DNA of 64,000 nt from the NCBI RefSeq assembly GCF_000585415.1, contig NZ_KK073876.1, positions 1,299,810 to 1,363,809 on the forward strand, read 5' to 3'. This DNA is from Sphingomonas jaspsi DSM 18422 (GTDB lineage Bacteria; Pseudomonadota; Alphaproteobacteria; Sphingomonadales; Sphingomonadaceae). A program made the position numbers and the translations under genes. The notes under the pieces were generated by a model. That model was given only the letters and a program-made list of their open reading frames with translations. It did not search any database and had not been told where the DNA came from. Shown one piece after another: positions 1 through 64,000 of this stretch (position 1 is the stretch's first letter; each line of letters opens with the position of its first letter).

Positions 1-428
1 CGATGGCGCTCCAGTCCATTTCCGCTGACCCTGACCAACTCGATCAAGGTCAGGTCAAACTCCTCCAGGTTTCTGGCCAGCGTTTTGAGTTTGGAAATTT
101 CCGTGCTTGCCAGAGGCGCTCCGCCTGGATCGCTATAGCCTAAGACAATCGCCGAGGCTCCGAACTTTTGAGCTCTTCGAGCCAGCAAAAAATCCTTGAA
201 TGGAATTCGGTCAAAGCTTCCTACTGCCATCAGCTCTATCTTGAGTAGCTCAGATCTGTCGTTGAGGTAGCAACAATAAACGCCTGGATAGTCCTTATAA
301 AAAGAGGATGAGACAAAATCGATCAGGTGCTTCGGCGACCAGACGGAATCCACTCCCACACGCCATCCAATATGTTGGAGGGTCGCAAAAATCGATTTTT
401 GACGACCTCTATCGAAAATCGCGCCCAC
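1..428 (-). CDS. RadC/JAB-like protein with degenerate metal motif, partial
   Basis: Continues past the left edge, so the C-terminus is missing; about 142 codons are visible. The middle part follows the RadC/JAB fold pattern: a strand region ending in 'IELMAVGSFDRIPFKDFLL', then 'RRAQKFGASAIVLGYSDPGG', then 'STEISKLKTLARNLEEFDL'. In active JAMM proteins the segment after the alanine-rich strand reads HNHPSG; here it is GYSDPGG, so both metal-binding histidines are gone and a peptidase role is unlikely. The GTG start at 426-428 follows directly after the TAA of the MarR-type gene, in the same frame, and has GGAG nine bases upstream, so coupled translation is plausible. The fold assignment is by pattern only; the function is unknown. 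Confidence 0.6.
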   Translation of the reverse strand, partial: MGAIFDRGRQKSIFATLQHIGWRVGVDSVWSPKHLIDFVSSSFYKDYPGVYCCYLNDRSELLKIELMAVGSFDRIPFKDFLLARRAQKFGASAIVLGYSDPGGAPLASTEISKLKTLARNLEEFDLTLIELVRVSGNGLERH

Positions 429-908
429 TTAGCGCGGCTCCAGAAATTTATGGTGCATTGCCAACAAGCACGCCGACATACCCTCGCAGCCTTGCTCCGT
501 GATTTCTATGAACGATGATCTCATGTCAGTCGGATTTGCCCGCTTTCTCGCCAGGCCCATCGACACCAGTTTGTCGATCCAACGGAGCGCAGTAGTGGCG
601 GGAACGCCGCTCTCGTCGCAAATTTCCGATATTCGCAGGCGGTATCCCTCGCCTTCGGCAATATACAAAGCCAGCATAAGGTCCCATCCCGGCTCGCCGA
701 ACAAATCCGAGTGAAGAAACGTTGACCTGTAATTCCTTGCGCTTTTCACCCTGCGGGCAAGTTTTACGGCCTCAGGCGGCTGGGACGAGCTCACTATTCC
801 CAGATTAGAACTGGCTTCAGACGGGAGGGAATGCTGAAGAGCGCGGAACAAACGCGCCATTGCATCGAGATCTGCGCGAGTAATGTTGGGATTTATTGGC
901 CGATTCAT
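429..908 (-). CDS. MarR-type winged-helix transcriptional regulator
   Basis: A 159-residue protein with a C-terminal winged helix. The segment 'LRISEICDESGVPATTALRW' reads as the helix-turn-helix, followed by 'LVSMGLARKRANPTDMRSSF', which fits the wing, and 'IEITEQGCEGMSA'. This is the layout of small MarR-like regulators common in sphingomonads. The N-terminal 60 residues are not recognised. The downstream RadC/JAB-like ORF starts on the base after its stop, so the two are probably one transcript. The target genes cannot be read from the sequence; ligand binding is not evident. Confidence 0.75.
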   Translation of the reverse strand: MNRPINPNITRADLDAMARLFRALQHSLPSEASSNLGIVSSSQPPEAVKLARRVKSARNYRSTFLHSDLFGEPGWDLMLALYIAEGEGYRLRISEICDESGVPATTALRWIDKLVSMGLARKRANPTDMRSSFIEITEQGCEGMSACLLAMHHKFLEPR

Positions 909-1137
909 CTTACAACACCACTTCTAGCCAAGGATGGCTAGTATGAACCGAGCCGGACCAACATATTGCCGCATTAGATATTTACAACCCGTTCGGTCCA
1001 TTTTGGGTCTAAAATGTTGACTTTCCTATCGCGGGACAGCGTGTCGGCTGGTCGACAAAGTGACTTCTTTTGCAGCTGAGATTTAGTATGTTGTGCCTGG
1101 GTGTCGCGAGGATTGCGCTTCGCTCAAGGGGTGAAGC

Positions 1138-1338
1138 ATGGGTAACTCGGTCGCATCCGTTTCTGCCGGATCTAAACTAGAAGAAGCGCTCAATCTTATG
1201 GTGTGGGCGCTCGCACTGCTCGATGAATCTGGGTCTGAAAGCTTCGCAGCAGTCAACCTGGATTTGGCGATCAACCAGCTGCGTGACGAAATTCATGAGC
1301 CGGTCGCACAATCGAGTCTGTCTGAGTTACGCGGCTAA
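1138..1338 (+). CDS. Small hypothetical protein (66 aa)
   Basis: A 66-residue acidic helical protein with no recognised domain. It has a clear AAGGGG ribosome-binding site just upstream of the ATG and normal codon use. The middle reads 'LLDESGSESFAAVNLDLAIN', a pattern I associate with small sphingomonad proteins of unknown role. Its 3' end overlaps the convergent diguanylate cyclase gene by 12 bp. No function is proposed. Confidence 0.5.
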   Translation: MGNSVASVSAGSKLEEALNLMVWALALLDESGSESFAAVNLDLAINQLRDEIHEPVAQSSLSELRG

Positions 1339-3066
1339 CCTCAGCTGGTCCCGTCCTTCGCGCTTAGCGGTGTAAAGCGCTTGATCGGCCCTCGCCAACA
1401 CGAAGGCAATGTCGGGCGACGACACGTCGGTTATTCCTGCGGATATAGTGAATTTTATATGCTTGGGGCCATAAAAGGTCACTGCGCTTGCCATTTCAAT
1501 CCGTAAGCGCTCGCAAATTTCAAAGGCTTGGTCAGCTCTGAGGCCGTCAAAAAGGATGGCAAATTCTTCGCCTCCGATTCGCGCAATCAGGTCATTCTTA
1601 CGCATGGTCCGCCGTGCGACTTCGGCAAACGTTTGAAGAGCACAATCTCCGCCTCCATGCCCGTAACGGTCGTTGATGGATTTGAAGTGATCGATGTCGA
1701 TGATCGCTACCGATCGAATGCCGGCGACTTGTTTATCAAATTCCCGCTCGAACGCCCGTCGGTTGGCAAGCCCGGTCAGGCTGTCCGTCGACACTTCTCT
1801 CACAAGTGCTTGCTCATCGATCTTTCGCTCGTCGATATCTCGCACGATGCTGATCACGCTCTCTACGCGCCCGTTCTCGTTCATGATGGCGCGTGAAACG
1901 GTTTCAAACCACCTAGACTCACCGTCGACCGTATCGGCCATATACTCGTATCTGAAATTTGCGCCGCGAGAGGCCAGAACCTGCTCATGACATTGGGAAA
2001 CATATTCTTGCCAACCCGCGTCAACGAGGCACAACGCATTCAATCCAATCAAGGAAGATGTTGTACGGCCTGTTAAATCTCCGGCTGACTTGGAGGCGTA
2101 GATTATCTTGCCGTCCGTCTGCATGTGCAACACCACATCCGTGCTGTGGTCCAGGACTGTCCTGAATCGCGCTTCGCTTTCTCGCGCAGCTCGCATCAGT
2201 TTGCGTCGATTTCGAAGGTCAGCCGCGACCGGTAAAATGGTGAGGACGACGGAAGCCAGATAGAACTGGAAGAACTGTACCTGGGTCGCTGCGTCTCTGG
2301 CTGCGAGCGCCACCGGCCCGTGGCTTATTGCAGTAAACAGACCGCCGACAACACCCAAGGTTGCTACGGACAATGCAGGGAGCACTCGACCATGTCGGAA
2401 ACAAATCAGCGTCAGAGGGCCGAGCGGAAGGAAAAGCAAAGGCCAGCGTGATTGGGCGAACGTGAACAGTGTCGTAGCGAGGAAAATGAGATATAAAATG
2501 ACTTGCTCATGCGTGGAGTGAGATTTTGCTGAAAGCAGTGTCTTCCTTACTTCCCCCGTCCAGATCAAAAGCCAGATCGGCGTAAACGTCAGGTTGCCTA
2601 GCGAGTGACCAACGAACCATGTTCCCCAAGATGTGACCAAACTGGCTTTGCCGGCTGACCACAAGACGATGGCGCCCAGAGTTGCGCCAGCCATCGGTGC
2701 CAAGACGCCTACTTTTATGACGAACGCGCCAAACCAAGATAGCGAATCTAGAGTTTGCGATGCTACGCGACGACGCATCAAGCTAGCGGCCAAAAAGCCT
2801 TCGGCCATGTTGATGAGCGCCAGCGGTACTGACAGCTCCCACCCCAACCCGAACATGCCCGTTGCCAGCGCACTCGATATTCCACAGAGCGTCAGACTGG
2901 CTGACCAATGATGCCGCGGAAGGCTGACCAAGGCCGAGGATAAGTAGGCTGTGGCGAACCAGAGCGTGGCAAAACCGCCTCCGAATCTCGTGAAGGCAAT
3001 CGTCATGGAGGCTACGAAGAAGTAGCCGACTGCAATCGCCAATGATCGAGGAGCAACGGTCGTCAT
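1327..3066 (-). CDS. MASE1-PAS-GGDEF diguanylate cyclase
   Basis: A 579-residue inner-membrane protein that should make cyclic di-GMP from two GTP. Roughly residues 1-275 are a run of hydrophobic helices typical of the MASE1 sensory domain. A PAS domain follows at about 300-415 ('FRTVLDHSTDVVLHMQTDGK'), then a GGDEF domain to the end. The active-site loop is GGEEF at 498-502 and is intact. The inhibitory I-site motif RKND lies at 489-492, five residues before it, so product feedback inhibition is expected. No EAL domain is present. It is monocistronic, and its 3' end meets the small gene at 1138-1338. The sensed signal is unknown. Confidence 0.93.
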   Translation of the reverse strand: MTTVAPRSLAIAVGYFFVASMTIAFTRFGGGFATLWFATAYLSSALVSLPRHHWSASLTLCGISSALATGMFGLGWELSVPLALINMAEGFLAASLMRRRVASQTLDSLSWFGAFVIKVGVLAPMAGATLGAIVLWSAGKASLVTSWGTWFVGHSLGNLTFTPIWLLIWTGEVRKTLLSAKSHSTHEQVILYLIFLATTLFTFAQSRWPLLFLPLGPLTLICFRHGRVLPALSVATLGVVGGLFTAISHGPVALAARDAATQVQFFQFYLASVVLTILPVAADLRNRRKLMRAARESEARFRTVLDHSTDVVLHMQTDGKIIYASKSAGDLTGRTTSSLIGLNALCLVDAGWQEYVSQCHEQVLASRGANFRYEYMADTVDGESRWFETVSRAIMNENGRVESVISIVRDIDERKIDEQALVREVSTDSLTGLANRRAFEREFDKQVAGIRSVAIIDIDHFKSINDRYGHGGGDCALQTFAEVARRTMRKNDLIARIGGEEFAILFDGLRADQAFEICERLRIEMASAVTFYGPKHIKFTISAGITDVSSPDIAFVLARADQALYTAKREGRDQLRLAA

Positions 3067-3280
3067 GTCCGCTGGATGAAGGTTTCACGTTGAATATGAG
3101 TTGGCGATCAAACCATTCTGGATTGAATCGAATTGCACGCGAACGTTGAGCTAGCGGGCAATATGTTCGCCGCAAAGCGCCGCTATCGACGACCGGATGT
3201 GCCCCCGCCAATGTCCGCTTCTCTTTATTAGTCGCCGCAAAATATGAGATCTCGTTGGCATCCAGAGGCTCGGCTGTTCT

Positions 3281-3331
3281 TGGCCGAAAGCGGACGGTCT
3301 GCTTCAAAGTCTGATTCTGGCATTTTCGGCC
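3281..3331. repeat. Dispersed intergenic repeat, copy 1
   Basis: Begins TGGCCGAAAGCGGACGGTCT. The ends GGCCGAAA (3282-3289) and TTTCGGCC (3324-3331) are perfect inverted repeats, so the whole unit can fold as one hairpin. It shares its core with the copies at 5460, 7407 and 12890. Confidence 0.6.
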
Positions 3332-3393
3332 TCGCGCAGCCCCAATCCTACGCGCGGCTAGAATGCCAGTAATATGGCAGACCGCCTAATCCA

Positions 3394-3403
3394 CGCATGC
3401 GTC
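3394..3403 (+). promoter_or_regulatory. Candidate ECF -35 element upstream of the sigma gene
   Basis: CGCATGCGTC here matches TGCATCCGTC at 4733-4742 upstream of the fasciclin gene at 8 of 10 positions. Both end exactly 64 bases before their start codons. Equal placement suggests a shared promoter read by the ECF factor encoded between them. No convincing shared -10 element was found, so this is tentative. Confidence 0.25.
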
Positions 3404-3467
3404 ACCCTTACGAAAGCCCTTCGCCTTCACGCTTGCCGCGCTTTGACGTTGCCACTACGCCTTTCCC

Positions 3468-4037
3468 ATGGGTCTCGTCCGACGCTCAAGCGATGTCAGC
3501 GCCGCCGAAGTCGATCGCGCTCTGACGGCCGTTCAAGAGGGCAACCGGAACGCTCTCGCTGCGCTTTATCGGCTGACGGCGCCGAAGCTTTTTTCGGTCT
3601 GCCTGCGTATCTGTCGTGACTATCAAGCGGCGGAAGACACGTTGAACGAGGTGTATCTCAATGTCTGGCGACGACGCGTCGCGTTTGATCCCGCGCGCGG
3701 GACTGCAACGGCGTGGCTTTGCACCATTGCGCGAAGTCGCTCGATCGACTGGGTGAGGCGCCATGGTCGGCCAATGGAATCCGATCTTGCGCTAGCCGAT
3801 GTTCCCGATCCGCATCCGAGCCCGGAAGACAGCGCTGCCGCGGCACAAGAGACGAACCGGCTGCATTTGTGTTTGGAAAAGCTCAAACCCGTCCAGCGAA
3901 ATGCCATCCGGACGGCTTTTTTCGAGGGCGTGACCTACGCCGAGCTCGCCGAGCGCCAGAACGTTCCCTTGGGCACGATGAAGACTTGGGTTCGCCGTGG
4001 CCTGCTGAAGCTAAAGGATTGCCTCGATGGCCGATGA
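3468..4037 (+). CDS. ECF RNA polymerase sigma factor (SigK-like)
   Basis: A 189-residue ECF-type sigma factor. Region 2 is seen at about 30-95 ('LYRLTAPKLFSVCLRICRDY' and 'AAEDTLNEVYLNVWRR', then 'WLCTIARSRSIDWVRR'). Region 4 is at 130-185 ('AIRTAFFEGVTYAELAERQN' followed by 'VPLGTMKTWVRRGL'). The start overlaps no gene. The anti-sigma factor starts 11 bp inside its 3' end, a usual arrangement for coupled expression. The pair probably controls the fasciclin gene downstream and possibly itself. The stress signal is not evident. Confidence 0.92.
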   Translation: MGLVRRSSDVSAAEVDRALTAVQEGNRNALAALYRLTAPKLFSVCLRICRDYQAAEDTLNEVYLNVWRRRVAFDPARGTATAWLCTIARSRSIDWVRRHGRPMESDLALADVPDPHPSPEDSAAAAQETNRLHLCLEKLKPVQRNAIRTAFFEGVTYAELAERQNVPLGTMKTWVRRGLLKLKDCLDGR

Positions 4038-4719
4038 TCTGCGTCCGGACAGCGTTCTCGCCGCGGAATTGGCGCTTGGGCTCCTGGAAGGCGACGAGTT
4101 GTTCGATGCCCAACGTCGATCGCGCGATGACCTTGATTTCGCCAATGAGGTCGAGCGCTGGCAGCGTCATTTTGCAACTTGGTTTGGACAAGTGCCTGAT
4201 GCAGAGCTACCGGCGGACGGTTACGATCGGCTGCTCCGGCTTGCCGATCCGTCCGCAGCAAACGACAACCCGGCTCGGCCCTGGAAGATTGCAACCGGCC
4301 TGTCGGGCGCGCTCGCGGCGGGCCTTGCGCTCCTGCTCCTCGTCCGGCAACCAATCCGAACGGATGTCCCACCGGCCGCGACGCCGAGCGCTGTCGTCGC
4401 CGCGGCACTCACGGCGCAAGACGGCGTCACGAAGATGCCGGCGGTCATTGATGTCACAACCCATCGACTGCGGATGCCGGCCGGTCTTGACGTCCCGACG
4501 GGCAGATCCGCGCAACTCTGGGTGATCGTCGGGGAGGCCAGCCCCGAGCCGATCGGTATTCTGGCGCCGTCCGCAGAAGGGATGTCGGCGACGATCCCGA
4601 GTACTGTCACCTTGCCCGCGGGATCGGTTCTGGCGATTTCAATCGAACCAGCGGGCGGTTCGCCGACGGGCCGGCCGACCGGGCCGGTCGTTGCGAGCGG
4701 TACGCTCACCCCGGTTTAA
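4027..4719 (+). CDS. Anti-sigma factor, RskA family
   Basis: A 230-residue single-pass membrane protein. The cytoplasmic N-terminus carries 'AAELALGLLEGDE' and 'RWQRHFATWF', the usual sigma-binding helices of this family. A hydrophobic segment at about 88-107 crosses the inner membrane. The C-terminal half has the RskA pattern, with 'AQLWVIVGEASPEPIGIL' and 'LAISIEPAGGSPTGRPTGPV'. It should hold the ECF factor encoded just upstream inactive until a signal arrives. It overlaps that gene by 11 bp. No zinc-binding HxxxCxxC motif is visible, so the zinc-type release mechanism is not expected. Confidence 0.9.
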   Translation: MADDLRPDSVLAAELALGLLEGDELFDAQRRSRDDLDFANEVERWQRHFATWFGQVPDAELPADGYDRLLRLADPSAANDNPARPWKIATGLSGALAAGLALLLLVRQPIRTDVPPAATPSAVVAAALTAQDGVTKMPAVIDVTTHRLRMPAGLDVPTGRSAQLWVIVGEASPEPIGILAPSAEGMSATIPSTVTLPAGSVLAISIEPAGGSPTGRPTGPVVASGTLTPV

Positions 4720-4732
4720 TTTTCTCGACAAG

Positions 4733-4742
4733 TGCATCCGTC
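4733..4742 (+). promoter_or_regulatory. Candidate ECF -35 element upstream of the fasciclin gene
   Basis: TGCATCCGTC, ending 64 bases before the fasciclin start codon, pairs with CGCATGCGTC at the same distance before the sigma factor gene. This hints at ECF control of both genes. It rests on two sites only. Confidence 0.25.
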
Positions 4743-4806
4743 GAATGGGACGCCCCGTATCCTCTCCTGAGCTGCCCGTCGGCTCGCTGACAAAGGGAGA
4801 AGATCC

Positions 4807-5355
4807 ATGAACGTTCGTTTGAAACTCGCCGCGCTTTCGGTTCTCGCGATTTCGCTTTCCGCGCCCACGATTGCCGCCAACCCGATGGTCGGTGGAGCCG
4901 CCATGTATCCCACGAAAACGATCGTTCAGAACGCGGTCAATTCGAAGGATCACACGACGCTGGTGGCCGCGATCAAGGCTGCGGGATTGGTGGATACGCT
5001 CAACTCCGCCGGCCCCTTCACCGTCTTTGCGCCGACCAACGCGGCGTTCGCCAAGTTGCCGGCCGGGACCGTCGAAACGTTGGTGAAGCCGGAGAACAAG
5101 GCGCAATTGACGTCGATCCTGACCTATCACGTCGTTACGGGACGGCTAACTGCCGGCCAGATCCAGGCGATGGCGGCCAAGCATGGCGGTACGGCCACGC
5201 TCACCACGGTTCAGGGTGAAAAGCTGCAAGTCAAAAAGGGCAGCGGCTACTGGTGGGTCATCGACGCAAAAGGCGGCAAGGCCAAGATCACCATCGCCAA
5301 CGTCATGCAGTCCAATGGCGTCATCCACGTCATCGACAGCGTCCTCATGCCGTAG
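4807..5355 (+). CDS. Exported fasciclin (FAS1) domain protein
   Basis: A 182-residue protein with a Sec signal peptide (about residues 1-24, ending ...SAPTIAA) and one FAS1 domain filling the rest. The family's conserved boxes are visible: 'GPFTVFAPTNAAFAKLP' and, near the end, 'NGVIHVIDSVLMP', with 'ILTYHVVTGRL' between. FAS1 proteins act in adhesion or at the cell surface. GGGAGAAG lies just before the ATG. It follows an ECF/anti-sigma pair, a recurring neighbourhood for FAS1 proteins, and is probably a target of that sigma factor. Confidence 0.93.
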   Translation: MNVRLKLAALSVLAISLSAPTIAANPMVGGAAMYPTKTIVQNAVNSKDHTTLVAAIKAAGLVDTLNSAGPFTVFAPTNAAFAKLPAGTVETLVKPENKAQLTSILTYHVVTGRLTAGQIQAMAAKHGGTATLTTVQGEKLQVKKGSGYWWVIDAKGGKAKITIANVMQSNGVIHVIDSVLMP

Positions 5356-5361
5356 CGTTCA

Positions 5362-5417
5362 ATGGCCAACGATTGCCCCCGTTGGCCATGCCGGGCGGGC
5401 ACCTCCTCCCGCCCGGC
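5362..5417 (+). terminator. Tandem hairpins downstream of the fasciclin gene
   Basis: Two perfect inverted repeats in a row: ATGGCCAAC/GTTGGCCAT (5362-5370 and 5381-5389), then GCCGGGCGGG/CCCGCCCGGC (5390-5399 and 5408-5417). No T-run follows, so this may be a transcript-end stabiliser or a weak terminator. Confidence 0.5.
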
Positions 5418-5459
5418 ACTTATCGGTGCAGGTCGTGCCGAGACGGACTTTGTCAGAGA

Positions 5460-5561
5460 TTGGCCGAAAGCGGACCGTTTTCTTTCGGGAAGCTGAGTGG
5501 CATTTCCTGCCGTTCGTTCAGGAAATTGTTGAATGGCCGAAAGCGCCCCATGGCAGTCATT
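5460..5561. repeat. Dispersed intergenic repeat, copy 2 (long form)
   Basis: About 100 bp starting TTGGCCGAAAGCGGACCGTT, with CCTGCCGTTCGTTCAGG in the middle and a second GGCCGAAAGCG near the right end. It aligns end to end with the copy at 7407-7509. Confidence 0.65.
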
Positions 5562-5580
5562 AGCTGAGCCATGCGCACCT

Positions 5581-6480
5581 TTAATCGGCTGTCTCAGTTG
5601 AAATCCATACATCCGCACGCTTGAGGCGCCGATGAAGCCGGTCGATAATAGCTCGGACGGCCGGAACTGCCCCTCGCCCCGGTGGCATCACAGAATAAAA
5701 AGGGACCTCGGGGGTTCGCCAATCGCCAAGTATCTGCTGAAGCTTGCCCTCGCTAACTAAGGGCGAAGCCAGGAACAGCGGTAGAAGCGCAATGCCGACG
5801 CCCGCCGAAAGCAGCATTGCGAGTTGCGCTTCTGGATCGTTAGCAACCGCCCGCACAGGCCCCGAAATTGTAATCGACTCTGTATCTCTCACGAGGTGCC
5901 AATCAGGTGCGGCAGGCGAAGCCAGCGTGAAGCGCCCAAGAGAGTTTAAGTCGTCGATCCCGATAGGTTCCACTTCGGCCGGCAAGAACAGGCCGGTCTG
6001 AACCGAACCTAAGCGTCGGACCACGAGTTCGGGATTTGTCGGAACCACTACCCAGATCGAAATATCGAAGGCGCCTCGAAGTGGATCTTGAGGCTCCTGA
6101 TTGAGAATGAGCTCAACTCTCAGTTCAGGAAATTGCCTGACAAGGTTACCCAGCTCTGGAGCAATCATTCGCTGGCCGAATAAGCGCGGCGAACTCACAC
6201 GGACTAGACCTCGTGGCTCGCTCACAGCAGCTTCCGCCGCGCTAAGTGCTGCGATGGTCGCAAGGCGAGCCTGCTCGGCCGGACCCTGCAACGTCTCTCC
6301 GAGAGCAGTTAACCTGAGCCGGCCCGCCGCGCGGTCAAACAATCGACCGCCAACGCTAGCCTCAAGTCGCGCCAGCCTCCTACTTACGGTTGCTTTTGGC
6401 AGCCGCATCTCTCGGGCAGCGGCCGCCAAGCTGCTTGCGTTCGCAACAAGACCAAAAATGCGAAGATCGTCAGCATTCAC
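5581..6480 (-). CDS. LysR-family transcriptional regulator
   Basis: A 299-residue regulator with a GTG start. The N-terminal winged helix-turn-helix is clear: 'LRIFGLVANASSLAAAAREM' followed by 'RLPKATVSRRLARLEASVGG' and 'LFDRAAGRLRLTALGE'. The remainder matches the periplasmic-binding-like effector domain. It is read divergently from the isochorismatase-family gene at 6583, with about 100 bp between, the usual LysR arrangement, so that gene is its likely target. The effector molecule is unknown. Confidence 0.93.
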   Translation of the reverse strand: MNADDLRIFGLVANASSLAAAAREMRLPKATVSRRLARLEASVGGRLFDRAAGRLRLTALGETLQGPAEQARLATIAALSAAEAAVSEPRGLVRVSSPRLFGQRMIAPELGNLVRQFPELRVELILNQEPQDPLRGAFDISIWVVVPTNPELVVRRLGSVQTGLFLPAEVEPIGIDDLNSLGRFTLASPAAPDWHLVRDTESITISGPVRAVANDPEAQLAMLLSAGVGIALLPLFLASPLVSEGKLQQILGDWRTPEVPFYSVMPPGRGAVPAVRAIIDRLHRRLKRADVWISTETAD

Positions 6481-6582
6481 GAGGTCGTTCCATTTTCGAG
6501 ACGAACTGTTTCGATTAGCTCTGCTACCTGAACGCTTCCTGATGATGCAAACGAAGATTGATCGTTACGGGAGCTGACCACC

Positions 6583-7275
6583 ATGAATGAGCTAGCGAAG
6601 GCCCCACGTCTGAAATCCGAGAACGCAATCTTCCTTCCGATCGATTACATGCATGGGTTGATGAGTGCATGCCGGTCGATCGATCCCGGTCTATTGAAGA
6701 ACAATGCGCTCGCCTTGGCCAAGGTCGCCAAGCTCTTCAACCTCCCAGTACTGGGAACCGGCGATCGCTCAGGACGCACTTACCTGGGGGCAGAAATGGA
6801 GGAGCTCGAGCAGTTCTTTCCAGCAATGGAGTTCATCAATCGCTCGACGGTCGGCGCATGGGACGCACCAGGTTATGCCGATTGGGTGCGAAATACAGGC
6901 AGGCGGCAGTTGATCATGGCCGGGATCACAACTGAGCAGTGTGTCACCTTCACTGCCCAGCCGGCGCTCGCTGAAGGATATCAGGTCTATGTCGTACTGG
7001 ACGCTTCAGCCTCGCTCGACGATCGAGCCGAACGCGCAGCCGTTGCAAGACTCACTGCATTGGGGGCGGTAGTCACGACGTGGTCACCCCTTGCGGCGGA
7101 ACTTCTGGGAGATTTTGCAAGACCCGAGGCAGCTGGGCTGATCAAGATATACTCAGAGCATCAGGGGAGCCTGCGAATGGTGGAGGATGCGTTCCGTGTG
7201 GCCACCTCAGCTGTCATTGCTGACGTCGGTGCCGAGAACGCTCGGCAGGCAACATACGAGCAGGCTCGAAGCTAG
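6583..7275 (+). CDS. Isochorismatase-family (YcaC-like) hydrolase
   Basis: A 230-residue cysteine hydrolase fold protein. The aspartate of the catalytic triad is D21 in 'FLPIDYMHG' and the nucleophile is C120 in 'GITTEQCVTF'. The position usually held by lysine appears to be R87 in 'FINRSTVGAWD', as far as I can align by eye. Overall pattern is closest to the YcaC group, whose substrates are poorly defined. It is read away from a LysR regulator that probably controls it. The C-terminal tail after residue 195 is longer than in compact isochorismatases. Confidence 0.85.
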   Translation: MNELAKAPRLKSENAIFLPIDYMHGLMSACRSIDPGLLKNNALALAKVAKLFNLPVLGTGDRSGRTYLGAEMEELEQFFPAMEFINRSTVGAWDAPGYADWVRNTGRRQLIMAGITTEQCVTFTAQPALAEGYQVYVVLDASASLDDRAERAAVARLTALGAVVTTWSPLAAELLGDFARPEAAGLIKIYSEHQGSLRMVEDAFRVATSAVIADVGAENARQATYEQARS

Positions 7276-7682
7276 CCATAATTCAGTTGCCGCTACCTGA
7301 TTTGCGGCATCTATCATGCGATCTAACTGTGCGTCTGATGTCGGCTTCCCACCCAGTCCGGCCGTAACTCGTCAGGGAACCGATAAGCTCGCCAGATGTC
7401 GCGACCTGGCCGAAAGCGGACGGTCCGCTTTTCGGGTTGGCCAGGCGCCATTCCTGCCGTTCGTTCAGAATAACGGCGAATCGCTGAATCCGACCCATTT
7501 CGGCCATTAGGAATGGCCTTGGGGGGGCGGGGGAGGTGTGAAAGTTGAGAACCCTGGGGAGCTGGACTCCGACCGCCCCCCCTCCAATTCATAAATCGCG
7601 ACTTTTGCTCTCGCTGTTCGCCACTTTTCTAATTGTCTGGGACGGCGCTGCCCAACGCTGAAATTTTTGGTAGCGTCAGCGA
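7276..7682. other. Intergenic gap
   Basis: About 400 bp. It holds the long-form dispersed repeat at 7407-7509 and a G-rich tract (about 7520-7535). No supported gene was seen. Confidence 0.6.
7407..7509. repeat. Dispersed intergenic repeat, copy 3 (long form)
   Basis: Starts TGGCCGAAAGCGGACGGTCC, carries CCTGCCGTTCGTTCAG in the middle and ends in a GGCCATTA. It is the best full-length match to the copy at 5460-5561. Confidence 0.65.
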
Positions 7683-8999
7683 ATGGTCATGCCCGAAATA
7701 CTGGAGTTGAAAGACGCTCTCGTCGGCGAAATCGCAGAGGTTGGGGACTGGATAGTCGCCAATTTGGAGACCTCGATTGCCTGGCCTGTCACCTATCAAA
7801 AGCAGGACTTTGACGGTCGGACTTTCTTCCTCATTCCACTTGCCAACGACCATTATCCGGCGGTCGCCCTCAAGCGGGGCGAGGATAAGCTCAATGACGC
7901 GAAATCCGCGATCCTCAGATTTACCAGTGCAATGTCGTGGGTCGAAAGCTCGGGCGCGATCGTCGTTGGTTTCACCGGGGGTAGGCGACCAGTTCCCCTG
8001 CGTCGCGAAAAGTCATTCGGTCATACCATCACGCGCGACCTGAACCTTACAGATTTGGCTGAGGGATTGGATGAGAGGCAGGGCCTCGCTCTGGCTTTGA
8101 TGCGGGAAGGACGTGGACTCACCCATCCGGCATACGCCTTCTTGTCGTTCTATCGCGTACTGGAGGCAGCCATGCCGGACGGAAAAGTCCGAAAGCAGTG
8201 GCAAACGGACAACATTGACGCGATCATGGACCGGCAGGGGCTGGAAGCCCTTGAGGAACTAAAGAAGGCCGGCATCAAAGATGTCGGAGGCCACCTCTAT
8301 AAATCGGGACGCATGGCAATCGCCCATGCCCAATCCGATCCCATCATCAATCCAGACGATGCGTCCGATTTTGATCGAATTGCTGGCGAGCTTCCTGTGA
8401 TGAGAGGCCTCGCGGAGCTGGCGATCGAGAGGGTGCTCGGCGTCAAAACTCGGAGCACGATTTTCAGGGAGCACCTCTATGAGCTTGCCGGGTTCAAGGC
8501 GCTCATTGGAGCCGAAAGGTGTGCATCAATCGATTCAGGCGAAATAGGCAGAGCTGGAGAAGGTATCGAATTACCGCTGATTGATGTCGAACTCCGCCGC
8601 AAGGAGCCGTTCCCGCCTTTGCATGGCATGCGTCCGGTTGAGGCCCATCAGGAGAATAGGAGGCTGGAACTCTGGTATCGATCAGCAGACGATCTGGTGG
8701 ACATGCGATTTGCTCTCGACTTTGCCGAGGAGCGGCTGACATTCGATTGGATGAACGACATCCGGGCGGGCGATGATGGGTCTGCGAGGGCCGCGGAAAA
8801 TGCAGCAGCCCTCAATCGGTTCATTCTGGAATATGTCGGGAACGGTGAGCTGCATATCTTTAATAGCGATGATCGCTCCCTGCTTTCCCGGGTCGATGCG
8901 TTCATCCCCTGCAATTACTGGGCCGACCATGACGGCCTGAACAAAAAAATCGAAGATTGGAATGCCGAGGCTGCCCGTAGAAAAGAGGCCGGACTCTGA
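7683..8999 (+). CDS. Unknown protein, MauJ-like with a HEPN-type RX4H motif
   Basis: A 438-residue soluble protein. The central part 'YAFLSFYRVLEAAMPDGK' and 'SGRMAIAHAQSDPIINPDD' resembles proteins annotated as MauJ-like; this is recall, not a search. R210 and H215 in 'GRMAIAH' fit the RX4-6H motif of HEPN ribonucleases. The N-terminal 130 residues and C-terminal 150 residues are not recognised. An alternative ATG lies six bases downstream. It is followed at once by the gene ending at 9895, whose open frame runs back into its 3' end, so the two look like one unit. Function is unproven. Confidence 0.6.
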   Translation: MVMPEILELKDALVGEIAEVGDWIVANLETSIAWPVTYQKQDFDGRTFFLIPLANDHYPAVALKRGEDKLNDAKSAILRFTSAMSWVESSGAIVVGFTGGRRPVPLRREKSFGHTITRDLNLTDLAEGLDERQGLALALMREGRGLTHPAYAFLSFYRVLEAAMPDGKVRKQWQTDNIDAIMDRQGLEALEELKKAGIKDVGGHLYKSGRMAIAHAQSDPIINPDDASDFDRIAGELPVMRGLAELAIERVLGVKTRSTIFREHLYELAGFKALIGAERCASIDSGEIGRAGEGIELPLIDVELRRKEPFPPLHGMRPVEAHQENRRLELWYRSADDLVDMRFALDFAEERLTFDWMNDIRAGDDGSARAAENAAALNRFILEYVGNGELHIFNSDDRSLLSRVDAFIPCNYWADHDGLNKKIEDWNAEAARRKEAGL

Positions 9000-9208
9000 A
9001 CCAGCGCTCATCAGGGGAAGGCGGGAACCGTCAAGCAAAGCGGCAGGGCACCTCCACGATCGGGCCGCTCATCCGCTATTCCGGCAAGGGCATTTTCAGT
9101 CACGGCGAATGGCAAAAGGAGGGAGACGGGCAATATGAGTCCGCTCGCATTCTCAGGGCCGCATGGCGATGGAGGCGGCGTTCCTTTTTCCGTCAGCTCA
9201 AGACATCG

Positions 9209-9895
9209 ATGCGTCCCCCGGGCTATGGTCGGTCGCTGGTTCTGATTGAGGGGCTGCCTAGGTCGTCGGTCCTGCTCCTCAGCTATGCTGCCGAGATGTA
9301 TCTCAAGAGCGGCGCCCTCAGAGCCTATGGGCATTGCCCTCAGGCACTATTCAAGCGCGACCTCAGGAAACGCTTTCGACATAAGCTGATCGTCCTGGCA
9401 GAGGAGGTGGAGTTTCCGCTGGACGACAAGGCCCGCAATCATCTGCAGTTGATGACCGATTTCATCGAGGAGGATGCCCGCTATCCGATCACCCCTCAGG
9501 AAGGGGGCGAATATACCCGGCAATGGAACGCCCGGACAGCGGCCGCGCAGGACGACAATGCGTTCCGGGAGTATTGCGCCCTCGTGAAAGCGATCGACAA
9601 GCATGTCAGCCGGATCGACCAAGACTCGAGCAATCCGTCTGTTTTTCAGGGCCAGAGCATCGGAGCTGACGGCTTTCTGGTTCAAAGGATCGGCGGAAAC
9701 CTCACCCCGCGAGTGACCTACAGACCAAGCAGCAGCCTGATCGAGGCCGGCGAGACATCCCCGGCAGACATCAAGGCGCTGTTGGATCCAGACAGGCATG
9801 AAATCCTGCTCCATTATTGGGATGAATCCGTGATCATCGAGGATCAGCCGAGGGCCGGAAAGACAATCGTCCATCCTCCGAAAATAACGGCATAG
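9209..9895 (+). CDS. Unknown protein with HEPN-like segment; true start uncertain
   Basis: From the ATG at 9209 the product is 228 residues. The same frame stays open upstream to a TAG at about 8977, reading coding-like sequence ('LIRYSGKGIFSHGEW', 'ESARILRAAWRWRRRSFF'), yet has no ATG, GTG or TTG there. A CTG at 8996, preceded by AGAGG, overlaps the previous stop codon and could be the start, giving about 299 residues. The segment 'LLSYAAEMYLKSGAL' with 'RKRFRHKLIVLAEEV' looks like a HEPN helix pair, and R53-X4-H58 fits its motif. It probably works with the upstream gene. Function unknown. Confidence 0.55.
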   Translation: MRPPGYGRSLVLIEGLPRSSVLLLSYAAEMYLKSGALRAYGHCPQALFKRDLRKRFRHKLIVLAEEVEFPLDDKARNHLQLMTDFIEEDARYPITPQEGGEYTRQWNARTAAAQDDNAFREYCALVKAIDKHVSRIDQDSSNPSVFQGQSIGADGFLVQRIGGNLTPRVTYRPSSSLIEAGETSPADIKALLDPDRHEILLHYWDESVIIEDQPRAGKTIVHPPKITA

Positions 9896-9906
9896 GCGGG
9901 CGCGAT

Positions 9907-10505
9907 ATGTGCAACCTCTATCGACTGTCGAAAGGCCCTGCCGAAATCGCCAAGCTCTTTGCGGCCCGAACCGATCCTCCGGGCAATGCCGGCGAGATGG
10001 TCTATCCGGTTATCCCGAGCTGGTCGTCGCGGAAGGTCGCGTCCGGCAAATGACATGGGGCTTCCCGCTCGCCATGAAGGGCAAGAGCGGCCAGCCGCTT
10101 AAGCCAAAGCCTGTCAACAATGCCCGGACCGGCAAGCTAGACGGCGGGTTTTGGCGACCGAGCTTCCAAGCCCGCCGATGCCTAATCCCGGTGACGGAGT
10201 TTGCCAAAGCCGAAGGCGAAAGAGGGGCGATAACGCGGACTTGATTCGCGTTGCCGGACGACGGAGCCCTCGCGGTCGCAGGGATATGGCGGGAAACGGT
10301 GGAATGGGGTCCGGCCTATTCCATGGTGATGACCGAGGCTTGCGCCCAAGTCGCCGGAGTCCATGACCGAATGCCTGTTATCCTCCGTCATGAGACTTGG
10401 CCGGATTGGCTCGACAGTCCGCCCGATGATGCGCGGCTCCTATGCCAACCGTATCCCGCCGACGTGACCATCCGCCAAACCGCCAACCCGCGGGTTAGGC
10501 GTTAA
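9907..10505 (+). pseudogene. SOS response-associated peptidase (SRAP, YedK/HMCES-like), broken
   Basis: The start is normal: ATG TGC gives the family's catalytic Cys2 ('MCNLYRLSKGPAEIAKLF'). After 'GEMVYP' at about 10009 one G is missing; the next frame resumes the family sequence ('GYPELVVAEGRVRQMTWGFP', 'KPKPVNNARTGKLDG', 'RRCLIPVTEFAKAEG'). In that frame a TGA at 10242-10244 stands where the family has tryptophan (RTW), and reading continues in frame with 'FALPDDGALAVAGIWRETVE' and 'HDRMPVIL' to the stop at 10505. SRAP proteins form DNA-protein crosslinks at abasic sites. With one deletion and one nonsense change the gene should be inactive, unless the deletion is a read error. Confidence 0.85.
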
Positions 10506-10530
10506 TGGCCGCAATGGGTGGAAAGCTGCC
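10503..10530. repeat. Dispersed intergenic repeat, copy 4 (half unit)
   Basis: TAATGGCCGCAATGGGTGGA followed by AAGCTGCC, abutting the stop of the broken SRAP gene. The right arm GCGGACATT is changed to GCTGCC, so the hairpin is weak. Confidence 0.5.
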
Positions 10531-10576
10531 GCTGGTAGGCAATGCGATCGATGGTTATGGAACTCGCTACGCAAGT

Positions 10577-10849
10577 TTAATGTCCGGACGAGGGGTCAAC
10601 TCTCATCGGCGCCTGTGCATCCCGCTCCAGTGCTGCGTTGAGCTGGTCGGGATCAAACACGAGCATACGCGTCGATCCAAGGCTGTTCACGTAGATATAG
10701 GCTGCCGTGCGGCGATAGCCGGTGTGGCTCCCTGCAAGTATCTCGACTTCGTCGATCTCGACGTCGTAGGTGCCAGCAGGCAGTTCGCCGACATCACTGT
10801 TCAAGCTGAACGGACTGCGGAAGGTGATCGTCGACTTAGTTGTTCGCAT
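10577..10849 (-). CDS. Conserved small hypothetical protein (90 aa)
   Basis: A 90-residue protein starting 'MRTTKSTITFRSPFSL'. The pattern of a short beta-rich N-terminus with 'ELPAGTYDVEIDEVEI', then 'YRRTAAYIYV' and the closing 'FDPDQLNAALERD', matches a small protein family I recall from rhizobia and sphingomonads, with no assigned role. The internal ATG at 10847-10849 is preferred because AGGA lies upstream and the family begins there. It overlaps the 3' end of the gene at 10836-11183 by 14 bp, so they are probably co-transcribed. Confidence 0.65.
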   Translation of the reverse strand: MRTTKSTITFRSPFSLNSDVGELPAGTYDVEIDEVEILAGSHTGYRRTAAYIYVNSLGSTRMLVFDPDQLNAALERDAQAPMRVDPSSGH

Positions 10850-11183
10850 GCGATTGGTGTCCTGCGACAATCGGCATCGAATTCCGACTTCCGACCGGCC
10901 CGGTTGATCGCTTCGCGGCAGCAATTGCGTCTTTCAAGTTTGAATAGCGATAACCACCCCAGTCGAATACTGTCAGTTGCACCGGCACGATGCCGTAACG
11001 CTGCAACTCGTCCGGCGGAGGCGATGGAAGCGGGGCGATCGGTCCGCCTTCATTTTCCCAAACGTCAACTTCCACGTTCAGAAGCGATAGAGCTGATTTT
11101 GCGCTTGTCACTTTATCGGCCTGACGCGACGCCATCTCCTCCTTAGAAGTGAAGAACATGCGAAAGTGGCGCAGCGGGGACAT
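10836..11183 (-). CDS. Hypothetical protein (115 aa)
   Basis: A 115-residue soluble protein with no recognised domain. The ATG at 11181-11183 has GAGGAAATC directly in front, a strong ribosome-binding site. It is rich in proline in the middle ('GGPIAPLPSPPPDELQRYG') and has a short aromatic stretch 'VFDWGGYRYSNLKDAIAAAK'. Its 3' end overlaps the start of the next gene on the same strand, which argues for a two-gene unit. Role unknown. Confidence 0.55.
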   Translation of the reverse strand: MSPLRHFRMFFTSKEEMASRQADKVTSAKSALSLLNVEVDVWENEGGPIAPLPSPPPDELQRYGIVPVQLTVFDWGGYRYSNLKDAIAAAKRSTGPVGSRNSMPIVAGHQSHANN

Positions 11184-11352
11184 GATTTCCTCAAGCAAAG
11201 GCGACAAGCAGACCCGCTGCCACGAACATCATGGTCAGCGTTGCGGGCCACATAATCTGGGCCCAGGTTGCTCGAAAGGTGTGGGGGATCATTCTTAAGA
11301 TCCTTGATTACGGCGAACGGACGGAGGTTTCCCTCCGCCCGACCCCCCGAGA

Positions 11353-11562
11353 CTAAGCTATCTGAAGCCCAACTGCACAAGCATTGCCATTGGCATCCTT
11401 GCCATTTTCATAGCTCAGCCGCTGTTCAACAGCCGGGTCAGTCTTGCTGTCCCATTTCAGAGCGCTGCGATCGAAGCGCAACGGATTTCCACCCTTTTCA
11501 GGCTGGATCATGCCAGAGCCCTTGACGGCGTCGAATGTGGTGATCTTGCCATAATTGGCCAT
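11353..11562 (-). CDS. Cold-shock-domain protein, divergent
   Basis: A 69-residue protein resembling the CspA fold: 'YGKITTFDAVKGSGMIQPEKGG' followed by 'LRFDRSALKW'. The usual RNP1 (KGFGFI) and RNP2 (VFVH) aromatics are changed: KGSGMI and LRFD here, so nucleic-acid binding may be weaker than in typical Csp proteins. AGGA precedes the ATG. Such short variants occur in sphingomonads. It is monocistronic; the role is likely in RNA handling under stress, but this is inferred from the fold only. Confidence 0.7.
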   Translation of the reverse strand: MANYGKITTFDAVKGSGMIQPEKGGNPLRFDRSALKWDSKTDPAVEQRLSYENGKDANGNACAVGLQIA

Positions 11563-11917
11563 GATTAATTCCTTCTGGGTGGAACGTGCCGAAATGGCCG
11601 CTCCCAGCTAGGAGACGTCCACGAAGGAGAAAGGGTTGGTAAAGTCCTTGGACCGTCGAAAATCGACTGGTAGCTACTGTTATATTGGTGATGACTTCAG
11701 CGATTGTAAGGCCATACAGGAAATAAACCCGAGGTCGATCGCGAATGTCCGCAATGGGTCGAAAGCGGACATTCTCGCCATCCTGAACGAATGACCTTTC
11801 TCGGAACCCACAATCCGAGCCACAACCGACCGAGAAGGGCGCAAAGCGGCTATACGGCTAATGACCGCAATGGGTGGAAAGCGGACATTCGATGCAGCGG
11901 CAAACCCTGCCGCTTAA
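11563..11917. other. Intergenic gap rich in repeat hairpins
   Basis: About 355 bp between the cold-shock gene and the hypothetical gene at 11918. It holds the paired repeat at 11743-11889. The AT-rich part just upstream of the cold-shock gene (about 11650-11700) may be its leader and promoter. No gene was seen. Confidence 0.6.
11743..11889. repeat. Dispersed intergenic repeat, copies 5 and 6 as a pair
   Basis: Copy 5 is a perfect hairpin: GAATGTCCGC (11743-11752), loop AATGGGTCGAAA, GCGGACATTC (11765-11774). Copy 6 is the same unit at 11860-11889 (AATGACCGC, loop AATGGGTGGAAA, GCGGACATT) with one stem mismatch. Between them is CCTGAACGAATG, the complement of the core in the long-form copies. 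The two hairpins are direct repeats 117 bp apart. Confidence 0.8.
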
Positions 11918-12499
11918 TCACTTGCCTGCGGGATCGGCGACCGCCTCATTCCCGATAAACCCGAAGTTTTTGAAATCGCCGCGCGCCGTTGCAAACATTA
12001 TCACAGCGAGCAAGCTGGAGTATCGTTTGTCAAAGTCTCTAACGTTGGTTTGACCTCTCGATGGATCGAAGACGATTGTCTGTCCCGATACTCTAAGGGC
12101 TGACCCCGGCGCTAACCCGCTGTGCCGCTCCAATGCCTGAGCGTAGAGTTCTAAGCTGGCGAAGCTATTTCTATCCGGAAAGTTCTTCAGAAGTCCGCGC
12201 TTCTTCACCTCCGCTGTCGCACTTTCGAGCATTTGTGGGCGCAATATTTCGCCTTCGTAATCCGAATACGCCTTCTGCATGCTGCCATCGGCAAAGCTCA
12301 CGATCTCGTGCTCAACCGCTTGGCGAATGCACGGAAAATGCTCCTTCCGCGCGCCAGCAGCGGACGTAATCACAATCTCGATGCTTTGAAGGTAGTCCTC
12401 ATATTTTACGGTAAAGCCACCTCTGCTTAGTCCGCACTCAACTAGGCGCTGCTCAATCACTTGCTCGTGTGCTGAGGGCGGGGTGGCGGCCATCGTCAT
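11918..12499 (-). CDS. Hypothetical protein (193 aa)
   Basis: A 193-residue protein with no recognised domain, read from the ATG at 12497-12499. A second ATG lies six bases downstream. Sequence such as 'GARKEHFPCIRQAVEHEIVS' and 'FDPSRGQTNVRDFDKRYSSL' looks like a normal soluble or periplasmic protein, but no signal peptide is visible from this start. A family N-terminus may be missing, since a repeat copy (12523-12551) sits right at the 5' side. Function unknown. Confidence 0.5.
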   Translation of the reverse strand: MTMAATPPSAHEQVIEQRLVECGLSRGGFTVKYEDYLQSIEIVITSAAGARKEHFPCIRQAVEHEIVSFADGSMQKAYSDYEGEILRPQMLESATAEVKKRGLLKNFPDRNSFASLELYAQALERHSGLAPGSALRVSGQTIVFDPSRGQTNVRDFDKRYSSLLAVIMFATARGDFKNFGFIGNEAVADPAGK

Positions 12500-12522
12500 G
12501 CCAAGCAACCTGCTCTACTACA

Positions 12523-12551
12523 GCAATGACCGCAATGGGTCGGTTGCCGAC
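12523..12551. repeat. Dispersed intergenic repeat, copy 7 (half unit)
   Basis: GCAATGACCGCAATGGGTCG followed by GTTGCCGAC, directly upstream of the gene at 11918-12499. The right arm has diverged, so only part of the hairpin can form. Confidence 0.5.
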
Positions 12552-12662
12552 TCTAGCTTTGAATATCCGGCCATCGAAGCGGCGCAAAAGTCTTGGTAGA
12601 TCGATCACTAGCATGGGCCTATCTCACGAACACGAAGTCGGGCTGAACCTGAGGAGCTCCGA

Positions 12663-12881
12663 ATGAAGCAACCTGAAACAGATGAGGTCTTCCGCAGGCG
12701 ATTTTTTTATGCGTGCAACCTCGCATTTAAAAATATGACCCCCGAGGCGCAGGAGCATGTTCTGAAAACTGCTACTTTGTCCGAATTCCTTCTTGAGCTC
12801 GCGCAGTGGATACCGATTGGTACCCAAGAGCCGGACGAAGAACCGGGCAAGCTGACCAAGAGTGATAAGCTCGACTGCTGA
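12663..12881 (+). CDS. Small hypothetical protein (72 aa)
   Basis: A 72-residue acidic protein with no recognised domain. GAGGAG lies eight bases before the ATG, which supports translation. It starts 'MKQPETDEVFRRRFFYACNL' and is predicted mostly helical. It is alone between two copies of the dispersed repeat. Function unknown; this could be a small accessory protein of the mobile region. Confidence 0.45.
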   Translation: MKQPETDEVFRRRFFYACNLAFKNMTPEAQEHVLKTATLSEFLLELAQWIPIGTQEPDEEPGKLTKSDKLDC

Positions 12882-12889
12882 CACTACCG

Positions 12890-12931
12890 AACGACCGCAA
12901 ATGGCCGAGAGCGGACGGTCTGCTTTTCGAT
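12890..12931. repeat. Dispersed intergenic repeat, copy 8
   Basis: AACGACCGCAAATGGCCGAG followed by AGCGGACGGTCTGCTTTTCG. It combines the left arm of the half-unit copies with the right part of the long form. Confidence 0.55.
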
Positions 12932-13039
12932 AAGCGACGCATATTAGCGGACAACTACGTAGCAAGGCTGTCTGTCGAGTTAGACATATAAGCGAGATTC
13001 CAGGCCCACCGCCGCCAAGCGCAACCTGCATAGGCGAGC

Positions 13040-13879
13040 TTAAATAAAGGGCTTCCACATCACAAACCACGCGCCGGCGCTGCCAACGACAACGATCGTT
13101 GCGCTCGTCGCGAGCAGCGCGGTCACTCCGTACCGCGCAACCTTGTTAGGTCGCTCTAGAGCTCGAAGGTAGGCTTCGGCTATGGCCAGCGGTAACAGCG
13201 AATTACCGAACGCGATGAAGAAGTCGAAGGGGCCATCCATGGACGGGCCGATGCCCACTCCGCCTGTCGCAATCCCCCAAACCATGTATCCCACTCTCAT
13301 GAACCACACCGCACTCGCGACCGCAAAGAGCCGCAACGCCCATCGCCTGTGCTGTGCATAGTTTCTGGCCCTAGCCGATCGCCAGGCCAAGCCAGCAAAG
13401 GTCAGCATTGCGACAGCGTCTGCTGAAATGCCGACAGCACCAATGGTCGACAGGTAGGTCCCTCGCCCCCATACGAGCCAGAGGCCGCCAACGGCGAGTA
13501 TCATTGCCGTGACCATGTAGATGCGGCCGATCCAACGATGCACTGACGGTGCTCGAATCCGGATTGCGGGCACGAGTTGTATCACACCTCCCGCGGTGAT
13601 CACGGCGGCCAAGAGTACATGCATGGCGAAGAACAGGTTCCCAATCGTATCGCCGACCTTGAAACCGTCGATCAAGGGCTTGGCGTTCCAGTGAGCCCAC
13701 TCGCCGCGAAGGGTCGTTGGATAGTAGAAAGCCAAAATGAAGGTCAGAAAAAGTCCCTGACCCGTAGCGATGGCGGCAAAGCAACCCTGCGCCGCGCGCT
13801 TGATCCACCGGAGTGACCTTGCATTTTCATCAGACGGCGATTGGGATGGCATCGAAAGCGAATCTGATGGTTTTTTCAC
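13040..13879 (-). CDS. DUF2306 membrane protein
   Basis: A 279-residue integral membrane protein of the DUF2306 family with about seven hydrophobic helices. Conserved parts visible are the histidine-bearing 'PSVHRWIGRIYMVTAM' and 'RNYAQHRRWALRLFAVASAVW'. The GTG start at 13877-13879 has AGGAG six bases upstream, which decides against the internal ATG 27 bases later. It is read divergently from the AraC-type gene at 13959, which may regulate it. The family's biochemical role is unknown; conserved histidines have suggested heme binding. Confidence 0.85.
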   Translation of the reverse strand: MKKPSDSLSMPSQSPSDENARSLRWIKRAAQGCFAAIATGQGLFLTFILAFYYPTTLRGEWAHWNAKPLIDGFKVGDTIGNLFFAMHVLLAAVITAGGVIQLVPAIRIRAPSVHRWIGRIYMVTAMILAVGGLWLVWGRGTYLSTIGAVGISADAVAMLTFAGLAWRSARARNYAQHRRWALRLFAVASAVWFMRVGYMVWGIATGGVGIGPSMDGPFDFFIAFGNSLLPLAIAEAYLRALERPNKVARYGVTALLATSATIVVVGSAGAWFVMWKPFI

Positions 13880-13958
13880 GGGCAGCTCCTTGTGCCTAGC
13901 AGAGGCCCCTGTATTATCCGGGTATCACACCGAAGCGATGATCGTGGGAGACATAGGC

Positions 13959-14429
13959 ATGATCGCAGGTTGCATGGTTCCCGAGGAATGGTCGGCGCAG
14001 AATGCATCAGAGCGGACCGCCCGCGCGCTGGGAGCGATCGGCTATGTTATTTTCGGGATGGTCGCATCGGCACGGCGCCGACGGGCTAAAAATCCCCGGC
14101 CGTCCCTAATTCTGAGGGTTGAACGCGAACTATTGGCATCGCTGTCCATTGGCTCGCCGACAATTGTCGAAGTTGCGTCTGCGATAGGCTGCACACGGCA
14201 GACCCTCTATCGGCAGTTGAAAGCGTTGGGCACCAGTTTCGATGAAATCCGCACTGATCTGCTGCGCCGACATGCCCTTAACCTGCTTCAAGTGGAGCGG
14301 CTCTCGATTAAAGAAGTGTCGTATCGGCTCGGGTTTTCGGAAGCAGCTGCCTTCTCGCGGGCGTTTAAGCGCTGGACCGGAACATGCCCCACCAAAGCTT
14401 CACGCCAGCAGTCTCGCCAACAGTCGTAA
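13959..14429 (+). CDS. AraC-type transcriptional regulator, short
   Basis: A 156-residue protein that is essentially an AraC-type DNA-binding domain: first helix-turn-helix 'TIVEVASAIGCTRQTLYRQL' and second 'LSIKEVSYRLGFSEAAAFSR' followed by 'AFKRWTGTCP'. No ligand-binding domain remains, so the gene may be a truncated form. The ATG at 13959 is favoured by GGGAG eight bases upstream; an ATG at 13938 is possible. It is divergent from the DUF2306 gene 80 bp away, the likely target. Repeat copy 9 follows its stop. Confidence 0.75.
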   Translation: MIAGCMVPEEWSAQNASERTARALGAIGYVIFGMVASARRRRAKNPRPSLILRVERELLASLSIGSPTIVEVASAIGCTRQTLYRQLKALGTSFDEIRTDLLRRHALNLLQVERLSIKEVSYRLGFSEAAAFSRAFKRWTGTCPTKASRQQSRQQS

Positions 14430-14763
14430 TGCGAATGCGCTGTTCTTGAATGCGTCGGGAAGTGGCCGATAGCTGACTGTCTGCTTCTGAACTCGAAATT
14501 AGGAAAAGCTGCCGTTGTGTAGCCCACCGTCGGACCAATTTCGTTTCCCGCCGAGACGACGCTGGACGCTAGCTGTTTTTGCGTTCGAGGAAACATTTTC
14601 ACTGGCCGCCCATGGACCTTTGCTTGGGCACAGCGCCAATCCACGTCTTGATCTGTCCGCTCACACGATCGAGTACGATTTTGGTTCGCGAACTTGTCGC
14701 CCGAATTGAATGTCTGTAGGAACAAAAAGGGAAAACCGATTCATTTGGAGGAAGCTCCTCGTC
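14430..14763. other. Gap upstream of the CBASS operon
   Basis: About 330 bp. It contains repeat copy 9 near the left end and should hold the CBASS promoter and leader. No clear -35/-10 pair stood out. The Shine-Dalgarno of the first CBASS gene lies in GGAGGAAGCTCC, which can pair with itself. Confidence 0.5.
14456..14492. repeat. Dispersed intergenic repeat, copy 9 (degenerate)
   Basis: GGGAAGTGGCCGATAGCTGA followed by CTGTCTGCTTCTGAACT matches the GGCCGAAAGCGGACGGTCTGCTT core with several changes. Confidence 0.4.
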
Positions 14764-15972
14764 ATGTTAGCGACTGCGTCTTCTCGCCGTTTTATTGATG
14801 CTCTAGTCAATGAGCTCAGTATCAGCGACACACGTTACGAACAGGCCAATGAAAGCTATCAGTCCCTCGGACGCTGGCTGAACCGTCCTGAATCAGCGAT
14901 CACGCAATTTGCTCCGGCGGTCTACGTTCAGGGCTCGTTCGGCCTCGGCACCGTGATCAAGCCGCTCAACCTCGACGAAGAATATGACATCGACGCGGTC
15001 TGCGAGCTCAAGGGTCTTACCAAGGCCGATCTGACCCAAGAACGCCTCAAGATTCTGCTCGGCCGCGAAATCGATGCCTATCGCAGGTCCAAGGGCATGG
15101 TGAAGCCGTTGCGCGAAGGGCGCCGCTGCTGGACGCTTAACTATGCCGACGGCGCGCAGTTTCACATGGACATCGTTCCGGCGCTGCCGAACGACCAATA
15201 CGTCCGCAAGATGCTCGAAGCGCGGAGCTTGGACGCGCAATGGTCCGGCACGGCGATTGCGATCACCGATAACGAGCGTTTGGACTATCAAACCCTGACA
15301 GAAGACTGGCCGCGCTCGAACCCGAAAGGCTATCTCGAATGGTTCAAGTCGCGCATGATCGTCATGCTCAACGAACGTAAGAAACGGCTTGCCAAGTCGA
15401 TCAGCGCAAGCGTTGAGGACATCCCCGACTATCGCGTACAAACGCCGCTCCAGGCGGCGATCATGATCCTGAAACGCCACCGCGACATCATGTTTCAGAA
15501 GGACGAGATCAACTGCTCGCCGATCTCCATCATCATCACGACGCTGGCGGCGCACGCCTATGCGGGTGAGGAGGAGATTGCCGACGCGTTGCTCTCGATC
15601 CTGTCGGGAATGGATCGCTATATCGATCGCGACCGGGACAACACGGCGATCATCCGAAATCCGAGCGACCCTGTGGAGAACTTCGCCGACAAATGGGCCG
15701 AGTTTCCCGAACGCGAGCGCTCCTTCTACCAGTGGCTGCGACAGGCGCGTGACGACTTTGCCAAGGTGGCCGGCATGGACAGCGCGCAGATGATCATGGA
15801 AACGCTCTCCCCGCATGTCGGTGTTGAGCTGGCGAAACGAGCCAAGGACCGCTCGTCTGGCGGTCTGAGATCATCGATGCTGCGCGGCGCGGTGGCCGCG
15901 TCAGCGGGCGCTGCCGCGCCCTCGTTCGCTGCGACTCCGCGCGTGCCGAGCAAGCCGAAGGGCTTTGCATGA
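14764..15972 (+). CDS. cdn: CBASS cyclic-oligonucleotide synthase (CD-NTase)
   Basis: A 402-residue nucleotidyltransferase of the cGAS/DncV-like kind that makes a cyclic nucleotide alarm signal on phage infection. The core motif is complete: GS at 58-59 in 'VQGSFGLGT', the metal-binding pair D75 and D77 in 'EEYDIDAV', and a third acid D136 in 'FHMDIVPA'. With an HNH-SAVED effector it most resembles clade G enzymes (CdnG), described with Cap5 as making 3',2'-cGAMP; clade and product are inference. The tail from about 370 is Ala/Pro-rich and ends KGFA, suited to C-terminal conjugation by Cap2. The ATG at 14764 has GGAGG upstream; one at 14710 lacks a site. It overlaps cap2 by four bases. Confidence 0.95.
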   Translation: MLATASSRRFIDALVNELSISDTRYEQANESYQSLGRWLNRPESAITQFAPAVYVQGSFGLGTVIKPLNLDEEYDIDAVCELKGLTKADLTQERLKILLGREIDAYRRSKGMVKPLREGRRCWTLNYADGAQFHMDIVPALPNDQYVRKMLEARSLDAQWSGTAIAITDNERLDYQTLTEDWPRSNPKGYLEWFKSRMIVMLNERKKRLAKSISASVEDIPDYRVQTPLQAAIMILKRHRDIMFQKDEINCSPISIIITTLAAHAYAGEEEIADALLSILSGMDRYIDRDRDNTAIIRNPSDPVENFADKWAEFPERERSFYQWLRQARDDFAKVAGMDSAQMIMETLSPHVGVELAKRAKDRSSGGLRSSMLRGAVAASAGAAAPSFAATPRVPSKPKGFA

Positions 15973-17699
15973 TTTGGTGGACTTCGCTGCCTAGCCGGGC
16001 GCGAAGCGAACGCCTTGCCATCGCCGAACTCGAGGATCGCTGCGCTTGGTTGGACAAGGTAAGCTGGCGTCTGACCAAGGACCTTACCTTGTGCGCCGAT
16101 TTCGAAATCGATCGCAACGGTAAGGGCATTCCGCTCACCATCGCCTATCCCAGCTTCTTTCCCGACATGCCGCCGCAGGTTAGGCCGCGGGAGAAAGTGC
16201 GGCTTTCGGGGCACCAATATGGCGCGGGCGGCGAACTGTGCCTCGAATACCGACCGGACAACTGGGACCCGTCCTATACCGGTGCCATGATGATCGAAAG
16301 CGCCTTTCGCCTGCTTGCAGGAGAGACCGGGCCGCCTGGCGAAGAGGCGGGAGTTCCCGACGCGCACCGCACGACGCTCGGCCAGGACATCCGCAACACG
16401 AACCTGCGCTTCGTGCTGCCCGAAGATGCGCGCGGGGCGCTTGCCAAAATCCCTTTGGCCAAAATTGTCGACGCCGAGATCGTCGAGCATTTCGCCGCGG
16501 AACGCTGGTTGGCGCATCCGTGGCGCATCGGAAGCGAGGGTGAATACTGGGACGCTGCCGGGCGCATGCCGAAATTCCGGATCCGCAAGGGGGTCTTTGT
16601 TCGGCTCGACGCCTCGTTCATCCGCAAGGTGAAAGCCGAGTACGACTTCGTTGATGCGATCATCTCGGTCGCGGGCCGCGCGGACCTGTCCGAGAGGCTC
16701 GTGCAATCAGCCGACGAACTTGTCGTGATCGTAGAATGCGACGGCACCGTCAAAATGATGTCGCTCAGCGCGGGAGAGGGCCGAAGGAGCGTCTACGACT
16801 ATCGGACCGTCTGCGCCCCGAATGCCGCCGACCGGCTGCCGCAGGCCTACAAAAGGCTCGCCCAAGCATCCGTCGCGGTCGTCGGGTGCGGTTCGGCAGG
16901 CTCGAAGATCGCAGCGTCGCTTGCACGCGCGGGGGTGGGCAGGTTCGTGCTGGTCGATGGCGATGTCCTCTTTGCCGAAAATCTCGTGCGCAACGACCTC
17001 GACTGGACGGCGGTTGGTCTCAATAAGCCCGACGCGGTAAAAGCAAGGATAGTCGAGCTAAATCCGTCCGCCGCGGTTCGCTCGTTCCGCGTCGGGTTGG
17101 GGACTCAGGAAAGTTCGACGCAGACCGATGCGGCGCTGGTCGCCATCGGCGGCTGCGATGTCATCATAGACGCTACGGCGGAGCCGCAGGTCTTCAATCT
17201 CTGCGCCGCGGCGGCGCGTAACGAGAAGAAGACGCTTGTCTGGGGCGAAGTGTTCGCCGGCGGGATCGGCGGCCTCATCGCTCGGCTTCATCCGAACCGC
17301 GATCCGATTCCCCACGCCGCGCGCAGGCAGATCCATCAATGGTGCGACGATCGCGGGGTAGATCCGCCGCCCGGCAGCGCTGTGCAATATCGGCTCGACC
17401 TGCCGGATGGGGCACCCCCGGTCATTGCGGACGACGCCGACGTCACCGTCATAGCCAGCCATATGTCGCGCATGGTGCTCGACGCGCTAACCTCTGAGGA
17501 AACACACTATCCGCAGTCGGCCTACGCGATCGGCCTAAAGACGGGTTGGATTTTCGAAGCGCCATTCGATACCTGGCCCATCTCGCTGGTACCCGAAGGT
17601 GAATGGGGCCCGGAACGGGATGCAAATCTGACTGAGGAGCTTGAGGCCCTTGCGAGCGAGTTGTTTCCCGGGGCCGAAGATGCCGGCAAGAAATCATGA
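15969..17699 (+). CDS. cap2: CBASS Cap2, E2-E1 ubiquitin-transfer-like fusion
   Basis: A 576-residue fusion. Residues 1-160 form the E2-like domain, with the likely catalytic cysteine C91 in 'GGELCLEYRPDNWDPSYT'. From about 300 follows a ThiF/E1 adenylation domain with the nucleotide loop 'VVGCGSAGSKIA' and 'LVDGDVLFAENLVRNDL'. In type II CBASS this enzyme adenylates the C-terminus of the CD-NTase and links it to target molecules, which raises cyclic-nucleotide output. The E1 cysteine is not certain; one candidate is in 'HQWCDDRG' near residue 458. It overlaps the synthase gene by four bases and cap3 by four bases. Confidence 0.95.
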   Translation: MIWWTSLPSRARSERLAIAELEDRCAWLDKVSWRLTKDLTLCADFEIDRNGKGIPLTIAYPSFFPDMPPQVRPREKVRLSGHQYGAGGELCLEYRPDNWDPSYTGAMMIESAFRLLAGETGPPGEEAGVPDAHRTTLGQDIRNTNLRFVLPEDARGALAKIPLAKIVDAEIVEHFAAERWLAHPWRIGSEGEYWDAAGRMPKFRIRKGVFVRLDASFIRKVKAEYDFVDAIISVAGRADLSERLVQSADELVVIVECDGTVKMMSLSAGEGRRSVYDYRTVCAPNAADRLPQAYKRLAQASVAVVGCGSAGSKIAASLARAGVGRFVLVDGDVLFAENLVRNDLDWTAVGLNKPDAVKARIVELNPSAAVRSFRVGLGTQESSTQTDAALVAIGGCDVIIDATAEPQVFNLCAAAARNEKKTLVWGEVFAGGIGGLIARLHPNRDPIPHAARRQIHQWCDDRGVDPPPGSAVQYRLDLPDGAPPVIADDADVTVIASHMSRMVLDALTSEETHYPQSAYAIGLKTGWIFEAPFDTWPISLVPEGEWGPERDANLTEELEALASELFPGAEDAGKKS

Positions 17700-18160
17700 G
17701 GGTCGCGTTTCCCAAGCCGCTTCGTAAGCGACTGCGGCGCGAGCTCGCGCGAGCCGGGCGCGTCGAGATCGGCGGCGTTCTCATGGCTGAACAGCTTGCT
17801 CCCGGGGAGTTTCGGCTGGTCGATTTCACCGTTGACAGGCAGCAGGGCAGCGCGGCGCATTTCGTGCGCTCGGTCGAGGAACATCAACGCGCGCTTGAGG
17901 AGTTCTTCGAGCGAACCGGACACGACTACGCGCGCTTCAACTACATTGGCGAATGGCATTCCCATCCCAATCATTCGCCTGTACCGAGCCGCGAAGATGT
18001 GGCCTCAATGGAGAGTCTCGTGCACGGCGAACGCGATATTCCGTTCGCCTTGCTGATGATCTTTCGCACAAGATGGTGCGGTCTCGCGCTGAGCGCGACG
18101 CTGTTCGAGCGGACCGGCCCGCCGCGACCGGTATCGGTGAATCCGCGCAAAGGGAGATAA
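17696..18160 (+). CDS. cap3: CBASS Cap3, JAMM-family isopeptidase
   Basis: A 154-residue JAB/JAMM metalloprotease. The zinc site is intact: the glutamate in 'RVEIGGVLM' and '[20 protein letters not shown]', a perfect HxHP-x6-SxxD motif. In type II CBASS Cap3 cleaves the CD-NTase from its conjugates and so opposes Cap2. Its ATG overlaps the cap2 stop (ATGA), indicating coupled translation. The contrast with the degenerate JAB motif at the left edge of the window shows that this copy is under functional constraint. Confidence 0.95.
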
Positions 18161-18171
18161 AGAGAAAACCC

Positions 18172-19338
18172 ATGGCGGAGACGGCAAGGAAGGCGAAGAG
18201 GACTAGCATCCCTGCAAAGGTGCGATCTGCCCTGTGGGCGCGCGCTGCCGGGCGGTGCGAGTATCGTGGATGCAACGTCGATCTAGTGGGAGATTTGATC
18301 GCGGGCAAAGAAGACGGGCTCTATGGCTTCATCGCGCATATCGTCGCCGACGCGCCCGGCGGTCCGCGCGGCGATCCGGTCCGCTCGCCCCTGCTAGCCA
18401 AGGAGCTTTCCAATCTGATGCTGATGTGCGCGCGCCATCACAAGCTCATCGACAGTGACGCCGAAACCGAGCATCCCGAAGAACTGCTGGTGGGGATGAA
18501 GAAGGCGCATGAGGAGCGCATCGAAACCAATACCGGCATCGACGAAGAGCGCGCCTCACATGTCATTCGCTTCGGCGCGACCATCGCCAGCAGCGAAGCG
18601 CTTGTCTCGACACAGGCGATCTTCGCGGCAATGATGCCCGAGCGCCACCCTGCGATGCGCCAGACGATCGACTTGGAGATGCTCAACCAGGCCTATCGCG
18701 ACAATGAGCCCGAATACTGGACGCTGCAGCGCCGAAATCTCGACCGGCTCTTCGTGGAGAAGGTTGGTGGAAGGATCGAGCGACAAGAAATACGGCATCT
18801 GAGCGTCTTCGCGCTGGCTCCGCAACCCTTGCTGATCGAACTTGGCCGACTGCTTTATGACATCGTTCCGACGACCGTCCATCAGTTGCACCGGGAGCCG
18901 CCGACTTGGCAATGGCAGCGCGACAAGCCGGTGTTGGAGTTCGTTCGCGGCGAACCGACCGAGGGCGCGGACGGCGAGATCGCCTTGAAGCTCGCGGTGA
19001 GCGCGACGGTGACCGACCAGCGAATCTACGACGTCCTGGGTGAGAATGCCGCAATCTGGTCCTTGTCGATCGCTGAGCCGGGCAACGATGTGGTCCGCCA
19101 GCCCGAAGATCTTGTCGCGTTCCGCTCAGCCCTGCGCAAACTCTACAATGACATCAAGGCACGGCATGGCGAGGACACGGTGATCAACCTATTTCCAGCA
19201 CTGCCCGTTTCCTTGGCCGTTGAGACCGGACGCGTCTGGATGCCGAAGGCGGATCTACCGCTACGTATTTACGATCAGACGCGCGGGGCGGGCTTTGTTG
19301 AAACGTTCACGGTCGGTGAGACCCATCGCGCAAAGTAG
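18172..19338 (+). CDS. cap5: CBASS effector Cap5, HNH endonuclease fused to SAVED
   Basis: A 388-residue nuclease effector. The N-terminal 110 residues are an HNH domain with H56 in 'GFIAHIVAD', N81 in 'LSNLMLMC' and H90 in 'CARHHKLID'; C29, C34 and C86 are possible zinc ligands. The rest is a SAVED sensor domain ('[20 protein letters not shown]', then '[15 protein letters not shown]'). Binding of the cyclic nucleotide should trigger double-strand DNA cutting and cell death or arrest. The ATG at 18172 begins the HNH domain, 11 bases after the cap3 stop; the longer frame upstream lies inside cap3. Here cap5 is last in the operon. Confidence 0.95.
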
Positions 19339-19729
19339 ACGGTCGGGATCGTACGACTTGGCAGGCGGTTTGAGGTTGATCGATCCAGCTTTCGGGAATT
19401 CGACGAAAGTGATCGAGTGACCAATTTGGGCGCATTTCGGAAATTCGCGATCATCCTGAACGAATGGCCGGTTTCGGGTTGCGCGCGACCGCCCCGCGCC
19501 GGCGACCATGGGCGCATTCCAGACGCAACTGCAGCTTTAGTACTCAAATACCAAGACCCGTGGAGTGCACGTTGCTCCAGCCGATAGCCACTGCCTCGAA
19601 GAAACTGGTGACGGCTCGTGCGAGTCGGTCAGACCGCTACGCAGCAGGCGCCATCTGAACGACGTAACGGGATATTACCCGATTATTACCGAAGTTTTGA
19701 TCCTCCGGCACATAAGCCATTGAAAACGC
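19339..19729. other. Gap between the CBASS operon and tRNA-Glu
   Basis: About 390 bp. It holds a degenerate repeat copy (about 19425-19480) and an AT-richer stretch at 19660-19725. No integrase fragment, no direct duplicate of the tRNA 3' end and no gene was seen. It is the likely island edge. Confidence 0.55.
19425..19480. repeat. Dispersed intergenic repeat, copy 10 (degenerate)
   Basis: CATTTCGGAAATTCGCGATC followed by ATCCTGAACGAATGGCCGGT shares the CCTGAACGAATG core with the paired copy at 11743-11889 and with the complement of the long-form copies. Confidence 0.45.
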
Positions 19730-19805
19730 TGGTGACCCCTACGGGACTCGAACCCGTGTTTTCGCCGTGAGAGGGCGACGTCCTGGACCGCTAGACGAAG
19801 GGGCC
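19730..19805 (-). tRNA. tRNA-Glu (anticodon CTC)
   Basis: Reads GGCCCCTTCGTCTAGCGGTC at the 5' end and ends AGGGGTC-A-CCA with CCA encoded. The acceptor stem pairs fully with one G-T. The anticodon arm is TCGCC-CTCTCAC-GGCGA, giving anticodon CTC, which reads GAG. The T arm holds GTTCGAGTC. Its 3' end faces the accessory region, the usual side for island insertion. Confidence 0.97.
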
Positions 19806-19813
19806 TTGGCGGT

Positions 19814-19838
19814 GGCGGGCAAGATGGGCTTGCCCGCC
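19814..19838. terminator. Strong hairpin between wecB and tRNA-Glu
   Basis: A perfect ten-base inverted repeat, GGCGGGCAAG / CTTGCCCGCC, with loop ATGGG. No T-run follows on either strand, so it may end or stabilise the wecB transcript, or separate it from the tRNA. Confidence 0.5.
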
Positions 19839-19845
19839 CCGACAA

Positions 19846-20976
19846 TCAAGCGACGCCGGCGACCGGCTCGCGGGCGCTATGACGGTCGAGCCAGGCGCGG
19901 GTCAGGCCCGCGATGCGCGGGGCCGACCGGCCGTCGCCGAACGGCATCGTCGGCCGCGCCATCGCTTCCAGCTCGCGGTGATCGCGGCGCAGCGCGCGGA
20001 CCGTCGCGGCAATCGACTTGGGATCGGGTTCCAGCATCCGCGCGTTGCCGCTGGCCAGCGCTTCGGGCCGTTCGGTGCGGCGGCGCAGGACCAGCATCGG
20101 CACGCCCAGCGCGGGGGCCTCTTCCTGCATGCCGCCCGAATCGCTGATCAGCAAGTCGGCCCGCCGCATCGCTGTCACCAGCGCGTCGTGCGACAGCGGC
20201 GGCAGCACGCGGATCGCCTCCTGGCCGCGGACAAGCTCCGCCATCGCCTGCGCGACCGTCGGGTTGGGATGCAGAACGACGTCGATCGTCACGCCCCGAT
20301 CGCCGGCGAGGTCGTTCAGCGCATCGGCCAGCCGGGCGAGGCCGTCGCCCCAGTTTTCGCGCCGGTGACAGGTCACCAGCAGCTGGAACTTGCGCTTGGG
20401 CAGCAGGCGAAACCGCTTTTTCAGCGGCAAGGGCCCGACCAGCGTTGCCAGCGCGTCGATGCCCGTGTTGCCGGTGACATGGACCTCGCCCGCCACGCCT
20501 TCGCGGCGCAAATTGGCGGCATTGCCTGCGGTCGGGGCGAACAGAAGATCGGCCAGCCGGTCGATCTGGACGCGGTTTTCTTCCTCGGGCCAGGGAAAGC
20601 GAGGATCATGGCTGCGCAGCCCCGCTTCGACATGGGCCAGGAACAGGCCCTGTTCGCGCGCGGCCAGCGCGCCGCCGAGCGCGCTCGACGTATCGCCCTG
20701 CACGATCACCATGTCGATCCCGCGGAGCGCCAGCACCCGCGTCATCGCGCTGCGGACGAGGTCGGCATGGATCGTCGGGTCAGGCAGGCCTTCGCAGCAA
20801 AGCGGCACGGAATCGAACCCGTCGAGGTCGTGCCCCGCCAGTTCCAGCCCGGGATGCTGCCCGGTGACGATCAGCAGCGGCTTCAGCCCCTGCGCGGCCA
20901 GCGCACGGGCAACCGGACTTAACTTGATGGCTTCGGGACGAGTCCCAATAACAAGCGCAATGGACGCGTGCGCCAA
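19846..20976 (-). CDS. wecB: UDP-N-acetylglucosamine 2-epimerase (non-hydrolysing)
   Basis: A 376-residue epimerase that interconverts UDP-GlcNAc and UDP-ManNAc for surface polysaccharide synthesis. Family landmarks are in order: 'VIGTRPEAIKLSPVARAL', 'VIVQGDTSSALGGALAA', 'AHVEAGLRSHDPRFPWPEEE', 'NRVQIDRLADLLFAP', 'VTCHRRENWG' and 'LLISDSGGMQEEAPALGVP'. Length is normal. It stands alone, with no other polysaccharide genes nearby. This is the first core-type gene after the accessory region and lies on the same strand as tRNA-Glu. Confidence 0.95.
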   Translation of the reverse strand: MAHASIALVIGTRPEAIKLSPVARALAAQGLKPLLIVTGQHPGLELAGHDLDGFDSVPLCCEGLPDPTIHADLVRSAMTRVLALRGIDMVIVQGDTSSALGGALAAREQGLFLAHVEAGLRSHDPRFPWPEEENRVQIDRLADLLFAPTAGNAANLRREGVAGEVHVTGNTGIDALATLVGPLPLKKRFRLLPKRKFQLLVTCHRRENWGDGLARLADALNDLAGDRGVTIDVVLHPNPTVAQAMAELVRGQEAIRVLPPLSHDALVTAMRRADLLISDSGGMQEEAPALGVPMLVLRRRTERPEALASGNARMLEPDPKSIAATVRALRRDHRELEAMARPTMPFGDGRSAPRIAGLTRAWLDRHSAREPVAGVA

Positions 20977-21039
20977 AATCCCCCCTCATTCGGCGGGATC
21001 AATTTGCGACAATCCAGTGAAGATTACAAGTCTTGCTGG

Positions 21040-21321
21040 TTAACGGAAATTATCTGCGTAGGCCTGGATCTTTAGCTTGACTGGTCCGGCGGGCACGATG
21101 TGGGTCTCAAGGCCCTTTTTCTCGGCGTAGGCCAGCGCTTCTTCCTTGCTGTCGAAAGAAATACGCAGCTGGGTATTGGTGTCGCCGCTTCCGGCCCAGC
21201 CGGTCAGCGGGTCGGGCCGCATCGGCTGCTGCCGTTCAAATTCCAGCGTCCAGCGGCCGGCCTTGGCCTTGCCCGACTGGGTGGTCTTGCGCTGTTCTTC
21301 GATGATGCGTGCGGTGGCCAT
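21040..21321 (-). CDS. NADH dehydrogenase accessory subunit, NDUFS4 family
   Basis: A 93-residue protein with the 'ETC complex I subunit conserved region' pattern: 'ARIIEEQRKTTQSGKAKAGR' at the N-terminus, then 'WTLEFERQQP', 'PLTGWAGSGDTNTQLRISFD', 'SKEEALAYAEKKGL'. It is a peripheral subunit of alphaproteobacterial and mitochondrial complex I. The ATG at 21319-21321 gives the family's usual 'MATARII' start. It lies 32 bases downstream of hrpB on the same strand, so the two may share a transcript. The main nuo operon is not in this window. Confidence 0.92.
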   Translation of the reverse strand: MATARIIEEQRKTTQSGKAKAGRWTLEFERQQPMRPDPLTGWAGSGDTNTQLRISFDSKEEALAYAEKKGLETHIVPAGPVKLKIQAYADNFR

Positions 21322-21353
21322 GGGCGAGCGATTGGCGCAACTGGCTCGCAGAA

Positions 21354-23810
21354 TCAAGAGTGGCCGGACGCGCGCTTGGTGCGCAGCGTCGGCGGGGCGG
21401 CGGCGGGATCGTCGGGCCAGGGGTGCTTGGGGTATCGGCCGCGCATTTCCTTGGCGACCTCGCGCCAGCTTCCGGCCCAGAAGGCGGGCAGGTCTTTGGT
21501 GGTTTGGATCGGGCGATGCGCGGGGCTGGTGATCGCCAGCGTCAGCGGCACGCGGCCCCCGGCGACGGTCGGATGATCCTTAAGGCCATAGAGCGCCTGC
21601 GCGCGCACTTCGACGGTCGGGCCACCGGTTGCGGCATAGTCGATCGGGTGCGACGATCCGGCGGGCGAGTGGAAATGGGTCGGGGCGAGTTTGTCGACCG
21701 CGCGGCTGCCTTCGTACCCGAGCAGGCCGTCGAGGGCACTCCGCAGCGCGCCGGCGTCGATGGCGTCAAGACGTCGCTTGCCCGCCACCAACGGTGCGAG
21801 CCAGTCGTCGAGGCTGGCGATAAGCGCAGTGTCCGAAAGGTCGGCGATGCTGCCGTCATGCTGCGCGGCGAAGGCGGCGCGCTGGAGCAAGGCGTTCGCG
21901 CTTTCGCTCCACGGCAGGATCGACAGGCCGTGGCGTCGCACCGCGTCGACGAGGCCGCGCTCAACCGCTGGCTGGTTGGGCCTGGGGTCGGGCGCGCTCG
22001 ACAGGCGGATGGCCCCGAGGCGCTTGCCCTTGGTCGCGCTGATCGCCGCGGTGGCGGGGTCGAACCGAACGTCGGTGAAAGCCTCGATGCGGTTCCCGTA
22101 AAGCGCTTCGATATCGCTCCACGCGATCGGCGCGGCGGACATGATGCGCGCGCCTGAGGCTGCCCCCGCGACCTCGGCGACGGCGAGCCATTCGCTGCTG
22201 GCGAGCGGCGAGGCGGGGTCGAGGCGGAAGCCGCGCCCGCCGACCGACTGCCACTGCTCTCCGCTGGCATCGCGACGGCGCGACAGGCGATCGGGGAAGG
22301 CGAGGGCGACGGCCTTGGCGAGGTCGTGGGACTGCCCGCTGCTGCCGCCCGCGCGCTTGGTCCAATTGTCGGCCATGCGCCGCGCGGCCGTGGCGCGGGG
22401 CGAGCGGTCGCCGCCCCACCGCCGCAGGCGCAGCTCGAGGTCGGCGTCGTTGCCGCCGATGCCGCGTTCGCTGAGCAACGCGGCCGCGTCCGCCGCCGCC
22501 TTGGCGAACCCCAGTCGCCCCGCCTCGATCATCATGTGCGCGAGGCGCGGCTCGAGCGGCCAGCCGGCGATGGCGCGGCCATGGTCGGTGAGGCGACCTT
22601 GGCAATCGAGCGCCGCCAGCCGCGTCAGCCGCTCGCGCGCCTCGGCCAGCGCGGGCACAGGCGGCGGGTCGAGGAAGGGCAGGCGGGCGGGATCCTGCTC
22701 GCCCCACAACAGGCAGGTCAGCAGCAGGCTCGACAGGTCGGCTTCCAAAATCTCGGGCGGGTCGTGGGCGGGCAGGGCGGCGGTCGCGGCCTCTTCCCAC
22801 AGCCGGATCGCCACGCCCGGTGCCTGCCGCGCGGCGCGGCCCGCGCGCTGGGTGACGGCGGCGCGGCTGGCGCGTTCGGTGACGAGGCGGGTGAGCCCCG
22901 CACCGCGGTCGTAGCGCGGGCGTCGCGCAAGCCCGCTGTCGACGACGATGCGGACATGGTCGAGCGTCAGGCTGGTCTCGGCGATCGCGCTCGCCAGCAC
23001 CAGCTTGCGCGTGCCGGGCGCGGGCGGGGCGAGGGCGGCACGCTGGGCGGCGGGATCGACCTGGCCGTGGAGGCGGTGGAGGACGACGTCGGCGGGAAGG
23101 TCGCCTAGCGCGGTCGCGGTGCGCTCGATCTCCGCCACGCCGGGCAGGAAGGCGAGGAGCGAGCCGTCATGCTCGGCCAGCGCCTTCTTGCAGGCCGCCG
23201 CCACCTGCGGTTCGATCTTCGCCGTCGCGTCGCGGCCGATGTGGTGGAGAGTGAGCGGGAAGGTCTTGCCCTCGCTTTCGATCCGCGGCGGATCGCCCAT
23301 CAAACGCGCGAAGCGTTCGCCGTCGAGCGTCGCCGACATGGCGAGGAGCCTGAGGTCGGGCCGCAATCCCTCCGCCGCATCCAGCGTCAGCGCAAGCGCG
23401 AGGTCGCTGTCGAGGCTGCGTTCATGCACTTCGTCGAACAGTACCGCACTGACCCCGGCCAGTTCGGGATCGGCCTGCAGGCGCGCCAGGTAGACGCCAT
23501 GGGTCATGGCGATGAGGCGGGTGGCCTTGCCGACCTTGCTGTCGAGACGCGTGGCATAGCCGACCGTCTCGCCCGCCGCCTCGCCCCGTTCGCGGGCGAT
23601 ATATTCCGCAGCCGACCGCGCGGCGAGCCGGCGCGGCACCAGCAGCAGCACCTGTCCCGCGCACCAAGGTTCGCCCAGCAGCGCGGGCGCGACCCGCGTC
23701 GTCTTGCCTGCGCCCGGCGGCGCGATCAGCAGCGCGCGCGGCCCGCCCCGCAGCGCACCGAGCAGGTCGGGCAGCACCTCGTCGATCGGCAGGGCGGGGC
23801 GGGAAACCAT
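21354..23810 (-). CDS. hrpB: ATP-dependent helicase HrpB
   Basis: An 818-residue DEAH/RHA-type helicase. Motif I is 'LIAPPGAGKTTR', motif II is 'FDEVHERS', motif III 'AMSATLDGE', and the helicase C-terminal part carries 'QRAGRAAR' as motif VI. The HrpB-specific C-terminal domain follows ('FDVRFDP'-like segment with 'ATKGKRLGAIRLSSAPD'). HrpB processes RNA in other bacteria, but its precise role is unclear. The start at 23810 gives 'MVSRPALPIDEVLPDL'; a longer form beginning 16 codons earlier is possible. It is divergent from the CvpA-family gene. Confidence 0.93.
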   Translation of the reverse strand: MVSRPALPIDEVLPDLLGALRGGPRALLIAPPGAGKTTRVAPALLGEPWCAGQVLLLVPRRLAARSAAEYIARERGEAAGETVGYATRLDSKVGKATRLIAMTHGVYLARLQADPELAGVSAVLFDEVHERSLDSDLALALTLDAAEGLRPDLRLLAMSATLDGERFARLMGDPPRIESEGKTFPLTLHHIGRDATAKIEPQVAAACKKALAEHDGSLLAFLPGVAEIERTATALGDLPADVVLHRLHGQVDPAAQRAALAPPAPGTRKLVLASAIAETSLTLDHVRIVVDSGLARRPRYDRGAGLTRLVTERASRAAVTQRAGRAARQAPGVAIRLWEEAATAALPAHDPPEILEADLSSLLLTCLLWGEQDPARLPFLDPPPVPALAEARERLTRLAALDCQGRLTDHGRAIAGWPLEPRLAHMMIEAGRLGFAKAAADAAALLSERGIGGNDADLELRLRRWGGDRSPRATAARRMADNWTKRAGGSSGQSHDLAKAVALAFPDRLSRRRDASGEQWQSVGGRGFRLDPASPLASSEWLAVAEVAGAASGARIMSAAPIAWSDIEALYGNRIEAFTDVRFDPATAAISATKGKRLGAIRLSSAPDPRPNQPAVERGLVDAVRRHGLSILPWSESANALLQRAAFAAQHDGSIADLSDTALIASLDDWLAPLVAGKRRLDAIDAGALRSALDGLLGYEGSRAVDKLAPTHFHSPAGSSHPIDYAATGGPTVEVRAQALYGLKDHPTVAGGRVPLTLAITSPAHRPIQTTKDLPAFWAGSWREVAKEMRGRYPKHPWPDDPAAAPPTLRTKRASGHS

Positions 23811-23905
23811 CGCACCGGCGCATGGCACAGGCGTGCGAATTTGTGCAACTGCGTACATCAGGCCCCTTTGCAGCCGCGCCTCCCTCCGCTAGCGCTTCGC
23901 CCATC

Positions 23906-24415
23906 ATGACCGCGCTCGACATCTTCGTGTTGCTGCTACTGGGCGGCGGAGCCCTGGTCGGCTTCGTGCGCGGTTTCACCTATGAAGTGCTGTCGCTGGT
24001 CGCCTGGGTGGTCGGCATCGCGGCGCTCAAGCTGTTCCACACCCCGCTCGCCGAACGGCTGGTGGACAGCGTCGGCACCCCTGCGGGGGCGTCGGCGCTG
24101 GCCTTTGCGCTGCTGTTCCTGCCCGCCTTCATCGCGACCAAGCTGTTCGCCCGCGCGGTCGGGGGCAGGGCGCGGCGATCGCTCCTCGGCCCGTTCGACC
24201 GGCTGCTCGGCGGCGGGTTCGGGATGCTGAAGGGCCTGATCGGCGCGACGCTCTTCTTCCTGCTCGCCAACCTTGCGACCGACATGGTCTATGGCGGCGA
24301 GGCCAAGCGGCCCGAATGGATGACCGACAGCCGCACCTTCCCGCTTCTGAACGCCACCGGTCGCGCCATCGTCGACTGGGTCGAAACCCGCCAACATCCC
24401 GGAGTGAAATTGTGA
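23906..24415 (+). CDS. CvpA family membrane protein
   Basis: A 169-residue inner-membrane protein with four hydrophobic helices. The opening 'MTALDIFVLLLLGGGALVGF' and 'VRGFTYEVLSLVAWVVGIAA' is the standard CvpA pattern, with the conserved glycine-arginine-proline segment 'RSLLGPFDRLLGGGFGMLKG' in the middle. CvpA is needed for colicin V production in E. coli and for envelope homeostasis elsewhere. The ATG at 23906 begins the domain. Its stop overlaps the GTG of cysS. Confidence 0.9.
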   Translation: MTALDIFVLLLLGGGALVGFVRGFTYEVLSLVAWVVGIAALKLFHTPLAERLVDSVGTPAGASALAFALLFLPAFIATKLFARAVGGRARRSLLGPFDRLLGGGFGMLKGLIGATLFFLLANLATDMVYGGEAKRPEWMTDSRTFPLLNATGRAIVDWVETRQHPGVKL

Positions 24416-25749
24416 TCCGCCTGCATGACACCATGGCCCGCGAAAAGCGCGAGTTCGTGCCTGCCGACCCCAAGCGGATCACCCTCTATTGCTGCGGCCC
24501 GACCGTCTATGGCCGCGCCCATATCGGCAATGCCCGCCCGGCGGTGATCTTCGACCTGCTGCGCCGGGTGCTGGAACATGCCTATCCGGACGCCGAGGTG
24601 ATCTACGCCCGCAACGTCACCGACGTCGACGACAAGATCATCGCTGCCGCTGAGGCTGAAGGTGTCGGCTATCGCGTCATCACAGAGCGCTACTACCAAC
24701 ATTATCTCGATGACATGGGTGCGTTAGGGGTCAACCCGCCGACGTTCGCTCCTCGAGCAACTGCGTACATTCCGCGGATGATCGATATGATCCAGCGCCT
24801 CATTGATGGCGGATACGCCTACGAGGCGGAGGGTCATGTTCTTTTCTCAGTGCCGAGCGACTCGGAATATGGAGCCTTATCGCGCCGCGACCGCGATGCA
24901 ATTATCGCCGGTGCACGCGTCGAAGTTGCACCTTACAAACGCGATCCGTCGGACTTCGTACTGTGGAAGCCAGCTGGTGATTCCGCAGAGCAAGTCGCGC
25001 TCAGCTTTGAATCGCCATGGGGTCGTGGACGTCCCGGCTGGCACATCGAGTGCTCGGCAATGATCGAGGGTTTCGGTGATCGCCAAGATGCAGGACATGT
25101 TGAGACGATCGACATTCATGGCGGCGGGCTCGACCTCATCTTCCCGCACCACGAGAATGAGATCGCGCAGAGCCGCTGCGCGCATGGCGGCAAGCCGCTT
25201 GCCCGTTACTGGGTGCACAACGGCTTCGTCGACATGGGCGCGGAGAAAATGTCCAAGTCGCTCGGCAATGTCGTGACGCCCGAGGCGCTGCTGAAAGAGC
25301 ATAAGGGCGAAGTGCTGCGCATGGCGCTGCTGTCGGCGCATTACCGCCAGCCGCTGCCGTGGACCGAAGTCGGCATCGCGCAGGCCAAGGCCACGCTCGA
25401 CGGGCTCTACCGCAAGGCGGGCGATGCCGCGCCGGGCAAAGTCGATGCGGGGGTCGTCGAAGCCCTCTACGACGACCTCAACACGCCGCTGGCGCTGTCC
25501 CGGCTCGGCCAGATCGCCGAACCGGCGGTGCTCAAGGCCAGCGCCAACCTGCTCGGATTGCTCACCGAGAGCGAAGACGGCTGGTTCCGCGGCGACGGCG
25601 ATGCCCGCATCGACGGGCTCGTCGATCAGCGCAACGCGGCCAAGAAGGCGCGCGATTTCGCCACCGCCGACCGCATCCGCGACGAGCTGAAGGCGGAAGG
25701 CATTTTGCTCGAAGACGGGCCGCAGGGCACGACTTGGCGCCGCGCATGA
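24412..25749 (+). CDS. cysS: Cysteinyl-tRNA synthetase
   Basis: A 445-residue class I synthetase charging tRNA-Cys. HIGN is in 'GRAHIGNARPA' and KMSKS in 'AEKMSKSLGN'; the zinc ligands include the cysteine in 'YCCGPTVYG' and the segment 'GWHIECSAM' with 'FPHHENEIAQS'. The GTG start at 24412 has GGAG seven bases upstream and overlaps the CvpA gene stop. Between about 24650 and 25115 the codon use changes abruptly: TTA, CTT, GCA and CGA codons appear that are rare on either side, yet the frame and motifs stay intact. This looks like a recombined segment from a less GC-rich relative. Confidence 0.95.
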   Translation: MIRLHDTMAREKREFVPADPKRITLYCCGPTVYGRAHIGNARPAVIFDLLRRVLEHAYPDAEVIYARNVTDVDDKIIAAAEAEGVGYRVITERYYQHYLDDMGALGVNPPTFAPRATAYIPRMIDMIQRLIDGGYAYEAEGHVLFSVPSDSEYGALSRRDRDAIIAGARVEVAPYKRDPSDFVLWKPAGDSAEQVALSFESPWGRGRPGWHIECSAMIEGFGDRQDAGHVETIDIHGGGLDLIFPHHENEIAQSRCAHGGKPLARYWVHNGFVDMGAEKMSKSLGNVVTPEALLKEHKGEVLRMALLSAHYRQPLPWTEVGIAQAKATLDGLYRKAGDAAPGKVDAGVVEALYDDLNTPLALSRLGQIAEPAVLKASANLLGLLTESEDGWFRGDGDARIDGLVDQRNAAKKARDFATADRIRDELKAEGILLEDGPQGTTWRRA

Positions 25750-25759
25750 TGCCTGCGTC

Positions 25760-26193
25760 ATGCGCCCCATCACCGATCGTGCCGTGAGCGAGCCGCTCTA
25801 CACGCGCGACATCCTCCGCCTTGCGGCGTCGATCCCCGGCATCGTGCCCTTCGCCGAGCTTCCAAACGCCGTCGACGTGCGCTCGCCGACCTGCGGCAGC
25901 CGGGTCGCGATGGTGGTCGAGACCGATGCCGACGGCCGCGTCACTGCGCTGAGGCAGGCGGTCGAGGCGTGCGCCTTCGGGCAGGCCGCCGCCGCGCTGG
26001 TCGGGCAATATGCAGAGGGGAACTCGCTCGCCGAAGCCCGATCCGCCGTCGACGCGGTCAGGGCCTGGCTCGGCGGAGCGGACGGCGAACCCTGGCCCGG
26101 CATGGCCGTGCTGGACCCTGCACGCAGCCGCAGCGGCCGCCACGGTGCAATCCTGCTTCCCTTCCGGGCCCTTGTCGCGGCATTAGAGGCGCA

Positions 26194-26197
<4 letters not shown>
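25760..26197 (+). CDS. Iron-sulfur scaffold protein, IscU/NifU-like
   Basis: A 145-residue protein with the IscU/NifU N-terminal scaffold pattern: the cysteines in 'VRSPTCGSRVAMVVE' and 'QAVEACAFGQAAAALV'. The third ligand cysteine of canonical IscU is not evident, so cluster assembly may differ. A GTG eight codons downstream ('VSEPLYTRDILRLAAS') is an alternative start and agrees with relatives as I recall them. It ends in an ATGA overlap with the antiporter gene. Not part of a visible suf or isc operon. Confidence 0.82.
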
Positions 26198-28035
<1,838 letters not shown>

Positions 28036-29051
28036 ATCGACCGCCGGGTCGACGAACGCCCGGCCGATCCCGCGCGTCAAAACCAGCGACAGCTTGCCGC
28101 CGAGGTTCTTTTTGTCGCGCGCCATCCAGTCGAGCAGCGAAGGTCCCCTGACGCCGACCGCGGCCAGCGTGACCGGCAGCCCGCAGGCGGCCAGGTGCGC
28201 GGCGACCCGCTCCGCATCCGCTGCCGCGCACAGGCCGAGCCGGGCCGAGAAGCGATGCGCCAGCGCCATGCCCAGCGCGACCGCTTCGCCATGCAGCACC
28301 TTGCCGAGGCCCGCTTCACTTTCGATCGCATGGCCAAAGCTGTGGCCGAGGTTGAGCAATGCGCGCTGGCCCTTCATGTCGCGGACGTCGCCTTCGACGA
28401 TGCGGGCCTTGGCGCGCAGGGCGGTTTCGATCGCGTGCAGGCGCAAATCGCGGTGGCCGGCGATGACGCCGCGGCCATTGGCTTCGCACCAGGCGAAAAA
28501 GGCAGGGTCGTCGATCAGGCCATATTTGACGATCTCGGCATAGCCCGCGCGAAGCTGCCGCTGGTCGAGCGTGTCGGTGAGGTCGGGGTCGACCACCACC
28601 AGCGACGGGACGTGGAAGGTCCCGATGAGGTTCTTCTCGCCGAAGGCGTCGATCGCGGTCTTGCCGCCCACCGCGCTGTCGGCCTGCGACAGCAGGGTGG
28701 TCGGGATATGCACGATCGGGCAGCCGCGTTTGAACAGGGCGGCGGCAAGACCGGCGAGATCGCCGACCGACCCGCCGCCCAAGGCGACGACAGGGGTCGT
28801 GCGGCTGGCGTTATGCGCCGACAATCGTTCGAGCAGGCGGTGGAGCACCGGCCAGTCCTTGGCCTCCTCGCCGTCGGGCACCAGCGCCACGTCGGCGCCA
28901 AGCGCTTCGGCAATGCGCGACCCGTGCAGCGCGAACACCCGCTTGTCGGTCACCAGCAGCGGCGTTTCGCCGCGGGCGAGGTCGCGTATGCGCTCCAGCC
29001 CGGCCTCGATCGGGCCGATCAATATGTCGTAACCCCCGGCCGCGATGACGG

Positions 29052-29591
29052 TCATTTGGCGAGGCGTTCCTGCAGGGCGTCGATGATCGCCTCGACCACT
29101 TCGCCATGGGCGCCGGTGCCGCTGCGGATATGGAGATGCGCCTCGCTGTAATAAGCGTGGCGTTCGTCCATCAGCTTGGTCAGCTTTTCCTCGCGGTTGC
29201 CGCCCTGCAGCAACGGGCGGTTGTCCTTGCGGCCGGTGCGTTCGGCCAGCACGTCGATCGGCGCGTCGAGCCAGATGGTGATCGCGCGCTGGTTGAGCAG
29301 TTCGCGGGTGCGCGGGTCGTTGAACGCCCCGCCGCCGGTGGCGATGACGCGGACCGTCCCGTCGATCAGCCGCGCGACCAGCCGCCGCTCGCCGTCGCGA
29401 AAATCGGCCTCGCCATAGCGTTCGAAGATTTCCGCGGTAGTGGCGCCGGCCGCATCCTCGATCGCTACGTCGCTGTCGACGAAATCGAGGCTCAGCCGCT
29501 TGGCCAGGCGCCGACCGATTGTCGACTTTCCTGCGCCCATCAACCCCACCAACACGATGGGACGGTCAAGAAGGCGGATCAGCTTTTCCAC
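29052..29591 (-). CDS. aroK: Shikimate kinase
   Basis: A 179-residue kinase phosphorylating shikimate at the 3-hydroxyl. The Walker A loop is 'GLMGAGKSTIGRRLA'; shikimate-binding residues appear in 'FVDSDVAIE', 'FRDGERRLV' and 'IATGGGAF'. The lid arginine region is 'AERTGRKDNRPLLQ'. The start is GTG at 29589-29591. It is first of the aroK-aroB unit and is divergent from the small membrane protein at 29683. Confidence 0.97.
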   Translation of the reverse strand: MEKLIRLLDRPIVLVGLMGAGKSTIGRRLAKRLSLDFVDSDVAIEDAAGATTAEIFERYGEADFRDGERRLVARLIDGTVRVIATGGGAFNDPRTRELLNQRAITIWLDAPIDVLAERTGRKDNRPLLQGGNREEKLTKLMDERHAYYSEAHLHIRSGTGAHGEVVEAIIDALQERLAK

Positions 29592-29682
29592 TTTTGCGCG
29601 CTATATGTTCCGGCGGGGCTATACATCGGGGACCTAGGTCGGGCAAAAGCATGCCCGAACCGTGCCGACAAGCGGAGAAATC

Positions 29683-29823
29683 ATGCCTCGCGGAATTATT
29701 GTCCTTATCGTCCTTCTCCTGCTGCTGGTCGGCGGGACCTATTTCCTGTCGACCAGCGTCCATGAACAGCCGACCCAGACGATCGAGGCCGATGTCACGA
29801 CCGATGCCGCGCCGAAAAGCTAA
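29683..29823 (+). CDS. Small single-pass membrane protein (46 aa)
   Basis: A 46-residue ORF beginning 'MPRGIIVLIVLLLLLVGGTY' with one hydrophobic helix at about 4-21 and a short polar tail ending DAAPKS. AGCGGAGAA lies a few bases upstream as a possible ribosome-binding site. Its 3' end overlaps the start of the exported protein gene by 20 bases in another frame, so the two are probably coupled. Function unknown; the composition and position argue that it is real. Confidence 0.6.
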   Translation: MPRGIIVLIVLLLLLVGGTYFLSTSVHEQPTQTIEADVTTDAAPKS

Positions 29824-31612
29824 AATCCTTCTGGCGGCGGGTGCCGGCGTAGCGCTGGCGCTGACCATCCCGGCGATCGCGCAGGACAAGCCCGAATCGA
29901 TCCTGCCGCCGGGCTTCGGCGATCCGGCCACGCCGCCGCCGCCGCCGGTCAACGCGCCGACCTTGCCGCAGCCGACGCGCCCCGCGCCGGCGCCATCGGG
30001 CGCAGCCGAAGGCGGGGCGGTGCAGGAAAGCAGCACGCTCGCTCCCGGCGACGAGCCGGTCGAGATGGAACAGCCCAAGCAGGTCGAACTGCCCGCCGCC
30101 GCCCGGCACGACCCGCGCACCGCGGGCGTTTTGTCGCCGGTTGCGCTGGGACTGGGCGCCCAGCCGTTCGGCGCTGCGCATGGCAAGGCGCTGCAGACCC
30201 TGCTGCGCCGCAACCAGGCACCGCTGGCGTCGCGCTGGGTGCATATCGGCGTACGCAACGCCCTGATCGCCGCCGCCCCCGCGCCTGGCGGCATCAATCC
30301 CTACGACTGGGGTGCCGAGCGGGTGTGGATGCTGCTGCGCATGGGCGAGGCCGATGCCGCGCGGCTGCTGCTGTCGCAGCTCGACAATGACGAAGCGACG
30401 CCGAAGCTGAAGCAGATGGCGATCCAGACCGCGCTGGCGACCGGCGACCCGTCGGCGATGTGCCCGTATCGCGACGGCGTCGAAAAGGTCGAACCCAATG
30501 TCGCGTCGCTGATCCAGGCGATGTGCGCGTCGCTCTATGGCGAGCCCGAACGCGCCGCCGCCGACATCCAGAACGCGCGCCGCCGCGGCAAGCTGAGCGG
30601 GATCGACATCGCGCTGGCCGACAAGGTGGTCGGGGCGGGTGCGGAAACCGCCCGCGCCGTCACGATCGAATGGGAACCGGTCCAGCAATTGAACAGCTGG
30701 CGCTTCGGCCTTGCCACCGCCACCGGCCTGCTGCCGCCCGAACGGCTGATCAACGATGCGTCGCCGACGATGCGCAGCTGGCTGGCGCGATCGCCGATCT
30801 TTTCCGCTGAACAGCGGATCGCGTCGGCGCGGATCGCCGCGGCGCTCGGCGTCTTTTCCAGCGAGGCGCTGGTCGACCTTTATTCGGCCGCCTACGACGC
30901 GACCGATCCCGACACGCTGGGGTCGACCGATTACTGGCAGCTGCGGCTGGCCTATGTCGGCGAGGACCAGGATGCGCGGATGGACGCGATGCGCCAGCTG
31001 TGGGGCAAGGGCGAAGGCCTGACCGACCGTTGGGCGAACCGCGTGCTGCTGTCGCGCGCGGCGCGGCGGCTGACGCCCAGTTCGGACCTTGGCCCCGACG
31101 CCGACCGGATCCTCGAATCGCTGTTCGCCGGCGGCTTCGACCGCGAAGCGGCGCGCTGGATCCCCGCGCTGGAAGACATGGACGACAAGGACCGGATGCA
31201 GGCCTGGGGCCTGCTCGCGGTCGGCGCGCCCGACCCCCGAGCGCTCGGCATCACCGAAGGCAAGGTCGGCGATTTCGAGGATGAGGACGGCAGCGAGCAG
31301 CAGCGGGCGACCGCGGTGCTGGTCGCCGGCCTCGCCGGCCTCGGCCGGATCGATGCCGAAGCCGCGACGTCGCTCAGCCGTTCCTACAGCCTCGGGCTCG
31401 GCAACCAGACCGGCTGGAGCCGCCTGATCGACGACGCCGCCAAGCGCGGCCAGTCGGGAACGGTGTTGCTGTTAGTGGCATCGGCATTCCAAGGCGGCGA
31501 CCTGGCGGCGGTGAAGCCCTTCTACCTCTACCATTCGGTCAAGGCGCTCAAGGCGACCGGGCAGGACTATCTGGCGCGGATGATCGCGACCGAGGCGGTC
31601 GCCCGGGCGTGA
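29804..31612 (+). CDS. Exported protein of unknown function (about 600 aa)
   Basis: A 602-residue protein with a signal peptide (about 1-25, 'RKAKILLAAGAGVALALTIP' then AIAQ). A proline-rich linker follows, then a long alpha-helical part rich in alanine and leucine that reads like helical solenoid repeats. No catalytic motif is evident. The ATG at 29804 is preferred; an ATG 12 bases earlier is also possible. Its TGA overlaps the GTG of xerD, so it is in that operon. Sphingomonads carry such a protein before xerD-accA, by recall. Confidence 0.75.
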   Translation: MPRRKAKILLAAGAGVALALTIPAIAQDKPESILPPGFGDPATPPPPPVNAPTLPQPTRPAPAPSGAAEGGAVQESSTLAPGDEPVEMEQPKQVELPAAARHDPRTAGVLSPVALGLGAQPFGAAHGKALQTLLRRNQAPLASRWVHIGVRNALIAAAPAPGGINPYDWGAERVWMLLRMGEADAARLLLSQLDNDEATPKLKQMAIQTALATGDPSAMCPYRDGVEKVEPNVASLIQAMCASLYGEPERAAADIQNARRRGKLSGIDIALADKVVGAGAETARAVTIEWEPVQQLNSWRFGLATATGLLPPERLINDASPTMRSWLARSPIFSAEQRIASARIAAALGVFSSEALVDLYSAAYDATDPDTLGSTDYWQLRLAYVGEDQDARMDAMRQLWGKGEGLTDRWANRVLLSRAARRLTPSSDLGPDADRILESLFAGGFDREAARWIPALEDMDDKDRMQAWGLLAVGAPDPRALGITEGKVGDFEDEDGSEQQRATAVLVAGLAGLGRIDAEAATSLSRSYSLGLGNQTGWSRLIDDAAKRGQSGTVLLLVASAFQGGDLAAVKPFYLYHSVKALKATGQDYLARMIATEAVARA

Positions 31613-32493
31613 ACGAGAGCGACCGCGCGCTGGTCGACCGCTTCTGCGACATGATGGCGGCCGAAGTCGGCGCGTCGCGCAACACGCTTCTCGCCTATCG
31701 CAGCGATTTCGAAGCCGCCGCTGCGGCGCTGGGATCGATCGAAAAGGCCGGGCCCAAGGAGCTGGAGCGACTGGGCGAGGCCTGGGCCGACCTTGCGCCC
31801 TCGACCGTTGCCCGGCGGTCCTCGGCGCTGCGACGATTGTTCGGGTTCCTGATGGACGAAGGCTATCGCCCCGACGACCCGTCGGCGGCGCTGCCCAAGC
31901 CCGCGCTTCGCCGCCCGCTGCCCAAGGTGCTCGACACCCACGAGGTCGAGGCGATGTTTGCAGAGGTCGAAGGGCGGGCGCAGAGCGGGCAGCCGATCGC
32001 GCTGCGCAACCTCGCCCTCCTCGAACTGCTCTACGGTTCGGGCCTGCGTGCGACCGAACTGGTCAGCCTGCCGCGGCGTGCGGTGCGGCAGGGCCAGCCC
32101 TTCCTGATGCTACGCGGCAAGGGAGACAAGGAACGGCTGGTGCCAGTCAGCGAACGGGCGGCGGGCGCGGTCGCCGAATGGCTGAAGCATGTGCCCGTCG
32201 ACAGCATCTGGCTGTTCCCGTCGGGCAAGAAGCATCTGTCGCGGGTGCGGCTGTTCCAGCTGGTGCGCGACATGGCGGCGCTGGCGGGAATCGCGCCCGA
32301 CCGGGTCAGCCCGCATGTGCTGCGCCATGCCTTTGCGACCCACCTGCTGGCGGGCGGGGCGGACCTTCGCGTGCTGCAGGCGCTGCTCGGCCATGCCGAC
32401 ATCGCGACGACGCAGATTTACACCCATGTCGACGCCGCGCGACTGGTCGAGTTGGTCAACGCGCGCCATCCGCTGGCTGACCAGCCCCGTTAA
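31609..32493 (+). CDS. xerD: Tyrosine recombinase XerD-like
   Basis: A 294-residue site-specific recombinase. The catalytic set is present: R in 'LYGSGLRATELVSL', K in 'LRGKGDKERLVP', HxxR in 'SPHVLRHAFATHLL', H in 'LLGHADIATTQ' and the nucleophile Y in 'IYTHVD'. With its XerC partner it should resolve chromosome dimers at dif. It is chromosomal housekeeping, not a mobile-element integrase, since it sits in a conserved run with accA. The GTG start overlaps the stop of the previous gene. Confidence 0.93.
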   Translation: MNESDRALVDRFCDMMAAEVGASRNTLLAYRSDFEAAAAALGSIEKAGPKELERLGEAWADLAPSTVARRSSALRRLFGFLMDEGYRPDDPSAALPKPALRRPLPKVLDTHEVEAMFAEVEGRAQSGQPIALRNLALLELLYGSGLRATELVSLPRRAVRQGQPFLMLRGKGDKERLVPVSERAAGAVAEWLKHVPVDSIWLFPSGKKHLSRVRLFQLVRDMAALAGIAPDRVSPHVLRHAFATHLLAGGADLRVLQALLGHADIATTQIYTHVDAARLVELVNARHPLADQPR

Positions 32494-32542
32494 CCCCTTG
32501 GCGTTGACGTAGGGTCAGGACCCGCTTAGGCCCCGCGGCGAC

Positions 32543-33484
32543 ATGCTGACCTATCTCGACTTTGAAAAGCCGATCGAAGAGCTGGAAACCCGGATCGAGG
32601 ATCTGCGCGATACCGCGGCCAATGGCTCGATCGACCTTGAAGGCGACATCGCCAAGCTGGAGGCCAAGGCGTCCAAGCTGCTGCGCGAAACCTATTCGAA
32701 GCTGACGCCGTGGCAGAAGACCAAGGTCGCCCGCCATCCGCAGCGTCCGCACTTCAAGGATTATGTCGCGGGGCTGACCGAGGAATTCGTGCCGCTGGCC
32801 GGCGACCGCGCCTTTGCCGACGATCCCGCGATCATCGGCGGCCTTGCCAGGATCGACGGGCGCAAGGTCATGCTGATCGGCCATGAAAAGGGCGACGACA
32901 CCGCCAGCCGCCTGAAGCATAATTTCGGCATGGCCAAGCCCGAAGGCTATCGCAAGGCGATCCGCCTGATGGCGCTGGCCGACAAGTTCGGGCTGCCGGT
33001 CGTCAGCCTGGTCGATACCTCGGGCGCCTTCCCGGGCGTGCAGGCCGAAGAGCGGGGGCAGGCCGAAGCCATCGCCCGGTCGACCGAACAGTGCCTGGCG
33101 CTGGGCGTTCCGATGGTCGCCGCCGTGGTCGGTGAAGGCGGTTCGGGCGGAGCCATCGCCATCGCCGCCGCCAACCGCGTGCTGATGTACGAACATGCCG
33201 TCTATTCGGTCATCTCGCCCGAGGGCTGTGCGTCCATCCTGTGGCGCACCGCCGACAAGGCCGCCGATGCCGCCGAAGCGATGAAGGTGACCGCGGGCGA
33301 CCTCAAGGCGCTTGGCGTCATCGACCGCATCGTCGAAGAGCCGCTGGGCGGCGCGCACCGCGAACGCGCCGAGGCGATCGCATCGCTCAAGAAGGCGATT
33401 TTGGAAGAGCTGGACGGCCTGTCCAAGCTCAATCGCCAGCAGCTGATCGACCAGCGTCGAAAGAAGTTTCTGGCGATCGGATAA
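32543..33484 (+). CDS. accA: Acetyl-CoA carboxylase carboxyltransferase subunit alpha
   Basis: A 313-residue subunit of the carboxyltransferase that makes malonyl-CoA for fatty acid synthesis. The N-terminus '[18 protein letters not shown]' and the crotonase-like core '[15 protein letters not shown]', '[18 protein letters not shown]', '[20 protein letters not shown]' and '[13 protein letters not shown]' are typical. Length is normal. It follows xerD with a 49-base gap. The partner accD is not in the window. Confidence 0.97.
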
Positions 33485-33560
33485 ATACGGCGGCGGAACC
33501 ATCGCCCCGCAATTTCCGTTCAGGAACCCGAAATTCGGATTCCCTGATGGAGATTTTGTG

Positions 33561-35030
33561 ATGCGTCGTAAGACCGCCTTGTTGACCGCCGCCGCGCTGG
33601 TCGCCGTGCCCGTGATGGCGCAGGCGCCGGCCAATTACCTCAGCCAGCGCGACGTTGCCGAAGCGGCCAAGCAGCACCCGCAGGTCGTGCAGGAATTCGG
33701 CGGCGCCGAAACCGGGCCGCGCGCCGCCTATGTGGAAGGCGTCGGCCGCAAGGTCGCGGCCTACAGCGGCACCGCCAACGCCGGGCAGGTCTACCATTTC
33801 ACCACGCTCAACAGCGCGGTCGAAAACGCCTTCGCGGTCCCCGGCGGTTATGTCTACATCACGCGCCAGCTGATGGGTATCATGAACGACGAAAGCCAAC
33901 TGGCCTTCGTCCTCGGCCATGAAACCGGCCACGTCGCGGCGCGCCACGCCCAGACCCGCCAGAAGGCGGCGACCAAGAACAGCATCCTCGGCATCCTTGG
34001 CGTGCTGGTCGGCGGCGTCGTCGGCAACAACGCGTTCGGCAACCTGATTTCGCAAAGCGCGCAGCAATTTTCCAAGCTCAACACGCTGAAATTCAGCCGC
34101 GAGCAGGAATATCAAGCCGACGTGCTGGGCATCCGCTACATGACCGCCGCGGGCTACGACCCGGCGGGCAGCGCGTCGATGCTGTCGCAGCTCAGCCGCA
34201 ACAGCGCGCTCGAATCGCGCATCCAGGGCGACGCCAACCGATCGACCCCGGAATGGGCGCAAACCCACCCCCTGACCGAAAATCGGGTCACCCAGGCCAG
34301 CCAGGTCGCGCGCCAGACCGGCCGCGTCGGCACGGGCCTGCGTAACCGCGACGTCTTCCTCGACCAGCTTGAAGGCGTCTACGTCGATGACGATCCCGCG
34401 CAGGGCGTGATCGACGGTCGCAGCTTTACCCACCCCGACCTGAAGATGAGGTTCTACGTGCCGACGGGCTTCCTGATGCAGAACAGCTCCAGCTCGGTGG
34501 ACATCCAAGGCTCTTCCGGCCAGGCCCAGTTTTCGGGTGGACGCTATGACGGCAATATCCAATCCTACGTCGCGCAGGTTCTGCAGCAGCTGACCGGCGG
34601 CAAGCAGCAGGTGCCGATGGGGCCGATCCAGCGGACGGTCATCAACGGCATCCCGGCCTATGTCACGCAAGGCCGCGCCAACACCTCGTCAGGCCAGGTC
34701 GACGTTGGCGTCGTTGTCTATGAATGGGATCGCGGCAGCGCCTATCACTTCGTGACGCTGACGCAGGCGGGGCAGGGCCTGAACCCGTTCCGATCGATGA
34801 TCGAAAGCTTCCGCCGGATCACCGATCAGGAGGCGACGAGCATCCGCCCGCGGATCATCGACGTGGTAACGGTGCAGCGCGGCGACACGCTGCAGAGCCT
34901 GTCCTCGCGGATGGCCTATCCGGATTATCGGCTCGATCGCTTCCTGGCCATCAACGGGCTGGCTTCGAACAGCCAGCTGGTGCCCGGCCAGAAGGTCAAG
35001 GTCGTGGTGTACGGGACGCGCAGGCGCTAG
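33561..35030 (+). CDS. Exported M48-family metalloprotease with LysM domain
   Basis: A 489-residue protein. It has a signal peptide (about 1-21, 'AAALVAVPVMAQA'), an M48 peptidase domain with the zinc motif HEXXH in 'VLGHETGHVAARHAQ' and the third-ligand region 'SREQEYQADVLGIRY', then a linker, and a C-terminal LysM domain for peptidoglycan binding ('TVQRGDTLQSLSSRM', 'LVPGQKVKVVVYG'). It probably acts in periplasmic quality control, like BepA/YfgC. The ATG at 33561 is preferred over the GTG three bases upstream because GGAG then lies eight bases away. Confidence 0.93.
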   Translation: MRRKTALLTAAALVAVPVMAQAPANYLSQRDVAEAAKQHPQVVQEFGGAETGPRAAYVEGVGRKVAAYSGTANAGQVYHFTTLNSAVENAFAVPGGYVYITRQLMGIMNDESQLAFVLGHETGHVAARHAQTRQKAATKNSILGILGVLVGGVVGNNAFGNLISQSAQQFSKLNTLKFSREQEYQADVLGIRYMTAAGYDPAGSASMLSQLSRNSALESRIQGDANRSTPEWAQTHPLTENRVTQASQVARQTGRVGTGLRNRDVFLDQLEGVYVDDDPAQGVIDGRSFTHPDLKMRFYVPTGFLMQNSSSSVDIQGSSGQAQFSGGRYDGNIQSYVAQVLQQLTGGKQQVPMGPIQRTVINGIPAYVTQGRANTSSGQVDVGVVVYEWDRGSAYHFVTLTQAGQGLNPFRSMIESFRRITDQEATSIRPRIIDVVTVQRGDTLQSLSSRMAYPDYRLDRFLAINGLASNSQLVPGQKVKVVVYGTRRR

Positions 35031-35034
35031 TCCC

Positions 35035-35217
35035 CTACATCGCGTTCTCGATCCTGTTGTCGAGCCGGCCCCACATGCCGTTCGATCCGCCCCCAAGGCT
35101 CCGCAAGGAGACCATGATGGCAATGATGATCAAGGCCGCGATGAGCCCATATTCAATAACGGTCGCGCCGCGCTTGTCCGAGCGCAGGTTGCGACTCAGT
35201 TTACGGATAGCGATCAC
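35035..35217 (-). CDS. Flp/Fap-type IVb pilin
   Basis: A 60-residue Flp pilin. The prepilin cleavage region is 'KRGATVIEYGLIAALIIIAI', with the conserved E and Y after the glycine, followed by a hydrophobic helix and a short polar tail. The GTG start at 35215-35217 has AGGAGGG just upstream. No tad/cpa assembly genes or prepilin peptidase are in the window, so it stands alone here; those genes must be elsewhere for it to be assembled. Confidence 0.9.
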   Translation of the reverse strand: MIAIRKLSRNLRSDKRGATVIEYGLIAALIIIAIMVSLRSLGGGSNGMWGRLDNRIENAM

Positions 35218-35303
35218 GCCACCCTCCTCTGGTCTTGGTCCACGCCGTAGGGTCTGACCATAAAACATTAAGATAAGATTGGTGAGGAAGGGTTAATTCG
35301 CGC

Positions 35304-36083
35304 CTAGCCCTGATCCTTGGTCCAGCCGAGGAAGTGGAGGATGTCGACCGCTTCCGCGGTGCGGCCCTCGACCGCGGCCGATTCGAAGGCGGCGGACGCT
35401 TTGGCCCAGCCAGTGCGCGTCAGCGGCATGCGAACGCTGTCCATCATATTCGTCGCGCCCATTGCGCGCAGGTCGCGGACGAGGTCGGCGAGCGCGCGAT
35501 AGCGTAGCGTCACCCGGTCGATATCGACCACGGGCTGGTCGAACCCCGCTGCCGCCAGCAACGCGGTCAGCGTTGGGCCGTCGATGCGCGGATGGACGCG
35601 GGCGACCACCCGCCCGCCGTCGCGGTCCGCGGCGATGAGGCCGGCGCGCAACTGCGGCAGTAGTTCGCCGCCCGCCATCGCACCGATCAGGCAGGCACCG
35701 GCGCTCATCGAGCGGCGCAGCAACTGCAGGGCAACGGGCAAGTCGTTGACGGTGTCGAGCGTGCCGACGGCCACCACCAGGTCGTATCGGGCCTCGCCGA
35801 AGTCGTATCGGTCCTCGTCGCCTGCCGAGCCGCCCGCGTCGGCGGCGAACAGGCGGCCGGGATCGACAACGTCGACACTGCCCGCAAGCTGTTCCAGCGC
35901 GGCGCGCCAGCGGGGGGTCGGAACGCCGACCAGCAGCGCCCGGTCGAACGGGCGGGCGATCGCCTGCACCCGCTCCTGACAGTCTTCGAACGCGCGGTCG
36001 AGCAGGAACAGGTCGACGCCCTGTCGCCGGGCGCGGTCGCGGCGCAGGCGGCGCAAGTTTCGGTCGAAGGGTTCGCGAGTCAC
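35304..36083 (-). CDS. SAM-dependent methyltransferase-fold protein (NDUFAF5-like)
   Basis: A 259-residue class I methyltransferase-fold protein. The start 'FDRNLRRLRRDRARRQ' and the end 'DILHFLGWTKDQG' match the alphaproteobacterial relatives of NDUFAF5, a complex I assembly factor. The SAM-binding loop is poorly conserved ('ALLVGVPTPRWRAAL' in place of a GxGxG run), so activity could differ. It is divergent from comF by 42 bases. Assignment by pattern recall. Confidence 0.75.
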   Translation of the reverse strand: MTREPFDRNLRRLRRDRARRQGVDLFLLDRAFEDCQERVQAIARPFDRALLVGVPTPRWRAALEQLAGSVDVVDPGRLFAADAGGSAGDEDRYDFGEARYDLVVAVGTLDTVNDLPVALQLLRRSMSAGACLIGAMAGGELLPQLRAGLIAADRDGGRVVARVHPRIDGPTLTALLAAAGFDQPVVDIDRVTLRYRALADLVRDLRAMGATNMMDSVRMPLTRTGWAKASAAFESAAVEGRTAEAVDILHFLGWTKDQG

Positions 36084-36124
36084 GCCGCGGCTTGTGCGTC
36101 GGCGAATTCACGGCGACAAGTCCG

Positions 36125-36874
36125 ATGATGGGTGTCGGGCTTTGGTCACCATTGAAAGGCATGGCGCGGGTCGCGGTCGACTTCGCGCTGCCGCCGCGCT
36201 GTGCGGGGTGCGGCACCGTGGCGGACGAGCCCGATGCCTTTTGTCCGACCTGCTGGCCGTCGCTCGACTGGATCGGGCAGGGCGGGTGCGAGCGCTGCGG
36301 ACTGCCGCTGGCCGCGACCGAGGCGGCGATGTGCGGGCGCTGCCTGGCCGATCCGCCGGGACTGGACCGCATCCGCGCGGCACTGGCCTATGACGAATTG
36401 CCGCGGCAGGTCGCGCTGAAGCTGAAATATGGGCGTAAGGTCGGCCTTGCGCGGACGATGGCGCGCTACATGGCGCCGTTGAAGGGCGAGCGGCCGGGCG
36501 AAGCGCTGGTGATGCCGGTGCCGCTGCATCGCAGCCGGTTATGGACGCGCGGCTTCAATCAGGCCGGGCTGGTGGCGCGCGAACTGGGCCGGATTTGGAA
36601 ATATCCGGTCGATCCCTACATGCTTGAGCGCACCCGCAAGACGCCTCCGCTGAAAGGCATGAGCGGATCGGAGCGGAAGCGGACGGTCGCGGGGGCGTTT
36701 CGCCTGCGCGACGGCGTGTCGGTCAAGGGCCGCGACGTCATCCTGGTCGATGACGTCTTCACAACCGGGAGCACCGCCGAGGCTTGCGCCAAGGTGCTGC
36801 ATCGGGGCGGGGCGCGGCAGGTGGAGCTTATTTGCTGGGCAAGGGTGGTGCATCCGGCGCAGTTGATGCGTTAG
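36125..36874 (+). CDS. ComF family phosphoribosyltransferase-like protein
   Basis: A 249-residue protein with the ComF layout: an N-terminal zinc-finger-like part with cysteine pairs ('RCAGCG', 'FCPTCW', 'CERCG', 'CGRC') and a C-terminal type I PRTase domain with 'VILVDDVFTTGSTAEACAKV'. ComF takes part in DNA uptake in naturally competent bacteria and may be a general DNA-handling protein elsewhere. The start is uncertain: tandem ATGs at 36125 and 36128, and one at 36161. It is followed by the glutaredoxin gene after 28 bases. Confidence 0.9.
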   Translation: MMGVGLWSPLKGMARVAVDFALPPRCAGCGTVADEPDAFCPTCWPSLDWIGQGGCERCGLPLAATEAAMCGRCLADPPGLDRIRAALAYDELPRQVALKLKYGRKVGLARTMARYMAPLKGERPGEALVMPVPLHRSRLWTRGFNQAGLVARELGRIWKYPVDPYMLERTRKTPPLKGMSGSERKRTVAGAFRLRDGVSVKGRDVILVDDVFTTGSTAEACAKVLHRGGARQVELICWARVVHPAQLMR

Positions 36875-36902
36875 GGTCGGCAAGGACGAGAAGGAGGGCC
36901 GT

Positions 36903-37160
36903 GTGGCCAAAGTGGAAATTTACCTCAAGACGACCTGCCCCTACTGCATCCGGGCCAAGCGGCTGCTCGACATGAAGAAGGTCGAGGCGATCGAATATAA
37001 TATCGATTACGGCGGGCCGAAGCGCGACGAGATGATCCAGCGCGCCGGCGGCCGATCGACCGTTCCGCAGATCTTCATCGACGGAAAGCATGTCGGCGGA
37101 TGCGACGAGCTGATGGGCCTCGAATATGAGGGCAAGCTGGACCAGCTGCTGGCCGCATGA
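36903..37160 (+). CDS. grxC: Glutaredoxin 3
   Basis: An 85-residue glutaredoxin with the dithiol active site CPYC in 'KTTCPYCIRAKRLLD', the cis-proline segment 'GRSTVPQIFIDGKHVGGCDE', and normal length. It reduces disulfides with glutathione. The start is GTG at 36903, after AGGAGGGCC. Its stop overlaps the ATG of the amidohydrolase gene, so the comF-grxC-amidase genes form an operon. Confidence 0.95.
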   Translation: MAKVEIYLKTTCPYCIRAKRLLDMKKVEAIEYNIDYGGPKRDEMIQRAGGRSTVPQIFIDGKHVGGCDELMGLEYEGKLDQLLAA

Positions 37161-37984
37161 GCGTGCGGATCGCCCTTTATCAGGCGCAGAGCGGGATCGA
37201 CCCCGCGGCCAATGCGGCGCGGCTGGTGAAGGCGGTCGAGGATGCCAAGGCGGGCGGCGCGGCGATGCTGTTCACCCCCGAAATGTCGGGAATGCTCGAC
37301 CGCAACCGCGAGCGGGCGTGGGAGACGGCGAGGCCCGAAGAGGAGGATGTCGTGCTGGCGGCGGTCCGCGATGCGGCGGCGAAGGCGGGCATCTGGGTGC
37401 ACCTCGGTTCGGTCGCGCTAAAGGTCGGCGGCGACAAGCTAGCCAATCGCGGGTTCGTCATCGACGGCAGCGGCGGCATCCGCGCGCGTTATGACAAGAT
37501 CCACCTGTTTGACGTCGACCTGCCGACCGGCGAGAGCTGGCGGGAGAGCGCGATGTACCGGGCGGGAGAAGGTGCGGCGATCGTGCCGGGCACACCGGTC
37601 GGCAAGCTGGGCCTCACGATCTGCTACGACCTGCGTTTCCCCGAACTGTTCCAGCGGCTGAGCGATGCCGGGGCCGATACGATTGCGGTGCCGGCCGCCT
37701 TTACCGTGCCGACGGGCAAGGCGCATTGGCAGGTGCTGCTGCGCGCCCGGGCGATCGAGGCGGAAGCGTTCGTCGTCGCCGCGGCGCAGGCCGGGCATCA
37801 TGAGGACGGGCGCGACACCTATGGCCATTCGCTGGTCGCCGATCCGTGGGGCGAGCTGGTGGTCGAGATGGGCGGCGAGCCGGGACTGGCGTTCGCCGAA
37901 TTGAACATGGCCCGCATCGCCGACGTGCGCGCCCGTATCCCGGTGCACCAGCATCGGCGCGCCATCGCCCCGCTCTCCGATTGA
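37157..37984 (+). CDS. Nitrilase-superfamily amidohydrolase (Nit1-like)
   Basis: A 275-residue carbon-nitrogen hydrolase. The triad is visible: E in 'FTPEMSGML', K in 'ARYDKIHLFDVDLP', C in 'LTICYDLRFPELF'. It most resembles the Nit1/omega-amidase branch, which hydrolyses deaminated glutathione or similar amides; placed beside a glutaredoxin, a role in glutathione repair is reasonable but inferred. It overlaps grxC by four bases. tRNA-Arg follows. Confidence 0.9.
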   Translation: MSVRIALYQAQSGIDPAANAARLVKAVEDAKAGGAAMLFTPEMSGMLDRNRERAWETARPEEEDVVLAAVRDAAAKAGIWVHLGSVALKVGGDKLANRGFVIDGSGGIRARYDKIHLFDVDLPTGESWRESAMYRAGEGAAIVPGTPVGKLGLTICYDLRFPELFQRLSDAGADTIAVPAAFTVPTGKAHWQVLLRARAIEAEAFVVAAAQAGHHEDGRDTYGHSLVADPWGELVVEMGGEPGLAFAELNMARIADVRARIPVHQHRRAIAPLSD

Positions 37985-38024
37985 CCGCTTCCAAGCCGCA
38001 ACGTAACGGTGCCAGCGCTGGCAT

Positions 38025-38101
38025 GGCCCCGTAGCTCAGCAGGATAGAGCATCAGATTCCTAATCTGAGGGCCACTGGTTCGAATCCAGTCGGGGTCACC
38101 A
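38025..38101 (+). tRNA. tRNA-Arg (anticodon CCT)
   Basis: Starts GGCCCCGTAGCTCAGCAGGA and ends CGGGGTC-A-CCA with CCA encoded. The anticodon arm is TCAGA-TTCCTAA-TCTGA, giving anticodon CCT for AGG. The T arm has GGTTCGAATCC. No duplicated 3' segment or integrase was seen next to it. Confidence 0.97.
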
Positions 38102-38122
38102 GCGGCCAAGGAGGCGCTTTCG

Positions 38123-38353
38123 ATGTTCGACCGGCTGTTTCACGACCATCCCCGATCAATCGGCATGAGCTATGGCGAACATGGCAAGGGCGCGGCTGCG
38201 ATCGGGCTGGCAATGATCGTCGGCGGGGTCGCCTGCCTGGTCCATGCCGCCGTCCCCGGCCTGTTCAAGGATACCGCCAGCCGGATGTTGGGAAAACTGC
38301 ACCGCGACACTACATCGCGCAGTGCCCGCCATTTTCCCGATTTCGAGATCTGA
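38123..38353 (+). CDS. DUF6356 family small membrane protein
   Basis: A 76-residue protein with one hydrophobic helix ('GLAMIVGGVACLVHAAVPGL') and polar ends rich in histidine and arginine. The pattern 'RLFHDHPRSIGMSYGEHGKG' fits the small DUF6356 family common in sphingomonads (recall). GGAGG lies upstream of the ATG. It stops three bases before folE starts, so they are co-transcribed. Function unknown. Confidence 0.8.
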   Translation: MFDRLFHDHPRSIGMSYGEHGKGAAAIGLAMIVGGVACLVHAAVPGLFKDTASRMLGKLHRDTTSRSARHFPDFEI

Positions 38354-38356
38354 CCC

Positions 38357-38974
38357 ATGAGCGATTTGCCCAGCCCCGACGACGGCGACCTGATCCGCCC
38401 CCAGCCCAAGATTGCCGTCCCCGACGACGTTTCAGACGCGGTCAGGACGTTGATCCGCTGGGCCGGCGATGATCCCGAGCGAGAAGGGCTGCTCGACACA
38501 CCGGCGCGCGTGGCGCGGGCGTGGAAGGAATATGCGCGGGGCTATGAGGAGGATCCGTCCCATCACCTGACGCGGACCTTCGAGGAGGTCGGCGGCTATG
38601 ACGAGATCGTGCTGCTGAAGGACATCCCATTCCAGTCGCACTGCGAACATCATATGGCGCCGATCATCGGCAAGGCGGCGATCGCCTACCTTCCGCGCCA
38701 TCGCGTGGTCGGCATTTCCAAGCTGGCGCGCGTCCTGCACGGCTTCGCCCGGCGGCTGCAGGTGCAGGAACGGCTGACCGCGCAGGTCGCCGATTGCATC
38801 TGGAGCCACCTGGAACCGCGCGGGGTCGCGGTCGTGATCGAAGCCAGCCACGCCTGCATGAGCGCGCGCGGGGTCAACACGCCGGGCGTGCTGATGACCA
38901 CCAGCCGGATGATGGGCTGCTTCCGCGACGACGAGCGCAGCCGCAAGGAAGTGCTTGCCCTGATGGGATATTGA
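38357..38974 (+). CDS. folE: GTP cyclohydrolase I
   Basis: A 205-residue enzyme converting GTP to 7,8-dihydroneopterin triphosphate, the entry to folate and, through QueD, to queuosine. Zinc ligands: C and H in '[12 protein letters not shown]' and C in '[11 protein letters not shown]'. The substrate region '[20 protein letters not shown]' and 'QERLTAQVA' is intact. Length is normal. It follows the DUF6356 gene closely. Confidence 0.97.
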
Positions 38975-39105
38975 TTACGGTTAGTGTCTGAAAAGACACG
39001 AATAACCGCTTGGCATTGCTATACCGATGCGCTAGCGCAACGATCGTCATTCCATTGTATCGGGGGCGCGTTGTGTTTGGGTCCGTTGAGGGTGACGAGG
39101 GATCG

Positions 39106-40584
39106 ATGGAGTGCGGTCTGCCCGATTCCGGGCGCTTGGAAATCCTGTCGGCCCACCAGCCTGAGTCTCTGCTCGACGATGCCGAGCTGACGGCGATGAC
39201 CCGTTTTGCCGCAAAGCTGTGCGGCACGGAAACCGCGCTGGTCAGCCTGGTCGCCGACGATCGCCAGTTCTTCCTCGCGCGCGAAGGACTGGATGCCAGC
39301 GAAACGCCGCGGTCGATGAGCTTCTGCCAGCACGCGATGGTCCTCGACGAGGTAATGCAGGTGCCCGACGCGACGCTGGACGAGCGGTTCGCCGACAACG
39401 CACTGGTCACCGGCGCGCCCTTCATCCGCTTTTATGCCGGCGCACCGTTGGTGTCCGAAGACGGCGCGCCGCTGGGGGCGCTGTGCGTGATCGATCCGGC
39501 GCCGCGCCTTCAAGGATTGACCGACCTGCAGCGCGACGGGCTGAGCGTCCTTGCGATCGCGGTGATGCGCCGCCTGAAGGAGCGGCGCGCGCTGGCGGAG
39601 GCCGGCAAGGCGCTGGCGGAAAGCCGCAACCGCTTCGACGCGCTGGCCGATGCGATGCCGCAGATGGCCTGGTCGACCCCGCCCAACGGCATGACCGATT
39701 ATTTCAACGCCCGCTGGTATGAGTTCACCGGGGTGAAGGAAGGCGAGCACGACGGGACGGGCTGGCTGGACGCGCTGCACGTCGACGATCGCGACGTGGC
39801 GAACGAGGTGTGGACCAAGGCGGTCGAAAGCGGCGAGCCATACGAGGTAGAATATCGGCTGCGCCGCCACGACGGCGAATATCGCTGGACGCTGGCGCGG
39901 GGCCTGCCGATCAAGGACGACGACGGCAAGGTCGTTCGCTGGTTCGGCACCAACACCGACATCCATGAGCGCAAGATGCTGGTGGAAAGCCAGAAGCTGC
40001 TGAGCCGCGAGCTCAATCACCGCATCAAGAATATCTTCAGCGTGATCGGTGCGCTGGTCAATTTTTCCGCCCGCGAGCATCGCGACCATGCCCCGCTGGC
40101 CGGCGTGATCAGCGAACGGATCGCGGCATTGGGCAAGGCCCACAGCTATGTCCGGCCAGAAATGGAGGGCGACAGCGGGCCTGCGGTCACCTTCCGCCGT
40201 TTGCTCGACGACCTGATCGAGCCGTATCGCGACCTTGCCGGGCCGCGGCTGACGATCCGCGGCGAGGATTTAGCGCTGGGCCAGGAGAGCCTGACGCCGC
40301 TGGCGCTGGTCTTCCATGAGCTGGCGACCAACGCGGTCAAATATGGTGCGTTGTCGGCGGAAGACGGGCGGGTGACGGTGGAGGTTCGGCGTGACGGGGA
40401 TAATGTGCTGCTCGACTGGAGCGAACAGGGCGGCCCGGCGCTGACCGGCGAGGGCGGCACGAACGGCTTCGGCAGCCAGCTGGTCGATATCAGCATCCGT
40501 CACCAGCTGGGCGGGCGATACGAGCGCCATTGGCACGAGGGCGGCCTGAAGGTCAGCATCGTCGTCCCGGCGACGCGGATTTAG
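39106..40584 (+). CDS. GAF-PAS HWE-family sensor histidine kinase
   Basis: A 492-residue soluble kinase. A GAF domain lies at about 20-165 ('TETALVSLVADDRQFFLARE', 'FYAGAPLVSEDGAPLGALCV'), a PAS domain with PAC at about 175-300 ('AYEVEYRLRRHDGEYRW'-type segment), then an HWE kinase core with phospho-acceptor H305 in 'ELNHRIKNIFSVIGALV' and ATP-binding 'FHELATNAVKYGALS' and 'GFGSQLVD'. HWE kinases often feed the general stress response in alphaproteobacteria. The ATG at 39106 has GAGG five bases upstream; an upstream extension in frame is less likely. No response regulator is adjacent. Confidence 0.9.
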   Translation: MECGLPDSGRLEILSAHQPESLLDDAELTAMTRFAAKLCGTETALVSLVADDRQFFLAREGLDASETPRSMSFCQHAMVLDEVMQVPDATLDERFADNALVTGAPFIRFYAGAPLVSEDGAPLGALCVIDPAPRLQGLTDLQRDGLSVLAIAVMRRLKERRALAEAGKALAESRNRFDALADAMPQMAWSTPPNGMTDYFNARWYEFTGVKEGEHDGTGWLDALHVDDRDVANEVWTKAVESGEPYEVEYRLRRHDGEYRWTLARGLPIKDDDGKVVRWFGTNTDIHERKMLVESQKLLSRELNHRIKNIFSVIGALVNFSAREHRDHAPLAGVISERIAALGKAHSYVRPEMEGDSGPAVTFRRLLDDLIEPYRDLAGPRLTIRGEDLALGQESLTPLALVFHELATNAVKYGALSAEDGRVTVEVRRDGDNVLLDWSEQGGPALTGEGGTNGFGSQLVDISIRHQLGGRYERHWHEGGLKVSIVVPATRI

Positions 40585-40673
40585 GTCCGAACCCTTCGGG
40601 TCGGCGTATCCCGCGCAGGGACGGACGCAGCCGCGCTGGTCAAATCATGCAAATGGGGGAAGCCACGCAGGCG

Positions 40674-42002
40674 ATGGACGGCGATCGAACTATCATCATC
40701 ATCGGCGGGGGCTTTTCCGGCGCCGCGCTGGCGATCCAGCTGGCGGCGCGCGGCATCCCGTCGACGATCGTCGAAGCCCGGGGCCAGGTGGCGCGGGGCG
40801 CGGCCTATTCGACCCGGGACGACGAACATCTGCTGAATGTGCCGGCGGGCAAGATGAGCCTGTGGCCGGGCCGGCCGCACGATTTTGCCGAGCATGTCGA
40901 GGAAGACGGGCTGGGCCCGCAGGATTTCGTCAGCCGCCGCCGCTTTGGCGAATATGTCGCGGCCGAACTGGCGCGGGCGGCGACGGTCGGATGCGTCCGC
41001 GTCGTGCGCGACCGGGCGGTCAGCGCACGGCCCGACGGCGAAGGCTGGAGCGTAACGCTGGCCAACGGCGATCGGCTGGACGGTGCCGGACTGGTGCTGG
41101 CCAACGGCAACCAGCCGCCGTCCCCGGTCCCGGTCGACGGCCTGGCGGATGAACGGCGGATCGACAATCCATGGAGCCCCGAAGGACGGGCGGCGATCGC
41201 GCGACTGGCGCAGAGCGGCGCGCCGCTGCTGCTGCTCGGCACCGGCCTGACGATGGTCGATGTCGCGCTGACGTTGGACCGCGCAGACTATGCCGGCCGC
41301 GCGACGGCGCTGTCGCGGCGCGGCCAGTTGCCGCGGGCGCATGTTGCGCAAGCGCTGACGCCGTTGCCGACCCCGATCGACGAGGTGCCGGCGTCATTGG
41401 CGGCCATGGTCGGCTGGCTGCGCGCCCGTGCGGAGAAAGCCGACGACTGGCGCGCGGCGATCGACGGGATGCGGCCGGTGACCCAGGCGATCTGGCAACG
41501 GCTGAGCGTGTCGGAGCAGTCGCGCTTCCTGCGCCACTTGCGGCCGTGGTGGGACGTTCACCGCCACCGCATCGCGCCGCAGGCAGCGGCGGTGGTGGAA
41601 GCGATGGTCGGCGACGGCCGGCTGGAGATCGTCGCCGGGCGGGCGGTCCGGGCGATCGAGGCCGACGGGCTGGCGCGGATCGAGGTCGCGCGGCGCGGCG
41701 GCGGCACGGGCGTGGTCGAAGCCGCCGCGGTGATCAACTGTACCGGACCCCTGGCGAGTTTGGCCAAGGCGGACGATCCGCTGCTGCAGCAGATGCTTGG
41801 CGACGAACTGGTGATGGTCGATGAACTGGGGATCGGCGTGAAGGTCGACGAAGGCGACCGGCTGGCGGGCCTGCAGCGCGCATGGGGCATCGGCCCGGTG
41901 ACCAAGGGCAAGCATTGGGAAATCACCGCCGTGCCCGACATTCGCCTGCAGGCGGAGCGGATCGCGGGCGACATCGCGGCGAACCTAGCTGTAACCGTTT
42001 AA
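40674..42002 (+). CDS. FAD/NAD(P)-binding oxidoreductase, YdhS-like
   Basis: A 442-residue flavoprotein. It has the dinucleotide fold 'IIIIGGGFSGAALAIQLAAR', then 'LNVPAGKMSLWPGRPHDF', a motif of the FAD-NAD(P)-binding family, and a second nucleotide region 'PLLLLGTGLTMVDVALTLDR'. The closing 'GIGPVTKGKHWEITAVPDIR' is a family hallmark. Substrate unknown. Several in-frame ATGs occur (40647, 40653, 40674); the last is chosen because GGGGGAAG is upstream and the FAD fold begins there. Confidence 0.88.
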   Translation: MDGDRTIIIIGGGFSGAALAIQLAARGIPSTIVEARGQVARGAAYSTRDDEHLLNVPAGKMSLWPGRPHDFAEHVEEDGLGPQDFVSRRRFGEYVAAELARAATVGCVRVVRDRAVSARPDGEGWSVTLANGDRLDGAGLVLANGNQPPSPVPVDGLADERRIDNPWSPEGRAAIARLAQSGAPLLLLGTGLTMVDVALTLDRADYAGRATALSRRGQLPRAHVAQALTPLPTPIDEVPASLAAMVGWLRARAEKADDWRAAIDGMRPVTQAIWQRLSVSEQSRFLRHLRPWWDVHRHRIAPQAAAVVEAMVGDGRLEIVAGRAVRAIEADGLARIEVARRGGGTGVVEAAAVINCTGPLASLAKADDPLLQQMLGDELVMVDELGIGVKVDEGDRLAGLQRAWGIGPVTKGKHWEITAVPDIRLQAERIAGDIAANLAVTV

Positions 42003-42005
42003 CCG

Positions 42006-42052
42006 ATCTGGCACAAAACGTTTGACATCGTCACGCTCATCTGGCACTAAAC
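42006..42052 (+). promoter_or_regulatory. Promoter with 14-bp direct repeats
   Basis: ATCTGGCACAAAAC (42006-42019) and ATCTGGCACTAAAC (42039-42052) match at 13 of 14 positions, 33 bases apart. A perfect -35 TTGACA (42022-42027) lies between them and a weak -10 (CACTAA, 42045-42050) falls in the second copy. Repeats spaced by about three helical turns suggest an operator. Confidence 0.5.
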
Positions 42053-42076
42053 AGGAACAGTGAAGAATTGCGATGC

Positions 42077-42108
42077 GGCGGGACTGCCTCTAGGCCTCCC
42101 GCCGTTTT
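42077..42108 (+). terminator. Terminator-like hairpin in the leader
   Basis: GGCGGGA (42077-42083) pairs with TCCCGCC (42097-42103) with an inner GCC/GGC pair around TCTA, then GTTTTC. It lies between the promoter at 42022 and the start codon at 42168, so it could act as an attenuator or end a short RNA of about 50 bases. Confidence 0.5.
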
Positions 42109-42167
42109 CGTTGGGGCTGGTGACGTCATGGCGTCGCCGGCCTTTTTGTTTGGGCGGGAGCGGGCGG

Positions 42168-42497
42168 ATGGCGAAGCGGCGGGTGAAGAGCGATCGCTGG
42201 AGCGCCCGGGCCGAGGCGATGTTCATCGCGACGCTGGCGGAAAGCTGCAACGTCACCATGTCGGCGGCTGCCGCGGGCGTGTCGGTGAGCGGTGCTTATC
42301 GGCGGCGGGCGAAGGACGCGGCGTTCCGGGGAAAGTGGGGCGAGGCGCTGGCGACCGGCTATGCGCAGCTGGAGCTTGAAATGCTCGAGCGGGCGCTGAA
42401 GGGCAAGGACAAGGCGGTCACGATCGCGGGCGAAAGCCGGATCATCAGGGAATATGACGACCGCGTCGCGCTGGCGCTGCTGAAGATTGCGACCTGA
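42168..42497 (+). CDS. Lone helix-turn-helix protein, GTA gene-1/terminase-small-subunit-like
   Basis: A 109-residue protein: 'RWSARAEAMFIATLAESCNV' then 'TMSAAAAGVSVSGAYRRRAK' forms a helix-turn-helix, and 'WGEALATGYAQLELEMLERA' is helical. The pattern matches the small first gene of gene-transfer-agent clusters, recently seen as a terminase small subunit. Here no terminase, portal or capsid gene follows; the next gene encodes an OmpA protein. GGGAG precedes the ATG at 42168. It is either a remnant or a reused DNA-binding protein. Assignment is by recall. Confidence 0.6.
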   Translation: MAKRRVKSDRWSARAEAMFIATLAESCNVTMSAAAAGVSVSGAYRRRAKDAAFRGKWGEALATGYAQLELEMLERALKGKDKAVTIAGESRIIREYDDRVALALLKIAT

Positions 42498-42521
42498 GCG
42501 AAGGTCGAATAGGCAGGTGAC

Positions 42522-42920
42522 ATGAACGGGTATCGAGTTTTGTTTGCCGCACTGGCGCTGGCTGGATCAGGTCCATCATTCGGCCAGTCGGCCAGTCCGG
42601 ACCGAATGATCTTCTTCGACTGGGGCAAGAGCGAGTTGAGCGGCGACGGCAAGGCAACGCTCGACCGAATTGCGACAGAATTTGCCGCCAGCGGCAAGGC
42701 GCAACTGACCCTGAGTTCGCATAGCGATCGGTCGGGAAGCAGCATCGTCAACCTGGCAATGTCTCGAAAGCGGGCGGAGGTGGCTGCTGCCTATCTAGAA
42801 TCAAAGGGCATTGCGCCCGCCGCCATCCGGATCGTCGCCGTTGGGGAAGCGGACCAGCTTATTCAAACCGACGATGGCGTTCGCGAAATTCAAAACCGTC
42901 GGATCGACATCCAATTCTGA
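42522..42920 (+). CDS. OmpA-family protein
   Basis: A 132-residue exported protein: signal peptide at about 1-22 ('VLFAALALAGSGPSFG'), then one OmpA C-terminal domain for peptidoglycan binding. 'FFDWGKSELSGDGKATLDRI', 'LSSHSDRSGSSIVNLAMSRK', 'RAEVAAAYLESKGI' and the closing 'IQNRRIDIQF' are the standard blocks. It lacks a beta-barrel or lipobox, so it is probably a small periplasmic protein. It is convergent with uvrA, 16 bases apart. Confidence 0.9.
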   Translation: MNGYRVLFAALALAGSGPSFGQSASPDRMIFFDWGKSELSGDGKATLDRIATEFAASGKAQLTLSSHSDRSGSSIVNLAMSRKRAEVAAAYLESKGIAPAAIRIVAVGEADQLIQTDDGVREIQNRRIDIQF

Positions 42921-42936
42921 TTGGCGCGACGTATAG

Positions 42937-45849
<2,913 letters not shown>

Positions 45850-45861
45850 AGCGGCCAATAT

Positions 45862-45876
45862 GTTCCATATTTGTTC
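45862..45876 (-). promoter_or_regulatory. LexA (SOS) box in front of uvrA
   Basis: GTTCCATATTTGTTC is a perfect match to the alphaproteobacterial SOS box GTTC-N7-GTTC. It ends 13 bases before the uvrA start codon, so LexA bound there should block transcription or initiation. Confidence 0.85.
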
Positions 45877-45917
45877 ACGCGCGACAAGAGGCCGCGTCGG
45901 ACGAAAAGCGGTTTCGG

Positions 45918-46478
45918 CTAAATGGGGTTCCCTGCCGCCGAATCAAGCGGATAGCGGGCGATGGGCTCGTAGGTTGCGCCGTGCTTGCCGAGAATGCTTT
46001 CGTACAGCGTGACGTGCCCAATACGCTGGCTTGGTGACGTAAGGTCCGCGTGCTCTTCCAGCCATCGCTGCGCATCGTCCGACCGGTTGCGGCGGCGGGC
46101 TAGCGTGATGTGGGGCAGATAGGCGCGGCCCTCTGGCTGCAATCCGCATTGCACCAGCAGTCGATCGATTTTTCGGTGGAGCGCTTCCAGAGGCTCGCGG
46201 GGCGTAACGCGGGCGAACAGCGCGGACCGGGCGCCGTGATCGAAAATCCCTACGCCTGACAGCTGGACCTGCGGTGCCGGTGCGCGCAGCGTCTGCAGCG
46301 CCTGGGCAATATCCTCAGCCATTCTCACTTCGACTTCGCCGATGAACCGCAGCGTGATGTGCAACTGGTCGTCGTCCTGCCAAGCCCATCCTGCCGGTCC
46401 ACGATACATCGCCGACAGGCACATTTTCCTGACGTCGGGCGGCGGGCGAAGGGCGACGAACAATCGATGCATGTCCAT
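45918..46478 (-). CDS. thpR: RNA 2',3'-cyclic phosphodiesterase
   Basis: A 186-residue 2H phosphoesterase. Both HxTx motifs are present: '[11 protein letters not shown]' and 'PHITLARRR'. The N-terminus '[20 protein letters not shown]' is typical; the second ATG six bases later is equally possible, and no clear ribosome-binding site separates them. Members open 2',3'-cyclic RNA ends. It lies upstream of uvrA on the same strand, about 70 bases away, with the SOS box between. Confidence 0.93.
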
Positions 46479-46586
46479 GTCGCTAGTCGAAATGGCAACG
46501 GCCCGCGACGGGTTTTCCTTGAACAAGGGGCGAACATTGCCGATATATTGTCGGTGAGGGCTCTTTCCTTCGCATAGGGAGTGGAA

Positions 46587-47318
46587 ATGCAGAACCAGTT
46601 TGACGAACGGACCACCGGCGGCTTCGGACAGCCCGGCACGGTTAGCGTTCCCCGCGCAGCCCGGGACGAAGGCCTGCGGTCGTACATGCTCAAGGTCTAC
46701 AACTACATGGCCTCGGGCGTTCTGCTGACCGGTATCGTCGCCCTGCTGTTCGCCAACAGCAGCCTGTTCGTGCCGGTGATGACGTCGCCGCTGCGCTGGC
46801 TGGTCGCGCTTGCGCCGCTCGGTTTCATTTTCGCGATGAGCTTCGGTTTCAACCGCATGAAGGAATCGACGCTCCAGATTCTGTTCTGGTCGTTCGCCTT
46901 CGTGATGGGCCTGTCGATGTCGACCATCTTCGCGGTGTATACCGGAACGTCGATCGCCCAGGCCTTCTTCGCAGTGTCGGCCGGTTTTCTTGGCCTCAGC
47001 CTGTGGGGCTATACGACCAAGAAGGATCTGTCGGGTTTCGGCACCTTCCTGATCATGGGCCTCGTCGGCCTGCTCGTCGCGATGGTGATCAATATCTTCC
47101 TGCAGTCGAGCACGCTGCAGCTGGCGATCAGCGCCATCGGTGTCCTGATTTTCGCGGGGCTCACCGCCTATGACACGCAGAAGATCAAGTCGATGTACGC
47201 TTATGTCGCGGGCACCGACATGATGGGCAAGGTCGTGATCATGGGGGCGCTGAACCTCTATCTCGACTTCATCAACATGCTGATGTTCGTGCTGCGCCTG
47301 TTCGGCGACCGCCGCTAA
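46587..47318 (+). CDS. Bax inhibitor-1/YccA family membrane protein
   Basis: A 243-residue inner-membrane protein with seven hydrophobic helices. Family marks are 'LRSYMLKVYNYMASGVLLTG', 'GAFTAYDTQKIKSMY'-type segment (here 'FAGLTAYDTQKIKSMYAYVA') and the C-terminal 'LNLYLDFINMLMFVLRLFGD'. YccA in E. coli modulates FtsH. The ATG at 46587 has GGAG five bases upstream and is preferred to the GTG at 46581. A strong terminator follows the stop. Confidence 0.93.
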   Translation: MQNQFDERTTGGFGQPGTVSVPRAARDEGLRSYMLKVYNYMASGVLLTGIVALLFANSSLFVPVMTSPLRWLVALAPLGFIFAMSFGFNRMKESTLQILFWSFAFVMGLSMSTIFAVYTGTSIAQAFFAVSAGFLGLSLWGYTTKKDLSGFGTFLIMGLVGLLVAMVINIFLQSSTLQLAISAIGVLIFAGLTAYDTQKIKSMYAYVAGTDMMGKVVIMGALNLYLDFINMLMFVLRLFGDRR

Positions 47319-47341
47319 GCGCTAGGCACTTGCCAACTTGG

Positions 47342-47375
47342 GGCCCGGTGGAGCGATCCGCCGGGCCTTTTATTT
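47342..47375 (+). terminator. Rho-independent terminator
   Basis: GGCCCGG-T-GGA, loop GCGA, TCC-G-CCGGGCC makes an 11-pair stem with a GNRA tetraloop, followed by TTTTATTT. It ends the YccA-family transcript and runs into the 3' end of the convergent dienelactone hydrolase gene. Confidence 0.92.
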
Positions 47376-48239
47376 GAGGTTCGCGCGGAAGAAGGCGAGG
47401 GTGCGTTTCCACGCCAGGTCGGCAGCCGCCTTGTTATAGCGCTCCGCCGACGTGTCGTTGTTGAAGGCGTGATTGACCCCGGGGTAGTCGAATACCTCGA
47501 CCTTCTTGCTCGCCGCCTTGAGCGCGGCGACCCACGGCTTGCCGGTCTGCGCGACGCGCGTGTCGAGGTCGGCATAGTGAAGCAGCATCGGTGCCTGTAC
47601 CTTGACCGCTTCCCTGGGATCGGGCGCCGGGCCGTAATAGCTGACCGCCGCCGAAAGGTCGCGACCTGCCGCAACGGCCAGACGATCGACGAAGGCGCCA
47701 CCCCAGCAGAACCCGACTGTCCCCACCTTTTTGCCGGTAGCCTTTTTCAGCGCCTTCAGGTGTGCGACGGCGTGAGAGACTGATTGTCCGAGGTCGAGCT
47801 TACCAATCATGTCGCGGGCGACATTTTCGTCGCTGGGGGTGCCGCCCAACGGCGACAGGAAATCGGGCGCGATCGCCGGAAATCCGGCCACGGCCAAGCG
47901 GCGGGTGACGTCGCGGATATGGTCGTTGAGCCCACGATTTTCGTGGATCACGATGACCGTCCCCAGTCCCGACTTGCGGACAGGCGTGGCGCGGTAGGCC
48001 CGGTAGGTCGGGATGCCGGGCAATGGCAGCTGGATCGACTGCGCCTTGATGCGCGGATCGCCTTCTGCAACCAGCGCTGCCGCGGCGGGCGACGCAGCGA
48101 TGGCTGCGATCATCAGCTCCGCGGCGGCGGCGCTGCCGGCGATCGCCGTCATCCTTGCGATGAAGTCGCGGCGATCCATGCCATCGTGCGTGAAGCGGTC
48201 ATAGAGGTCGATGGCTTCCTGGCTGATCCGGTCGTTCAT
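47370..48239 (-). CDS. Dienelactone hydrolase family protein, Tat-exported
   Basis: A 289-residue alpha/beta hydrolase. The N-terminus has a twin-arginine motif 'MDRRDFIARM' and a hydrophobic alanine-rich segment, so export by Tat is likely. The catalytic residues are C in 'VGFCWGGAF', D in 'YADLDTRV' and H in 'GVNHAFNNDT'. Family members cleave dienelactones or carboxymethyl esters; the substrate here is unknown. Its ATG shares one base with the stop of the upstream GST gene, so the pair is coupled. Confidence 0.92.
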   Translation of the reverse strand: MNDRISQEAIDLYDRFTHDGMDRRDFIARMTAIAGSAAAAELMIAAIAASPAAAALVAEGDPRIKAQSIQLPLPGIPTYRAYRATPVRKSGLGTVIVIHENRGLNDHIRDVTRRLAVAGFPAIAPDFLSPLGGTPSDENVARDMIGKLDLGQSVSHAVAHLKALKKATGKKVGTVGFCWGGAFVDRLAVAAGRDLSAAVSYYGPAPDPREAVKVQAPMLLHYADLDTRVAQTGKPWVAALKAASKKVEVFDYPGVNHAFNNDTSAERYNKAAADLAWKRTLAFFRANLK

Positions 48240-48868
48240 CACGCGTCCTTCCTGGCGTTCATCTCGGCGATCAGGCCCTCGTCGATGGCCTTGCCGCGCC
48301 GATAGGCCTCTCGCGCCGCCAGTCGGTCGGCATAGTGCTTTAACGGCGGCAGCGGGGTCATCGTGCCGAACTGCGTGCCCCACAGAACCTGGCTGCCGAC
48401 ATAGACGTCGGCAGCAGTGAAGCGCGATCCGCAGACATAGTCGTTGTTCGCCAGATGATCGGCCAGCGTTACCAGCGCTTCATCGTACGTGCCGTAACCG
48501 AACATGCGGCGTCGCTCGGGCGACGGGTCCCAGCCGTTGGCATGGTTGGTCACCGCCTGCTCGATCGGGCCCGCCGCAAAGAACAGCCAGCGATAATAGC
48601 CCGCCTTTTCATCGTCGGTCGGGCCGAGCCGCTTTTCGGGAAAGACGTCCGCCAGATAGGCGATGATGGCCGCGCACTCGGTAATCGTGCGCCCTCGATG
48701 CACCAGCGTCGGCACCTTCATCATCGGATTGACCGCGCGATAGGCCTCGTCGTGCATCGTCGCATAGTCTACGATGTGCGTATCGTAAGGCTCGCCAACC
48801 TCCTCCAGTATCCAGCGGACGATCTGACCGCGGCTCATTGGGTTGGTGTAGAAGGTCAGCGCAGCCAT
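48239..48868 (-). CDS. Glutathione S-transferase family protein
   Basis: A 209-residue GST. The thioredoxin-like half has 'LTFYTNPMSRGQIVRWILEE' and 'NPMMKVPTLVHRGRTITECA' (the cis-proline and glutathione-binding E-C pair, serine replaced by cysteine-linked ECA). The helical half ends 'RFTAADVYVGSQVLWG'. GGAGA lies upstream of the ATG. It is the first gene of a pair with the dienelactone hydrolase. Function in detoxification is likely; substrate unknown. Confidence 0.92.
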   Translation of the reverse strand: MAALTFYTNPMSRGQIVRWILEEVGEPYDTHIVDYATMHDEAYRAVNPMMKVPTLVHRGRTITECAAIIAYLADVFPEKRLGPTDDEKAGYYRWLFFAAGPIEQAVTNHANGWDPSPERRRMFGYGTYDEALVTLADHLANNDYVCGSRFTAADVYVGSQVLWGTQFGTMTPLPPLKHYADRLAAREAYRRGKAIDEGLIAEMNARKDA

Positions 48869-48885
48869 CAACGGTCTCCTTTTGC

Positions 48886-50568
<1,683 letters not shown>

Positions 50569-50625
50569 GTTGGCTCCTCAGGCAATCGGGGGTCGCCTGC
50601 AGATTAGCGCCTGTCCCGCTGTTGG

Positions 50626-52968
50626 CTAGGCCTCCGGTGCTGCGGTTTTCTTGCCGCGACCGGCCGACGCCGATTTCTTGGCCTTTGCGGCCCCTTTCGG
50701 CGCCTTCGGAGGGGCAGGGACGATCTCGAATGACGGCTGCCCGTCCTTCAGATGCACCTTGACCTCGCCGCCGTCGACCAGCTTGCCGAATAGCAGCTCC
50801 TCGGCCAGCGGCTGCTTGATCTTTTCCTGCACCAGCCGCGCCATCGGCCGTGCGCCGTAGAGCTTGTCGTAGCCCTTCGACACCAGCCATTCGCGGGCAT
50901 CATCGTCCAGTTCGATATGGACGCCGCGGTCGGCCAGCTGCAGTTCCAGCTGCAGGATGAACTTGTCCACGACCCGCGCAACGACGGCCGGCGGCAGGTA
51001 ACCGAACGGCACCACTGCATCCAGTCGGTTGCGGAATTCCGGCGTGAACATCTTCTTGACCGCGTCTTCCTGCGCATCCTCGCGGCTCATCGCGCCGAAA
51101 CCGATGCTCTCGCGCGCCATATCCGCCGCGCCGGCATTGGTGGTCATGATGAGGATGGTGTTGCGGAAATCCACCGTCTTGCCGTGGTGGTCGGTCAGCT
51201 TCCCGTTGTCCATCACCTGCAGCAGGATGTTGAACAGGTCGGGGTGCGCCTTTTCGATTTCGTCGAGCAGTAGCACGCAATGCGGATGCTGGTCGACCGC
51301 ATCGGTCAGAAGGCCGCCCTGGTCATATCCGACATAGCCCGGGGGTGCGCCGATCAAGCGGCTGACCGAATGGCGCTCCATATATTCGGACATGTCGAAG
51401 CGCTGCAGCGGAATGCCGAGGATCGACGCCAGCTGGCGCGCGACCTCGGTCTTGCCTACGCCGGTCGGACCGCTGAACAGGTAATTGCCTATCGGCTTGT
51501 CCGGGTCGCGCAGGCCCGCGCGACTGAGCTTGATGGCCGACGACAGCTTCTCGATCGCCAGGTCCTGGCCGAAGACCACGCGCTTCAAATCCGCTTCCAG
51601 CGTTTCGAGCACGCGCTTGTCGTCGTTCGATACCGACTTGGGCGGGATGCGGGCCATCGTCGCGACGACGGCTTCGATCTCCTTGGTGGTGATCGTCTTC
51701 TTGCGGCGCGAGGGCGGCACCAGCATCTGCATCGCGCCGACCTCGTCGATCACGTCGATCGCCTTGTCGGGCAGCTTGCGGTCGTGGATGTAGCGCGACG
51801 ACAGCTCGACCGCCGACTTTATTGCGTCGCTGGTGTAGCGGACGCCATGGTGCTGCTCGAACGAGGAACGAAGGCCGGCAATGATCTTGATCGTGTCCTC
51901 GATCGTCGGTTCGTTCACGTCGATCTTCTGGAACCGGCGCAGCAGCGCGCGATCCTTTTCGAAGTGGTTGCGGAATTCCTTGTAGGTGGTCGAACCGATG
52001 CAGCGGATCGCCCCCGACGACAGGGCAGGCTTCAGCAGGTTCGATGCATCCATCGCCCCGCCGCTGGTCGCGCCCGCACCGATGACGGTGTGGATCTCGT
52101 CGATGAAGAGAATGGCGTGGGGCAGCTTTTCAAGCTCCGACACCACCGCCTTAAGCCGCTCTTCGAAGTCGCCGCGATAGCGCGTGCCCGCCAGGAGCGC
52201 GCCCATGTCAAGCGAATAGATGGTCGCCGGCTTCAGCACGTCGGGTACGTCGCCTTCGATGATCTTGCGCGCGAGGCCTTCCGCAATCGCGGTTTTGCCG
52301 ACGCCCGGATCGCCGACGTAGAGCGGGTTGTTCTTCGACCGGCGGCAGAGGATCTGAACCGTGCGGTCGACCTCGGCCATGCGACCGATGAGCGGATCAA
52401 CCTTGCCGGTCCGCGCCTTTTCGTTGAGGTCGACGGTAAACTGCTGCAGCGCGCTTTCCTTCTTGTCGCCCTGCTTGGTTTCGGTCTTTTCCTCGGTGCC
52501 CTGCGGCGGCGTGGGCTCGCTGGTGATTTCGCCCTTGCCGACGCCGTGGCTGATATAGGTCACCGCATCGAGGCGGCTCATGTCCTGCTGCTGCAGGAAA
52601 TAGACGGCATAGCTTTCACGCTCGTTGAACAGCGACACCAGCACATTCGCGCCCGTCACCTCGTCGCGCCCCGACGACTGGACGTGCAGGATCGCGCGCT
52701 GGATGACCCGCTGGAAGCCGCTGGTCGGGGTCGGATCGGTCGCACTATCCGACACCAGCGCGCCAAGCTCGCTGTCGAGGTACTGCTTGACCGTAGCCTT
52801 CAGTTCTTCGCGGTTGACCCCGCACGCCGTCATCACCTGGCTGGCATGCGTATCGTCCACCAGTGCCATCAGGAGGTGTTCAAGCGTCGCATATTCGTGG
52901 CGACGCTTCGACGCTTCGCCCAGGGCATTGTGGAGGGTGGTTTCGAGGTCACGCGCAAAACTGGGCAT
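50626..52968 (-). CDS. clpA: ATP-dependent Clp protease ATP-binding subunit ClpA
   Basis: A 780-residue AAA+ unfoldase. The Clp N-domain (about 1-145) is followed by AAA module 1 with '[17 protein letters not shown]' and AAA module 2 with '[16 protein letters not shown]'. It feeds substrates to ClpP, normally with ClpS as adaptor; clpS is not seen next to it. The C-terminal 30 residues are a lysine/alanine-rich extension ('[19 protein letters not shown]'), longer than in E. coli. A linker of charged residues after 145 ('[16 protein letters not shown]') is also enlarged. Confidence 0.97.
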
Positions 52969-53048
52969 TCGGGGCTTCTCCTTACCCGTCCAATGTCGTG
53001 AGAGAGGGCGACCCGATCAAGGGCCGTGCGGCGCAAAGGTCGGTCAGG

Positions 53049-53246
53049 CTACCGTTTGAACAGCGCATCGGCGGCGCTTTTGTGTTGGTCGACGGCGGAC
53101 ATATGCTGCTCGACGCGCTGGATTTCCGCCTTGAGCGTCTCGATCCGCTCGGCAAGCTCGTCCTGCGACAGCGGCCCGAGGTCTTGCCGGACGAGTTGGC
53201 TGAGCGGGTCGCTCGGCCGGCTGGAGAAGAAATCATCATCGTCCAT
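53049..53246 (-). CDS. DUF1192 family protein
   Basis: A 65-residue protein: 'MDDDDFFSSRPSDPLSQLVR' then 'LSQDELAERIETLKAEIQRV', a short coiled coil. This is the standard DUF1192 layout. The ATG at 53244-53246 is chosen since the frame upstream lies in the promoter region of the divergent oxidoreductase. It is upstream of clpA on the same strand by 80 bases. Function unknown. Confidence 0.88.
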   Translation of the reverse strand: MDDDDFFSSRPSDPLSQLVRQDLGPLSQDELAERIETLKAEIQRVEQHMSAVDQHKSAADALFKR

Positions 53247-53319
53247 CACCGCCAGCGTTGACCCGCGCCGTCCCCAAGTCAATAAGTTTGCGCTCAATCG
53301 TTGGAACCGGGGCCAGTCG

Positions 53320-54324
53320 ATGAGTGAAGTAATCCCAGACGTCATGCGCGCCATTGAAATCGCCGCGCCGGGCGGACCTGAAAACCTCAGATTGACCGAG
53401 CGTCCGACGCCCCGACCCGGCAAGGGCGAGTTGCTGGTCAAGGTTGCGGCGGCGGGGGTCAACCGGCCTGACGTCCTGCAGCGGATGGGCGTTTATCCCC
53501 CTCCGCCGGGCGCGAGCGATATTCCGGGGCTGGAGATTGCCGGAACCGTGGTCGATGCGGGGCCGGGTTCGACCCATATGATCGGGACGCGGGTGTGTGC
53601 GCTCGTCGCGGGCGGCGGCTACGCCGACTATTGCGTCGCGCCCGCCGGAACCTGCCTGCCGGTCCCCGAAGTGCTGCGCATGACCGAGGCCGCAGCCATG
53701 CCGGAAACGCTGTTCACCGTCTGGGTCAACCTGTTCGAACGCGGCTTCGCGGCGGACGGGGATACGGTGCTGGTTCATGGTGGGACCAGCGGCATCGGCA
53801 CGATGGCGATCAAGCTCGGCACCCTGCTCGGGCTGGACGTCATCGTGACCTGCGGCAGCGACGAAAAATGTTCCGCGGCCAAGGCCTTGGGTGCCATCCA
53901 TGCCATCAACTACAAGGCGCAGGATTTCGTCCAGGAAGTGCAGGTCCGAACCGGCGGCAAGGGTGTCGCGGTCGTCCTCGACATGGTCGGCGGCGACTAT
54001 GTCCCGCGCAACCTGCAGTGCCTGTCCGACGATGGCCGCCATGTGTCGATCGCCTTCCAGCGCGGGCCCAAGGCCGAAGTGTCCATCGTCGACATCATGC
54101 GCCGCCGCCTGACGCTGACCGGATCGACGCTGCGCGACCGCGACATCGCCTTCAAGACGATGGTCGCGGACGAGTTGGCGCGCACGGTCTGGCCCTATGT
54201 CGAGGGCAACCGTCTGAAACCGGTGATGGACCAGGTCTTCCCGCTCGAAGCCGCGGCTAAGGCCCACGCGCGGATGGAATCCGGTGACCATGTCGGCAAG
54301 ATCGTGCTACAGATGACCGCATGA
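53320..54324 (+). CDS. NAD(P)H-quinone oxidoreductase, MDR/zeta-crystallin family
   Basis: A 334-residue zinc-free MDR-family reductase. Landmarks: 'VNRPDVLQRMGVYPPPPGAS', 'PGLEIAGTVVDAG', the nucleotide segment 'DTVLVHGGTSGIGTMAIKLG' and 'VVLDMVGGDYVPRNL', all typical of PIG3-like quinone reductases. It probably reduces quinones by NADPH. It ends in an ATGA overlap with a GST gene, a sensible redox-stress pair. The start at 53320 gives 'MSEVIPDVMRAIEI'; an ATG eight codons on is possible. Confidence 0.93.
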   Translation: MSEVIPDVMRAIEIAAPGGPENLRLTERPTPRPGKGELLVKVAAAGVNRPDVLQRMGVYPPPPGASDIPGLEIAGTVVDAGPGSTHMIGTRVCALVAGGGYADYCVAPAGTCLPVPEVLRMTEAAAMPETLFTVWVNLFERGFAADGDTVLVHGGTSGIGTMAIKLGTLLGLDVIVTCGSDEKCSAAKALGAIHAINYKAQDFVQEVQVRTGGKGVAVVLDMVGGDYVPRNLQCLSDDGRHVSIAFQRGPKAEVSIVDIMRRRLTLTGSTLRDRDIAFKTMVADELARTVWPYVEGNRLKPVMDQVFPLEAAAKAHARMESGDHVGKIVLQMTA

Positions 54325-54938
54325 GCGGGATGATCCTCCACGAATATGCCGCCTCCGGGAACTGCTACAAGATCCGGCTGACCGCCGCCCACGTCGGCGT
54401 GCCCCTCGAGCGGCGCCAATATGACATCATGAAGCGCGAAACCCGGACCCCGGAATTCCTCGCCAACGTCAATCCCAACGGCCGCATTCCCGTTCTGCAG
54501 GACGGCGACCGTTTCCTGGCCGAAAGCAATGCAGCCTGCTTCTACCTCGCCGACGGCAGCGATCTCATCCCGGCCGACCGCTACGACCGCGCCGACATGC
54601 TCCACTGGATGTTCTGGGAGCAGTATAACCATGAGCCCAATATCGCGACGCTGCGCTTCTGGAAGGGCTGGGTCGGCCTCGACGCGCTGACCGATGCCCA
54701 GCGCATGCAGATCGTCGGCAAGCGGGAGGCGGGCCTCGCCGCGCTCGACCTCATGGATCGTCACCTTGACCGGCATCGCTGGCTCGCGGGCAACCGTTTT
54801 ACCGTCGCCGATATCTGCCTGTTCGCCTACACCCATGTCGCCGACGAAGCCGATTTCGACCTAGAGGCTTACCCGGCGATCGTGCGCTGGATGGAAGCCA
54901 TAATGTCGATGCCGCAACATATCTCGCTCGACGCCTAG
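54321..54938 (+). CDS. Glutathione S-transferase family protein
   Basis: A 205-residue GST: 'YAASGNCYKIRLTAAHVGVP', 'NPNGRIPVLQDGDRFLAESN' with the glutathione-binding ES pair, and the helical part 'RFTVADICLFAYTHVADEAD'. It overlaps the quinone reductase gene by four bases, so the two are expressed together. Substrate unknown. Confidence 0.93.
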   Translation: MSGMILHEYAASGNCYKIRLTAAHVGVPLERRQYDIMKRETRTPEFLANVNPNGRIPVLQDGDRFLAESNAACFYLADGSDLIPADRYDRADMLHWMFWEQYNHEPNIATLRFWKGWVGLDALTDAQRMQIVGKREAGLAALDLMDRHLDRHRWLAGNRFTVADICLFAYTHVADEADFDLEAYPAIVRWMEAIMSMPQHISLDA

Positions 54939-55024
54939 ACTCTTCGGCCCCGCCGGATTAAATCGCGCTCCATAGTCGGCCGCTCCGGGAAGGGGCGGCC
55001 TCATCTGTTTCTAGGGAGTGCCAT

Positions 55025-55717
55025 ATGGCCCAGCCGCTCATGCCGCATGCGACCGCCGCCTGGCTGGTCGACAATAGCTCGCTCACCTTCACCCAGATCG
55101 CGGAATTCTGCGGTCTCCACGTGCTCGAAGTGCAGGCGATCGCCGACGACACTGCCGCGACCAAGCTGACCGGCCGCGACCCGGTTCGTTCAGGCGAACT
55201 CACGCACGAGGAAATCGAGCGTGGTCAGGCTGATCCGGATTACGCCCTCAAGATGATCAAGGCGCCCGACGCGGTCACCCGTACCAAGGGCCCGCGCTAT
55301 ACCCCGGTGTCGAAGCGCCAGGACAAGCCGGACGGCATCGCTTGGATCATCCGCAACCATCCGGAAGTGTCGGACGGCCAGATTTCGAAGCTGATCGGCA
55401 CCACGCGCACCACCATTGCGGCGATCCGCGACCGGTCGCACTGGAACATGGCCAACATCCAGCCGAAGGACCCGGTGACGCTGGGCCTCACCTCGCAGCG
55501 CGAGCTCGACGCGGCGGTGGCCAAGGCGCAGAAGGCGGCCGGCATGGAAGCGCAGGGCGATACCCGCCTCGACAGCGACCGCGAAAGCCTGATTACGCAG
55601 CTGCGCGCCGAGCGCGAGCAGCACGCTCGTGACGCCGAAGCCGCGCTGGCGGCGGAAGCGGGCATCGATACCTCGGATGAAATCGTCCCGGGCATCAAGG
55701 ACCCGTTCAAGCATTGA
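55025..55717 (+). CDS. trcR: Cell cycle transcriptional regulator TrcR (DUF1013)
   Basis: A 230-residue protein of the alphaproteobacterial DUF1013/TrcR family. The N-terminus 'LMPHATAAWLVDNSSLTFTQ' and 'IAEFCGLHVLEVQAIADDT' forms one helix-turn-helix-like unit and 'SDGQISKLIGTTRTTIAAIR' a second. TrcR associates with RNA polymerase in Caulobacter (recall). The C-terminal 60 residues are coiled-coil-like and acidic. GGGAG is seven bases before the ATG. Single-gene unit. Confidence 0.93.
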   Translation: MAQPLMPHATAAWLVDNSSLTFTQIAEFCGLHVLEVQAIADDTAATKLTGRDPVRSGELTHEEIERGQADPDYALKMIKAPDAVTRTKGPRYTPVSKRQDKPDGIAWIIRNHPEVSDGQISKLIGTTRTTIAAIRDRSHWNMANIQPKDPVTLGLTSQRELDAAVAKAQKAAGMEAQGDTRLDSDRESLITQLRAEREQHARDAEAALAAEAGIDTSDEIVPGIKDPFKH

Positions 55718-55748
55718 TTAGCGTCGGCTGACCCGCCAGAGTTGCGCC

Positions 55749-55991
55749 ATGAGCGAAAACGACATCGAGCAAATGAGTTTCGAGGCGGCGTTGGCCGAGC
55801 TTGAAACCATCGTCCGCACCCTGGAGCAGGGGCAGGCGCCGCTGGATGAATCGATCGAGCTTTACCAGCGCGGCGACCGGTTGAAGCGGCACTGCGAAGC
55901 GCGGTTGAAGGCTGCCCAGGCGCGGATCGAAAAGATCGCGCTAGGGCCTGATGGCCAGCCGAGCGGAACGTCGGCGTTTGATGCAGGCTGA
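55749..55991 (+). CDS. xseB: Exodeoxyribonuclease VII small subunit
   Basis: An 80-residue protein with the XseB pattern 'MSFEAALAELETIVRTLEQG' and 'QAPLDESIELYQRGDRLKRH' followed by 'CEARLKAAQARIEKI'. With XseA it degrades single-stranded DNA; xseA is not in this window. Its 3' end overlaps the start of ispA by 11 bases, an arrangement conserved in many bacteria. Confidence 0.97.
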   Translation: MSENDIEQMSFEAALAELETIVRTLEQGQAPLDESIELYQRGDRLKRHCEARLKAAQARIEKIALGPDGQPSGTSAFDAG

Positions 55992-56892
55992 GCGGGCGAT
56001 GGGGGCCGTCGATCTCAAGGCCGAAGCGGCGCATGTGGCCGGGCAGGTCGATGCCCTGTTCGAACAGTATCTGGCCGATCCCGGCGACGGCCGCGACCGC
56101 TTGTTCGCAGCAATGCGCCATGCCGGCGTCGGCGGAGGCAAGCGCCTCAGGCCGCTGCTGACCGTCGCGACGGCGCGGCTGTTCGGCATCGCTGAAGATC
56201 GCGCCGTGCGCGCCGGTACGGCCATCGAGGCAATCCACGTCTATTCGCTGATCCACGACGACCTTCCTTGCATGGACGACGACGACCTGCGCCGCGGCAA
56301 GCCGACGGTGCACAAGGCCTTCGACGAGGCGACGGCAGTACTGGCCGGCGACTGTTTCCACGACCTGGCCTTCGAAATCCTGGCCGATCCGGCGACCCAT
56401 GAAGATCCCTTCGTCCGGTCCGACCTGGTGATCGAACTGGCGCGCAAGTCGGGTCCGCACGGTATGGCCGGCGGCCAGGTTCTCGACCTCGTCGCGGAGG
56501 GCCGACAACTCGGCATGGGCGAAATCACCCAGCTGCAGCGGCTCAAGACCGGTGCGCTCATCGAATATGCGGTCGAGGCCGCCTGCATCATGGCCAAGCT
56601 CCCGCCGGAAGGTCGAACGTCCTATCGCGGCTATGCCCACGACGTCGGGCTCGCGTTCCAGATTGCGGACGACCTGCTCGATCATGCCGGCGACGAAGAG
56701 GCGGCGGGCAAACGCCTTCACAAGGACGCGGATGCGGGCAAGGCGACCTTCGTGTCGCTGCTGGGTGAAGAGCGCGCGCGGCAGCAATGCGCGATGCTGG
56801 TCGATCAGGCGATCGGCCACCTGCACGGCCATGGTGAGGAAGGCGACCTGCTTCGCGCCATCGCCCGCTACGTCAACGAAAGGGACCGCTGA
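55981..56892 (+). CDS. ispA: Farnesyl diphosphate synthase-type polyprenyl synthetase
   Basis: A 303-residue trans-prenyltransferase condensing IPP with allylic diphosphates. FARM and SARM acid motifs are 'DDLPCMDDDDLRRG' and 'DDLLD'; the pyrophosphate loop 'GGGKRLRPLL' is intact. The ATG at 55981 overlaps xseB; a later ATG at 55999 and an earlier one at 55951 are possible. It overlaps coaD by one base. It probably supplies farnesyl units for quinones, hopanoids and carotenoids. Confidence 0.95.
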   Translation: MQAERAMGAVDLKAEAAHVAGQVDALFEQYLADPGDGRDRLFAAMRHAGVGGGKRLRPLLTVATARLFGIAEDRAVRAGTAIEAIHVYSLIHDDLPCMDDDDLRRGKPTVHKAFDEATAVLAGDCFHDLAFEILADPATHEDPFVRSDLVIELARKSGPHGMAGGQVLDLVAEGRQLGMGEITQLQRLKTGALIEYAVEAACIMAKLPPEGRTSYRGYAHDVGLAFQIADDLLDHAGDEEAAGKRLHKDADAGKATFVSLLGEERARQQCAMLVDQAIGHLHGHGEEGDLLRAIARYVNERDR

Positions 56893-57389
56893 TGTCCGGC
56901 CGCACACGCATCGGCGTCTATCCCGGGACCTTCGATCCGATCACGCTGGGCCATCTCGACATCATTCGCCGCGGGGCGCATCTCGTCGACCGGCTGGTCA
57001 TCGGCGTGACGACCAACCCTTCCAAATCGCCGATGTTCACGGTGGAAGAACGACTGGCGATGGTTCGCCGCGAAGTGGCCGACATCGATCATATCGAAGT
57101 GGTCGAATTCGATTCGCTGCTGATGGACTTCGCCGAGGGGCAGGGGGCTTCGCTGATCCTCCGCGGGCTGCGCGCAGTCGCCGACTTCGAATATGAATAT
57201 CAGATGGCGGGCATGAACCAGCAGCTCAACGACCGTATCGAAACGGTCTTTCTGATGGCCGATGTCTGTCTGCAGCCGATCGCGTCAAGGCTAGTGAAAG
57301 AAATCGCCCGTTATGGCGGCTCGATCGACAAGTTCGTGACGCCGGCCGTGGCCGCGGATGTGACCGCCAAGCTCGGCTCGTCGAAATAG
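56892..57389 (+). CDS. coaD: Phosphopantetheine adenylyltransferase
   Basis: A 165-residue enzyme for the penultimate step of coenzyme A synthesis. The nucleotidyltransferase motif TxxHxGH appears as 'YPGTFDPITLGHLDIIRRGA'; 'LRGLRAVADFEYEYQMAGMN' and 'PIASRLVKEIARYGG' complete the site. Length is normal. The ATG shares a base with the ispA stop. A 56-base gap precedes the cyclophilin gene. Confidence 0.97.
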   Translation: MSGRTRIGVYPGTFDPITLGHLDIIRRGAHLVDRLVIGVTTNPSKSPMFTVEERLAMVRREVADIDHIEVVEFDSLLMDFAEGQGASLILRGLRAVADFEYEYQMAGMNQQLNDRIETVFLMADVCLQPIASRLVKEIARYGGSIDKFVTPAVAADVTAKLGSSK

Positions 57390-57445
57390 GGTGGCATAGC
57401 CCATGTGGACGCGATAGGGCGCGGCCAGTGGGGCGGGAGGTCTGA

Positions 57446-58123
57446 ATGACGAAGAACCTGTTTGCGTTGTCCGTTCTGGCTGTGTCGGCGCTGGTCGCCG
57501 CGCCTGTCGCTGCCAAGAAAAAGCCTGCCGAAGCGCCCGTCGCCGCCGTGTCGCCCCTAGTGGTTCCGGCCGCGGTCGCCGCCGATCCGGCCAACAAATG
57601 GACGCTTGAACTTTCGAATGGCGGCCGGGTGGTCATCCAGCTCCGCCCGGACATCGCGCCCAACCACGTCTACCGCATCCAGCAGTTGACGACGCAGGGC
57701 TTTTACAACGGGCTCAAGTTCCACCGCGTCATCGCCGGGTTCATGGCCCAGGGCGGCGATCCGCGCGGCACCGGGGAAGGCGGGTCGCCGCTTCCCGACC
57801 TCAAGGCCGAATTCAACAACATCCCCCACATGCGCGGTGTGGTGTCGATGGCGCGCGCGGAGAGCCCGGATTCGGCCAACAGCCAGTTCTTCATCATGTT
57901 CACGCCGCGCTTCAGCCTCGACCATAAATATACCGCCTTCGGGCGCGTGATCGAAGGCATGGCGGCCGTCGACAATATCGCCATGGGCGAGCCGCCGTTG
58001 GATCCGACCACGATCGTTCGAGCCAGCATCGGCGGACCGTTGCCGGCCCCGCCTGCAACCGCGGTCGCTGCGCCGGCACCGGCGTCGGCACCAGCCCCGG
58101 CAGAGACCCCGCCCGCCCAGTAA
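57446..58123 (+). CDS. Periplasmic peptidyl-prolyl cis-trans isomerase, cyclophilin type
   Basis: A 225-residue exported cyclophilin. Signal peptide about 1-22 ('[18 protein letters not shown]'), then a cyclophilin core with '[19 protein letters not shown]', '[20 protein letters not shown]' and '[17 protein letters not shown]'. The catalytic arginine is R in 'FHRV'. The tail is Ala/Pro-rich. It helps fold proteins at proline bonds. The TAATG overlap with queA indicates coupling. Confidence 0.95.
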
Positions 58124-59148
58124 TGCGCGTCGACCTTTTCGATTTCGACCTGCCCCAAGACCGGATTGCGTTGCGGCCCGCCCGGCCGCGCGATTCCGCG
58201 CGCATGCTGCTGGTCGACGGGGGTCGGATCGAAGACCGGATGGTGCTCGACCTGCCGCAACTGCTGCAGCCGGGTGACGTGCTGGTTTTCAACGACACCA
58301 AGGTGATTCCAGCCCAGCTTGAGGGTAAGCGCGGCGACGCCAGCATCGGCGCGACCCTCCACAAGCGCGAGCATCTTCGCAGTTGGTGGGCCTTCGTCCG
58401 CAATGCTAAGCGGGTGCGCGACGGCGATGTCATAGACTTCGGCCGTGGCGTTGAGGCATCCGCCGTCCGCCGCGACGAGGCGGGTGCGATCCTGCTTCAT
58501 TTTCACGGCGACGAGCCGGTTGAGGTCTTGCTGGAACGGGCGGGTCAGATGCCGCTGCCGCCGTACATCGCCAGCAAGCGCGGCACCGACGAGGCCGACC
58601 GGGCCGATTACCAGACCATGTTCGCGCGCGAAAAAGGGGCCGTCGCGGCCCCGACCGCCGCACTGCACTTCACCGACCGCCTGATTTCCGCCCTAGACGA
58701 ACGCGGCGTCAGCCGGGAGACGCTGACCCTGCACGTCGGCGCAGGCACCTTCCTGCCGGTCAAGGCCGACGATACCGACGATCACAAGATGCACGCCGAA
58801 TGGGGCCGCATCGACCAGGCGCTGGCCGACCGTCTCAACGCCGCGCGGGCAGCTGGCGGCCGCATCATCGCGGTCGGCACGACGTCGCTGCGACTGCTCG
58901 AGAGCGCCGCGGGCGACGACCATATTGTCCGCCCGTTCGAAGGCGACACGTCGATCTTCATCACGCCGGGCTATCGCTTCAAGGCGATCGACGGGCTGAT
59001 GACCAATTTCCATCTGCCCAAATCGACGCTGTTCATGCTGGTCAGCGCGCTGATGGGGCTCGACACGATGCAGGCGGCCTACGCCCATGCCATTGCCGGC
59101 AATTACCGCTTCTACAGCTACGGCGACAGTTCGCTGCTGCTACCCTAA
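58123..59148 (+). CDS. queA: S-adenosylmethionine:tRNA ribosyltransferase-isomerase
   Basis: A 341-residue enzyme that adds the epoxycyclopentane-type ribosyl unit to preQ1 in tRNA during queuosine synthesis. Typical parts: '[20 protein letters not shown]', '[14 protein letters not shown]', '[17 protein letters not shown]', '[14 protein letters not shown]', '[11 protein letters not shown]' and '[14 protein letters not shown]'. Its 3' end overlaps the sulfotransferase gene on the other strand by nine bases. tgt, the partner step, lies 2.4 kb on. Confidence 0.97.
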
Positions 59149-60135
59149 TCGCCCCCCGCGCACGTCGAGCCAGTGCGACAGGTCGCGGTCCAGCAACCGG
59201 CCGAGATGCGCGATGTCATCCTTCAGCGTGTCGCGAATTTCCTGCTGGACGCGAAGCGGGATCGGCTGCTTGACCGCGGGAACCTTGTTCCAGCGCAACA
59301 GCCGCTTGCGGATCGAAAAGATGCGCGTCGCGACGGCATCCTCTTCATCGCCCGACAATGACTTTTCCCGCTGGGCGAAATGCTTGCCCGCAAGATAGGT
59401 GCGCGCGAACTTGGGCGGCCGCTTCAACAGTCGCTGGAGCCAGAAATAGCGGAAGCTCTGGCCTCCACGTTTCGATTTCAGCTCTATCCCGTCGACCGGC
59501 TGGAAGCCGAGGAAATCGATCAGCCGGAGATATTGTCCGGGCGAGTCCGACACCAGGTCGTCGAATACCGATACGAAGCAGCGATCGCGACCGATCAGGT
59601 CGAACATTTTCTGGGTGTAGGTGCCGAGCTTGCCGCCTTCATCATACCGCAACCAGCGCGGTTCCAAGCAACTGGACGGGATGCGGCGTCCAGCCGCACG
59701 ATCGGCGACGGCATCCCATGCCTCTTCGAAGCTTGGGATGTTTTCGTCGCCCGTTACGCGCAGCCGTTGGTGCAGCGAGGGCAGCATGCTCATCGGATCG
59801 CGAACGGCGATGACGAACTTGGCATTGGGCCAGAACCGCAATGCCGGTACCAGTCGTTCGGGAATGTAGAGATAACTCACCGACCCATCGAGCCCGGCGG
59901 CTTTCTCTTGGCCCTCGCACTGGCTGTAGAAGCGGTCGAGGAACTCGCGCTCGATCAGCTCGCGGGCGGCCGCATCGTCCATCGCCGTCAAATCATATTG
60001 GGCGAAGAAATGCGGTTCCTTGACGAAAGGGAAGCAGATTTCGGGCTGTTGCTTTAACCATGACGACAGGGTGGTGGTGCCGCAGCGCGGACCGCCGACG
60101 ATGAACACCATATTGGGAAGCTGCTCGATCCGCAT
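59140..60135 (-). CDS. Sulfotransferase
   Basis: A 331-residue PAPS-dependent sulfotransferase. The 5'-phosphosulfate loop is '[20 protein letters not shown]' and the 3'-phosphate site '[18 protein letters not shown]'. '[10 protein letters not shown]' is typical of heparan-type family members. The acceptor could be a polysaccharide or lipid; no biosynthetic cluster is adjacent. It is last of a leftward pair with the TauE/SafE-like gene and lies inside the queA-tgt interval. Confidence 0.9.
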
Positions 60136-60149
60136 GGCGGGGGCTTAGT

Positions 60150-60929
60150 CTAGGCCGAAAAATATTGCCACAGCAGCTTCGCGGTCAGGCCGAGCGACAG
60201 GGTGACCAGCAGCGGTCGGATGACCTTCGCGCCGAATTTCATCGCGGTGTGGCTGCCCAGGTAATTGCCGATCATCGCGCCGCCCGCGATCGCAAAGCCC
60301 AGCGTCCAGACGATCTTTCCGCCGATCGCGAAAAACAGGACGCTTGCGACGTTGCTGGTGAGGTTGAGCAGCTTGGTGAGCGCGGTCGCACGGGTCAGGC
60401 CCATGCCGCGCAGCGCCACCAGCGAGGTCGAGAAGAAGCTGCCAGTGCCCGGCCCGAAAAAGCCGTCGTAGAAGCCGATCGCGCCGCCCACCGGACCATA
60501 TGCCCTTGCCGACAGTCGCACATGGGCGTCTTCGTCGGTCATTCGCGGCGACAACAGGACATACGCCGCCGACGCCATCAGCAGGACGGGGATGATAAGG
60601 CCCAACATGCCGGGTTTGAGTTGCTGAACGGCCAGCACGCCCGCCGACGCACCGACGAACACCAGCGCCACCTTGCCCAGGCTGGGCCGGATGTCGAACA
60701 ACCCCTTGCGATAATAGTTGGCGGTCGCGATCGACGTGCCGAACATCGATTGTAGCTTGTTGGTGCCAAGCGCCTGGATCGGCGTGATCCCGGTCATCAG
60801 CAGCGCGGGCATCATGATCAGCCCGCCGCCGCCAGCGATACTGTCGATGAAACCGGTCAGAACGCCGATCAGCGCCATGATCAAATAGGTCGAAGGCTCG
60901 AGCATCGAAGCCAATTGGACGAAGATCAT
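60150..60929 (-). CDS. TauE/SafE (TSUP) family sulfite exporter-like permease
   Basis: A 259-residue membrane protein with about eight hydrophobic helices. 'ALIGVLTGFIDSIAGGGGLI' and 'MMPALLMTGITPIQALGTNK' are the first conserved half, 'GAIGFYDGFFGPGTGSFFST' the second, both with the glycine-rich TSUP motif. Family members export sulfite, sulfoacetate or related anions, matching a sulfotransferase next to it. An AT-rich palindrome sits immediately before the start codon. Confidence 0.92.
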   Translation of the reverse strand: MIFVQLASMLEPSTYLIMALIGVLTGFIDSIAGGGGLIMMPALLMTGITPIQALGTNKLQSMFGTSIATANYYRKGLFDIRPSLGKVALVFVGASAGVLAVQQLKPGMLGLIIPVLLMASAAYVLLSPRMTDEDAHVRLSARAYGPVGGAIGFYDGFFGPGTGSFFSTSLVALRGMGLTRATALTKLLNLTSNVASVLFFAIGGKIVWTLGFAIAGGAMIGNYLGSHTAMKFGAKVIRPLLVTLSLGLTAKLLWQYFSA

Positions 60930-60951
60930 CTGTATTGTAAATATAATACAG
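60930..60951. promoter_or_regulatory. AT-rich operator candidate
   Basis: CTGTATT (60930-60936) and AATACAG (60945-60951) are perfect inverted repeats around an AT-rich centre. It begins one base upstream of the TSUP start codon in a 39-base divergent gap, so a repressor bound there could affect both genes. Confidence 0.5.
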
Positions 60952-60968
60952 CCGGCTAATGTGCCTGA

Positions 60969-61535
60969 ATGATGCAGTTGATCGCAATTTACCTGTTACT
61001 GGCGGTATGGGGCGCCAGCGAAATCATTGTTTTTCGGTCCGACCGTCAGGCCGGGCGCGGGCAGCGACAGGACGGATATAGCCGTCCATTGATCTTCCTT
61101 GCGATGAACGTCGCCATCACGCTCAGCATGACAGCGACATTTATGCATTGGTGGCGACTACCGGGTGAGTGGTGGACATGGTGGCTGGCCGGGTCGACGC
61201 TCGTTGCAGCGGGCATAGGTTTCCGCTCAAGGGCTGTTCGGCATCTGGGTCGTCATTTTCGAACCCATGTCACGATCATGGACGATCACGAATTGATCGA
61301 AGACGGGCCATATCGCCGCGTCCGCCATCCATCCTACACCGGAATGCTGGTGAGCTGCATCGGCTTGGGGGTGGCGATGGGCAACATGGCAGCCATCCTT
61401 TTGTTGACGTTGCTGCCCATGGCGGGGCTGGCCAATCGAATACGCGTCGAGGAGCGCGCCTTGGCGAAGGCGTTCGGCCGCGAATGGGAAATCTACCGCG
61501 CCCGCACGGCAGCGCTGGTCCCGGGTCTGTGGTGA
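60969..61535 (+). CDS. Isoprenylcysteine carboxyl methyltransferase-family membrane protein
   Basis: A 188-residue membrane protein with four or five helices. The C-terminal signature 'LIEDGPYRRVRHPSYTGMLV' and 'RVEERALAKAFGREWEIYRA' is that of the ICMT/phospholipid methyltransferase fold. SAM-dependent methylation of a lipid-linked substrate is likely; the substrate is unknown. It is divergent from the TSUP gene and upstream of tgt by 39 bases. Confidence 0.88.
   Translation: MMQLIAIYLLLAVWGASEIIVFRSDRQAGRGQRQDGYSRPLIFLAMNVAITLSMTATFMHWWRLPGEWWTWWLAGSTLVAAGIGFRSRAVRHLGRHFRTHVTIMDDHELIEDGPYRRVRHPSYTGMLVSCIGLGVAMGNMAAILLLTLLPMAGLANRIRVEERALAKAFGREWEIYRARTAALVPGLW

Positions 61536-64000
<2,465 letters not shown>

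Follow-up and report, generated by a model that had tools for sequence, protein, structure and literature searches.

The locus raises the question of whether the four adjoining genes at 14764-19338 (+ strand) of the window, a stretch of 64,000 nucleotides from Sphingomonas jaspsi DSM 18422, make up a complete type II CBASS, and which messenger such a system would use. The operon is intact and encodes, in this order, CD-NTase, Cap2 (E1-E2), Cap3 (JAMM), and Cap5 (HNH-SAVED). None of the four reading frames is interrupted. The synthase/Cap2 and Cap2/Cap3 junctions are 4-base ATGA overlaps, and Cap3 and Cap5 are separated by 11 bases. The genes, place, strand, overlaps, and gap given in the preliminary description match the ORF coordinates. 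The features of the operon are as follows:

14764..15972, + strand: CdnG-type CD-NTase (cyclic dinucleotide synthase), 402 aa; PADLOC Cyclase 469 bits; SMODS and DncV-like Pfam domains
14932..14994, + strand: GS motif (G57, S58) and DxD (D75, D77) of the synthase active site, from the VcCdnG alignment
15169-15171, + strand: third active-site Asp, D136, from the VcCdnG alignment
15319..15333, + strand: N186 and Y190 of the lid, the N/Y pair of clade G, aligned to VcCdnG N194/Y198
15961..15969, + strand: C-terminal GFA of the synthase, which closes a disordered tail of 36 residues and is the expected substrate of Cap2
15969..17699, + strand: Cap2, E1-E2 fusion, 576 aa; PADLOC E1-E2 710 bits; best fold match E. 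cloacae Cap2 (7TO3)
16239..16241, + strand: Cap2 C91, E2 active-site Cys
16842..17507, + strand: ThiF/E1 adenylation domain of Cap2 (PF00899, residues 292-513)
17696..18160, + strand: Cap3, JAMM isopeptidase, 154 aa; PADLOC JAB 216 bits; PF14464
17957..17998, + strand: JAMM core of Cap3, 14 residues (88-101), exact H-x-H-x7-S-xx-D pattern
18172..19338, + strand: Cap5, HNH-SAVED nuclease effector, 388 aa; PADLOC Endonuclease effector 528 bits; AsCap5 (7RWK) 349 bits
18337..18339, + strand: Cap5 H56, predicted HNH active-site His, aligned to AsCap5 H46
18745..19311, + strand: SAVED sensor domain of Cap5 (PF18145, residues 192-380)

The best PADLOC E-values for synthase, Cap2, Cap3, and Cap5 are 4e-141, 6e-214, 6e-65, and 5e-159, low enough to exclude a chance match. 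PADLOC and Pfam profile searches agree on the identities of all four proteins, and the predicted structures of the two that were modelled (Cap2 and the synthase) agree with them as well. Scores against the NCBIfam CBASS models fell short of the curated cut-offs (cGAS 65.2 of 150 bits, Cap3 38.6 of 200), and at these scores the proteins are not filed under the equivalogs NF041078 and NF050170. As in CBASS generally, a CD-NTase carrying GS and the three catalytic Asp residues adjoins an effector with a cyclic-nucleotide sensor domain (SAVED, 171 bits against a cut-off of 26.2). The marks of a type II (long) system are also present: Cap2 has E2 and E1 domains and the catalytic Cys, Cap3 has the JAMM motif, and the synthase ends in Gly or Ala (here GFA). 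Four complete genes thus stand in an operon layout with family motifs and profiles, and with the family fold for two of them. We consider it very probable that the locus is a type II CBASS operon in its long form (with both E1-E2 and JAMM genes), intact and of the CdnG-Cap5 kind. It is an ordinary example of an already described phage-defence system.

The same gene set was found in many alphaproteobacteria. The closest named relative, locus L002 of Sphingopyxis sp. NORP11, is an uncharacterised sequence relative that shares all four genes and their order and has a Cap2 that is 71% identical. The Bacillus cereus type II CBASS, as described in the available part of PMC11153139, also has the order cyclase, Cap2, Cap3, Nuc-SAVED effector, its Cap2 E2 Cys is likewise C91, and its cyclase ends in Ala; unlike the present system, the effector is activated by cA3 and the E1 Cys is numbered C403. 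The effector was correctly placed last in the preliminary description, but this is a common order: of 51 related cyclase loci, 40 have the effector as the fourth gene on the same strand, and with the B. cereus operon sharing the arrangement, gene order was rejected as a novelty. PMC8568899 describes the CdnG-Cap5 operons that it characterises as type II short. They include the Asticcacaulis sp. operon, which differs from the window operon in being described as "type II (short)" with a third gene of unknown function; a full Cap2 and Cap3 are not described for it there. As an annotation, the locus is a clean and complete CdnG-Cap2-Cap3-Cap5 operon from an alphaproteobacterium, on which full type II regulation with a probable 3',2'-cGAMP system could be studied.

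For the synthase, an alternative in-frame ATG is found at 14710, and the start at 14764 is favoured by aligned homologues. Residues G57, S58, D75, D77, and D136 align with VcCdnG G56/S57/D73/D75/D135, and the active-site motif residues are invariant in 30/30 aligned rows. By sequence, the three best solved relatives (9WOO, 8HSB, and 7LJN) are all CdnG; the closest solved synthase is VcCdnG (9WOO, 291 bits). In this ranking by sequence match, their E-values run from 1e-106 to 5e-20 and the next matches, of CdnB type, reach 1e-4 or weaker. The six best fold matches of the modelled synthase are chains of Serratia and Bradyrhizobium CdnG. N186/Y190 provides the N/Y lid pair, the predominant clade-G form (PMC12804361). 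The Vibrio cholerae CdnG of the CdnG-Cap5 system (PMC12804361; 9WOO) shares the GS, the three Asp, and the N/Y lid with the window synthase; unlike the latter, it belongs to a distant lineage and is separated from the window's group by a very long branch.

In Cap5, H56, N81, and H89 align with AsCap5 H46, N71, and H79 and probably have catalytic or zinc roles; Pfam found no HNH domain in this protein. The pocket residues R241, S277, and R284 align with LlCap5 R234/S274/R281 and AsCap5 R231/S265/R272, so that HNH and SAVED with the ligand Arg/Ser/Arg, as in a Cap5 of the 3',2'-cGAMP type, are recovered by alignment. LlCap5 F304/T344 are replaced by N305/L344; AsCap5 has N293/M332 there. The Asticcacaulis HNH-SAVED Cap5 (PMC8568899; 7RWK), which is activated by 3',2'-cGAMP (PMC8568899), is 46% identical to the window protein (168/362 aligned residues) and has the same ligand Arg/Ser/Arg. 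The type II CBASS with a clade-G-like synthase proposed in the preliminary description holds by profiles, nearest solved relatives, folds, and lid pair. Clade G and 3',2'-cGAMP as the probable messenger gain support from the sequence rank, the N186/Y190 pair, and Cap5 R241/S277/R284.

In Cap2, C91 and the ThiF-loop residues G306, C307, G308, S309, and G311 are invariant in 40/40 rows, window included. C459, inside the ThiF/E1 domain, is also invariant in 40/40 rows and is a candidate E1 Cys; it is given as a candidate because the alignments to solved Cap2 end at profile position 424, short of C459. The sequence match of solved Cap2 structures is confined to the E1 part, and Pfam found no E2 domain in Cap2. 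The fold match to the E. cloacae Cap2-CdnD02 structure (7TO3) covers nearly the whole length (TM 0.53, rmsd 8.7); unlike the window system, the cyclase there is CdnD, and the identity in the structural alignment is 14%. The JAMM pattern of Cap3 is present in 80/80 Cap3 ORFs, two being the window's own, and the sole solved match is weak (9ILD, E 5e-4). The catalytic residues listed at the outset (GS/DxD, C91 and the ThiF loop, JAMM, and H-N-H) were all recovered by alignment or pattern. At the synthase C-terminus, the predicted structure has pLDDT under 50 for residues 367-402; G400, F401, and A402 are invariant in 30/30 aligned rows and the preceding linker varies. Cap2 conjugation requires a cyclase C-terminal Gly or Ala, according to the accessible portion of PMC10097602.

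By comparison with characterised relatives, Cap2 would adenylate the C-terminal Ala of CdnG, hand it to C91, and link CdnG to target proteins, and Cap3 would cleave the CdnG-target conjugates. The messenger would bind the SAVED domains of Cap5, causing assembly and turning on the HNH nuclease, and cell DNA would then be degraded by Cap5 and phage spread limited. The published mechanism of CdnG-Cap5 systems (PMC8568899; PMC12804361) supports this proposal, as does that of type II conjugation in the parts available of PMC10097602 and PMC11153139.

Could the operon be a type II CBASS with another messenger (e.g., 3',3'-cGAMP, c-di-AMP, or a trinucleotide) to which Cap5 has been retuned? The use of cA3 with a Nuc-SAVED effector under the same gene order (B. 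cereus, in the part of PMC11153139 cited above) points this way, as does the formation of c-di-AMP or c-di-GMP by VcCdnG given ATP or GTP alone (PMC12804361). The nearest solved synthase is nevertheless the 3'2'-cGAMP maker VcCdnG (PMC12804361), and with the N/Y lid pair and the Cap5 pocket Arg/Ser/Arg kept we consider another messenger quite unlikely. That Cap2 and Cap3 act on a non-synthase substrate, as in Bil- or Bub-type ubiquitin-like pathways, is suggested by the BubCD structures, which rank right after Cap2 in the fold search; it is very improbable given that the four genes of the operon, the region examined, are spaced too closely to accommodate a modifier gene, and that the synthase ends in the Ala/Gly used by Cap2, with an invariant end after a variable linker. 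The type II reading with CdnG as the Cap2 substrate is preferred.

The operon is flanked by the following tRNA gene:

19730..19805, - strand: tRNA-Glu(CTC), where the variable region around it probably integrated (ARAGORN)

The tRNA-Glu gene is 391 bases from the operon and, among 71 genomes of the genus, 1 has a matching Cap2 (the window's own), and horizontal gain is therefore likely. An operon that was carried in with a horizontally acquired region and is silent or decaying, giving its host no protection, would fit this rarity, the lower GC of the region beside the tRNA gene, the neighbouring SRAP gene split into two frames, and the promoter scan of the operon, which, like the terminator scan, gave nothing above chance. 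Against it stand the four intact frames, the checked motifs, which are kept, and the divergence from L002, which falls mostly on third codon positions (e.g., synthase 48/26/204) as expected of genes under purifying selection; we regard a silent passenger as unlikely and favour an intact defence operon. The 3' end of the tRNA-Glu gene recurs in the genome as a 54-bp copy (98% identical), 50.7 kb to the left. The limits of a chromosomal island are uncertain because the genome's five tyrosine-integrase (PF00589) matches all lie outside the interval between the two copies (this family only was counted), the segment between them holds sulphate-assimilation genes, and two relatives have DNA like its cysteine-synthase-like (PALP) gene at 9-14 kb from this tRNA. 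Carriage by a mobile element was rejected: no relative was found in viral contigs, phage records gave weak E1-domain matches only (in 4 records, of which the best spans 25% of Cap2), and the related Cap2 genes of plasmids (198 records) are all under 60% identity. A defence hotspot at tRNA-Glu was also rejected: in five of the six relatives fetched, 10 chosen ORFs next to this tRNA gave 0 PADLOC matches at 1e-10.

Among the 120 proteins nearest to the synthase (the window's own included), 115 end in GFA and 5 in GFG. Synthases of sister lineages carry two to three extra, variable residues past the invariant GF(G/A) (70 of 120 proteins), an example being that of L022 (Bosea caraganae). The extended tails end in neither Gly nor Ala in 58 of the 70 cases, so that trimming by a protease would be needed before Cap2 can act, and this suggests a pro-form trimmed by Cap3. 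We tentatively propose, as a possibility somewhat short of probable, a CdnG-Cap2-Cap3 lineage that includes this operon and in which certain sister cyclases arise as pro-forms and are trimmed by a protease (most likely Cap3), the window synthase being ready-made. Such trimming may be likened to pro-ubiquitin processing, and the natural tails of two to three residues past the conjugating Gly/Ala make it possible to test whether Cap3 serves as a maturation protease as well.

The operon at window positions 14764-19338 (+ strand) is an intact, ordinary CdnG-Cap5 type II CBASS. It comprises four complete genes with the following junctions and best PADLOC models:

15969-15972, + strand: ATGA overlap of the synthase and Cap2 genes
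17696-17699, + strand: ATGA overlap of the Cap2 and Cap3 genes
18158-18160, + strand: TAA stop codon of Cap3
18172, + strand: ATG start codon of Cap5, 11 bases after Cap3
Synthase: Cyclase PDLC00770, 469 bits
Cap2: E1-E2 PDLC00855, 710 bits
Cap3: JAB PDLC00905, 216 bits
Cap5: Endonuclease effector PDLC00739, 528 bits

Pfam domains are SMODS and DncV-like NTase in the synthase, ThiF in Cap2, Prok-JAB in Cap3 and SAVED in Cap5. The preliminary description had proposed a type II CBASS operon of four complete genes with two overlaps and an 11-base gap; this layout is confirmed, and the PADLOC and Pfam matches for all four proteins bear out the reading. Matches to the NCBIfam CBASS equivalogs fall below the model cut-offs, indicating that these models do not cover the operon's lineage. 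Compared with the related locus L002 (Sphingopyxis sp. NORP11), differences at codon positions 1/2/3 number 48/26/204 in the synthase, 121/78/312 in Cap2, 38/19/87 in Cap3 and 60/30/216 in Cap5, and by this comparison the reading frames of all four genes are conserved. Metagenomes hold relatives nearer than L002 (up to 90% identity for Cap2 and 82% for the synthase).

The best solved relatives of the synthase by sequence are 9WOO (291 bits), SmCdnG 8HSB (124 bits) and 7LJN (76 bits). 9WOO is Vibrio cholerae CdnG (VcCdnG) (PMC12804361) and 7LJN is Bradyrhizobium CdnG according to the structure title. A 30-row synthase profile found, after the CdnG entries, only CdnB-type proteins (E 1e-4 to 2e-3). 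In a fold search with the predicted model (mean pLDDT 81.5) the top six rows were Serratia and Bradyrhizobium CdnG, followed by CdnB, DncV and CdnD; 9WOO was absent among the 50 fold matches listed. The GS and Asp residues named in the preliminary description are present, and G57, S58, D75, D77 and D136 align with their VcCdnG counterparts, as does the lid pair N186/Y190 (PMC12804361). In a 57-row tree the synthase clusters with Sphingopyxis, Sphingosinicella, Novosphingobium and Sphingomonas cyclases; VcCdnG is the sole outside reference, so the tree itself is no proof of clade.

The predicted Cap2 model (mean pLDDT 81.2) has E. cloacae Cap2 as its best fold match, near full length with a modest TM of 0.53 and rmsd of 8.7; the sequence match to solved Cap2 is limited to the E1 part. 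C91, singled out earlier, and C459 are invariant in 40/40 aligned rows. C91 is assigned as the E2 cysteine by analogy with C91 of B. cereus Cap2 (PMC11153139); C459 is a candidate E1 cysteine. The JAMM motif described as perfect in Cap3 does have an exact core, found likewise in all 80 Cap3 ORFs tested (two being the window's own). Cap5 shows 46% identity (168/362 aligned residues, 349 bits) to Asticcacaulis Cap5 (AsCap5). H56, N81 and H89, together with C29, C34 and C86, align with identical AsCap5 residues and presumably serve catalytic and zinc-binding roles; the HNH-SAVED assignment also holds. R241, S277 and R284 are the aligned equivalents of LlCap5 R234, S274 and R281, which contact 3',2'-cGAMP (PMC8568899). 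Cap5 differs from LlCap5 in having N305/L344 in place of F304/T344, where AsCap5 has N293/M332.

The gene arrangement is not unusual, and the gene order listed for a B. cereus type II CBASS operon matches it (PMC11153139). Scanning species genomes yielded 120 confirmed loci, of which 80 were kept for comparison; in 51 of these 80 a CdnG of the operon's kind adjoins Cap2. The fourth gene on the same strand is Cap5 in 19 of the 51 and another SAVED effector, defined by a low score against the Cap5 profile, in 21 (after cap3 in L007-L010, L012-L017, L021, L024, L025, L028-L030, L032, L034-L036 and L072). All six scanned members of this class of 21 are 2TM-SAVED effectors. Cap5 lies upstream on the opposite strand in nine loci, and in L026 and L055 no effector was seen on short contig ends. 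When every row that has an effector is counted (second cyclases among them, but not the window), the cyclase tree requires at least five effector changes, which indicates exchange of effectors under the same cyclase lineage. A double system occurs in L061 (5742-13262), L066 and L076 (both 5742-13271) and L077 (550-6907): CdnG-Cap2-Cap3-Cap5 is followed by a second CdnG lacking the GFA/GFG tail and then a second SAVED effector, which is 2TM-SAVED in L061; in L077 its gene is not reached.

The synthase ends in GFA, closing a predicted disordered stretch (367-402), and G400, F401 and A402 are invariant in 30/30 aligned rows. Of the 120 proteins closest to it, a set that contains the synthase itself, 115 end in GFA and 5 in GFG, and none has an extended tail. 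Where an operon encodes complete Cap2 and Cap3, the cyclase-terminal Gly or Ala is reported as highly conserved, and in one system deleting the terminal residue or replacing it with Ser, Val, Arg or Trp abolished conjugation (PMC10097602). Sister lineages carry extended tails. Two to three extra, variable residues beyond a conserved GFG were found in 13 cyclases (L018, L019, L020, L022, L023, L027, L033, L038, L039, L041, L042, L043 and L073) out of 52, a total that counts the window's but leaves out four second cyclases lacking the tail motif. A JAMM Cap3 is present in all 13 loci. A search with one extended CdnG, a sample biased to the query's lineage, listed 120 proteins: 70 extended, 43 plain and 7 outside the pattern (by eye, five plain variants, one extended and one without a tail). 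The 70 extended proteins carry 43 distinct extensions, preceded by GFG in 64 and GFA in 6; the last residue is neither Gly nor Ala in 58 and Gly or Ala in 12. Glu, Lys and Ile are not among the terminal substitutions described in the consulted portion of PMC10097602. The extension needs two changes on the tree and may have had a single origin; the extended tails could be pro-forms trimmed by Cap3. The parts of the type II CBASS literature examined yielded no mention of natural extended cyclase tails, which we do not claim as unreported.

The operon was likely gained horizontally. Cap2 of its kind occurs in 1/71 genus genomes (its own; E up to 1e-40) and in 8/397 family genomes (own included; E under 1e-60). 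GC content rises from 0.57 on the operon's left side to 0.62 inside it and 0.66 right of tRNA-Glu(CTC) (19730-19805), which starts 391 bases after the Cap5 stop codon. A tRNA-Glu is present in 19/20 examined loci of ~3-4 kb around the wecB-like neighbour gene (own included). The tRNA 3' end forms a 54-bp direct repeat (98% identical) with a copy located 50.7 kb further left on the chromosome (G000:C1:1268786-1268839); a second alignment gave 95% over 62 bases. No tyrosine integrase match was found between the two copies. A SRAP peptidase gene lies in two ORFs (9909-10244 and 10251-10505) and is apparently frameshifted. Dispersed short repeats of one family around TGGCCGAAAGCGGAC sit in the lower-GC part of the window, at 3281, 5461, 7407, 11741, 11857, 12522, 12902 and 14463.
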